From positions 1-28,227 of the IMG/VR virus record IMGVR_UViG_3300029268_001092: a stretch of 28,227 bases of DNA; one strand, 5' to 3'. The stretch is from a virus. Made by a program: the position numbers and the translations under genes. Below, piece after piece: positions 1 to 28,227 of this stretch; position 1 is the stretch's first letter, and every line of letters begins with the position of its first letter. The notes beneath the pieces were generated by a model. That model was not told the origin of the DNA and ran no database searches. It saw only the letters and a list, made by a program, of their open reading frames with translations.

Positions 1-952
1 ATCTGATCGTTTGTTTTGACATTCCGGTGACATGGCCAAGGGTATTTACGGTAATGACATCGACGGTTTCGTTACCTGCAGCATCGATGCTGATGGCACT
101 TTGGGTTGGATGGGCGTAGTTATTCGCGTTTGCCGCTATGCCATCCAATTTGGTTTTGTCCGCTGCACTCATGAATCCATTGACTCCGCCCGCTGTAGCA
201 ACACCATGCGCATCTCCTGTCGTTCCAACGTGTGAGCTTGGTGCGGCATCGGTGATTCCATAACCGGCAAGTGTGGACGGATTAGTCCCGGAATCAATAT
301 GTCCGTGGGCATCAACCGTTACTTGGGTGAAAGTTCCTGATGTGGTTGCGCCGTTGGGGTGATGATCGTGAGCGGCTAGTTTGGCCCCGGCTGGGGTGAC
401 AGCTTTGGACGTGTTCGTTCCGGCTGTTACCTCCGCATCGGTGGCCAGTTGCACAATTCCCTTTTGAAGCGTTGATGCATCCTGATAGGTGTTGTTGATG
501 ATCGCCCAATATGTTAATCCTGGGCCAACTAGGTCTCGAGAGAGCATGAGCCAGTCACCGTTTTCAAGCGTAACGGTAACAAATGGTTCCTCGTCAGTTC
601 CTACTAATGCTCCACCTAATTCCTCGGCTTGTTCGATCCGATGAGCCTCTGAGATGGTGATCACGACCGTTGTCCCGGTCGAAGCCCCAACGATGAAATA
701 TTTGTTTTCCAGACTTTCACCAGTTGCAACCGCTGCTGCAACTAGGGCCCTTAGGGCCTCCGTATTGGTGGCTGCTGTGATCACACCGACATATTTCATT
801 TGACCCAAGACGAACGCCGGCATAAGCGAGCCGTTAATTTTTCCGAGCTCGTCCATGAGCCCAACAACATTTTCGGGCAACGTTCGGGGATAGACAATAT
901 TAGCGAAATCCGTGGCATTGCTGCTGTGGATCTCTACGTTGTAAGCTGGCAT
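1..952 (-). CDS. Tail fibre protein, C-terminus cut by the window end
   Basis: Open reading frame of at least 317 codons from an ATG at 952 (reading MPAYNVEIHS), with a perfect AAGGAGG site just upstream; it runs off the left edge without a stop. The middle holds a tail-fibre repeat of the GIVQLATDAEVTAGT type (Phage_fiber_2-like), and near the left end a tail-fibre motif (ADKTKLDGIAANANN) followed by the start of a new repeat. Several His-x-His or HDHH motifs (AAHDHH, DAHGH, GDAHG) are present, as in fibre tips that bind metal along the trimer axis. It is the last visible gene of the late operon, after the coiled-coil protein. Role inferred: receptor-binding fibre of the virion. The family call is firm; receptor and full length are unknown. 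Confidence 0.85.
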   Translation of the reverse strand, partial: MPAYNVEIHSSNATDFANIVYPRTLPENVVGLMDELGKINGSLMPAFVLGQMKYVGVITAATNTEALRALVAAAVATGESLENKYFIVGASTGTTVVITISEAHRIEQAEELGGALVGTDEEPFVTVTLENGDWLMLSRDLVGPGLTYWAIINNTYQDASTLQKGIVQLATDAEVTAGTNTSKAVTPAGAKLAAHDHHPNGATTSGTFTQVTVDAHGHIDSGTNPSTLAGYGITDAAPSSHVGTTGDAHGVATAGGVNGFMSAADKTKLDGIAANANNYAHPTQSAISIDAAGNETVDVITVNTLGHVTGMSKQTIR

Positions 953-964
953 ATTTTTTCCTCC

Positions 965-1498
965 TTATTGCTTTTGGACTTGCTCGACCATGAAATCATT
1001 GAGTGCGATAGCGTTGTCGATTGACCCCTGCAGCGATTTGAGCAGATTCCCATGCAGAGCGATAAATCGGTTCAGTTCGTTGCAGCGCCGTTGCAGAGCA
1101 TCATTCAACTTTTGGATGGTGTCAGCCTGCTTTTTCTCGGTTTCTTCGTGGATCTTGATCACACGGTCAATTTCCGTTTTCAGTCGGGCATCAAAATCAT
1201 TTTTGGATTTTGAAATTTCGCCATCTTTGGCTTCTACTGCATCCGCCAGGTGTTTCTGGTTGCTGATTTTCAGGGCTGCATCATCGAGCTCTTTCATGAG
1301 CATTTCGTTTTTGTTCTTTAAGGCCGATAACTCTTTGTCCTTTGCCTCTACAGCATCAGCCAAATGTTTCTGAGCTGTGATTTTTTCTTGCAAGCGGCGG
1401 TTTTCCTCTTGCAGAGTTGCCAGTTCATCAGTAAGCCGCACTGGGAGTTGTTCGATTATTACGGGTTGCAATTCTGGTTTTTCTGGTTTTGTTGTCAT
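965..1498 (-). CDS. Coiled-coil structural protein with an internal 12-residue repeat
   Basis: 177 aa, starting at an ATG 4 nt after an AAGGAGG site. The protein is charged and heptad-like from about residue 22 to 150 (runs such as LATLQEENRRLQEKI), predicting a long coiled coil, and ends in a short amphipathic tail. The 12-residue block QKHLADAVEAKD occurs twice, at residues 43-54 and 81-92, 38 residues apart. The gene lies between the second BppU-like protein and the tail fibre, so a rod linking the baseplate to the fibre, or a fibre trimerisation partner or chaperone, is plausible. There is no signal peptide or membrane segment. I do not recognise the family. Confidence 0.8.
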   Translation of the reverse strand: MTTKPEKPELQPVIIEQLPVRLTDELATLQEENRRLQEKITAQKHLADAVEAKDKELSALKNKNEMLMKELDDAALKISNQKHLADAVEAKDGEISKSKNDFDARLKTEIDRVIKIHEETEKKQADTIQKLNDALQRRCNELNRFIALHGNLLKSLQGSIDNAIALNDFMVEQVQKQ

Positions 1499-1507
1499 AA
1501 TTCCTCC

Positions 1508-2047
1508 TTATAGAATTTTGAACCAAAGATGGCCGGCCGGCTTTGGCCCCGGCTCGGTTTCCGATAGGGTCACTTCATCGCATGCGTTGAGTTGGGTTTT
1601 GATCTCCTCAACGTCGCTTTCTAGGTTGGTTAACCGGATCTGGATATTCAGGATCGAGTTATTTTCGCCGCTGACCGCTTCGAAAATAAAAACGGTGGCC
1701 ATTCCTCCGGTTTTGATTTTTACCGGGACCATTTCCCCGAGATCAGGATCCAGTGCATAGATCGTGTATCGAACCGTGATTTCCAAGGCGCCCATGATGG
1801 CGGTGTCATCAGACGTCAGCGGGTAGGTGTAATAATCGATTGTGGAATCCTCTGGTTTAACAACCGGGACCATTTCGTATGGCCCCAGTGTCACTCCATC
1901 CGCCCGTCGCAGGGTCACGCTGACGACATATTCGGTCGGATCAAAGTCGGAATAAACATCCACCGTCTCACTTTTGTGACTGGTTGCATTCACCGGCGAG
2001 TGTTTGATATCTCTGATCAGACCGTTGTTTCCAAAATATATTTTCAT
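1508..2047 (-). CDS. BppU N-terminal-like baseplate protein (short paralogue)
   Basis: 179 aa; its ATG overlaps the stop of the upstream gene by 4 nt (ATGA), so it is probably translationally coupled. It is homologous to the first part of the neighbouring larger protein: both begin with a K/N-x-IYF segment, then share VYSDFD / IFSDFD, a VTL-x-R-x-DG segment, and a G-x-L-x-ITVRY / ITARY segment, and both continue into a helical linker. This layout resembles the N-terminal domain of Bacillota baseplate upper proteins (BppU_N/DUF2479), which attaches receptor-binding proteins to the baseplate. The C-terminus ends PAGHLWFKIL. The family assignment rests on overall pattern, not a unique motif, so it is moderate. 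Confidence 0.7.
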   Translation of the reverse strand: MKIYFGNNGLIRDIKHSPVNATSHKSETVDVYSDFDPTEYVVSVTLRRADGVTLGPYEMVPVVKPEDSTIDYYTYPLTSDDTAIMGALEITVRYTIYALDPDLGEMVPVKIKTGGMATVFIFEAVSGENNSILNIQIRLTNLESDVEEIKTQLNACDEVTLSETEPGPKPAGHLWFKIL

Positions 2048-3216
2048 ACGTCCAGCTCATAAACTTGGAAGTACCCAATGGAATTGAGGCCAAGGGCCAC
2101 ACTGATGTATTCATTCAGGATCCCGAAATCCAGCCATCCGCCCTCAAACGTGTCGGTGCCGCCATCTTGGTGAAAATCGCCGGCGATGTAATATGTGCCG
2201 TCGAATGGGTCGTGAACAACCGGTTCATCCAGGTGAGATTGAAAGGCCATGCTTGTCAAAAACAGTTCCATGTTGACGGTCATTTTGGTATATGTGATCT
2301 CGCCCGTTCCACCGTTTATGGATTTTTTGAAAACATCAAGATAAATGTTCGGAGATCCCACGATCATCACGCAATAGGTCTTTGTTTGATCCAGGATATA
2401 TGTCCCAGTCCCGTTGAAAACTAAGGTTCCAGGCGGAACGCTTGACGCCGTTGGCGCGACCGTAATGGATGACAGCACAGTCCCGTCGCCCGTTTTCAGT
2501 TTGACGATATTTCCACTTTCGATTGTCAGTTCATGGGCGAAAAGAGCATCCGCTGCAGCTTTCAGATAGTATGCAGCATCATGATCGTGAATGTCGTATT
2601 CCGCAATGTGAGTTGTCAAATCATCCTCGACATGAGTGATTTTCCGATTAATGTTTGCCAAAACGGTGGAGTTCTCGTTGAAAGTTGGCACCGTTTCCGC
2701 CACGCTGGCGACCACCATGGCCGTAGCCTTAATGACCTGGTCGAGGGTTCCGTCGCCATCCACGTCGAAATTTGAGTAGTACCTGGCGGTGATCTGCAGG
2801 GTTCCAGCGACTCCAAGAACGTCGGATCCAAGCACAAAACTGTGCGCTGGCATGGTTGTTCCCGTGGCCGGGTTCAGAACCGCCAGCTCGCGCAAACAGT
2901 CGACTTCGCCAATGATTGCTCCATCAGATCGTTTGAACATCAGCGTGACGTCGTAAACATCCTCGGCCGCAACGTCAAAGTCAGAAAAAATGTAGATCGT
3001 GTCCGCAAGATTGCTGCCAGCGAATAGATCTGTGATTGTGTGTTTTTTTAGCCGGCCATATTCGTTAAAATAAATGTAATTCATGTTTCCTCCTTGATTC
3101 TCCAAAAGCATGGGCTCCGCCATGGTTTCCTCTTTGTCTGCCGGCGATGCCGAATAGATAAGCGTTGCTGCCATCAATGCGAAAAGCAGCATGCACAAAA
3201 GATTTTTGATTTTCAT
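2044..3216 (-). CDS. BppU-like baseplate/tail protein with alternative signal-peptide start
   Basis: The frame is open from an ATG at 3216 (GAGGGG site upstream, 390 aa) and also from an in-frame ATG at 3084 (346 aa), which has a perfect AAGGAGG. The longer form begins with a Sec-type signal sequence: MKIKN, a hydrophobic core to about residue 21, then SAS-PADKEE. The shorter form begins MNYIYFNEYG and aligns with the start of the downstream paralogue, so 3084 is probably the start of the structural protein. After the BppU-like N-terminal domain come a HDHDAAYYLKAAAD segment and a beta-rich C-terminal region of about 170 residues, possibly a receptor-binding or host-interaction domain. It follows the tail hub gene with a GTGA overlap at 3231. 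Baseplate role is inferred from position and paralogy. Confidence 0.75.
   Translation of the reverse strand: MKIKNLLCMLLFALMAATLIYSASPADKEETMAEPMLLENQGGNMNYIYFNEYGRLKKHTITDLFAGSNLADTIYIFSDFDVAAEDVYDVTLMFKRSDGAIIGEVDCLRELAVLNPATGTTMPAHSFVLGSDVLGVAGTLQITARYYSNFDVDGDGTLDQVIKATAMVVASVAETVPTFNENSTVLANINRKITHVEDDLTTHIAEYDIHDHDAAYYLKAAADALFAHELTIESGNIVKLKTGDGTVLSSITVAPTASSVPPGTLVFNGTGTYILDQTKTYCVMIVGSPNIYLDVFKKSINGGTGEITYTKMTVNMELFLTSMAFQSHLDEPVVHDPFDGTYYIAGDFHQDGGTDTFEGGWLDFGILNEYISVALGLNSIGYFQVYELDV
3089..3095 (-). promoter_or_regulatory. Perfect internal ribosome binding site deciding the 3084 start
   Basis: The minus strand reads AAGGAGG followed by AAAC and ATG at 3084, inside the longer reading frame that starts at 3216. 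It is one of the best Shine-Dalgarno matches in the window, and the paralogous downstream gene begins at the equivalent residue. This supports independent initiation of the 346-aa form. Confidence 0.75.
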
Positions 3217-3227
3217 TCTTTGTCCCC

Positions 3228-5621
3228 TCACTTTCTTGATATGGTTAGGTAAATGGCCGTTAAGGCCGGGTTATTGACTCCCAGTAACAAATGGCCGTTT
3301 CCGTCTCCGATCGCCCAACTAATATTGCCAGGCAGATCCTGAACGAATAATTTCTTGGCTGCAATATCGATTTGCGGTGTTAATTCCGTCTGATACCCCT
3401 TGCATTTGGTCAGGTCGTTTTTCCCGTAAGTCTCGGATCCGCTGACCCAGATATACAGGGGCGTATTGTTTTTTCCGAAAAGCAAATTGCTGTACCGGAA
3501 AAAGAATTCTCCGATGACGATGTCCGGGTTGCTCGTTCTCGCTTCCAACTGGTATGAAATTGATATTTTCTGATACCGGCCCTTGTACAAAATGTAGGAT
3601 TTCTCAGCTGAGAATGCCACATCCGTATACGCAACAATCATGTCAGCGGGTACGACCGGCATCGCATTTCCCAGTGTCAACTGGTTCGTGAAGCTCAAGT
3701 CGGCAAGCGAGCTGTGGATGAAACGCATTTTCAAACTGACAAATTCGCCATTGGCATCGCAGTACGGGTTCAGATGGACGTTTTTTCCGCCGATCACTCT
3801 GGATCCCGCCGACAGACCAACGGAGTAATTGTCGTAAAAGCTGAATTGAAAATGCATCGATTTTCCCAGAGCGTTTTTCAAAAGACCCAAGCTGAAGGTT
3901 TTGTATTCCACTGCAGCTGCATCAACAGTCCCGACCAACACCCGATCGACCGGAGTGTCGTCATCAATGGAATTGTCGAAAGTTTGCAGAAAGTAACTGA
4001 CCGCTGGATCGTCCGGAATCAGACCGTCATCCACGGTTTGTGAAACCGAACTCAACTCCAGATACTCCTTAATCAGAACGTCCCGGCTGATGGTGTTCTC
4101 AATCGGAATCTTGTAAAGGTCGCGAGCTCGTGCCAGGCGCGCGCTCATTGTGGCCGAATAGTGCTGCACAAAAACGTAATGAACCGGGATGTAATTGTCA
4201 TAGACGGAATGCTCACTGGTGATAAGCGTGTAATCGTCCGCGATCCGGTCTCCAAGTTCCAGCAGCTCATCTTCCGAGTCTAGGACGGTGTCTCGTTCAA
4301 GTTGCTTATTTCCGAGTTTGTTGGCCATTTGGCGCAAGCTGAGCGAGTACCGGTCCGCATCAATGGCGCTGTCGGTCTGGTTGGAGATCATGGTACTCTT
4401 CGGAACACTGACCGTTTCTTTTCCAACTGAGAAATGCAAATCACGGTATGGGACGTAGGTCATTTGGAAAAGGGCCTTGGTCCAGGTTTCAGCCCCTTGT
4501 GGATAACTGCATCCGGTATAGGTCGCATCCGGATCGTGTTCCGCGATATAGGCGATGGCTGCCGCTTGTGTAAAGAGAAAAAGCACATTTTCAAGTTTCG
4601 TTTGTGACCAAAACATCGGTTTGTAAGTTACCAAAACTCCCACGTCTTTGGATCCGCGCAGGTATGGGATGTGGCCCTCCTGTTCCGGGATCGAAAGGGT
4701 GTCGAAGATCTCTTTTTCCACGAAACGGTCGGAAATATCCTGAATTTGGATCACGGTAAATACTCCTGATCCACCTCCGCCGCTGTAGTGGTTGTACGAG
4801 TACGTGGCCTCGTATTTCACCTTGACCGAAACGATTTGCTCAATCTCGGCGTTGGCTATCAGACGGACATTATTGGTGTCCGCGATGGTCCCAAATACCG
4901 GTTTAAGCAGAGTCCATTCATCAGTGATCGCCCGCCGTTCCTTGGTTTCCGCGTTTTGGACGGACGTCTCATAATCGCTGGCCAGGTATTCCATCGATTG
5001 GCTGGTAATTTTCCCAGTGGCTCGCAGAATCTTAATGTCCGCACTTTGCCGGTTGAGGTCCTGGTACCCAAGGTAGATGGTCCCGAAATCGTCCGAAATG
5101 TCCAGGACGGTCACCCGGCATTTGACCGGTGTCAGCATGGCATCCAGTACCTCGCGCAAAGTGACCTTTTCCGGGAATTTCCATTCCTCGCCGGCGACTC
5201 CGTTTGTCAAGGGGTATAGACCGCCGGAGGTAACGTTGAACGGGAGCTCTTCCCCGGTTTGCAAAAGGACCGCGTGATGTAGGGCTTTGTTGATCTGCTG
5301 AAAGAGCGTGTCGTTCACATTTGTAAAATCGCATGGAGACAGTACGTACCGCTCGAGGACCTTGGTCAGTTCTATCAACGTCAGGGTGATCGTGTACGAC
5401 AGGTCATCACTCTCAGCTCTTGCAATCAGTTGAGAATTGATATTGCCGATGACCATTTTCTGGCCATCAACGATGGCTTGTTCGTACGGCACAAAGTCCG
5501 GTTCGCTGGATGCGGTGTAAATGATCGTCAGAACCTTTAGTTCGTTGTCCAGCGTTTCCCGAAACGTTTTTCCCTGATGAATGTTCGGAATGGTTACGCC
5601 TCGGATAATTAGTTCTGTCAT
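3228..5621 (-). CDS. Tail hub / tail-associated (gp27/Tal-like) structural protein
   Basis: 797 aa, the largest product in the window. The ATG overlaps the previous stop by 4 nt. The N-terminal ~250 residues (MTELIIRGVTIPNI, then strand-rich ERYVLSPCDF and a VTLREVLDAML segment) fit the hub fold of phage tail-associated proteins, where a domain set binds the tail end and a C-terminal part carries host-interaction functions. A glycine linker (SGGGGSG) separates modules near the middle. The last ~250 residues are beta-rich and end with a domain of the kind that binds ligands or neighbouring proteins. No lysozyme, NlpC/P60 or other hydrolase motif is evident. The position directly before two BppU-like genes supports the tail-tip hub. 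No single diagnostic motif was seen. Confidence 0.65.
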   Translation of the reverse strand: MTELIIRGVTIPNIHQGKTFRETLDNELKVLTIIYTASSEPDFVPYEQAIVDGQKMVIGNINSQLIARAESDDLSYTITLTLIELTKVLERYVLSPCDFTNVNDTLFQQINKALHHAVLLQTGEELPFNVTSGGLYPLTNGVAGEEWKFPEKVTLREVLDAMLTPVKCRVTVLDISDDFGTIYLGYQDLNRQSADIKILRATGKITSQSMEYLASDYETSVQNAETKERRAITDEWTLLKPVFGTIADTNNVRLIANAEIEQIVSVKVKYEATYSYNHYSGGGGSGVFTVIQIQDISDRFVEKEIFDTLSIPEQEGHIPYLRGSKDVGVLVTYKPMFWSQTKLENVLFLFTQAAAIAYIAEHDPDATYTGCSYPQGAETWTKALFQMTYVPYRDLHFSVGKETVSVPKSTMISNQTDSAIDADRYSLSLRQMANKLGNKQLERDTVLDSEDELLELGDRIADDYTLITSEHSVYDNYIPVHYVFVQHYSATMSARLARARDLYKIPIENTISRDVLIKEYLELSSVSQTVDDGLIPDDPAVSYFLQTFDNSIDDDTPVDRVLVGTVDAAAVEYKTFSLGLLKNALGKSMHFQFSFYDNYSVGLSAGSRVIGGKNVHLNPYCDANGEFVSLKMRFIHSSLADLSFTNQLTLGNAMPVVPADMIVAYTDVAFSAEKSYILYKGRYQKISISYQLEARTSNPDIVIGEFFFRYSNLLFGKNNTPLYIWVSGSETYGKNDLTKCKGYQTELTPQIDIAAKKLFVQDLPGNISWAIGDGNGHLLLGVNNPALTAIYLTISRK

Positions 5622-6046
5622 CGGCTGCCTCCTGTTGCCAATCCGGTCCGCTCGCGCATGTTAGCCGAAATGGTCTCGGATTTGTCAACGTCAACGTATC
5701 GATTCCCGACTTTTATGGCAATACTTCCGATGGCCACAACCGCTCCGAGCGGGCTTGAAAGTCCCATCGCTATCAGTCCGCCAATCTCCACGCCCTCGCT
5801 TATGTTGGCTTGGGCGATGTAGTCTCCGGTCAGGTTTCCATAATTGCTGGTGACATAGCTGATGGCTTGCTTTTTCAAATGAGTGGCAATCGCCTTGGCG
5901 GTCCCGCCCTCTTTGGTTGATTTTTTGACCATGGCATCGGCGGTTTCTTTTGGGCTGGCCGGAGTTCCCGGTTCAGTCGCGGCCCCATCGATCTGTTCGA
6001 GCCCAACAACAGTGTTTGTGACCTTGATGTGGTATTCTTTTTTCAT
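5618..6046 (-). CDS. Small Gly/Ala-rich tail-region protein, function unknown
   Basis: 142 aa with a GAGGT ribosome binding site. The first 30 residues are polar and Thr/Pro-rich. The middle is helical and basic (KKSTKEGGTAKAIATHLKKQ), followed by a Gly/Ala-rich hydrophobic stretch (about residues 82-112, containing GGLIAMGLSS and GAVVAIGSIAIKVG) that could insert in or cross a membrane. It sits where siphophages place the tape measure (between neck/tail genes and the hub) but is far too short to be one. A role as a small pilot or membrane-penetrating protein is a guess. Overlap with the hub gene by 4 nt implies co-translation. Confidence 0.7.
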   Translation of the reverse strand: MKKEYHIKVTNTVVGLEQIDGAATEPGTPASPKETADAMVKKSTKEGGTAKAIATHLKKQAISYVTSNYGNLTGDYIAQANISEGVEIGGLIAMGLSSPLGAVVAIGSIAIKVGNRYVDVDKSETISANMRERTGLATGGSR

Positions 6047-6050
6047 GGTG

Positions 6051-6896
6051 CTACCTCGAGAGGGTCAGGTTGATCACGGTGGCCCCGTTCACGTACGTTT
6101 CGTTGATCATGTACGTTTGGATGTCCACAACGGTGTCAAGACCTCTGTAAAGCTTCAGGGTGTTATGATAAATTTTTGAGGATCCGGGCTTCCAATACTC
6201 ATCATGCAGCAGGTCATGCAATGGATCCATTCCTGGTGCAGCCAAAAGGATCGTAAACTGGAACGTGTCAATGAGATTACTTAGCTTTTGGGTTGGGTAC
6301 GGGGTCCCTTCGAACAATGCCGGTTGGCCATAGACGGGTTGATCCGACAGCGAATATGCTGAGAAATTGATCAGATATCGCGTGTCCCCGATTTTCAGGT
6401 ACATGGTTTCCGGCTCGGTGGCGCTGTTATTCGAGTAAACCACGGACACTGACATTAAGAGTGCGGTGGCTTCGATGGTTCCGGTGGCTCCAGCCAATGC
6501 CTGCACTCCGCCGGATGGAATCGGGGTAACGAACGTTGGCTTGTACCGAAAGGTTTTGTCTGTGGTGTTCTGTGTGTCCGGATCATAGACCGATATAACC
6601 GCATTGGCCCACTGGCCATCGTATCGGCCAATCAGGTTGTTCATTGCTCCCAGGATCTCTTGAACAGCCGTCACTCGGCACAAAATGGCGATCGAGAACG
6701 GCAACGAGGTGAGGTCATAATTGGCGTGTCCGGATTTCTGGCCGGGACCAGTGTAAATGACCGCAACGACCGCTTCCGGGTTGTTTTTGAGTAAATCGAA
6801 ATTCATGTCATTGCTGACGACGATCTCTCGGGTTGGCATGAATGCCCGCATTTGGACCTTTAAAGTTTCTTTAAAGCTGCGCTCGAATGTTGCCAT
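6051..6896 (-). CDS. Neck/tail structural protein, apparently two domains
   Basis: 281 aa; the start has a GGAGG site and overlaps the end of the preceding gene by 26 nt. Residues 1 to ~155 (SFKETLKVQMRAF, LPFSIAILCRV, EILGAMNNLIG) have the strand-helix pattern of tail-terminator or tail-completion proteins. Residues ~160 to 281 form a second beta-rich block (YLKIGDTRYLINF, LIDTFQFTILL) ending VNGATVINLTLSR. It may combine tail-completion and adaptor or tube functions, which are usually separate genes. Position between connectors and tail hub supports a neck or short-tail component. No motif proves it. Confidence 0.6.
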   Translation of the reverse strand: MATFERSFKETLKVQMRAFMPTREIVVSNDMNFDLLKNNPEAVVAVIYTGPGQKSGHANYDLTSLPFSIAILCRVTAVQEILGAMNNLIGRYDGQWANAVISVYDPDTQNTTDKTFRYKPTFVTPIPSGGVQALAGATGTIEATALLMSVSVVYSNNSATEPETMYLKIGDTRYLINFSAYSLSDQPVYGQPALFEGTPYPTQKLSNLIDTFQFTILLAAPGMDPLHDLLHDEYWKPGSSKIYHNTLKLYRGLDTVVDIQTYMINETYVNGATVINLTLSR

Positions 6897-7281
6897 TTTG
6901 TTCCTCCAATTTAGCTAAATGTTGTTTATAATCGCTTTTTAATTTGGTCTCAATGTTCTTCTTTTTCCAATCTTTGATCTCTTCGATGCTGACGGCTCCG
7001 GACATGATCTGTTCGATCATGGGCAGACAGAACTCAATGGTTCCCTCGATCCATCCCTCGTTGGGGTTTTTCTTCCCCTTCAGGGGCGGTTGGAATTGAT
7101 CCCAATTTTCGTTTGTATATTCGGCGTAAGGCGCCAGTTCCCCACCGATCACAATGTATCGCTCGGATCCATCCTGGACCGTCACGATCCCGTTAAGCGC
7201 TAGATTCCAAGAGTCTTTCGGGGCTCGCGCCACAAAAACTTCATGGAGAAGCTTCAGAGCTTGAAATTCCCGATTATACAT
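6871..7281 (-). CDS. Putative head-tail connector/neck protein
   Basis: 136 aa, beginning 1 nt after the preceding stop with only a weak ribosome binding site, so probably coupled. The N-terminal half is mixed alpha/beta (REFQALKLLHEVFVARA, then VQDGSERYIVIGGEL). The C-terminal third is a highly charged helix (KDWKKKNIETKLKSDYKQHLAKLEEQ) that may be a coiled coil. Order after two other small connector-like genes and before a tail-terminator-like gene matches the neck module of Bacillota phages. I do not recognise a named family; the call is positional. Confidence 0.55.
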   Translation of the reverse strand: MYNREFQALKLLHEVFVARAPKDSWNLALNGIVTVQDGSERYIVIGGELAPYAEYTNENWDQFQPPLKGKKNPNEGWIEGTIEFCLPMIEQIMSGAVSIEEIKDWKKKNIETKLKSDYKQHLAKLEEQNGNIRAQL

Positions 7282-7282
7282 A

Positions 7283-7606
7283 TCAGTGCAGTCCGATCAG
7301 GTATTCTTTGGCTCCGCGATGCAAACTTGACGGGACAGCGCTCACGGTGTTCACCAAATAATCGTAATTCTTCCACCGGACTGTGTCTTTCCTGCGTATG
7401 GTTTCAGCGATGGCATCATCGGTCTGAAGAGTCAGTGAAACGGTTTCACCTTCCAAACCCTCGACCATCGTCATTTGCCCTCGGGTCCGTCCGATCTTTT
7501 CCAAGGCCCGGAATGAGGTTCCCGCTACGGCTGGTCGGAGTTCCTCGCTGTCACTGGCGGTTATTGCTCGGTGCAAGATGGCAAAAATGGGTTCAAATCT
7601 GTTCAT
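7283..7606 (-). CDS. Putative head closure / connector protein
   Basis: 107 aa from an ATG at 7606; its GGGGA site lies within the last codons of the upstream gene. A longer frame to 7687 exists but overlaps the upstream gene heavily and lacks a better start. The product begins with a helix (MNRFEPIFAILHRAI), then has beta strands (LEGETVSLTLQTDD, DTVRWKNYDYLV) compatible with the small beta-barrel of head-closure proteins such as SPP1 gp16. It is in the canonical place, after the adaptor gene. The evidence is size, predicted fold pattern and synteny. Confidence 0.6.
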   Translation of the reverse strand: MNRFEPIFAILHRAITASDSEELRPAVAGTSFRALEKIGRTRGQMTMVEGLEGETVSLTLQTDDAIAETIRRKDTVRWKNYDYLVNTVSAVPSSLHRGAKEYLIGLH

Positions 7607-7610
7607 GATC

Positions 7611-8045
7611 TCATCCCCAATACCGGCGCCGGTCGTTATAGCTGTTGCTGCCGATTGATTGCATTCCCCGGTACTGCAACCCAGCATCCGTCAGAATGTC
7701 CAGCGCAAGCTTGCTGAACGCCCGTTTACGGATCTCGTCGATCGGAAGCACCGCATTGTTCACCGGGTCCATTCCGCCCATGATGAACATGTCGTAGTTT
7801 TCGATCATGTAATATGCCTGTTCCAGCATCGCATCCCAGATGGCCGTTATTTGCGGTGCTTCCAGTTCGGATTCAACATAACCCGGACAGGCATGTTTGA
7901 TTTGTTGATAAACGATCAACTCCACCCGGTTGATGAATATTTTTGCTCGATCGCCATCCCCCCTAAGGTAGGAGCAGTTGGCTAGATCAATTCCGGTTTT
8001 TTCTCGAAAATCTTGTTGGAAGGTCTCAATTTCTGTATCTGTCAT
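7611..8045 (-). CDS. Head-tail connector / adaptor protein (gp6/gp15-like)
   Basis: 144 aa, with an AGGAGG site 5 nt before the ATG, first gene after the capsid terminator-like hairpin. The helix-rich composition, with a central helix rich in Ile/Leu/Tyr (RVELIVYQQIKHA; AMLEQAYYMIENYDMF) and a basic C-terminus (YNDRRRYWG), matches the adaptor proteins that dock under the portal (HK97 gp6, SPP1 gp15). Synteny is exact: the first small gene after the major capsid gene. The family call is inferred. Confidence 0.65.
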   Translation of the reverse strand: MTDTEIETFQQDFREKTGIDLANCSYLRGDGDRAKIFINRVELIVYQQIKHACPGYVESELEAPQITAIWDAMLEQAYYMIENYDMFIMGGMDPVNNAVLPIDEIRKRAFSKLALDILTDAGLQYRGMQSIGSNSYNDRRRYWG

Positions 8046-8062
8046 GGGTTCCTCCTGTTTGT

Positions 8063-8091
8063 AAAAAACCAGGGAGCCATTTCGGCCCCCT
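8063..8091 (-). terminator. Intrinsic terminator-like hairpin after the major capsid gene
   Basis: On the minus strand an 8-bp stem (AGGGGGCC with GGCTCCCT, one G-T pair) closes a 5-nt loop and is followed by GG and six T. It lies between the capsid stop and the ribosome binding site of the connector gene, in the middle of the late operon. A partial terminator here would lower tail expression relative to capsid protein. Two bases separate the stem from the T-run, so efficiency may be moderate. Confidence 0.65.
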
Positions 8092-8108
8092 AGTTCAAGT
8101 TTTAATTA

Positions 8109-9224
8109 TCAGTCTGCGTTCCAAACTGCGGTGATGGTCACAACGTTGCCCGGCATAACATAGTTAAAGCCGGCCGAGTAGAGATGGGTCCCGTCGCTCC
8201 AACCAACGAATGTGTAACCGGTCTTGGTGAATGGATTTGCCGGCAATACGAATTCGCCATCAGGCGCGGTAGCCGCTTGAGTCGGAAGGGTTCCGGTTCC
8301 GCCGCCATTCGCGAAAGTGACCGCGTAGGTGGTGGCAGCAGTGGTTTTGAAAACGTAAATCGCACGGGTGAGTTCTGGATAAACAAATTGGTCGTGTTTC
8401 AAGCCGATGTCCGCTTGGAGTTTTCTCCCGCCATGGCCTGGGATTTTGTCAAAGATGACGGTCTCTTGGTACTTGTTCCAAGCTGGTGCCGCATCCTTAT
8501 GAACCAAAATCGCCTGGACTCCGGTCGGGAAGAACCGTTCAGGAACGGCTTTCAGTTTGCACCGGTCGATCATTTCGACGGTGATGTCCATGTTGCCGTT
8601 CCAATTGCCGAGAGCCCAATAGCCCTTAGCAACAGCGGCTTCCTTGGCGATCGCTTTGGTCCCGGATTTGATGTACAGGATCCACGCGCCGTCATCGATC
8701 AACGCATCATCCAAACGGGATTCTGCGTGCAAAATTTCAGCAACAAAGTTGTCCTTGGTTAAGGTCAGCATCTTGCAATAAATGTTGGCAGTGCCAACGA
8801 TCTTTCCAAAACGATAGGTGTCAACCGCTGGTGCCTGGATCTTTTTCATGTAACGGTTGGCGAAACGAACGATTCCGTTTCCCAGCGCATCCTGGTCGGC
8901 GATCTTCTCAACGGAGATGCTGTTACCGATGTCCTGGGTCAGTGTCAAGGTTTCCCAAGTTGTGTGGACGTCCATCTGGGTATACCCGGCCGAGAACGAA
9001 TAGGTTCCAGGAACTAGGCTACCAAATTGGATTTTCTGGTATTTGATCGTGTTCGCACCGTCGAATTCTCCGGATTCATCCAGGAGGTCGGCGGTGTACA
9101 GAAACCCGATCAGCGTTCGCTCAAGCTCTTCCGGTTCGGAGATGTAACGGATTGCATCATCGAGGGTGCTGGCGAAAAATTGAAAAGTGATCGCATTGAT
9201 CACAAGTGCCAATAATTTTCTCAT
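8109..9224 (-). CDS. Major capsid protein with Prp-type leader and C-terminal InlB-repeat-like domain
   Basis: 371 aa, with a good AAAGGAG site. It directly follows the GP20-type scaffold gene, the standard place for an HK97-fold major capsid protein. Residues 1-17 form a basic-hydrophobic leader ending TFQFF, followed by AS; this closely matches the LQFF/AS cleavage site of Bacillota L27 ribosomal precursors and the leader of the phage 80alpha capsid protein. Residues ~18-298 are the capsid core. Residues 300-371 form a separate domain (AVTFANGGGTGTLP, then TKTGYTFVGWSDGTHLY, ending in TAVW) typical of the InlB B-repeat/Flg_new family of bacterial surface proteins. Cleavage would leave 354 residues. 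Capsid identity rests on synteny and size. Confidence 0.85.
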   Translation of the reverse strand: MRKLLALVINAITFQFFASTLDDAIRYISEPEELERTLIGFLYTADLLDESGEFDGANTIKYQKIQFGSLVPGTYSFSAGYTQMDVHTTWETLTLTQDIGNSISVEKIADQDALGNGIVRFANRYMKKIQAPAVDTYRFGKIVGTANIYCKMLTLTKDNFVAEILHAESRLDDALIDDGAWILYIKSGTKAIAKEAAVAKGYWALGNWNGNMDITVEMIDRCKLKAVPERFFPTGVQAILVHKDAAPAWNKYQETVIFDKIPGHGGRKLQADIGLKHDQFVYPELTRAIYVFKTTAATTYAVTFANGGGTGTLPTQAATAPDGEFVLPANPFTKTGYTFVGWSDGTHLYSAGFNYVMPGNVVTITAVWNAD

Positions 9225-9242
9225 AATTGCTCCTTTTGCTTT

Positions 9243-9854
9243 TTAAGATATTTTTCTGAATTTTGCAAAGTTGTCTTCGGTGGAGTTAGGGGTCTTGTTC
9301 GGTTCGTTCGGATTTTTCCCGAGTTTGTTTTTGGAATTGTCCGGGGTGTTGAACAGGTAGGCGTGCGAGTCTTTCAGAGTTTTAATCTGATCATCGAGCC
9401 CCTGGACCTTGCCGTCCTTGAGTTCGGCTTTGTCCAAGAAATCCTTCAAATGAGCCTTTACTGCAATCAAATCCTTTGCTCCAATGTTAGGTTCCGACAG
9501 ATGTTTCTCAATGGTGTCGGCCCGATCGCGAGCTGCGAGCTTGGCATCATATTCAGCCTTTGCCGTAGCGTTTTGCGTTTTGAGTGTTTCGATCTGACGA
9601 GTGAGTTCCTCCGAATTCCCTTTGAATTTCCCGAGTTCGGCGATCTGAGCATCCCGCGCAGTTACAAGGCCTTTGCTGTCCTTGAGCTGGTTGTTGATCT
9701 CATCAAATACCGATTTCGGGATTAGTTTTTCCTCAGCCGGGTTGATGACAAATCCGGCGGCTTTCGTGTTGATCTGCGTGACTAGCTCTTGGCCTAATAG
9801 ATCGGTTAGGGCCTTAAGCTTGGCTTCTGACAGAACGTTTTTCAAAAAATCCAT
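9243..9854 (-). CDS. Capsid scaffolding protein, Phage_GP20 family
   Basis: 203 aa from the ATG at 9854, chosen because AAGGAG lies 6 nt upstream; the frame extends to 9929 but without a site. The sequence follows the GP20/scaffold family closely: an N-terminal helix (MDFLKNVLSEAKLKALTDLL), an IPKSVFDEINNQLKDSK segment, a long coiled coil with the typical LTRQIETLKTQNATAKAEYD pattern, an AVKAHLKDFLD segment, then GLDDQIKTLKDSHAYLF and a low-complexity Asn/Pro tail. These proteins form the internal core on which the capsid assembles and are then removed. No FF/A-type cleavage motif is seen near its N-terminus, unlike the capsid protein. Confidence 0.85.
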   Translation of the reverse strand: MDFLKNVLSEAKLKALTDLLGQELVTQINTKAAGFVINPAEEKLIPKSVFDEINNQLKDSKGLVTARDAQIAELGKFKGNSEELTRQIETLKTQNATAKAEYDAKLAARDRADTIEKHLSEPNIGAKDLIAVKAHLKDFLDKAELKDGKVQGLDDQIKTLKDSHAYLFNTPDNSKNKLGKNPNEPNKTPNSTEDNFAKFRKIS

Positions 9855-9901
9855 TTTCTTCTCCTTCTTGGCTTTTTTTGGCGGTCGCCTCCGCCTGAAG
9901 T

Positions 9902-9940
9902 GCAACGATGTGGTCCGTTGCGAAACCAATAATTATTGGT
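9902..9940 (-). promoter_or_regulatory. Hairpin plus 16-bp perfect palindrome in the prp-scaffold gap
   Basis: The 131-bp gap between the protease and scaffold genes has no gene. It contains the inverted repeat GCAACG/CGTTGC (9902-9907 and 9916-9921, 8-nt loop) and then the perfect palindrome ACCAATAATTATTGGT (9925-9940). Neither is followed by a T-run on the minus strand, so they are not terminators. They could form an mRNA stabilising or processing structure, or bind a dimeric protein. Confidence 0.45.
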
Positions 9941-9985
9941 GCAGATCGTCCGAGTGGTCCCGGATTTTCCGCATAATAAAAGGAC

Positions 9986-10333
9986 TTATCCGTTTAAGCC
10001 CATTGTTGGTTGTTTTGATTGTGGCACTACCATGATCCTGAATACCTGCAGATATTTCGGGTTCTCCGCAGCAAGGCTTTTGAGCACTTCGGCGGTGACC
10101 GCAATCACGTTTTTGGCGGTTAGTGTCGCCCCTCCCTGTTCGAGCTTCAGCCCGATGAAAGGAATTTTTGGATCGGTTTCAATTTTGAACTTGGCTTTTT
10201 CTTTCTGCAACAGGCCGCCTGCCATTTTGAAAGCACATGAGATCGCGGCACAAACAATATCGCCACCGGGTGCTGCATAACAGCTGTGCCCGGCCGCGGT
10301 GATTTCGTACGTGGTGTATTTTATAGTCGTCAT
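9986..10333 (-). CDS. prp: Ribosomal-processing cysteine protease Prp (YsxB family) homologue, capsid protease candidate
   Basis: 115 aa from the ATG at 10333, which follows a strong GAGGAGG site; the frame extends upstream to 10447 but only inside the minor capsid gene. The N-terminus has the family signature: G-H-S-x-Y-A at residues 15-20, then GGDIVCAAIS at 23-32. This places the catalytic-type His16 and Cys28 12 residues apart, the same spacing as His22/Cys34 in Staphylococcus aureus Prp. Length is close to bacterial Prp (about 106-110 aa). Cellular Prp removes the N-terminal extension of L27. Here the gene sits between minor capsid and scaffold genes, and the capsid protein two genes on carries a Prp-like site, so it most likely matures the capsid. 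Confidence 0.85.
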   Translation of the reverse strand: MTTIKYTTYEITAAGHSCYAAPGGDIVCAAISCAFKMAGGLLQKEKAKFKIETDPKIPFIGLKLEQGGATLTAKNVIAVTAEVLKSLAAENPKYLQVFRIMVVPQSKQPTMGLNG

Positions 10334-11433
10334 TCGTCCTCCTCGTTGTAATATGTCTCGCTGTCGCTGACAATGGTCCGCCAGGCGTAGAAGGCTCGGC
10401 CCATCTTCAGTGAGAATTGTTTGTACTCGTTGGTCATCAATCGCCATTCGAGGCGCAAGGTCCGTGCCGACTCAGGATCGCCGCTGGCTCGCAAGATCGC
10501 TTCCTCAGTTTTCATTTCCCGGATGTTGTTCTCGTAGTCCCGTTGGCGCTGGTCGATGGCATATTCCCGTTTGATCTGCTGCCGTGTGTACTCGGTCGGG
10601 GCCTGGGATCCGTCCGTGTAGGCTACCGCTCGGTGCCGGCAATTGAACCCGTTCAGAATGGAGTTTCCATTGTGCAGATCCAGGGCATCCTGCAAATACG
10701 TGTACGGGATCCCGTTATGAACCCCGGTTTTGTCGTTCGGGTTCAAGCTGTAGAGCTTCCCCTGATAGGGCGCACATCTTGGGCTGGCATCTGGATGGCT
10801 TGTGATCCACACGTAATCGACTCCGGCCGATTGTAAATTCTGAAGGTCGGTCATGTTGGCTTGGTGCCGGACGGTCATTTCCGCCCGGTTTCGCAAACTC
10901 ATGGTGTATGTGTATCCCGCTCGCCCAGTCTCTTCGTTTTCAGAGACGGTCACGATTTTGGGCGGCTCCGCTGCTAGAGCTTTCAGAGCAACCTTCAGCT
11001 TCCGGTTGTAATCGTCAATCACGGCCAGTCCCTTTTGGCTTTCTGCCAGGTATGGCCGGACCGCACTCAGTCGGATTCCTTCAATGTTTGCTAGCAACGC
11101 TGCAACGGATCCGGTGTACACTCCGCTTTCGAACTTGCTCACCTTGGCCGCCAAGTTCCGGTTCAGGATCCTAATCGAGGTGCTGAGTTGGTAGTACCAT
11201 TTCCGGCTTGAGGTGACCAGGGCTTTCCGGGTCTCTTCTCGCAACACCGGGTTGGTGATCTGCTCGCACGTTTCCGCGATCGCTTTGTTAAGCCCTGCGA
11301 CGATCTCCTCCTGAGCCTTGTTTTCCATTAGGCCCTCGGTGATGATGACCTTGATACGGGTGGTTGCGGAACTGATCAAAATCAGAACCTTTTGGGCCAC
11401 GTTCTCCTTTGGGCTGCTAACGCTAAGTTGCAT
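10330..11433 (-). CDS. Phage minor capsid protein 2 family protein
   Basis: 367 aa, starting at an ATG preceded by a weak GGGGG site; a later in-frame Met at residue 36 is possible. The helical N-terminal half is followed by the diagnostic central block: YTYTMSLRNRAEMTVRHQA, WITSHPDASPRCAPYQGKLYSL, an IPYT segment and NGFNCRHRAV, which match the Phage_min_cap2 family (A118/SPP1-gp7-like). These proteins sit inside the head, bind the portal and may leave with the DNA. The C-terminal ~90 residues are helical and charged. The order portal, minor capsid, protease, scaffold, capsid is standard. It overlaps the protease gene by 4 nt. Confidence 0.85.
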   Translation of the reverse strand: MQLSVSSPKENVAQKVLILISSATTRIKVIITEGLMENKAQEEIVAGLNKAIAETCEQITNPVLREETRKALVTSSRKWYYQLSTSIRILNRNLAAKVSKFESGVYTGSVAALLANIEGIRLSAVRPYLAESQKGLAVIDDYNRKLKVALKALAAEPPKIVTVSENEETGRAGYTYTMSLRNRAEMTVRHQANMTDLQNLQSAGVDYVWITSHPDASPRCAPYQGKLYSLNPNDKTGVHNGIPYTYLQDALDLHNGNSILNGFNCRHRAVAYTDGSQAPTEYTRQQIKREYAIDQRQRDYENNIREMKTEEAILRASGDPESARTLRLEWRLMTNEYKQFSLKMGRAFYAWRTIVSDSETYYNEEDE

Positions 11434-11443
11434 GAGTTACCCC

Positions 11444-13252
11444 CTAGGTCTGGCCTTGTTCGAGTTCCTGTTTCTTTTTGGCCTCTTCTTCCTCTTTGGC
11501 TTTGTCTTCGGCTTCCTTGGCTAGTCGTTCCTCTTCCTGTTTTTTCGAATCAACAAAGCCGGTTAGGTCGGGAAGGTTGTTTGGGTTGTCAAGGCTCATC
11601 CCGTCCTCAAATCTGATTAGGTTCACCTCTTCATCGACCTGGTCTTTGTCCCAGTCTGGATGGATCTGTCTGATAGCCTCGTGTGTACTGGCCACTCTTG
11701 CTGTTTTGGCAGCGCCCCAGGTGGTGATCTTTTCGGAGATCCGCTCGATGATGTAATCTCCGAACTCGATGTCCACGTCGATTTTCTCATTCGTCAGATC
11801 GATCCAGTTTTCGTTTTCCGGTTTAACCAAACCCTGACGGATCATCCAGTTGTACAGTTGGATCCCCATTCGGATGACCTGTTCCGAGAATGGTTTCCAA
11901 AGCTTGAGCTTTTGCGAACGCGTTTCAAGGGTGGCTTTATTTCGCTCAATTTGGCTGTCAGCTGCGGCATTGACACTCTCCAGCCCTGTTATGCCAAGGG
12001 CTACCGGGCTTAATCCTGTGTTGTTTATGGCGGTCGTTAAGGCGGTCCGGTACTTGATCAAATCCGACTCGGACTTGTCCGGGATCACCTGGATCCTGAT
12101 CTCGTTCTTGGCGTTTTGATCGTTGTCTCCCTCGACCTGGACATAGTTGTTAACGAAGTCGTCCGGGAGCAATGGCTCCATTTTTCCGGTGTCTTCGTTG
12201 TACCAAGTTGGGACCATGTTTTTCGGAATGTAGCGCTTGGTCATGTTCTCCCGGAGTTCCGCGATCAGCCGGCTGTAGGCCTCGTCCAATCCGTCGAAGC
12301 TGTCCATGTTGCCCTCGTAATCGCTTGCTCCGTATGGGCTGTCCGGGAACTCGTGGCTCGGAGTCATGTTGGGCTTGTCAAAGGCTAGCATGCCCTTGAT
12401 GCCCGTGTACACGAACTCGCCGTCATCATTCAGAATCGGTTTTGGGTTCCCGTCCTCGTCGGTTGAAAACATGACGGCCTGGCCCTCTGGGATGGTGTCC
12501 AAAGCAACCCGTGTTTGCTCGCCATTATTTTTAACGTTGTAAAGTTCATATCGGATCAGCGCATCGCCATCGGCGTTGGTCGTGTAGACCTCGTCCATGC
12601 GATAGTGCTCTTTTCCTGAGTCATACCAATACGCGAATGTGATGGCGGTGGTGATCCCCCTCTCCTTGGTAGCTCGCCCGCGCTTGATGTCGGCGGTTTC
12701 AAAGATTGGGAACTTTTTCAAGCTGATGTCGTGCGACCATTTTGCGAAAAGATGCCCGCCCCAAGACTCGTTCTGTGCCCCGCATTTGAAATTATCGGGG
12801 AGGTTGGCCTCTTTCACGATGGTGTCGACTATAGCTTGTGCCGGATCGGTTTTTTCTTCGTCCTTTTTTCCGTCCTTATCCAGGACCTGAATGAGGGGTT
12901 GGAATCCGCTGGCAAACAGGATCGTTCCCATTTTTTTGGAGATCAGGCCGGGGATCCCGCAGTGCAACATTCGTGCATTGGATGGCGCTTTGTACCAAAA
13001 GTAGTTCATGTTCTCCTTCTTGTTGGTTCCCAAGTACATTCGCCGGATCAGACGGGAGTTCCCCATAAACCAAACCTGGTACTCACAAATTCGCCTTGTG
13101 AAATCCTCGGTGCTGCCCCCGGTGTCGATCTTCAGGGCGAACCGTGGATCAAAATTTATTGTGTTTTTGTCTGTTAGCATGTTGATGCCCTCCTGCAATT
13201 TCTTTAGCCATCTAGCGTTTTTCCACTCTTTGAATTTATCAAAAATGCTCAT
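11444..13252 (-). CDS. Portal protein (SPP1/A118-like)
   Basis: 602 aa. The product has the length and order expected of a phage portal: an N-terminal helical lead, then TRRICEYQVWFMGNSRLIRRMY, a central block containing YDSGKEHYRMDEVY (typical of SPP1_Gp6-like portals), FPDSPYGASDYEGNMDSFDGLDEAYSRL, and a helical stem followed by a Glu/Lys-rich tail. Twelve copies form the ring at the unique vertex, through which DNA enters under the power of TerL. It begins shortly after the terminase gene, with CAGGAGG 11 nt before the ATG. The Lys/Glu-rich C-terminal ~40 residues are low complexity. Confidence 0.9.
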   Translation of the reverse strand: MSIFDKFKEWKNARWLKKLQEGINMLTDKNTINFDPRFALKIDTGGSTEDFTRRICEYQVWFMGNSRLIRRMYLGTNKKENMNYFWYKAPSNARMLHCGIPGLISKKMGTILFASGFQPLIQVLDKDGKKDEEKTDPAQAIVDTIVKEANLPDNFKCGAQNESWGGHLFAKWSHDISLKKFPIFETADIKRGRATKERGITTAITFAYWYDSGKEHYRMDEVYTTNADGDALIRYELYNVKNNGEQTRVALDTIPEGQAVMFSTDEDGNPKPILNDDGEFVYTGIKGMLAFDKPNMTPSHEFPDSPYGASDYEGNMDSFDGLDEAYSRLIAELRENMTKRYIPKNMVPTWYNEDTGKMEPLLPDDFVNNYVQVEGDNDQNAKNEIRIQVIPDKSESDLIKYRTALTTAINNTGLSPVALGITGLESVNAAADSQIERNKATLETRSQKLKLWKPFSEQVIRMGIQLYNWMIRQGLVKPENENWIDLTNEKIDVDIEFGDYIIERISEKITTWGAAKTARVASTHEAIRQIHPDWDKDQVDEEVNLIRFEDGMSLDNPNNLPDLTGFVDSKKQEEERLAKEAEDKAKEEEEAKKKQELEQGQT

Positions 13253-13255
13253 GTT

Positions 13256-14659
13256 CTATGCTGCCTCCTGTTTGAACGCACTCATCATCTTGTGCATATG
13301 TCTTGTCCAGCTGTATTCCGTTGCATCGATCTTGTCATTGTGCGGTTCGTTCTTGTCTTCACGTTCCTGGCCTTTTTTGCCCTCGGCCCACTTGGCCATC
13401 TTGAACGCATCGTAGCAGTCACGACCTTCCCGAGTGTCATTGAAAATGCACCGACCGCTAGAGAATAGGATGATCCCCATGTCGATCCGCTCTTTGATCG
13501 TGGCTTTGAACGACGGGATGATCGGCGGTAGTTTGAGCGCCCGGAAGGTGGTTGATATGTCGCTGATGAAGTTGGCTTCGGCGGAGTCGATGGAGATGTA
13601 CTCAATGTTCGCTCCCCGAGCCAGCCACATGCGAACAAACGCAATGAGCCGCTCTTTCTTGTTTTCATAGCCCAGTTGCTGAAAGGTCACTTTGTCAATA
13701 AAGGCCGTGTTGTAGTAGTCCAGGCTGAACCCCTGGAGGTTGAACGAGTTCTGGGCTCGGCTGGCTCCAATGTCGCATCCGACTACGCAATGGGGGTATT
13801 TCCGGAGGTCGACCGGTTTGATCAGTTTGTCCGGGTCCATGTAATCCAGATAAATCAGTTCTCCTGGTGATCCTCGTTCTCCGAGGACCTTGATGGTGTA
13901 GTAGTATGATCCGACCGGGAATACCTCCATGGTTCGAGCTATCTTCGCGGGGGTCATGATCGGATTGTCCGTGAAGGTAAAATGAACGTAGAACCAACCC
14001 GGTTCCTTCTTGACTTTGTCCATGTCCGCGAGAATGCTGGCCGGTGTCGTAGCCCGGTATTTTTTCATTACGTTGCACCGGTTGATGTAGTCCTGGTAGA
14101 CCCAAAGCTCCGGTATGTCGCCGTTCAGTGTCCAGATCTGCAGAGGCCGGTCAACGCTGCCTTGTCGCGCGAAACATTCATCAACGAACAGCTTGTCAGC
14201 GGTGTTGACCTCGTCGATCAGGATCACTCCGAGACTCTTTCCCAGGACCTTCTTCCATTTCGATTTGGTCGAGTACCCGGCTAAAAGAATCTTTTTTTCT
14301 TTCGGGTAAACGTTTGGGATTCGAGAGTGCAACAGCAGAAAATAGCTTCCTAGTTTTTCCCTGACTAGCTCAAGATCCGGAAACATGGCTAAGAGCCCGT
14401 GCTCGCCGTCTAGGATGTTGTCTCGGATGGCATCCAAGTCATTCCCGGCTATCAGGTGCAGTTCCTCGTTCGAGGCTGCCACGTTCATGTGAAAAATCGG
14501 TTTGGCATCCTCGGTCTTTGAGGACCGGATGGAGCCTTCAAACACAAGCAGGTTGCAATACGGTTTTAGCGACAGGGCCGCAACATCCAGGTACTTATCG
14601 GTGATGATGAACTGCGATCTGTCGATCGAGGCGAAACTCTCAGATGCTGCCATTGTCAT
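13256..14659 (-). CDS. terL: Terminase large subunit
   Basis: 467 aa from the ATG at 14659 (GGAGG 9 nt upstream); an ATG at 14668 and upstream in-frame starts are also possible. N-terminal ATPase: a Walker A-type loop GSIRSSKT at residues 42-49 (an SK variant seen in many phage terminases), and Walker B VILIDEVN at 145-152, with E150 as the likely catalytic carboxylate. C-terminal RNase H-like nuclease: candidate acidic residues D296 (VVGCDIGAS), D358 (ISIDSAE) and D444 (DKIDATEY). It packages phage DNA into the prohead through the portal. The start overlaps the TerS gene by 20 nt, giving coupled synthesis of both subunits. Confidence 0.93.
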   Translation of the reverse strand: MTMAASESFASIDRSQFIITDKYLDVAALSLKPYCNLLVFEGSIRSSKTEDAKPIFHMNVAASNEELHLIAGNDLDAIRDNILDGEHGLLAMFPDLELVREKLGSYFLLLHSRIPNVYPKEKKILLAGYSTKSKWKKVLGKSLGVILIDEVNTADKLFVDECFARQGSVDRPLQIWTLNGDIPELWVYQDYINRCNVMKKYRATTPASILADMDKVKKEPGWFYVHFTFTDNPIMTPAKIARTMEVFPVGSYYYTIKVLGERGSPGELIYLDYMDPDKLIKPVDLRKYPHCVVGCDIGASRAQNSFNLQGFSLDYYNTAFIDKVTFQQLGYENKKERLIAFVRMWLARGANIEYISIDSAEANFISDISTTFRALKLPPIIPSFKATIKERIDMGIILFSSGRCIFNDTREGRDCYDAFKMAKWAEGKKGQEREDKNEPHNDKIDATEYSWTRHMHKMMSAFKQEAA

Positions 14660-15143
14660 GGTTGTCATCCTCCGGGGTTTCTCCCTTTTCTTCGTCCACC
14701 ACTTCGGCTTCGACGATGTTGTCCGCATCCTCGGCTATTTGGTGTCTGCGTAGAGCTTCGATGGTGTCGTTCATGATCTGGTTGTTGATCTCGTGGCTGA
14801 CCTCCTGCCCTTCCGAGCTAGAGAGACGGACCACTTCCAGGATGGCGTTAAAGGCCTTTGTATCCCCGCGCAGCGCTTTTTGAATTTGGGCTACGACCAT
14901 GGCCGACAGCACCTCAATGTTCGTGCCGGGAATTCCCTCGTAGTTCTTGGGGAGTTTGGCGGCCCCGTGGTACATTGGCATGTGGAGGTAGTGCTGCACC
15001 AGCATGCGCATGTCACGCTGTTTTCGTTTGGCCTCAACGCTCTTTTTACCGGCTAAGGACCGGGTTTCGCGGGGTGGCTCAGCAAGGAGATTAGGATACT
15101 TTTCTTGGCGCTTTGGTTCCAAGGTGAACACCCCACTCGTCAC
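14640..15143 (-). CDS. terS: Terminase small subunit-like protein
   Basis: 167 aa from a GTG at 15143, the only start giving the whole conserved N-terminus; a TTG at residue 8 or a start within the frame near residue 20 cannot be excluded. The N-terminus has a DUF5681-like segment (NLLAEPPRETRSLAGKKSV) followed by RRM-like helical residues (MRMLVQHYLHMP), then a central helical block with KALRGDTKAFNAILEVV, the pattern of small terminase proteins in many Bacillota phages, and an acidic tail. It recognises packaging sites on the DNA and directs TerL. Its last 20 nt overlap the terL start, and it sits directly before terL. Confidence 0.75.
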   Translation of the reverse strand: MTSGVFTLEPKRQEKYPNLLAEPPRETRSLAGKKSVEAKRKQRDMRMLVQHYLHMPMYHGAAKLPKNYEGIPGTNIEVLSAMVVAQIQKALRGDTKAFNAILEVVRLSSSEGQEVSHEINNQIMNDTIEALRRHQIAEDADNIVEAEVVDEEKGETPEDDNHDNGSI

Positions 15144-15231
15144 GAATTAACGCCGCGGTTTCCCTTAGACAGTCGCCACCTGACTGCTCGCTTTTTTTTC
15201 TTTTCATGTGTCTGGCGTTAACATTTCTCAT
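15091..15231 (-). CDS. Small hypothetical protein upstream of terS (46 aa)
   Basis: An ATG at 15231 is preceded by a GAGGAG site 8 nt away and opens a 46-codon frame: MRNVNARHMKRKKSEQSGGD and on to APRKVS. It overlaps the start of the terS frame by 53 nt in another frame. Rich in Lys/Arg, with a lone Cys. The strong ribosome binding site in a gap of 127 bp between two clear genes suggests real translation, perhaps as a leader coupled to terS, whose own start lacks a good site. No family recognised. Confidence 0.5.
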   Translation of the reverse strand: MRNVNARHMKRKKSEQSGGDCLRETAALIRDEWGVHLGTKAPRKVS

Positions 15232-15270
15232 GCGTTTCTCTCCTCTTGGGGGACCGTTGTTGCCCCGCTG

Positions 15271-16629
15271 TTATGGCCGAGGGGCCTGTAGACCCGTTAT
15301 ATCGGCGTATTTAGTCTGTATTCCATCTCGTATAATATATATATTATCTCGGTCATTTGTGAGTTTTATGTAACGATTTACGATGACATCGACGTATTTT
15401 TGATCGATTTCCATCATGTAACAAGTCCGCTTGAGTTGCTCCGCAGCCATCAGCGTAGAGCCGGATCCGCCGAATATATCCAGGACCAACTCAGAACGCT
15501 TGCTCGAGTTGATGATCAGATTTGCAAGCAGGTTGAGCGGCTTCATGGTCGGGTGCTCTGCGGATCGCCCAGGCTTGTTCACGTGGATGACGGAAACCGG
15601 GACTAGTTCCGAATGAATCAGATCCAAGAGCTGAATGAGATCCTCTTTTTTCATTTTCGTAAAGTCCCGCGGTTCGTCTTCGATGAGGGTGGAAACCGTT
15701 CGGTCGTTGACGAAACTGTGGGGACCGCCTTCTTTCCAGCCGTAGAGACATGGCTCGTGTTTCCATTGGTAGTCCTGGCGCCCAAGCACGATGCTGTTCT
15801 TGCACCAGATGAGCTGCTGACGGGTCTTGAGATTGTTTTGGCGAAGCGCGGTTTCGAACTCGTAGACCGTGATACTCGCGTGCCAAATGTAAAAGGCCGC
15901 CCCTGGCTTCATTACCGCGTTCATGTTTTTAAAGGCCTTGTCCAGAAAATCAATAAACTCCAGTTCCGGCATGTAATCGTTCTGGATGTGCCGGTCACTG
16001 AACCTGTACCCATATTTATTTATAGCATCGGCTTTGCTCCCGTAATCTACGTTGTAAGGCGGGTCGGTGACGACTAGGTCCGCTGCCTGGTTGTCCATGA
16101 GCTGCTTCACGTTTTCTTCGATGGTGGAATCCGCACACATTACCCGGTGTTTCCCAAGAAGCCAAATGTCTCCGGTTTTCGAGACCGCCGGTTTTTTGAG
16201 CTCCGCATCGATGTCAAAGTTGTCCTCTTGTACGTCGTGGACCCCGATCAGATCCCGGAGCTCTTTTTCGGAAAACCCGAAGTCTTCAAAGTTGAAGAGA
16301 TCCTTCAGGTCTGCCAGCTCGCCGGTCAGTAACGGGAAGTCCCATCTGGCCAGTTCCGATAGCTTGTTGTCCGCGATCCGAAAGGCCTTGATCTGCTTTT
16401 CCGTCAGATCATCAGCTACGATGCAGGGCACCGTTTCGAGGCTTAATATGATGGCAGCCTTGTATCGCGTGTGGCCACAAATGATGACGTTGCGTGGGTC
16501 AAGCAGAATGGGATTTTTGAACCCAAATTCCTTGATGGATCGCGCTACAGCATCAACCGCATGGTCGTTCTTCCGGGGGTTTTTGTTGTAGGGGATGATC
16601 TCTGATAATGGCTTGTTGACTATGTTCAT
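15271..16629 (-). CDS. ParB-like nuclease domain fused to DNA adenine-type methyltransferase
   Basis: 452 aa; the first gene of the late operon, with a GAGGAG site upstream. Residues 1-105 form a ParB/Spo0J N-terminal domain, with GHTR at 52-55 in the ParB motif. Residues ~150-440 form a DNA methyltransferase: the DPPY catalytic motif at 189-192 and the SAM-binding motif DIFGGSGST at 384-392. Catalytic before SAM motif gives the beta-class order, and DPPY suggests N6-adenine. Such fusions commonly lie next to terminase genes in Bacillota phages and may mark DNA at packaging or protect it against restriction. No cognate restriction enzyme is visible. The target site cannot be told. Confidence 0.9.
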   Translation of the reverse strand: MNIVNKPLSEIIPYNKNPRKNDHAVDAVARSIKEFGFKNPILLDPRNVIICGHTRYKAAIILSLETVPCIVADDLTEKQIKAFRIADNKLSELARWDFPLLTGELADLKDLFNFEDFGFSEKELRDLIGVHDVQEDNFDIDAELKKPAVSKTGDIWLLGKHRVMCADSTIEENVKQLMDNQAADLVVTDPPYNVDYGSKADAINKYGYRFSDRHIQNDYMPELEFIDFLDKAFKNMNAVMKPGAAFYIWHASITVYEFETALRQNNLKTRQQLIWCKNSIVLGRQDYQWKHEPCLYGWKEGGPHSFVNDRTVSTLIEDEPRDFTKMKKEDLIQLLDLIHSELVPVSVIHVNKPGRSAEHPTMKPLNLLANLIINSSKRSELVLDIFGGSGSTLMAAEQLKRTCYMMEIDQKYVDVIVNRYIKLTNDRDNIYIIRDGIQTKYADITGLQAPRP

Positions 16630-16695
16630 ACGTTACCGTACTCCTCTATCAATATATTTATATATATATATGGGGTTCGTTGGCAGGGTAAAAGA

Positions 16696-16737
16696 AAAGA
16701 CCGGACAAACCGATAAAAGCCGGTATGCCAGGTCTTT
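16696..16737 (-). promoter_or_regulatory. Leader hairpin with internal loop and U-rich tail (possible attenuator)
   Basis: On the minus strand, AAAGACC (16731-16737) pairs with GGTCTTT (16696-16702). An inner ACCG/CGGT stem (16721-16724 with 16709-16712) is separated by 6-nt strands on each side, and the tail reads TTTTCTTTT. It lies in the roughly 170-nt leader between the late promoter and the ParB-methyltransferase gene. It may act as a weak terminator or a protein-binding RNA element; the structure is predicted by eye. Confidence 0.45.
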
Positions 16738-16775
16738 CGAAAGGAAGGGGGTGTCTAGATGGCTGAACGCCTTTT

Positions 16776-16806
16776 GTAGCTCTTTGTGGGGTTTACAAAA
16801 AACTAC
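16776..16806 (-). promoter_or_regulatory. 12-bp leader hairpin just after the late promoter
   Basis: GTAGTTTTTTGT pairs with ACAAAGAGCTAC over 12 positions (two G-T pairs), closing a 7-nt AAACCCC loop. The minus-strand base of the stem falls within a few bases of the predicted transcription start. Nothing in the next 50 nt is a gene. It may protect the 5' end of the late mRNA or serve as an antitermination-type site. Confidence 0.5.
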
Positions 16807-16808
16807 AT

Positions 16809-16836
16809 TTTATATTGTACAATAGGTAAATGTCAC
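16809..16836 (-). promoter_or_regulatory. Predicted late promoter
   Basis: On the minus strand, -35 GTGACA (16831-16836, one mismatch to TTGACA) and -10 TATAAA (16809-16814, one mismatch to TATAAT) are separated by 16 nt. It lies just beyond the putative activator gene and drives the ParB-methyltransferase and late genes. No other promoter of this quality stands out between the two gene modules. Confidence 0.65.
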
Positions 16837-16858
16837 ATTGCTATAGCAAATTGTCACA
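16831..16858. promoter_or_regulatory. TGTGACA direct repeat pair around a TTGCTATAGCAA palindrome (operator)
   Basis: TGTGACA occurs at 16852-16858 and 16831-16837 (minus strand), exactly 21 bp apart, two helical turns. The perfect 12-bp palindrome TTGCTATAGCAA (16838-16849) lies between. The proximal copy covers the -35 element; the distal copy and palindrome overlap the last codons and stop of the upstream gene. This is the shape of an activator or repressor binding site. Confidence 0.55.
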
Positions 16859-17350
16859 TTTGTGCATCTTTTTTTCGATCATCGCGTTTACGTTTCGGAT
16901 GTAGCCGTAATCGTATGGCCGCTCTCGCCCAAAATAATCGATGTAGTGCAGCGTGTGAGCCAGCTCTTTCAAAGAAACTTTTTTCACATGATGCTGCTCA
17001 AAAACTTTCATCTCGATCGATTTTCGTTCCTTCATGGCCACTTCCGCGACGAGCCTGATCGTTTCTTCCAGGTCAAGCTTCTTTGCCTCATATTGCCGCT
17101 TCCGGTAGGTCAGCTTCCGGTTCCGTTGGGCTAATCCCCGGATCTCTTCATAATCCCGCTCGGTGATCTCCCGGTACTGGCGCGCGGTCGGCAGCTGATC
17201 ATAGGTCTGGGCTTTCACCTCTCCATGACCTCGAGCCAGGAATTCGAGCCGCTTGGTGTTCTCCCGGATCCGGCCTTCCAGTCTTCCGATCCGGATGTTG
17301 ATGGCGTGGTACAGACTGTACACGCTGGTAGTCTCGGCTTGTAGGGTCAT
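16841..17350 (-). CDS. Putative late transcription activator (RinA/ArpU-like position)
   Basis: 169 aa, overlapping the upstream gene by 4 nt (ATGA). The N-terminal ~110 residues are strongly helical and charged with repeated RNRK/RRQY motifs, suggesting a coiled coil. The C-terminal block (residues ~112-162: KVFEQHHVKKVSLKELAHTL, then GYIRNVNAMIEKK) resembles a sigma-region-4 or helix-turn-helix segment with recognition-type helices. Its place, last in the early operon and directly before a promoter with paired repeats, is where RinA/ArpU-type late activators lie in Bacillota phages. Sequence similarity to those families is not obvious to me; the function is inferred from location. Confidence 0.6.
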   Translation of the reverse strand: MTLQAETTSVYSLYHAINIRIGRLEGRIRENTKRLEFLARGHGEVKAQTYDQLPTARQYREITERDYEEIRGLAQRNRKLTYRKRQYEAKKLDLEETIRLVAEVAMKERKSIEMKVFEQHHVKKVSLKELAHTLHYIDYFGRERPYDYGYIRNVNAMIEKKMHKCDNLL

Positions 17351-17673
17351 TTCAACTCCTCCAGATATTGTTTCAAGATTTTGGCTATCTTTAGGTCAAT
17401 CCAGCCTAATTGATTTTCGGTTCTGTTCACAAAGTGGTTATAGACTGACACTTTGTTTCTCGCCCAATCGAACAATATGACAGTGGTTTCGTTTTGGTGC
17501 TCTTCATCAGACTTGAAAAACGTTGTATACCCTCCGTTTTCGGATTCCTTTAATGCCACTTCATAGCAAGGCGTTTCCTTCCACCCCAAGTCCAGTAGTT
17601 TTTGACGGGCGGTCTTTTTTGGCTTAATCGTCAAATTGTCCAGCATTTTTTCAATTTCGGTTTTTGTCATCAT
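17347..17673 (-). CDS. Hypothetical protein, 108 aa
   Basis: Starts MMTKTEIEKMLDNL with overlapping stop of the upstream gene; overlap of 4 nt with the next. Residues ~25-75 have a W-containing alternating pattern (LGWKETPCYEVALKES; TVILFDWARNKVSVYN) of beta strands, framed by N- and C-terminal helices. It resembles small phage early proteins with an alpha/beta fold, but I recognise no family. Its neighbours suggest an early accessory function such as host takeover or regulation. Confidence 0.7.
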   Translation of the reverse strand: MMTKTEIEKMLDNLTIKPKKTARQKLLDLGWKETPCYEVALKESENGGYTTFFKSDEEHQNETTVILFDWARNKVSVYNHFVNRTENQLGWIDLKIAKILKQYLEELK

Positions 17674-17897
17674 TTCTTCGCCTCGCTTTCATCTTCCAAT
17701 TCTACGCCGTAATACTTAGCAAATTTTTTGAGATTACTTGCTTCGATTATTTGAATAGCAGATTCCAAGCCTTCGACTTCAGCGTAATAATCGGCGGCAA
17801 ACGGCGAGGCTTCTGCGGATTTAATTCTTGCCGTTGTCAAGACTGAGGCCTTCTTTGCTTTTAGGACCTTAACAATGTTTCGCTCTCTTACGGTCAT
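17670..17897 (-). CDS. Hypothetical protein, 75 aa
   Basis: Short helical protein (MTVRERNIVKVLKAKKASVL, ending DESEAKK), very rich in Ala, Lys and Glu. The start overlaps the upstream 54-codon gene by 4 nt (ATGA) and the stop overlaps the start of the next gene. No motif recognised. Confidence 0.65.
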   Translation of the reverse strand: MTVRERNIVKVLKAKKASVLTTARIKSAEASPFAADYYAEVEGLESAIQIIEASNLKKFAKYYGVELEDESEAKK

Positions 17898-18058
17898 TTG
17901 CTTACTTCCTTTCTTGTTCGGTGCTCCATGTAATGCATAAGGATGTCGAAACGTTTCCCAAAGTCTGGTTCCCTGTGCATTTTTCGGTGACAGGTTTTAT
18001 GACACCGCTTGTCCATTGTGAGGAATCCGGATTCATAAGCAACTATTATGCGTTTCAT
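17894..18058 (-). CDS. Small His/Cys-rich hypothetical protein, 54 aa
   Basis: This short gene is open from an ATG at 18058 whose ATGA overlaps the stop of the upstream gene, and its own stop overlaps the downstream start in the same way, so it fills the gap exactly. The product starts MKRIIVAYESGFLTMDKRCH and has a cluster of Cys/His (CHKTCHRKMH at residues 19-28) plus HYMEHR further on, with many basic residues. It may be a metal-binding or nucleic-acid-binding micro-protein. The dense coupling is the main evidence that it is real. Confidence 0.7.
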   Translation of the reverse strand: MKRIIVAYESGFLTMDKRCHKTCHRKMHREPDFGKRFDILMHYMEHRTRKEVSK

Positions 18059-18447
18059 TTCTTCTTTTCCTCGCTTTCATAGAATCGGCCAATGAGGATA
18101 AGCAAATCAACTGGGTATCCTCCAATAAATGGCAGTATCGCAACATTGTCAAATGCAAACTGTATTCTGCCATCATATTTCTTCATAACTCTATAATAGC
18201 CTCTGTTATCCCAAAAGGCTTTGTGAGCGTATGTAATGGGGCATTTACAATATTCCCCTAACGCCTTGCACACTTCATCACTGGTCGGCGGTGTTAGGGC
18301 TTTACGGATTAGGTCGATTTCATTTTGATAAGGGCTGCCAACACGAACTCGGTCAACTACGTCGTAGTCAGAATAGTCGTTATGCTGGTATTCGTAATCC
18401 ATTGTGCCATCTTCGATTGTATCTAACGCTTCTAATTCTTTACTCAT
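18055..18447 (-). CDS. Hypothetical protein, 130 aa
   Basis: Its ATG follows the stop of the upstream gene directly (TAA ATG). Acidic and Tyr-rich start (YEYQHNDYSDYDVVD), a central helix-rich part (SDEVCKALGEYCKCPITYA, with three Cys), and a C-terminal part with a short hydrophobic stretch (NVAILPFIGGYPVDLLILIG) ending EEKKK. The hydrophobic part is too broken for a clear membrane segment. The family is unknown to me. Confidence 0.7.
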   Translation of the reverse strand: MSKELEALDTIEDGTMDYEYQHNDYSDYDVVDRVRVGSPYQNEIDLIRKALTPPTSDEVCKALGEYCKCPITYAHKAFWDNRGYYRVMKKYDGRIQFAFDNVAILPFIGGYPVDLLILIGRFYESEEKKK

Positions 18448-18858
18448 TTAATCCACCTCATCCCATCGCTGCTCCAGATAGTCCATCCGCTCGGTGAATT
18501 CAGCAAAGGTTATGTCCCCCATGTTGTAGTAATATAAAGCTTCTATCATCTCACCATAGATATAATTATATTCACGCATGCGGTAAGTTTGCTCGTTTAG
18601 GTCTTCGGTTCGGATTTCATCTTCGGCTTCTAAACGGTCAATCTGATCCTGAAGCTGTTCGATTTCATCTTCGGCTTCTTGTAACCAATCTTCGGTAGAA
18701 GTGGCGGTTTCCTCTGCTGCCGCTTGTAACTGGTCTACCTCGGCTTCCAAATCGACGAATCGATGATTTACAAGGATTGTCATGATCAGCGCGAGTATAA
18801 AAAATGCAGTTGCCCAGATAATTAATGCGGTTCTTGTGCTTTTTATCTCTTCATCCAT
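18448..18858 (-). CDS. Membrane-anchored coiled-coil protein
   Basis: 136 aa from the ATG at 18858, chosen because GGGAGG lies 8 nt upstream. A single hydrophobic segment (residues ~11-30: ALIIWATAFFILALIMTILV) follows a short charged N-terminus. It is followed by an acidic coiled coil (about residues 36-85, VDLEAEVDQLQAAAEETATS; EIEQLQDQIDRLEAED), then a Tyr-rich helical tail. The predicted topology is N-in with the coiled coil outside. It overlaps the end of the lipoprotein gene by 8 nt, pairing two envelope proteins in the early operon. The shape resembles an inner-membrane spanin, but the place and likely host argue against that. Confidence 0.75.
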   Translation of the reverse strand: MDEEIKSTRTALIIWATAFFILALIMTILVNHRFVDLEAEVDQLQAAAEETATSTEDWLQEAEDEIEQLQDQIDRLEAEDEIRTEDLNEQTYRMREYNYIYGEMIEALYYYNMGDITFAEFTERMDYLEQRWDEVD

Positions 18859-19378
18859 GATTTTGTCCTCCCTCACTCGTCAATGGCTGGATGGCGGGTT
18901 TGTCCAAGTACCCAAGTTCCAACAAGACTTCTCGCACATCGTCGATTTTCAAGGTTGAAAGATATTCAACGAGTGCCTCTAGGCTTTCGTACTCGGCGGT
19001 TTTATCACCATCCCAAAAGTTTACCTCAACATAGAGTTCGGCCGATAGATCAAGGTAAGTTATTGTCAAATCGTCAACCTTGATTTTGCTGCTAAATAAC
19101 TTTGTGGTGTAATAAATTTCAATCATAGCGGTTCGTTTTTCGGCAGCATATATGGCATCAATCTCCTGGTCCTGGCCCTTAACCAACACAATGCTCCCAG
19201 AGCCATTCACATCGTTTCCATCGTACTCTTCGTTGTCGAAGTCGGTGTCTAGGCTATACACCGTTTCGATACCGTTGATTAAGTCCTTTAGAGGCTGTGT
19301 TGAAACCTTTTCTTCACAGCCAACTAAAAGGACAAAGGCCAATAGGATCAGCGTTAGGGTCGTTAATAGTTTTTTCAT
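18851..19378 (-). CDS. Predicted lipoprotein
   Basis: 175 aa. The N-terminus has a basic start (MKK), a hydrophobic core, and a lipobox LLVGC with Cys21, so the mature protein should be lipid-anchored outside the cell membrane. The rest is acidic and mainly alpha/beta (TAMIEIYYTTKLFSSKIKVDD; AELYVEVNFWDGD), ending with a helix-rich region and Gly-rich tail. It overlaps the small upstream gene (ATGA) and the coiled-coil membrane gene (8 nt). Phage-encoded lipoproteins often block superinfection (for example Ltp of TP-J34), and this is the leading guess. Confidence 0.8.
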   Translation of the reverse strand: MKKLLTTLTLILLAFVLLVGCEEKVSTQPLKDLINGIETVYSLDTDFDNEEYDGNDVNGSGSIVLVKGQDQEIDAIYAAEKRTAMIEIYYTTKLFSSKIKVDDLTITYLDLSAELYVEVNFWDGDKTAEYESLEALVEYLSTLKIDDVREVLLELGYLDKPAIQPLTSEGGQNHG

Positions 19379-19512
19379 TTTCTCACTCTCTCTTTCTCTC
19401 TTTCGAGTATGGTCTTTAGCTCATGAGTCGAAATCCTAATCAAGTAGTTCAGGCTCAAGGTCTGGTTGGTTTGTTTGATTTCGTACAAAAGTAGGCGTTT
19501 TTCGGGGGTCAT
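19375..19512 (-). CDS. Small hypothetical protein, 45 aa
   Basis: Open from the ATG at 19512, whose ATGA overlaps the stop of the upstream gene, to a TGA that overlaps the lipoprotein start. It fills a 130-bp gap exactly. The product begins MTPEKRLLLYEIKQTNQTLS and ends in a charged helix (ELKTILEREKERVRK). The 4-nt overlaps at both ends support translation by reinitiation. No family is recognised. Confidence 0.7.
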   Translation of the reverse strand: MTPEKRLLLYEIKQTNQTLSLNYLIRISTHELKTILEREKERVRK

Positions 19513-19817
19513 TTTATCGCCCTAATTTTCCCAATAACCTTGCACAAACCCATCCAATCAACATAGAAATCATGCTCTATGACTTCTTTTACTTGTTCGA
19601 TCGACAGCGTTGTTTCCAGTTCATAGAAGGTATCGTATTGATGAACGCTGCTATGCTCCATTAGTTCGCCTGAATTAAGCGGTTCAGTTCCGAAGCGGTT
19701 TGCCATAACCATTTTAGCGACGAGTTCAAAGTCTTTTTTCATCTCGTCAAACGTCATAACTCTATCGTATGCACTATCGTTTTCAAAAATGAAAAGCGTG
19801 TTTATTTTATCGGTCAT
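19509..19817 (-). CDS. Hypothetical protein, 102 aa
   Basis: Begins MTDKINTLFIFENDSAYDRV, overlapping the end of the YopX gene by 4 nt. The product is acidic and alternates helix and strand (FDEMKKDFELVAKMVMANRF; TLSIEQVKEVIEHDF). I see no motif. It is part of the tightly coupled early run of small genes that follows the methyltransferase. Confidence 0.7.
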   Translation of the reverse strand: MTDKINTLFIFENDSAYDRVMTFDEMKKDFELVAKMVMANRFGTEPLNSGELMEHSSVHQYDTFYELETTLSIEQVKEVIEHDFYVDWMGLCKVIGKIRAIK

Positions 19818-20254
19818 TCTCTCACGCTTTCCAGCAATTCGGGGTTGTCGTGAATGTTGCCGATGATTTCAACAAATTCATTAAATACACGGTTGCAATA
19901 GGCCTTTAATTCCACGGTTGGGTCTACTGCATAAGCCCGACTTTTTACAAGCCACGGTGCAATAATACAAAATTGCCCATTTCGAAAGGTGACCTCACAC
20001 TTATCCTTTTCCTTATCTGAACCAAGTGCAATTATATCTCCCTCATAGATTTCGTTGCCGTTCTTGTCTTTTAGGCCTGTGAATTGGCCGACGGTGTTGC
20101 TCCAAGCATCGTGGCTTTCGGCGTTGTCTTGGTCATAGATTCTGGCTTTATCGGTATAAATTTCGGAGCCGTTTAGGTAAAAGAATGTAAGATACCCAAA
20201 CACCCATTCCCCGTTGTCAACCCGTTTTCCTCTAAACTTAATTTGTCTGTTCAT
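19814..20254 (-). CDS. YopX family protein (first paralogue)
   Basis: 146 aa from the ATG at 20254, with GAGG 6 nt upstream; a GTG 12 nt earlier is less likely. The signature is clear: QIKFRGKRVDNGEWVFGYL at the start, then VGQFTGLKDKNGNEIYEGDI and a C-terminal IGNIHDNPELLES, all typical of YopX proteins, which are widespread in Bacillota phages and of unproven function, with an SH3-like all-beta fold. Another copy lies at 25113-25532, ending in the similar NPYLLESVR. It directly follows the methyltransferase gene. Confidence 0.88.
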   Translation of the reverse strand: MNRQIKFRGKRVDNGEWVFGYLTFFYLNGSEIYTDKARIYDQDNAESHDAWSNTVGQFTGLKDKNGNEIYEGDIIALGSDKEKDKCEVTFRNGQFCIIAPWLVKSRAYAVDPTVELKAYCNRVFNEFVEIIGNIHDNPELLESVRE

Positions 20255-20271
20255 TTCTTTCCTCACTTTCT

Positions 20272-21261
20272 TTAATTTTCCCCGTCAAAAATGCTGATCT
20301 GAAGGGGTTTTGCAAGATCGACGTTGCGAATCCGGTATGCTTCATCGATGCGCATTTCAGTCATCGCGATGTATTCCTCGTTTAGGTCTATTCCTACAAA
20401 ATTTCGCCCGAGTTTTTTGGTGACCACTCCGGTTGTCCCGCTTCCCATGAAAATATCAAGCACGATTCCGTTCTCTGGGCAACACGCTTTTATTGGCATT
20501 TCCACAAGTTTTTCTGGAAATACTGCGAAGTGGGCGCCCTTGAATGGCTTTGTTGAAATCGTCCAAACACAACGAGCGTTTCTCATTAGGTCGTCGCTTG
20601 GCATGTACCGAGCATTGAAGCCCGTATAATCGTTTCTGCCGACCATGTCTTGCTTTCTTAAACCACTATTTTTATTCCCAATGACCGCTTTGCTTCCTCT
20701 TGGTGGAGTCAAGTCTTTTGTTTTCATCGGCACTTTTTGTTGCTCAAAATAATAGCTGTGGCTTTTTACAAAGAAAAACATTTTCTCGAAATTGACTGTA
20801 AACCTATCTTTAGCACTTGACGGCATGCAATTTGGTTTGTGCCAGATTATTTCATTTCGAAGAATCCACCCGCGATCCGTCATCATTATCGCAAATCGGT
20901 TAGGGATTTGAAGAAGGCATTTCTTTGGGAGTTCCGCTCGTTTGTGAATGTTTATTGAGGAGTCCTTCAGGTAGCCCCCAACTTTATTGTCGGTCTTCCC
21001 GTTTTTATCTCCTGAATAAGTGTCCCCCAAAACTACCCAACAACTTCCGAACGGTTTCAGGATCCTTTTTACCTCATCAAAAATTGCAATCAAATTGTCC
21101 AAATATTCCTGGAAAGTTGGTTCCAACCCGATTTGGCCTTCAACTCCGTAATCTCGAAGAGCATAATACGGGGGGCTCGTGATGACCATATCAACGGCTT
21201 CATCTGGGAATGTTTTCAGAACCGTCAGCGTGTCGCCTTGGTAGATTTTGTTTAGATCCAT
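20272..21261 (-). CDS. Site-specific DNA methyltransferase (SPPY type)
   Basis: 329 aa beginning MDLNKIYQGDTLTVLKTFPD, the usual start of the family. The catalytic motif TSPPY lies at residues 28-32 and the SAM-binding motif DIFMGSGTTG at 269-278, the beta-class order. SPPY is most often seen in N4-cytosine enzymes but also occurs in some N6-adenine ones, so the modified base is uncertain. There is no restriction enzyme beside it. It is probably an orphan enzyme that protects phage DNA from host restriction or regulates it. It overlaps the HNH gene by 62 nt, which is unusual. Confidence 0.88.
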   Translation of the reverse strand: MDLNKIYQGDTLTVLKTFPDEAVDMVITSPPYYALRDYGVEGQIGLEPTFQEYLDNLIAIFDEVKRILKPFGSCWVVLGDTYSGDKNGKTDNKVGGYLKDSSINIHKRAELPKKCLLQIPNRFAIMMTDRGWILRNEIIWHKPNCMPSSAKDRFTVNFEKMFFFVKSHSYYFEQQKVPMKTKDLTPPRGSKAVIGNKNSGLRKQDMVGRNDYTGFNARYMPSDDLMRNARCVWTISTKPFKGAHFAVFPEKLVEMPIKACCPENGIVLDIFMGSGTTGVVTKKLGRNFVGIDLNEEYIAMTEMRIDEAYRIRNVDLAKPLQISIFDGEN

Positions 21262-22087
21262 AATCGGCTCTCTCTTCTTCTTTCTTTACCCTTGGCACAT
21301 GCGGATGAGCCGCAAGGTTTTTCCGATAATTGGCACTGGCCAGTTCAGCAATCAGTAGACCGGTTTTCGTTAGTTCTGGATCACTGAACCTCAGGTGCAA
21401 ATGGTTCATGGTCGCGTGTTTCCCGCGGCTGATCATAATTAGGTTGGTCAAATCCATGCTTTCTCGGTTACCGTCGAGGAAAATGACTGTGCAATGATCG
21501 GGGATCGGCCCATAGGCTTCCTCGTAAATCAGCCGGTGCAGCTGTTTCCAACCAAACCTTGACGGCGTGGTTTCAGCGAACTTTTTGTAAATGAAGCCGT
21601 CCGATTTAGTCAGAACCGTGCCGATCGGGTGAGTGTTGATAGGCTTTTGGCCTTTTTTGAACTCAGTTTCGGGGCTGACGTGCTGCCCCTTTTTTATGCA
21701 CCATTGGTTTGGCAAGCAGCCTTTTTGAAACTTGCCATCGATTCCGCTGTTGATCTTGAAGCGGGCCATGGCGTTGTCGACCTGTGTCGCGGTTAGCGTT
21801 AGCCCGAAAGCCCGGTTCATCAGATCCGCCAGTTCTGGCCGGGTCCGTCCAGGAGCGTTTTTTCTCATGAACTCCACTTGTTCTTCGGTCAGCAGCCGAT
21901 GAACGTTTTTCGGGTAACCGGCCATGCCGCTTTTGATTTTGTGATTGTGCATGAGACAGCGGATCTGCCCCCATGTACACTGCGTTTCAAAACGCTCGTT
22001 GAACATGGCGACCAGGTCTTCGATATATCGCCCATGCGCATTTTCGCGAACATATTCGATCTGCTCGGGTTTGTAACGTTTACCCAT
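21200..22087 (-). CDS. HNH endonuclease with duplicated DNA-binding repeat
   Basis: 295 aa from the ATG at 22087 (GGAG 8 nt upstream). Two copies of a helical DNA-binding repeat make up the first ~120 residues: YKPEQIEYVRENAHGRYIED and LTEEQVEFMRKNAPGRTRPE, both ending in KI-x-SG. The HNH part lies at residues ~180-220, with H184 (KQLHRLIYEE), D205/N207 (FLDGNR) and N215. This layout is typical of phage HNH homing-type nucleases. The C-terminal ~20 residues are overprinted by the methyltransferase start. It could be a free-standing homing endonuclease or a packaging or recombination nuclease; its target is unknown. Confidence 0.88.
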   Translation of the reverse strand: MGKRYKPEQIEYVRENAHGRYIEDLVAMFNERFETQCTWGQIRCLMHNHKIKSGMAGYPKNVHRLLTEEQVEFMRKNAPGRTRPELADLMNRAFGLTLTATQVDNAMARFKINSGIDGKFQKGCLPNQWCIKKGQHVSPETEFKKGQKPINTHPIGTVLTKSDGFIYKKFAETTPSRFGWKQLHRLIYEEAYGPIPDHCTVIFLDGNRESMDLTNLIMISRGKHATMNHLHLRFSDPELTKTGLLIAELASANYRKNLAAHPHVPRVKKEEERADYGSKQNLPRRHADGSENIPR

Positions 22088-22322
22088 TCCGCTCTCCAAG
22101 ACCCAAGAGCTTCTGCGGATCGGCTTTCATTCCGTACTCTTCGCGAAATTGGACCGCCTTCAGAGCCAAAGCCGCATTATTTACGATCGAGTTCGCCACA
22201 TTGGTGAGCGCTTTTGAACGCTCGATCTCGCGGTCCAGGTCCTCGCCTTTCAGCTCTTCGTCGTTTAGTCTTTCCAGCTGTTCGAAAAGTATGTTGTTGA
22301 CGTCTATTGGTTGATTTTTCAT
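22080..22322 (-). CDS. Small helical phage protein, 80 aa
   Basis: Begins MKNQPIDVNNILFEQLERLN with GAGGG upstream, and is followed by an 8-nt overlap with the HNH gene. The pattern LNDEELKGEDLDREIERSKA then NVANSIVNNAALALKA is one I have seen in Bacillota phage early regions: a helical protein without a named function. It may be a DNA-binding or adaptor protein; no catalytic motif. Confidence 0.75.
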   Translation of the reverse strand: MKNQPIDVNNILFEQLERLNDEELKGEDLDREIERSKALTNVANSIVNNAALALKAVQFREEYGMKADPQKLLGLGERNG

Positions 22323-22339
22323 GTCCTATTCCCTCTTTC

Positions 22340-23671
22340 TCATGATGCGGTCATCGTCTTTGGTTTGAACTTTTGCAGGTATTGTTTCCAGCATTTGAGG
22401 AAATCCGTTATCTCTGGTTCTGGCGGATCGTCGTGCTTCCCGCGGACTTGTAAAATGTCTAACTTTTTCGGCTCAAGTTCCAGCGTGAAGTAAGGCGTTT
22501 CTGGTTGATCGGCTTTCCGGATGAAAAGGATCAGCGTTTTGGAGTCCGCCATCTTCAGATCATATCCGGATTTTCCGACACAATGGCAAAGCGCACTCCC
22601 TTCTCTCACTAGTTCCTGAACGTTGTGTGCAATCTGAATAACGAAGATTTGGTTGTGAAACTCAAGCTTGGTGTATTTTTTCGCCACTTTTGCAATCCGT
22701 CCGTTGAGCTCCTGATTGTCCCTCGCAACGACCTTGTCAATGTAAAAGTCATGCCATTTTGCCAAGTCGTTTGGGTAGCGGTCTTTGGTGTCTTCCATGC
22801 TGACGAATTGTTTGGCAGCGTTGAAATAGTCAAAGTAGAATGAAACGCTCTGCTTGATTTCTTTCAGGTACTGCACCAAGCGGTTTGGGGTCTCTCCAAA
22901 AAGTTTTTTATTCTCTTGATATGATTGGTGGTTGAGGATGTCTTGCAGAGCCACGTATCTGTCGACTCCGACCTCTTCTTTGAAAGCGTGCAGAATGGTG
23001 ACGTAATTGGCCTCCCTGGCACTGATAAATTCTTGATTTTGAATGATGTATTTTCGGAATGGCTTGTCTTTTTTCATCCTAGCAAGGAACCTTGAGTCTG
23101 ATGCCAAATGCATCATCCGGGCCCTGGAAAGCATTTCAAGCTCAGGAAATACCCGATAATGGGTAATGTAATCGATGATCCCAGTGAGGGACTGTGCTCC
23201 GCAATACCTTAGCTTCTCGTCCAAAGCAATGATCTGGTTAAGTGAGAAAAGGTCATATTCCGTGATCCGGAAATATTTTCGATCTGCGGTCTGCCACTCA
23301 ATGTCCAGATCCCAGCTGTAATAACTGAAATATGACATTCTTTTTGGCTCCCAGATGGTGCTGTAGCCCCCCACTCCATGACAGTCCGTATCTTTCACGA
23401 GCACTGTATCAAGCCCCTCGATTCTCCGGACAACCTCTTTAATTTCCAGGGGATGGCCAACTCTGCGTTTATTTCTTCGAAAGGCCCATACCCGTTCGAG
23501 GAATTTCCCCCCAAACAGTTCGATCGTGCTGGCGTACTGTGTTTGTTTTTGACCAAATCCTGCCAATGGAAGCTTTTCGATTTCCTCCCTGAGATTTTCC
23601 GGCTGGTCCAGTTCGGCTTTTTTTAGCCGTTCAATCAACGGGCCATCGTAGATGAAAATGTGCTCCTTCAT
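22340..23671 (-). CDS. PcfJ-like protein
   Basis: 443 aa. The C-terminal ~130 residues carry the PcfJ-type signature: LVREGSALCHCVG (residues 354-366), a YD...ILFIRK strand, YFTLEL, then ILQVRGKHD (residues 406-414). The N-terminal two thirds are helix-rich and less conserved. PcfJ was named from the pheromone plasmid pCF10 of Enterococcus; its function is not established. It follows the PcfK-like gene by 1 nt and lacks a good ribosome binding site, so the two are probably co-translated. Full length fits the family. It lies between SSB and HNH genes, suggesting DNA metabolism. Confidence 0.85.
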   Translation of the reverse strand: MKEHIFIYDGPLIERLKKAELDQPENLREEIEKLPLAGFGQKQTQYASTIELFGGKFLERVWAFRRNKRRVGHPLEIKEVVRRIEGLDTVLVKDTDCHGVGGYSTIWEPKRMSYFSYYSWDLDIEWQTADRKYFRITEYDLFSLNQIIALDEKLRYCGAQSLTGIIDYITHYRVFPELEMLSRARMMHLASDSRFLARMKKDKPFRKYIIQNQEFISAREANYVTILHAFKEEVGVDRYVALQDILNHQSYQENKKLFGETPNRLVQYLKEIKQSVSFYFDYFNAAKQFVSMEDTKDRYPNDLAKWHDFYIDKVVARDNQELNGRIAKVAKKYTKLEFHNQIFVIQIAHNVQELVREGSALCHCVGKSGYDLKMADSKTLILFIRKADQPETPYFTLELEPKKLDILQVRGKHDDPPEPEITDFLKCWKQYLQKFKPKTMTAS

Positions 23672-23672
23672 C

Positions 23673-24071
23673 TCAAAACAGGCTTTCCTGAAGGAATGTT
23701 TTGGTTGGCGCAGCTTCTGGTGCCGGCTTTTTAATCATCTTTTCGCATTTTTGTTTTGTTTCTTCAGGCACGGTTTTGCTTACCGTCACTTTTGCTTTTA
23801 CTTTCGGATCCCCATCCACCTCGATGCTGTCTTCGTCGAAGTAATGGACCGCCAAACCGAAGACCTCGTCATTCTCCAACATGGCGCAATTCCCGGTTTG
23901 TCTTTGTCTCGCCACGCCGGAAATATAATCAAAACATTTCATGAGCGTTTTGTTTTCCTTCAGAACTACCTGGATGAACGCCGGTTCTTTTTCGCAATGC
24001 TCGATTAAGTGATTAGCAATGATCTGCAATGTCCCGTTTGTTGTTTTCAGTTTCTCTCTGACTTGTTCCAT
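23673..24071 (-). CDS. PcfK-like protein (AcrIIA9-related family candidate)
   Basis: 132 aa from the ATG at 24071, preceded by a strong AGAGGGG site; an upstream ATG at 24104 is weaker. Core motifs: NHLIEHCEKEPAF, FDYISGVARQR, then NDEVFGLAVHYFDED, the typical PcfK ending, followed by a Lys/Pro-rich tail (KMIKKPAPEAAP). PcfK normally partners PcfJ, as here. From memory, the Cas9 inhibitor AcrIIA9 belongs to the PcfK-like family, so inhibition of a type II CRISPR system is a hypothesis for this protein, but most family members have not been tested. It directly precedes pcfJ. Confidence 0.82.
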   Translation of the reverse strand: MEQVREKLKTTNGTLQIIANHLIEHCEKEPAFIQVVLKENKTLMKCFDYISGVARQRQTGNCAMLENDEVFGLAVHYFDEDSIEVDGDPKVKAKVTVSKTVPEETKQKCEKMIKKPAPEAAPTKTFLQESLF

Positions 24072-24104
24072 TTTTTCCCCTCTTTCTGTGAAGCTTGCGT
24101 TCAT

Positions 24105-24620
24105 TTATCTTGATTTCACGAAAGCTTCGATGACCGGGTTCTCGTATCCGAACGTCAACCGGTACTGGTTATTCCTCGAGGCCTTTTCTTCGACTTTCCG
24201 GATTTTGTCCCACATGTTTCCGGCAATCAGCTTCTGCTGCTTGATCCACCTGGTATACTCCTCGGCTGTCGGGATCCCGCTCCCCATGGCGATGTCCGTG
24301 ATGATCACATCGTCAATGCCTGCGACCATCTGGACCACATGCGAGTCGAATGTGATTTGCCGGCGCGCCTTGGTGTTGTGGAAATTTTTGGTTTTCTGAT
24401 CAAACGGGTAAAAATATTCTCCGTCAGAATCTCTGAGGGTTAATGCAATGTCCTTGTTGTGGATCAGCCCTTCATGGGCCTTAAACAAATCGAACAATCG
24501 CCATTGCCGAGTGTTCAGCTCATTTTTTCGTTCCAGGATCTGAATCGGCTTTGGGCGCACAGGTTGGGTTGGTTGAACATAATCGTGACCGGTCATTTCC
24601 CGGTATGCATCTGCTTTCAT
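24105..24620 (-). CDS. Conserved phage early protein, possible DNA-binding (HTH-like)
   Basis: 171 aa from the ATG at 24620, with GAAGGAG upstream; a frame to 24662 overlaps SSB. After a Pro-rich lead (VQPTQPVRPKPI), residues ~30-60 read NELNTRQWRLFDLFKAHEG, then KDIALTLRDSD, like a winged-helix start. The central part has ARRQITFDSHVVQMVAG, and the C-terminal half DVIITDIAMGSGIPTAEEY followed by helical RKVEEKASRNNQY matches a family I know from Bacillota phages as hypothetical. It sits between SSB and PcfK, so a DNA metabolism or regulatory role is plausible. Confidence 0.7.
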   Translation of the reverse strand: MKADAYREMTGHDYVQPTQPVRPKPIQILERKNELNTRQWRLFDLFKAHEGLIHNKDIALTLRDSDGEYFYPFDQKTKNFHNTKARRQITFDSHVVQMVAGIDDVIITDIAMGSGIPTAEEYTRWIKQQKLIAGNMWDKIRKVEEKASRNNQYRLTFGYENPVIEAFVKSR

Positions 24621-24642
24621 TTTTTCTCCTTCTTTTTTGTTT

Positions 24643-25116
24643 TTAGAATGGAAGATCGTCATCTGAAATGGTTTTGATCTTCTCTTGATTGAATATTTTG
24701 TCCGGATTGGCTCCCGGATTATCCTTCATGTACTGGTTTCTCGCCTGTTTGTCCAGCTCCTGGATCATGGGGTCTTCCGGCACCTCTTGCTCTTTATCAT
24801 CGTTCTTGTTCGATGCTGCGGCCGTACTAAGGAACTCTATCTTCTCGGCGGTCGTCTTTTCTCCGACGTGGCGCATCTTTTGGGCATCGATGTAGTCGTA
24901 CGCCGTAGTCTCACCCATGACGATTACCTCACCACCTTTTTTCATGAATTTGACCAGGTTTTCAGCAATGGTCTTCCAGGCGGTGCAGTGTAGGAATTGT
25001 CTGTCTTTTGACCCGTTTTTCTTGACAGCCAACACAAAATCACATTTTTTGGTTCCCCCGACTTCTGTCAGTTCCGGGTCATAAACCAACCGACCGGATA
25101 GCATTACCAGGTTCAT
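24643..25116 (-). CDS. ssb: Single-stranded DNA-binding protein
   Basis: 157 aa. The OB-fold region starts MNLVMLSGRLVYDPEL and includes CDFVLAVKKNG, QFLHCTAWKTIAENLVKFMKKG and VMGETTAYDY, all typical of bacterial/phage SSB. An acidic linker follows and the protein ends in SDDDLPF, the conserved C-terminal tip that recruits partner proteins. It protects single-stranded DNA during phage replication. It overlaps the YopX gene by 4 nt. Start and length match the family (about 140-170 aa). Confidence 0.95.
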   Translation of the reverse strand: MNLVMLSGRLVYDPELTEVGGTKKCDFVLAVKKNGSKDRQFLHCTAWKTIAENLVKFMKKGGEVIVMGETTAYDYIDAQKMRHVGEKTTAEKIEFLSTAAASNKNDDKEQEVPEDPMIQELDKQARNQYMKDNPGANPDKIFNQEKIKTISDDDLPF

Positions 25117-25532
25117 CCTCGCACACTTTCTAGCAAATAAGGGTTGCTATGGATGTCTCCTATCACTTCTATCCAATCGCTTGAAACATTATCAAAGCTC
25201 AGAGTCATACCAATATTCGTAAGGATGAACATCGCCGTTTTCTCATCCCACGCCACTTCGTAATAGTCATCGTCTACATCGGTTACGTCTCCTTCAAAAA
25301 TCTCGACCTTGTTAGCATCTTCATGCCCTATTGATTGGCCAACAGTTTCAGGGTCAACTTGATGAACACAACCGTCATGGTCAACAATTGCCGCAAACGG
25401 AGTTTTGTTATCAATGCTTATTTGACCGTTTAGCCTACCTTCGCCCGTTAATGCGATTACGTTTGTGATCAGACTTCCAATCGCCCATTTCCCGTTGTCA
25501 ATTCGTTTTCCTCGGTACGGCCGTTGTCTCAT
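25113..25532 (-). CDS. YopX family protein (second paralogue)
   Basis: 139 aa with the YopX start (RPYRGKRIDNGKWAIGSL) and ending IGDIHSNPYLLES. It resembles the 19814-20254 protein at both ends but diverges in the middle (VDPETVGQSIGHEDANKVEIF versus the GLKDKNG motif), so the two are old paralogues, not a recent copy. It is flanked by a 74-aa gene and SSB, with 4-nt overlaps on both sides. Function of the family is unknown; it may bind nucleic acid or protein by an SH3-like fold. Confidence 0.85.
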   Translation of the reverse strand: MRQRPYRGKRIDNGKWAIGSLITNVIALTGEGRLNGQISIDNKTPFAAIVDHDGCVHQVDPETVGQSIGHEDANKVEIFEGDVTDVDDDYYEVAWDEKTAMFILTNIGMTLSFDNVSSDWIEVIGDIHSNPYLLESVRG

Positions 25533-25753
25533 TTTTTTACCTCCAGTTCTTCAGTCAGTCCTGCCTCTATCAAATCCTTGATTCGTCTTGTCTTGGCCCG
25601 GATCTCACGGGTGATCATCGAAATGGTCACATGAAGTCCTCTTTCATCCTCCCGAGTTGCTATTTTCAAGAAAGATGGATAAATCCGGAATCCATATTTT
25701 TCTAGATCATAAAAATTGACGTTGTCTTTTAGCTTTAATCCGGATGATCTCAT
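25529..25753 (-). CDS. Hypothetical protein, 74 aa
   Basis: Starts MRSSGLKLKDNVNFYDLEKY, ends with a helix and Lys-rich tail. It overlaps both neighbours by 4 nt. A strand-rich first half (GFRIYPSFLKIATR, then LHVTISMITREIRAKTRR) is followed by an acidic helix. No family recognised. It is likely co-translated with the metalloprotease-like gene and YopX. Confidence 0.65.
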   Translation of the reverse strand: MRSSGLKLKDNVNFYDLEKYGFRIYPSFLKIATREDERGLHVTISMITREIRAKTRRIKDLIEAGLTEELEVKK

Positions 25754-26214
25754 GTCCCCTCCACCTCCTTCTTCTCTGGGTAAAGTTCTGAGTCAAGTTT
25801 CGTGTTGTCAAACCACGATATTGGCAACCCATATTTCGTAGCAACTAGCGCTTTCGCAATATCTTCGATGGCTTGATGGTAATGCAGTTCAAAAATATAA
25901 TCTTTCGGGGATCCGTCACCATCTGGGTATAAAATCTTTGCATGCAGCAGCTCGTGCACCACGGATAGTTCATCAGGACACTTCACAATGCACGTCTCCC
26001 AATTTGGATCAACTGGCCGACGAATGGTGATTTTGCCGGATTTATGGACAGGTGAAAAATTGTTCTGCGCCATGTTACATTCGTCTAGATGGTCTCCCAT
26101 TACAGGGTAAAATATCCAATCTGACAAATTTAACTGAGCTTGCCACTCCTTCAGACAAGCGTTCATTTCCGGGACGTTTTTAAAGCGGTTGATCGGTTCT
26201 CTTTGTTTTTTCAT
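25750..26214 (-). CDS. HELLH zinc metalloprotease-like protein
   Basis: 154 aa. The motif HELLH at residues 87-91 (VVHELLHAKI) is the HExxH zinc-binding and catalytic signature. A likely third ligand is in the downstream helix (HYHQAIEDIAKAL, residues 111-123). The N-terminal part (NRFKNVPEMNACLKEWQAQL, then WIFYPVM) resembles SprT/WSS1-like and phage ImmA/IrrE-adjacent small metallopeptidases. Target unknown; SprT-type enzymes remove proteins crosslinked to DNA. It overlaps both neighbours by 4 nt. Confidence 0.75.
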   Translation of the reverse strand: MKKQREPINRFKNVPEMNACLKEWQAQLNLSDWIFYPVMGDHLDECNMAQNNFSPVHKSGKITIRRPVDPNWETCIVKCPDELSVVHELLHAKILYPDGDGSPKDYIFELHYHQAIEDIAKALVATKYGLPISWFDNTKLDSELYPEKKEVEGT

Positions 26215-26477
26215 TCTTCAGCTCTTGCCTCCGCTTCCTTGCACTCGATCACCACAGCTTCGCATCCACTGTGGTTCCTGATTTCACTCGCAAGCTTGTG
26301 CGCTCGGTTGTGTCCGAACTTCATGGCTGTTTTTTGCTGGGGCGAGAGAAACAGCTTTCGCTCCCCGAAGCATACTGCACCTTTTTCCGGACGATTCGTC
26401 ACGAATAGCTCGTGCTTGGAAAATTGTTTGTCCATGTAGGTTACTTTCACGATGTAATCGTTTGTTCGTTTGTTCAT
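26211..26477 (-). CDS. Hypothetical protein, 88 aa
   Basis: Starts MNKRTNDYIVKVTYMDKQFS, overlapping the replisome organizer stop (ATGA) and the next gene. Positively charged and strand-rich in the first part; the middle reads PQQKTAMKFGHNRAHKLASE, and the end is an acidic Ala/Glu helix. No family recognised. Coupling to the replication gene hints at a replication-related role. Confidence 0.68.
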   Translation of the reverse strand: MNKRTNDYIVKVTYMDKQFSKHELFVTNRPEKGAVCFGERKLFLSPQQKTAMKFGHNRAHKLASEIRNHSGCEAVVIECKEAEARAEE

Positions 26478-27358
26478 TTTATCGGCACCTCCTCGTCTGT
26501 GTTGAACATTCGCTCAATCTCTTTTCTTTCTTCAGGAGTAAGAGATTTTGGGCTTGGAGATTCTGGGGTTTTGGTTCTTTGGGCAAAGTCCTTTTCGTAC
26601 TTTTCGTACCAGTCTGGAAGCGGGAAGACCCTTTTCCCGTTAGGCTTCGGGCTCCCAGCAATGATCGCTTCGTCTTCCCATCGCTTCTGGTTCAGCCATG
26701 TAGTCGGATGCGGAATGAATTGTTTGTTTTGCCATTGTTCCGTCTTCTTGAACTTTTCCAATGCTTCTAGAATCCGGGTTTGAAGTTCATCGCTCGGTTT
26801 GTTCTTTGAATACCATTGTTTCGTTTTTTCTTTGGACTCTTTTCTTGGGTAGTTTCCCCAGAAAACCCGGAACTGATCCAAAGGGTCGGGAAGTATACTC
26901 TCTATATCTTTATCTTTATCTTCTTCTTTATCTATTGCGTTACGTTGCGTTACACTGTAACGGTCTGTAACGTTACCGAGTAGTTTTTCCCTGTGTTTTG
27001 CAACCCTAAGTCTAGTTTGCTCCCGGATTTTGTCCATTGCCTCAACGTTTTGGTACTTTTCCCAATTTGAAACCATTAACAGCTCATCAAAAGTGTCAAG
27101 CATTTCATAGTTTTTAAACACCGCAAGCGCAAGCCGAACGATTTTTACATCTTCGTCGAACTCGGTTGCCATCATTTCTTCACTGAAGGGGATGTCCTTT
27201 GTAAAGTAGATCCTTCCGCCGTCGTTCGTTTCAGCTGCCAAACAGAGAATGTGCAACCAAATTATGATGATGCTTTTACCTTCCGGCATTTTGATGATCT
27301 GTTTTATCTTTCGATTGTTGAATAGATCTGTTGACAATTTGATCCACTTAAGGCTCAT
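26474..27358 (-). CDS. Phage replisome organizer (DnaD-like) with origin repeats inside the gene
   Basis: 294 aa from the ATG at 27358 (GGAGGG 7 nt upstream). The first ~120 residues match the phage replisome-organizer N-terminal family: WIKLSTDLFNNRKIKQIIKM, IIIIWLHILCLAAE, DDVKIVRLAL-like helices and MVSNWEKYQNVEAMDKIREQ. A Lys/Glu/Asp-rich linker follows, then a C-terminal part with RVFWGNYPRK and FIPHPTTWLNQKRWEDE, common in Bacillota phage initiators. It binds the phage origin and recruits the host helicase loader. Iteron-like repeats sit at 26935-26976 in the linker-coding part. Confidence 0.9.
   Translation of the reverse strand: MSLKWIKLSTDLFNNRKIKQIIKMPEGKSIIIIWLHILCLAAETNDGGRIYFTKDIPFSEEMMATEFDEDVKIVRLALAVFKNYEMLDTFDELLMVSNWEKYQNVEAMDKIREQTRLRVAKHREKLLGNVTDRYSVTQRNAIDKEEDKDKDIESILPDPLDQFRVFWGNYPRKESKEKTKQWYSKNKPSDELQTRILEALEKFKKTEQWQNKQFIPHPTTWLNQKRWEDEAIIAGSPKPNGKRVFPLPDWYEKYEKDFAQRTKTPESPSPKSLTPEERKEIERMFNTDEEVPIK
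26893..26976. other. Candidate phage replication origin: iterons plus AT-rich tract
   Basis: Inside the replisome organizer gene, TTGCGTTAC occurs at 26935-26943 and 26945-26953, and CTGTAACG at 26955-26962 and 26965-26972, with a further CGTTAC at 26971-26976. Each pair has a 10-bp period, about one helical turn, and the CGTTAC/GTAACG core is inverted between pairs. A strand-biased AT-rich tract with repeated CTTTAT (26893-26934) adjoins it as a likely unwinding region. Lambda and many other phages have such an origin inside their initiator gene. Confidence 0.6.
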
Positions 27359-27374
27359 ACGGTCTCCCTCCTCT

Positions 27375-28082
27375 TTACTCTGCGCAGATCTCAACCGGCT
27401 TACCGGTTAATTCCATGATGCCCTTTTTCATTTCTTCAGCATTGGAATTTCGATTGCTCAGATGCAATAGGTAAATTTTTTTGGTTTTCTCGAGGTCGAG
27501 CTTCTTCAGGAAATTTTTCACGTTTTCAAACTCCATGTGACTGGACAGTAGTCGCTTGCTTGCTGCCACCGTCACCAATTCTCTCCGCAAATTTTTCTCC
27601 AGCAGCTCGAGCTGGTAATTGCATTCGATCATGATGTAATCGAATTTGTCTGAAAATTGTTGACTGATGTAAAATGTATCAGTCGCGAAAAACAAGGTTT
27701 CCTCCGTGACGGTTGAATAAATCAGAAAACCGACCGGATCCGCTGCATCGTGTTTCGTCTGAAAGGCCAGAACCTTAAACGATTTGATTGTGATCAATCG
27801 TCCAGGAATCAGCGGGTTCCCGCGATATTTGAATGCTCCAAGATCTAGGACTGCAATTGTCCCTGGGGATGCATAAATGTCGCAATAGGGGGCGATGTCC
27901 TTCACGTACTTGCAGTGATCCTTGTGATCATGGCTAATCAAGCAGCCATCCAGACATGTCAGGGGGATCTCGTCCCTAACCCGGTCAATTGGGATCCCGC
28001 ACTCAACCATCAGCCGGGAACTGCCATCAGAAATTAGATAGCAGTTCCCTTTGGATGACGAGGCTAATGATTTAATCTCCAC
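27375..28082 (-). CDS. Metallo-beta-lactamase-fold hydrolase
   Basis: 235 aa; start is a GTG at 28082 with AGAGG upstream. The zinc motif HDHKDH lies at residues 51-56 (SHDHKDH), with further likely ligands H111, D135 (FFATDTFY) and H182 (SSHMEF), the usual order for the fold. It is a small MBL-fold protein of the YycJ-like type found in Bacillota phages next to recT and DnaD genes, and probably acts on nucleic acid, for example as a nuclease in replication or recombination. It overlaps the organizer's longer frame but not its chosen start. Substrate unproven. Confidence 0.88.
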   Translation of the reverse strand: MEIKSLASSSKGNCYLISDGSSRLMVECGIPIDRVRDEIPLTCLDGCLISHDHKDHCKYVKDIAPYCDIYASPGTIAVLDLGAFKYRGNPLIPGRLITIKSFKVLAFQTKHDAADPVGFLIYSTVTEETLFFATDTFYISQQFSDKFDYIMIECNYQLELLEKNLRRELVTVAASKRLLSSHMEFENVKNFLKKLDLEKTKKIYLLHLSNRNSNAEEMKKGIMELTGKPVEICAE

Positions 28083-28084
28083 AG

Positions 28085-28227
28085 CTAGAAGCCTCTGGTT
28101 GATGCTTTAGGCTTCGGTGCCGGTGCTTCCACAGGTATGGACACTGGTTCCGGTTTGGCTTCATTCACGATTGCGGGTCCAGAATTCTCAGGCGCATCTT
28201 CGGCTTCTAAGGTTTTTTTCTTTTCCA
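28085..28227 (-). CDS. C-terminal end of a Pro/Ala/Glu-rich protein, probably RecT-like (partial)
   Basis: The last 46 codons of a gene that enters from the right, in a frame ending GGC TTC TAG at 28085. The tail is low complexity: KKTLEAEDAPENSGPAIV, then PVSIPVEAPAPKPKASTRGF. Position just before the MBL-fold gene is where RecT-type annealing proteins lie in Bacillota phages, and such proteins often end in disordered Pro/Ala/Glu tails. The tail itself has no diagnostic motif, so RecT identity is inferred from order only. It ends 2 nt before the next gene's GTG start. Confidence 0.55.
   Translation of the reverse strand, partial: EKKKTLEAEDAPENSGPAIVNEAKPEPVSIPVEAPAPKPKASTRGF

Follow-up and report, generated by a model that had tools for sequence, protein, structure and literature searches.

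A phage-encoded Prp homologue in a head operon is paired with a capsid leader that ends in a candidate Prp cleavage site

Prp is an essential enzyme of the Bacillota, and an antibiotic target, that trims ribosomal protein L27. Its host gene lies between rplU and rpmA and its substrate is the long L27. Bacillota hosts normally possess both the enzyme and this long L27 (PMC9405229). In S. aureus the host Prp also cuts the capsid and scaffold proteins of phage 80alpha (PMC5744158), a precedent that an earlier sequence-only reading of the DNA described here had invoked and that the literature bears out. The 80alpha capsid (gp47) and scaffold (gp46) proteins have short N-terminal QxF/A leaders with the consensus NLQ[FH]F, both are cut, and the phage uses the host enzyme and has no prp gene (PMC5744158, PMC9405229). 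Phage 80alpha stays viable when its capsid protein is uncleavable or pre-cleaved, and capsid cleavage is dispensable; assembly requires the scaffold leader but not its removal (PMC5744158). The only other enzyme of the Prp clan (clan CR) is reported to be the capsid-processing cysteine protease of Cp-1, which likewise removes an N-terminal capsid extension (PMC9405229). Set beside our locus by description, the Cp-1 protease belongs to a different family of the clan and its extension is ~40 residues long.

Several phages encode a Prp of their own. In reference phages of Enterococcus, Lactococcus, Latilactobacillus, Brochothrix, Oenococcus and Dorea, prp adjoins the head genes and is annotated as 'peptidase', 'ribosomal protein' or hypothetical. 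The hosts of these reference phages are Bacillota, which normally bear the enzyme themselves. We found no description in the open literature of a phage-encoded Prp acting on capsids; earlier mention in subscription papers (e.g. Wall 2015, 2017) is possible. The cutting of 80alpha heads by host Prp, owed to the chance sharing of a motif, and the annotation of phage prp as 'peptidase' were known already, and what looks new is the phage Prp as a class of capsid-maturation protease.

Here we describe a head operon in a viral DNA of 28,227 bases (IMG/VR virus record IMGVR_UViG_3300029268_001092), the whole of which is referred to as the window. We put at roughly 0.8 the probability that a Prp encoded in this operon removes residues 1-17 of the capsid protein by cutting between F17 and A18, a cleavage predicted from the sequence. 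The genes lie on the minus strand, and Pfam and PHROG profiles give the order portal (11444..13252; phrog_533, E 1.2e-51), minor capsid protein 2 (10330..11433; PF06152, E 1.2e-21), Prp (9986..10333; 115 aa), scaffold (9243..9854; 203 aa; PF06810, E 2.7e-29) and major head protein (8109..9224; 371 aa). The last is a member of the phrog_422 family (E 1.4e-27 over residues 41-296; 80 relatives). Upstream of the portal gene, a gene at 13256-14728 occupies the place of the terminase large subunit, with weak profile support. The ATG of prp overlaps the stop codon of the minor capsid gene by 4 nt, which makes the two translationally coupled, and a Shine-Dalgarno sequence (GAGGAGG, 10338..10344) precedes prp. 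This gene position is unrelated to that of the host prp that serves 80alpha.

The Prp homologue that the sequence-only reading had placed between the minor capsid and scaffold genes scores 38.5 bits against Pfam Peptidase_Prp (PF04327; cut-off 27, E 1.3e-9) and matches PHROG 4478 'peptidase' (E 1.6e-8). Its GH dipeptide is at residues 15-16 and GGDIVCAA at residues 23-30; Gly15, His16, Gly23, Asp25 and Cys28 are invariant across 72 aligned Prps. The His-Cys dyad and structural Asp of the family (His22, Cys34 and Asp31 in SaPrp) are thus present as His16, Cys28 and Asp25. The host enzyme (SaPrp, MEROPS C108) shares the fold, these residues and the GxDIVCA motif. A PDB search with the 72-Prp profile returns Prp structures only (2g0i, 2idl, 4peo/7kld, 7jvs, 1s12). 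The AlphaFold2 model, built with 64 sequences, has a pLDDT of 90.5 and a pTM of 0.79, and its top 14 Foldseek matches are all Prp. The structural comparison that had been recommended, made here with VIA-align against S. aureus Prp with a covalent peptide (7kld_B), gives Z 15.8 and an rmsd of 1.7 Å over 99 residues. The protein is divergent, with ~20-33% identity to other Prps and about 16% to SaPrp, and forms a long, poorly resolved branch in the Prp tree. Scans with the single Prp, capsid and portal sequences of the window gave no close relatives, or only remote actinobacterial-type loci. By sequence and model the protease is a true Prp with no sign of an inactive enzyme, and its activity is predicted.

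The capsid protein begins MRKLLALVINAITFQFFASTLDD. Its first 17 residues, MRKLLALVINAITFQFF (9174..9224, minus strand), end in FQFF and are followed by AS, as had been noticed, and both the Shine-Dalgarno sequence and the distribution of start codons indicate that they are translated. An AGGAG (9230..9234, minus strand) sits 5 nt before ATG1 and fixes it as the start. Apart from ATG1, only codons 5 and 8 could start translation in frame ahead of residue 84; therefore at least 10 residues ending in FQFF must be translated. Residues 13-19 (TFQFF/AS) place Gln at P3, Phe at P1 and a small residue at P1' inside an N-terminal leader, as in Prp substrates, and the predicted scissile bond lies between codons 9174-9176 (F17) and 9171-9173 (A18). 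By chance, as estimated from protein bodies, the motif [LIMFVY]Q.F[ASTG] is expected 0.0056 times per 41 positions. Shuffling the capsid N-terminus produces it in 0.75% of cases. Among 546 N-termini of related phage genes without Prp two contain it, and one of the two, in the scaffold of a relative (L184), is itself a plausible Prp site. Among 35 window genes the capsid gene is its sole carrier. The scaffold was correctly said to be without the motif and is probably not a substrate.

Some features of the locus speak against the proposed cleavage. The site has Phe at P4 and Thr at P5 where Leu/Ile and Asn/Asp are usual rather than strictly defining, a scaffold without a site is less usual, and the Prp itself is divergent. 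The Phe at P4 and the long Prp branch fit a shifted specificity of the enzyme. The leader, at 17 residues, compares with a median of 13 (IQR 11-16) among the survey matches listed; its length and the head-operon position of prp are typical of Prp phages. The phages of PHROG 4478 'peptidase' (Enterococcus phiFL3A, Lactococcus PLgT-1/TP712, Brochothrix BL3, Oenococcus phiS13) resemble the window in having a head-operon prp and N-terminal sites on head proteins. Their sites are on scaffold and capsid with Leu at P4, whereas that of the window is on the capsid alone with Phe at P4.

The nearest relative of the window, contig L343, has the same gene order minus Prp. Identity is 48% in the capsid (including a C-terminal repeat domain), 44% in the portal and 39% in the minor capsid protein; the scaffolds are not alignable, and a further scan for closer capsid relatives gave L343 only. 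The Prp profile found nothing in the 7.4-kb contig (best E 1.6), a paired absence that rests on one close relative; given the length of the contig, a Prp elsewhere in the L343 phage is possible. The L343 capsid begins MNTIEKAIRYLSEPE. Its M1 aligns to A18 of the window, and the window residues A18-S-T-L-D-D-A-I-R-Y-I-S-E-P-E align from there, so that the window has two things that L343 lacks, prp and a leader of 17 residues with FF as its exact end. Since L343 has no Prp and the first residue of its capsid corresponds to A18, leader and protease are present or absent together. By alignment, the leader has been added precisely, up to and including the candidate cleavage motif. The next nearest relatives, L183 and L184, have neither Prp nor leader. 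They align without gaps to window residues 17-54, with A18 at their residue 2, and their BLOSUM62 scores over the first 32 residues are 29 and 31 (shuffled maxima 24 and 21). The leader is therefore absent from all three presumably unprocessed homologues and ends at their N-terminus. No Prp was found in the flanking sequence examined around 80 IMG/VR capsid relatives.

The SPP1-type capsids are, on sequence comparison, a second and independent case with and without Prp. The phages phiFL3A and BL3 encode Prp, and their capsid leaders end LQIF/AAKTKIEDVIVPE and LQKF/AAGKNTRIADVIVPE, respectively. Five SPP1-type relatives without Prp in the regions examined (Terrisporobacter TVCOM_ph1, SPP1, an Acinetobacter phage, Javan117 and A403) have capsids that begin about at the leader junction, with no leader.

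The Prp head arrangement is widespread and the window is not a single oddity. A Prp profile scan of IMG/VR returned at least 599 candidate stretches, at least 552 of them encoding a relative. The survey of phage head clusters for prp and its site, proposed along with the sequence-only reading, drew on 162 loci, grouped at 70% identity into 99 clusters, among the matches listed. Four matches from the phage collection (L011-L014) were left out because they are host rplU-prp-rpmA fragments. An LQxF/A-type site near a nearby N-terminus accompanies 87 of the 99 Prp clusters, and 73 of the 79 clusters with at least 3 kb of downstream sequence, again among the matches listed. In the 186 sites from these matches P4 is L (165), I (17), M (2) or Y (2, at L104 and L173), P5 is mainly N or D, P1 is F in 176 and P1' is A in 159; Gln at P3 is invariant because the search required it. 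Sites are usually found on both scaffold and capsid, and sometimes also on the tail tube protein. Apparent capsid-only sites like that of the window are found at L045, L108, L118, L123, L127 and L173. No site was visible at L034, L068, L046 and L138, mostly without head genes nearby. At L086 (4667-6959) the sites are variants, VDLKLF/D on the scaffold and INLSLF/D on the capsid, with Lys or Ser at P3 and Asp at P1', a sequence pattern that suggests shifted Prp specificity.

Prp is also found fused to its putative substrate. At L130 (3633-4844) and L134 (3619-4830) it is joined in frame to the scaffold, with FDLQLF/G between the domains. The linker contains no ATG, GTG or TTG, and presumably the fusion protein must therefore cut itself. 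Further Prp-scaffold fusions with an LQxF/A-type site between the domains are found at L015, L126, L142, L144, L146, L160 and L170; at L126, L144, L160 and L170 the site is preceded by an internal Met. Tail tube-like proteins with LQLF/A leaders are encoded at L002 (12848-13342), L029, L040, L132, L135 and L164, and such leaders suggest that Prp may trim tails as well in some Prp phages. At L021, L023 and L041, IQ[RK]F/A/T-type motifs open three to four different structural genes around prp.

The leader might instead be cut by a host Prp, as in 80alpha, with the phage enzyme redundant or directed at another substrate (L27, FlhB or a tail protein). Bacillota are the likely hosts of this phage: a Shine-Dalgarno sequence precedes 31 of 39 window genes, compared with 16% of random positions, and the best methyltransferase relatives are in Clostridia and Erysipelotrichales, although a related head operon sought at the loci of those methyltransferase relatives was not found. 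The best matches of one window gene (27375-28082, minus strand) among the genome loci compared are in Prevotella/Muribaculaceae prophages (E ~1e-37), which conflicts with the Bacillota signal from the other genes. A host Prp, if present, could cut the window leader, and candidate sites do occur in relatives without their own Prp, namely in the scaffolds of L184 and of Anoxybacillus phage A403. Yet L343, without Prp, is also without the leader; prp lies inside the head operon and is coupled to it; and the window site is unlike the L27 consensus, with no other window gene carrying one. We regard cutting by the host enzyme as unlikely, though the most serious of the alternatives.

That FQFF/AS is a coincidence, an uncut part of the N-arm of the capsid family, is considerably less probable. 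The N-terminus of the family is typically MANSIALAxKFLP. A first alignment with distant relatives placed FQFF on this conserved arm, 26 of 68 family members favour that register, and the atypical P4 and P5 agree with it. The distant relatives align ambiguously, as do the register scans, and the reading from the first alignment was overruled by the register of L183 and L184 and then by that of L343, in which A18 is residue 1 or 2 without gaps. The motif would arise by chance at about 0.4-0.7%, and it ends exactly at the family N-terminus. The leader also has the look of a membrane or export signal, with its basic start and hydrophobic stretch (MRKLLALVINAITFQFFAS), but major capsid proteins are cytoplasmic, short basic-hydrophobic leaders before LQxF/A are the rule among the Prp phages surveyed, and the leader is missing where Prp is missing. 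An export function is accordingly the least credible of the explanations, with very little to recommend it.

Cleavage of the capsid leader by the phage-encoded Prp would proceed as follows. The protease would be made from the head operon, coupled to the minor capsid gene and just ahead of scaffold and capsid. It would recognise the QFF motif while the capsid protein is nascent or has just folded, and cut TFQFF/AST at F17/A18, so that 17 residues are removed. The assembled protein would then start at A18, the putative ancestral N-terminus of the capsid family. The predicted substrate is thus the capsid, where that of the host enzyme is L27. Cutting probably takes place during head assembly, and the leader may act in folding or assembly before its removal, a role that has been suggested for the N-terminus of the 80alpha scaffold. 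The claim that the phage matures its capsid with its own Prp stands in so far as the enzyme is a genuine Prp with which the leader is paired. A need of cleavage for maturation is not to be assumed, because 80alpha survives with a capsid protein that is uncleavable or already cut. Independence from the host enzyme and action on host L27, which the sequence-only reading also put forward, are conjectural, as Bacillota hosts normally have a Prp and a long L27.

More broadly, phage Prps may be widespread, undescribed head-maturation proteases. The module, made up of the prp gene and short QxF/A leaders on the capsid, the scaffold and at times the tail tube, would pass among unrelated capsid families and would include self-cleaving polyproteins of Prp and scaffold; window-like members would have a shifted specificity (F at P4), possibly orthogonal to host Prp and L27. 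We give this wider proposal about even odds. That many phages possess their own Prp and matched leaders suggests that the trimming is of value to the phages themselves; the viable uncleavable 80alpha capsid is the counterpoint. The window and L343 are a ready-made pair, with and without protease and leader, for the study of what the leader does. The Prp-scaffold fusions and the shifted sites provide direct material on the role of the leader and on the evolution of Prp specificity.

Two further features of the window were observed. The capsid protein has a C-terminal InlB B-repeat-like domain (8115-8327; PF09479, PF18998), also present in L343, and L184 encodes a small protein resembling it in an ORF of its own (5858-6049) directly downstream of the capsid gene; the domain may serve as a surface decoration. 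A 175-aa protein encoded at 18851-19378 on the minus strand has a lipoprotein-like signal (MKKLLTTLTLILLAFVLLVGC) and is possibly a phage-encoded lipoprotein.

Follow-up and report, generated by a model that had tools for sequence, protein, structure and literature searches.

An InlB B-repeat domain at the C-terminus of the major capsid protein of a tailed phage

The accessory domains known from phage heads are mainly of Ig-like fold. The phi29 major capsid protein (MCP) carries an Ig-like domain for which horizontal transfer is the thought origin (PMC11476376); Ig-like domains of phages promote contact with mucus-producing cells and, the T7-like phage K1F displays proteins fused to 10B, its extended minor capsid product (both PMC13370021). 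Known members of the InlB B-repeat/Flg_new family are located on cell-surface proteins, in internalins and in putative fibrillar proteins for example (PMC8900821, PMC9210967). Flg_new has been described as a stalk domain of one such putative fibrillar protein (PMC9210967), and has been linked to gut-associated or gut-adapted surface proteins (PMC9723798). The B-repeat fold is beta-grasp-like without the helix, and strand beta-2 of InlB is a proposed sticky patch (both PMC8900821). A literature search, mostly of open-access papers, found no description of a B-repeat on a phage major capsid protein; judged by title and abstract, none of the papers on the two Pfam families dealt with phage capsids.

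The window analysed here, i.e. the whole 28,227-base stretch of virus record IMGVR_UViG_3300029268_001092, codes a phage structural module on its minus strand, which runs from the large terminase and the portal through the minor capsid protein, the scaffold and the MCP to the connectors and the tail. The same gene order is found in two other phages, L094 (a contig assigned to an Acholeplasmatales bin from goat rumen) and L174 (a contig in IMG/VR); the order in the window and this synteny both place the MCP gene between the scaffold and connector genes. The features of the module used below are as follows.

13256..14728, minus strand: terminase large subunit (weak profile match to phrog_5653, E 0.003; 53% to L094 and L174).
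11444..13252, minus strand: portal protein (phrog_533, E 1.2e-51; 49% to L094, 47% to L174).
10330..11433, minus strand: minor capsid protein, Phage_min_cap2 (PF06152, E 1.2e-21; 42% to L094 and L174).
9243..9854, minus strand: capsid scaffolding protein gene (PF06810, E 2.7e-29, and phrog_194; syntenic in L094 and L174); the true start is perhaps further upstream.
9230..9235, minus strand: ribosome-binding site AAGGAG, 5′ of the MCP start, read from the sequence.
8109..9224, minus strand: MCP gene, whose 371-aa product has an HK97-fold core and an InlB B-repeat at its C-terminus (Pfam and PHROG profiles, predicted structure).
8337..9224, minus strand: HK97-fold MCP core, residues 1–296 (PHROG 422, ends of relatives, predicted structure).
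8328..8345, minus strand: linker TTAATT, residues 294–299, near-identical in the alignment of all three extension-bearing phages.
8109..8327, minus strand: InlB B-repeat, residues 300–371 plus stop codon (PF09479, PF18998, predicted fold).
7611..8045, minus strand: probable head-tail connector, the gene directly 3′ of the MCP (45% to the gene in the corresponding position of L094 and 41% to that of L174; phrog_541 matches weakly, E 0.12).

Elsewhere in the window, two DNA methyltransferase genes (PF01555) lie at 15274–16629 (with a ParB N-terminal domain) and 20275–21261. The first ~49 residues of the ORF at 2044–3231 resemble a membrane or signal segment; the remainder can be aligned with a tail-region protein found in L094 and L174, and residue 50 may be where the protein truly starts.

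The MCP gene lies directly after the Phage_scaffold gene. PHROG 422 (major head protein) matches residues 41–296 of its product, covering profile positions 22–295 of 297 (E 1.4e-27), and Foldseek searches with the predicted MCP returned HK97-fold capsid proteins and encapsulins; the MCP identity assigned in the initial annotation is borne out by these three results. Amongst solved structures, the nearest to the core by profile is T7 gp10A. In the full-length structure prediction, which was built with 76 MCP sequences, the core has pLDDT values mostly above 85, lower at the N-terminus and around residues 200–210 and 260–270. The extension in this model is all beta with pLDDT of about 50–77, so its orientation and its placement relative to the shell are of low confidence.

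The segment beyond the core matches two Pfam B-repeat profiles. Within the whole MCP, PF09479 (Flg_new) covers residues 300–360 (E 3e-7; 30.9 bits, where the gathering score is 27) and PF18998 (Divergent InlB B-repeat) residues 300–370 (E 1.3e-5, 25.5 bits against 23.6); for the 75-aa segment alone the values are E 6.5e-9 and 36.2 bits for PF09479, and E 4.8e-7 and 30.1 bits for PF18998. The PHROG and Pfam boundaries meet without overlap and, because the two parts abut, the B-repeat is an addition to a complete core and is separate from the HK97 fold.

Modelled by itself with AF2, from an alignment of 56 rows, the domain is all beta with a pLDDT of 94.2 and a pTM of 0.81, and the predicted fold of the extension is beta-grasp-like without a helix. 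Among solved structures, this model best matches the B-repeat of InlB and the B-repeat-like domain found in a Treponema denticola sialidase. The top Foldseek match is 2y5p (TM-score 0.68), and a VIA comparison with this InlB B-repeat structure gave a Z of 8.4 over 69 residues at 2.5 Å. Farther matches are the MucBP and SHIRT domains of surface proteins (Z about 4–5), a similarity which may reflect a shared arrangement only. Viral proteins in BFVD have the same domain fold, with TM-scores of about 0.8 over the domain; none of the 50 BFVD matches listed is named as a capsid protein, the best being named tail, uncharacterised or internalin-like.

The initial annotation had placed a stand-alone InlB B-repeat/Flg_new domain at residues 300–371, proposing an HMM search against PF09479 and naming two outcomes that would tell against it, namely no domain match or a segment that is part of the HK97 core. 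The search is significant, with Pfam matches above the gathering scores and a predicted B-repeat fold in agreement with the family assignment; the segment starts only after the HK97 core is complete and is predicted to fold by itself. Residues 300–371 of this minus-strand ORF do correspond to 8109–8327, and the sequence motifs that had been cited occur literally in the MCP translation.

The B-repeat is coded in the zero frame of an MCP gene that has the ribosome-binding site AAGGAG. The junction of core and extension lacks a canonical −1 slippery heptamer, the sole one found in the gene being GGGAAAC at codon 114, far upstream; a domain reached only by programmed frameshifting is rejected on the combination of zero frame and absent junction heptamer. 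From the frame, the ribosome-binding site and the lack of a junction heptamer it follows that each full-length MCP copy should carry the B-repeat, and thus, judging from the gene sequence, every subunit of the shell probably does so.

About 220 relatives of the MCP were collected using alignments, for which single-sequence queries were insufficient; single-sequence scans of viral contigs, with the window MCP or the domain as query, confirmed no relative. Nearly all of the relatives stop at the end of the core, those from viral and genome contigs with 0–15 extra residues, and the named phages that do so are Listeria P35 and P40, Lactococcus 1358, Streptococcus Javan and Stenotrophomonas TPWB-10. 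A homologous extension is present in two phages, L094 and L174. The window extension is about 52% identical to theirs, compared with 48–49% for the core, a similar level of conservation. In both L094 and L174 the GYTFVGW hallmark is degenerate, and the L094 extension gives no PF09479 or PF18998 match over the gathering score. A profile search for an MCP of the window's family found none in 28 viral contigs that bear B-repeats. The sole domain match among phage records, MT835874.1 (L008 747–6227), is a long subtilase-like protein with B-repeats and no MCP; given the nature of this protein, the record is probably bacterial DNA filed as phage. Separately, the MCP at L004 2426–3250 (MK044828.1) is annotated as a carbohydrate-binding family V/XII protein, which is probably a misannotation.

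These relatives bear directly on whether the extension could have arisen from misassembly or misbinning, or could be a piece of the HK97 core that happens to resemble a B-repeat. The window is a single viral record, which leaves room for such an error, but two further assemblies have the homologous extension together with a syntenic module, the core profile is complete without the segment, and the segment is predicted to fold alone as a B-repeat. Since the homologous extension occurs in two other, independent assemblies (L094 and L174), we reject an artefact and consider it extremely improbable; conservation in these two phages likewise upholds the extension as a real feature, as it had been described from the window.

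In the MCP tree, the window phage, L094 and L174 form one group with full SH-aLRT support, and their neighbours are two MCPs (L010 and L011) that lack an extension. The tree comes from a quick search in which L242, L267 and L099 are long branches of unsure position. Because the sister MCPs are without the extension a single gain is probable and, on this sequence comparison, the extension was probably acquired once, in the ancestor of the window phage, L094 and L174.

Other MCPs of the same family end in different additions. That of L099 (745–1809) has a C-terminal Fn3-associated/chitobiase domain (PF13287, E 3.1e-10; PF13290, E 1e-9), that of L168 (2965–4173) a C-terminal extension of ~100 residues with a weak S-layer-like match, and those of L242 (1207–2391) and L267 (967–2217) C-terminal extensions of ~100 residues that Pfam does not recognise. 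This variety is relevant to the proposal that the B-repeat is a built-in cement, contacting neighbouring capsomers and stabilising the expanded head as separate decoration proteins do. Such a role would fit one in-frame copy per MCP subunit, an extension conserved as well as the core, and the fact that L094 and L174 have lost the canonical surface hallmark; moreover, no decoration gene is recognised between the MCP and the connectors, the next gene starting 63 nt past the MCP stop. However, nearly all relatives, the sister MCPs L010 and L011 included, make heads without the extension, and the presence of different domains at the same MCP site does not point to a single, fixed contact within the lattice. 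The short linker and the independent fold in the prediction also argue against a cement, and we consider it unlikely, although deserving of some weight.

Among the 28 viral contigs with B-repeats, single copies are also found on other virion proteins. In L300, both the major tail protein (4868–5656; phrog_88) and a small protein coded right after the MCP (2767–3219) end in one B-repeat; Lactobacillus phage major tail proteins match the L300 tail protein only up to residue 187. In L296, a head protein (140–727; phrog_939) ends in one B-repeat. Being found on the MCP and on tail and head proteins, B-repeats seem to be add-on modules of virions, as Ig-like domains are.

The recurrence of single B-repeats in other phages, on their tail and head proteins, and the sporadic presence of several unrelated domains at the same MCP site, would also be expected if the domain were a passenger, i.e. 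a promiscuous surface module picked up by an abundant virion protein with little harm and without specific function. Against this stands the pattern of substitution between L094 and L174: of 80 codons in the extension, 2 differ non-synonymously and 13 synonymously (dN 0.014, dS 0.29), whilst the core has a higher dN of 0.108 with a dS of 0.72. For this pair, the extension is under purifying selection, with a dN/dS of about 0.05. In addition, the extension has persisted while this pair and the window phage diverged to about 49% protein identity. A functionless passenger is accordingly, in our view, quite improbable.

Bacteria of the order to which the L094 bin belongs are rich in the domain: PF09479 matches occur in 57 of 61 sampled genomes of the order, at 3 to >80 matches each, and number 68 in the L094 bin itself, against none in 14 control genomes. 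Because PF09479 is so abundant there, the donor was probably a surface protein of such bacteria, and the counts suggest the cell-surface proteins of this order as the source of the domain. The bin assignment of the L094 contig may be wrong. The G+C content is 48.3% for the window and 50% for the window MCP core, compared with about 35% for the MCP genes of L094 and L174, and given this difference the window phage may have its host in another lineage.

We propose that the MCP of a tailed phage gained one InlB B-repeat at its C-terminus, in frame and hence on all subunits, and that this would have happened once, in the common ancestor of the window phage and its two relatives, most likely from bacterial surface proteins. 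The small beta-grasp-like unit would probably stand at the outer capsid face, on a short linker and in a dense array, where it would most likely serve accessory attachment through numerous weak contacts, made with glycans or surface proteins either on host cells or in the matrix of the gut or rumen; such contacts would keep virions close to their hosts. Outward display is argued from the T7-like and phi29 precedents, and weak multivalent adhesion, by analogy with the Ig-like domains on phages, appears the most likely role. The longest stretch conserved in the extension of all three phages, TQAATA.DGEF, comprises strand beta-2 and its flank, and we infer that this strand corresponds to beta-2 of InlB. 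The decay of GYTFVGW in L094 and L174, the low-confidence placement of the domain in the full-length model and the difference in G+C content from the L094 and L174 MCP genes are points against this explanation; PF09479 domains, which usually occur in tandem in long surface proteins, may also be mere stalk spacers, and the capsid has one. Taken as a whole, the explanation of a single gain, a bacterial surface donor, outward display and weak multivalent adhesion is one that we regard as reasonably probable.

A bolder extension of the adhesion proposal is that capsid B-repeats dock like-with-like on B-repeats of the host surface (those of the L094 bin's order), gathering virions before the tail contacts its receptor, and that B-repeats, on heads and on tails, would join Ig-like domains as another widespread class of display domain in virions; this we would call a long shot. 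The occurrence of a capsid B-repeat in three phages, echoed on tail and head proteins, suggests that gut and rumen phages take up host-surface domains, and the system permits a direct test of whether display domains serve adhesion, stability or neither.

The capsid extension described here is an accessory domain, i.e. an extra domain on a complete MCP core, which by profile and predicted fold is a B-repeat and not Ig-like. It shares with the InlB B-repeat/Flg_new (PF09479) and PF18998 families their sequence profile and predicted fold, whereas the usual setting of B-repeats is in secreted, cell-attached surface proteins, often in tandem, and here a single copy ends an MCP; the surface-protein and tandem setting is not part of the profile or fold that defines a B-repeat. 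Listeria P35 and P40, Lactococcus 1358 and the Streptococcus Javan prophages have MCPs of the same PHROG 422 family, with the scaffold gene directly before the MCP, but these proteins are of about 274–303 aa and lack the extension. The proposed role, of many weak contacts between virion and mucus or cells, is like that of T4 Hoc and the Ig-like adhesins of gut phages (PMC13370021), although Hoc is a separate protein of Ig-like domains, whilst the domain here is predicted to be beta-grasp-like and is fused to each MCP. With the full-length model as query, phi29 heads rank among the top Foldseek matches, and phi29 gp8, with its Ig-like (BIG2) domain, likewise has an HK97 fold to which a single beta domain, apparently derived from bacterial surfaces, has been added; it differs in having an Ig-like fold rather than a B-repeat, in its podoviral lineage, and in an unrelated acquisition.

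Follow-up and report, generated by a model that had tools for sequence, protein, structure and literature searches.

Replication origins situated inside the gene of their own initiator are a known kind of arrangement, exemplified by lambda O, gene 38 of phage SPP1 and ORF20 of the Staphylococcus phage 80alpha. In SPP1, oriL, comprising repeats and an AT-rich unwinding element, is located inside gene 38 and is bound by the product of that gene, G38P; a second, distant origin is designated oriR (PMC6316719). ORF20 of 80alpha, a replisome organiser gene, is also thought to carry the origin (PMC5499656), and the 80alpha record has a rep_origin annotated within gp20.

Comparison of the locus with known systems

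The stretch of DNA analysed here, the window, is the IMG/VR virus record IMGVR_UViG_3300029268_001092 (28,227 nt, positions 1 to 28,227). It contains an initiator (replisome organiser) gene coding for 294 amino acids from the ATG at 27358, or for 306 if the alternative upstream TTG at 27394 is used. The protein belongs to family PF09681 (Phage_rep_org_N), scoring 134 bits against a curated cut-off of 23.3 over profile positions 1-121 of 121. Its C-terminal domain matches PHROG families 270 and 9327, which comprise replication initiation and primosomal proteins, and in relatives this part is a DnaB_2 or Phg_2220_C domain. No helicase or helicase-loader gene was recognised within the 28,227-nt window.

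The published layout of SPP1 oriL, in which repeats are combined with an AT-rich unwinding element inside the initiator gene, is also found in the window. The resemblance to lambda O is one of order, since a DNA-binding domain, iterons, an AT tract and a C-terminal domain follow one another in the same way within one gene. An earlier, sequence-only reading of the window had called this a lambda-O type of arrangement, which is correct as to layout but not as to family: no significant similarity to lambda O (PF04492) was detected (hhalign probability 0.5, E 0.12), the window protein matches only PF09681, and no homology was found to lambda O, a member of a different family. The iterons differ too, lambda having four annotated 18-bp sites and the window five 6-bp cores in direct and inverted orientation, two of which overlap. 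Gp20 of 80alpha, with an HTH_36 trace, a Phg_2220_C domain and no PF09681, is unlike the window initiator, and no GTAAC or GTSAC array was found in its gene. Rep (ORF13) of the Lactococcus phage TP901-1 resembles it in having an HTH, a linker and a DnaB_2-like C-terminal domain, with TTTTCCAGATGTGG repeated in the linker DNA, but its N-terminal family and its repeat sequence are different. In the Bacillus phages 035JT001 and 055SW001 a PF09681-like initiator gene is adjoined by helicase-loader genes, as may be compared with SPP1 G38P.

Table 1. Positions of the initiator gene, its coding parts and the elements of the candidate origin in the window.
Feature	Position	Strand	Basis
Initiator (replisome organiser) gene	26474..27358	-	PF09681 E 3.4e-39 and PHROG replisome organiser matches
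PF09681 domain codons (winged helix and first part of C-terminal basic helix)	26987..27346	-	Profile match, AlphaFold2 model, fold comparison
Basic helix codons, residues 105-129 (T115, R118, V119, H122, R123); proposed iteron reader	26972..27046	-	AlphaFold2 helix and class-following columns
Fifth iteron core, CGTTAC on +, overlaps fourth core	26971..26976	-	Sequence count
Fourth iteron core, GTAACG on +	26967..26972	+	Sequence count
Third iteron core, GTAACG on +, opposite in orientation to the 26938 and 26948 cores	26957..26962	+	Sequence count
Second iteron core, CGTTAC on +, GTAACG in gene direction	26948..26953	-	Sequence count
First iteron core, CGTTAC on +, GTAACG in gene direction; nearest the AT tract	26938..26943	-	Sequence count
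AT-rich purine tract, AGATAAAGAAGAAGATAAAGATAAAGATATAGAGAG in gene direction; proposed unwinding element	26893..26934	-	Least stable 45 nt of gene
Codons of the C-terminal domain (residues 150-272, approximately); proposed to recruit the helicase	26540..26910	-	PHROG 270, 9327 matches

Iteron array and AT-rich tract

The array, spanning 26938-26976, consists of five CGTTAC/GTAACG cores inside the linker codons of the PF09681 initiator. The coordinates bear out the paired elements of the sequence-only reading: TTGCGTTAC occurs twice (26935-26943 and 26945-26953) and CTGTAACG twice (26955-26962 and 26965-26972), with a spacing of 10 bp within each pair. That reading was also right about the inverted orientation of the cores, but with a count of four it missed the fifth, which together with the fourth forms a perfect palindrome, GTAACGTTAC, at 26967-26976. 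The AT-rich tract with CTTTAT repeats that it placed beside the array was confirmed, CTTTAT being present at 26908, 26914 and 26926. In the gene direction the array comes first and the AT tract follows, the least stable 45 nt starting 2 nt past the last iteron. The GC skew does not switch at the array site, where it is uninformative since the contig ends 1.2 kb beyond.

If an ATATAT run is left out, the array is the densest 6-mer cluster of the 28-kb window, with five copies in 60 nt; in dinucleotide shuffles of the whole window (n=100) there were never more than four copies of any 6-mer per 60 nt. The array and the AT tract probably constitute a phage replication origin within its own initiator gene, read mainly by the basic helix of the initiator, as judged from the sequence comparisons given below. 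In a scheme drawn after established phage systems, the PF09681 protein would bind the five GTAAC/GTTAC half-sites and assemble there, the assembled protein would open the AT-rich tract beyond the array, and the C-terminal domain would recruit the replicative helicase. Specific reading would be mainly the task of the basic helix, residues 105-129, just past the winged-helix domain; this helix would enter the major groove, with residues 115, 118, 119, 122 and 123 on one face.

Conservation among PF09681 genes and iteron classes

PF09681 genes were taken from IMG/VR, GTDB genomes and annotated phages; the 423 genes form 115 clusters at 80% domain identity and have 178 representatives at 90%. An iteron array is present at the same place in nearly all 115 clusters, an example being GTAACGTTACATGTAACGTTACAGTAACGCAGTGTAACGCAACAGAAGAAGATAAAGA in Streptococcus phage Javan393, and the phages and prophages with this layout have hosts among Listeria, Streptococcus, Enterococcus, Staphylococcus, Lactobacillus, Clostridia and Bacillus. 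In 126 of 156 genes the last iteron gives way, immediately or after no more than 60 nt, to the least stable 45 nt. In two genes, L142 and L420, the domain is present and no array was found in the sequence examined. The linker iteron array with its AT tract, which the window shares, is a property found in this study and lies outside the Pfam definition of PF09681. Comparison of the repeats among relatives, which the sequence-only reading had set as a test of its iteron-type origin, found them conserved nearly wherever the protein is, and at the level of compared sequences there is good support for an origin lying within the gene of the initiator; the earlier observation is right and somewhat understated.

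De novo counting of 6-mers gave p above 0.05 in 43 of the 115 clusters and is unsuited as a universal test, as classes whose cores are degenerate or just 4-5 bp long escape it; the classes were therefore assigned by motif. Among the 178 representatives, class A (GTAAC) accounts for 91, class B (GTCAC/GTGAC) for 33, class C (CTAAC) for 24, class E (CGTCTGAC) for 15 and class D (TGAC in GTCAATGACAAG) for 5, and the remaining 10 are of other types, most with repeats of their own. PF09681 iterons come in no fewer than five sequence classes, which track residues 115, 119 and 122 of the initiator. Two remote relatives, L437 (Fusobacterium phage Funu1) and L445 (Streptococcus phage Javan585), have a further repeat, GGACATTGTC / GGACAATGTCC, after the domain.

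The profile columns that follow the class most strongly are 113, 117 and 120, corresponding to these three residues of the window protein, in the stretch just before the array. In the AlphaFold2 model they lie on one continuous helix (residues 105-129) that comes after the winged helix, with a pLDDT of 80-88 over most of its length, below the confidence of the winged helix. The winged-helix fold matches the DNA-binding domains of CRP and NtcA (Z about 10).

Switches between classes were scored on a tree built from columns 1-104 only, with the helix left out. At column 117 (residue 119), V, Q or T changes to K or N in all 22 of 22 branch-disjoint A/B pairs, and at column 113 (residue 115) T changes to N or E in 18 of 18; column 120 (residue 122) reaches a score of 17 with 20 pairs that differ. 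In 1,000 sign flips the highest score attained by any column was 15. Columns 115 and 118, lying between the key positions, score 15 and 12. When only strongly supported branches are used, 6 A/B pairs remain, and all six are consistent at residue 119 (p 0.03). For relatives less than 55% identical in the body, columns 113, 116, 117 and 120 predict the class in 73% of cases, against 54% for the majority class, 47% for the whole body, 44% for the winged recognition helix and at most 53% for random body columns. The key of four residues agrees with the class in 167 of 168 cases, in sample. The recognition helix of the winged helix, which carries no class signal, was rejected as the main specificity determinant.

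The iteron class predicted from the helix type also agreed with the iterons in further genes. L100, L103 and L110 have the class B helix type, and an insertion displaces their GTCAC array by 276 nt within the same ORF; among the new cases that fit the code are also L442, L443 and L444. In the Ruminococcus phage phiRgPS_6 a helix of class B is joined to a body nearest to class A, and the iterons are GTCAC, while Streptococcus phage Javan374 (about 32% identical) has the class A helix type and GTAAC iterons. In the Bacillus phages 035JT001 and 055SW001, which have the class A helix type, the array is absent from the gene, and each genome contains one region with a GTAAC cluster. That of 035JT001 (L446 1431-1629, about 31.1-31.3 kb) is an intergenic TGTAAC array about 12 kb away, followed by a stretch of 20% GC, and is a candidate origin distant from the initiator gene. 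The similar array of 055SW001, at 30437-30548, was missed by the strict spacing pattern and matched by a looser one, and is a softer case.

Exchange of helix and iterons

Some pairs of genes are nearly identical except in the helix patch. Identity before the patch, in the helix and after it is 97%, 30% and 98% for L229/L230, 94%, 30% and 99% for L096/L177, 99%, 60% and 95% for L376/L391, and 97%, 50% and 84% for L153/L162; in some other pairs the C-terminal part differs as well as the helix patch. Where the bodies of two genes are identical to 75% or more, a pair with one iteron class in common shares 67% of helix residues and a pair with different classes 39%. These alignments show helix and iterons moving together, as a single internal cassette, between genes that are otherwise nearly identical. 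Because the codons of the helix directly adjoin the iterons, reader and target can be replaced by one recombination patch; such a patch would change the specificity of the origin and leave replication intact. The linker had been described by the sequence-only reading as free to adapt, which is not simply so: the adjacent helix appears to have to match the iterons, and both change together.

Owing to the physical linkage of helix and iterons, their correlation stems in part from shared inheritance of one recombined patch, and linkage could by itself bring the helix along with the array. It could be supposed, accordingly, that this protein does bind a genuine origin, with the winged helix or another part doing the reading and the helix and iterons covarying only as neighbours in one patch. 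Winged helices often read DNA, the exchange of the patch between nearly identical genes is clear, and other columns of the helix also contain some class signal. Yet the signal is concentrated at columns 113, 117 and 120, on one face of the helix, and is weaker at columns 122-128, which are nearer to the array; this distribution argues for a functional coupling beyond linkage. There is, moreover, no class signal in the winged-helix columns, and the exchanged pairs combine different iterons with bodies of 94-99% identity, so that an unchanged winged helix serves different iterons. The code also persists where the array is displaced by 276 nt or lies 12 kb away. Reading by a part other than the basic helix is consequently considered unlikely.

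A role of the array as an operator, through which the initiator or another regulator would control transcription of its own operon, is improbable in place of an origin, although the two roles are compatible with each other. Initiators often autoregulate, and short palindromic repeats within a gene could serve this purpose. The array is, however, located in the middle of the gene, away from the position of a promoter, and the least stable tract, consistently adjacent and with its codon choice forced, is what an unwinding element would be expected to show. In SPP1 and lambda this arrangement serves as an origin (PMC6316719).

Selection on DNA rather than peptide

Of 63 class A genes, 57 have GTAAC in two or more reading frames, where it encodes different residues. 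Codon choice in the AT tract of relatives is extreme: Ile is encoded by ATA in 93% of cases (31% elsewhere), Arg by AGA in 92% (38% elsewhere) and Asp by GAT in 97% (66% elsewhere). In L018 the reading frame ends within the array, which is retained, and in L443 (Mammaliicoccus phage phi6229, about 1380-1528) the initiator is divided over two genes, one DNA-binding and the other DnaD-like, and the iterons lie in the region that separates them. Since the sites differ in frame, codon choice is extreme and the array persists in split genes, the comparison indicates that it is conserved for its own sake and not for the encoded peptide. That the repeats are a side effect of repetitiveness in the linker peptide or of biased codon use is scarcely credible: the linker is of low complexity and its acidic part requires NAN codons, but synonymous recoding of these 20 residues brought some 6-mer to five copies in just 4 of 50,000 trials, one DNA motif is read in different frames among relatives, L018 and L443 keep the array outside the reading frame, and the recoding and frame tests led to rejection of the linker peptide as the cause.

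In the AT tract of relatives, corresponding to 26893-26934 of the window, AGA recurs mostly every 6 nt with the wobble A forced. This periodicity may have a role in strand opening or loading beyond mere AT richness.

Proposed recognition code and the basic helix

On balance, the evidence favours a wider proposal for PF09681 initiators, in which the origin is read by a basic helix of bZIP-like character appended to a winged helix of the CRP type, and the helix and iterons form a specificity cassette that phages exchange as one piece within an initiator gene left otherwise unaltered. The corresponding residue-to-iteron code would be T-R-V-H/GTAAC, N-R-K-Q/GTCAC, M-Y-M-Y/CTAAC and D-Y-Q-R/CGTCTGAC, and would be usable to find origins anywhere in a genome.

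The likeness to the basic region of eukaryotic bZIP proteins draws on general features of these proteins and serves as a lead only. It consists of a basic helix with class-following positions at i, i+4 and i+7, an N-x7-R spacing in classes B and D, and half-sites that read TGAC in class D and TGACGTCA in some members of class B. The window protein itself has T115-x7-R123 and not the Asn-x7-Arg spacing; Asn is present at residue 115 in 28 of 33 class B, 5 of 5 class D and 16 of 91 class A proteins, class A being that of the window. No leucine zipper was seen, the predicted helix ending at residue 129 and being followed by the linker with the iteron codons. Searches by Pfam, single sequence, profile and solved structures gave no bZIP match, the queries being short and the power low. 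Bacterial bZIP-like regulators, RptR and TodS, were proposed earlier (PMC12255303).

A literature search, conducted outside most subscription journals, found nothing on origins or specificity in PF09681 initiators, an earlier mention of some arrays being possible; within this scope the coupled reader-target cassette and the code appear to be new. The analysis offers precise candidate origins for hundreds of temperate phages and prophages of Firmicutes, including staphylococcal, listerial and streptococcal ones, together with a testable recognition code connecting a few helix residues with the iteron sequence. With reader and target side by side and moving together, it also suggests that origin specificity may change in one step, which would have consequences for the incompatibility of co-infecting phages, for satellites using a phage initiator and for origin-based phage-resistance plasmids.

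Other genes of the window

A PcfJ-like domain (PF14284, E 9e-29), belonging to a family whose name comes from a conjugative-plasmid gene, is present in a 443-amino acid protein encoded at 22340-23671 (-) in the phage early region. Directly upstream of the initiator gene, at 27375-28082 (-), a metallo-beta-lactamase-fold hydrolase (PF12706; phrog_392) is encoded. Its match to the anti-Pycsar protein Apyc1 is below threshold (E 4.7e-4, 20 bits against a cut-off of 50), and the hydrolase is a possible candidate for a counter-defence enzyme.
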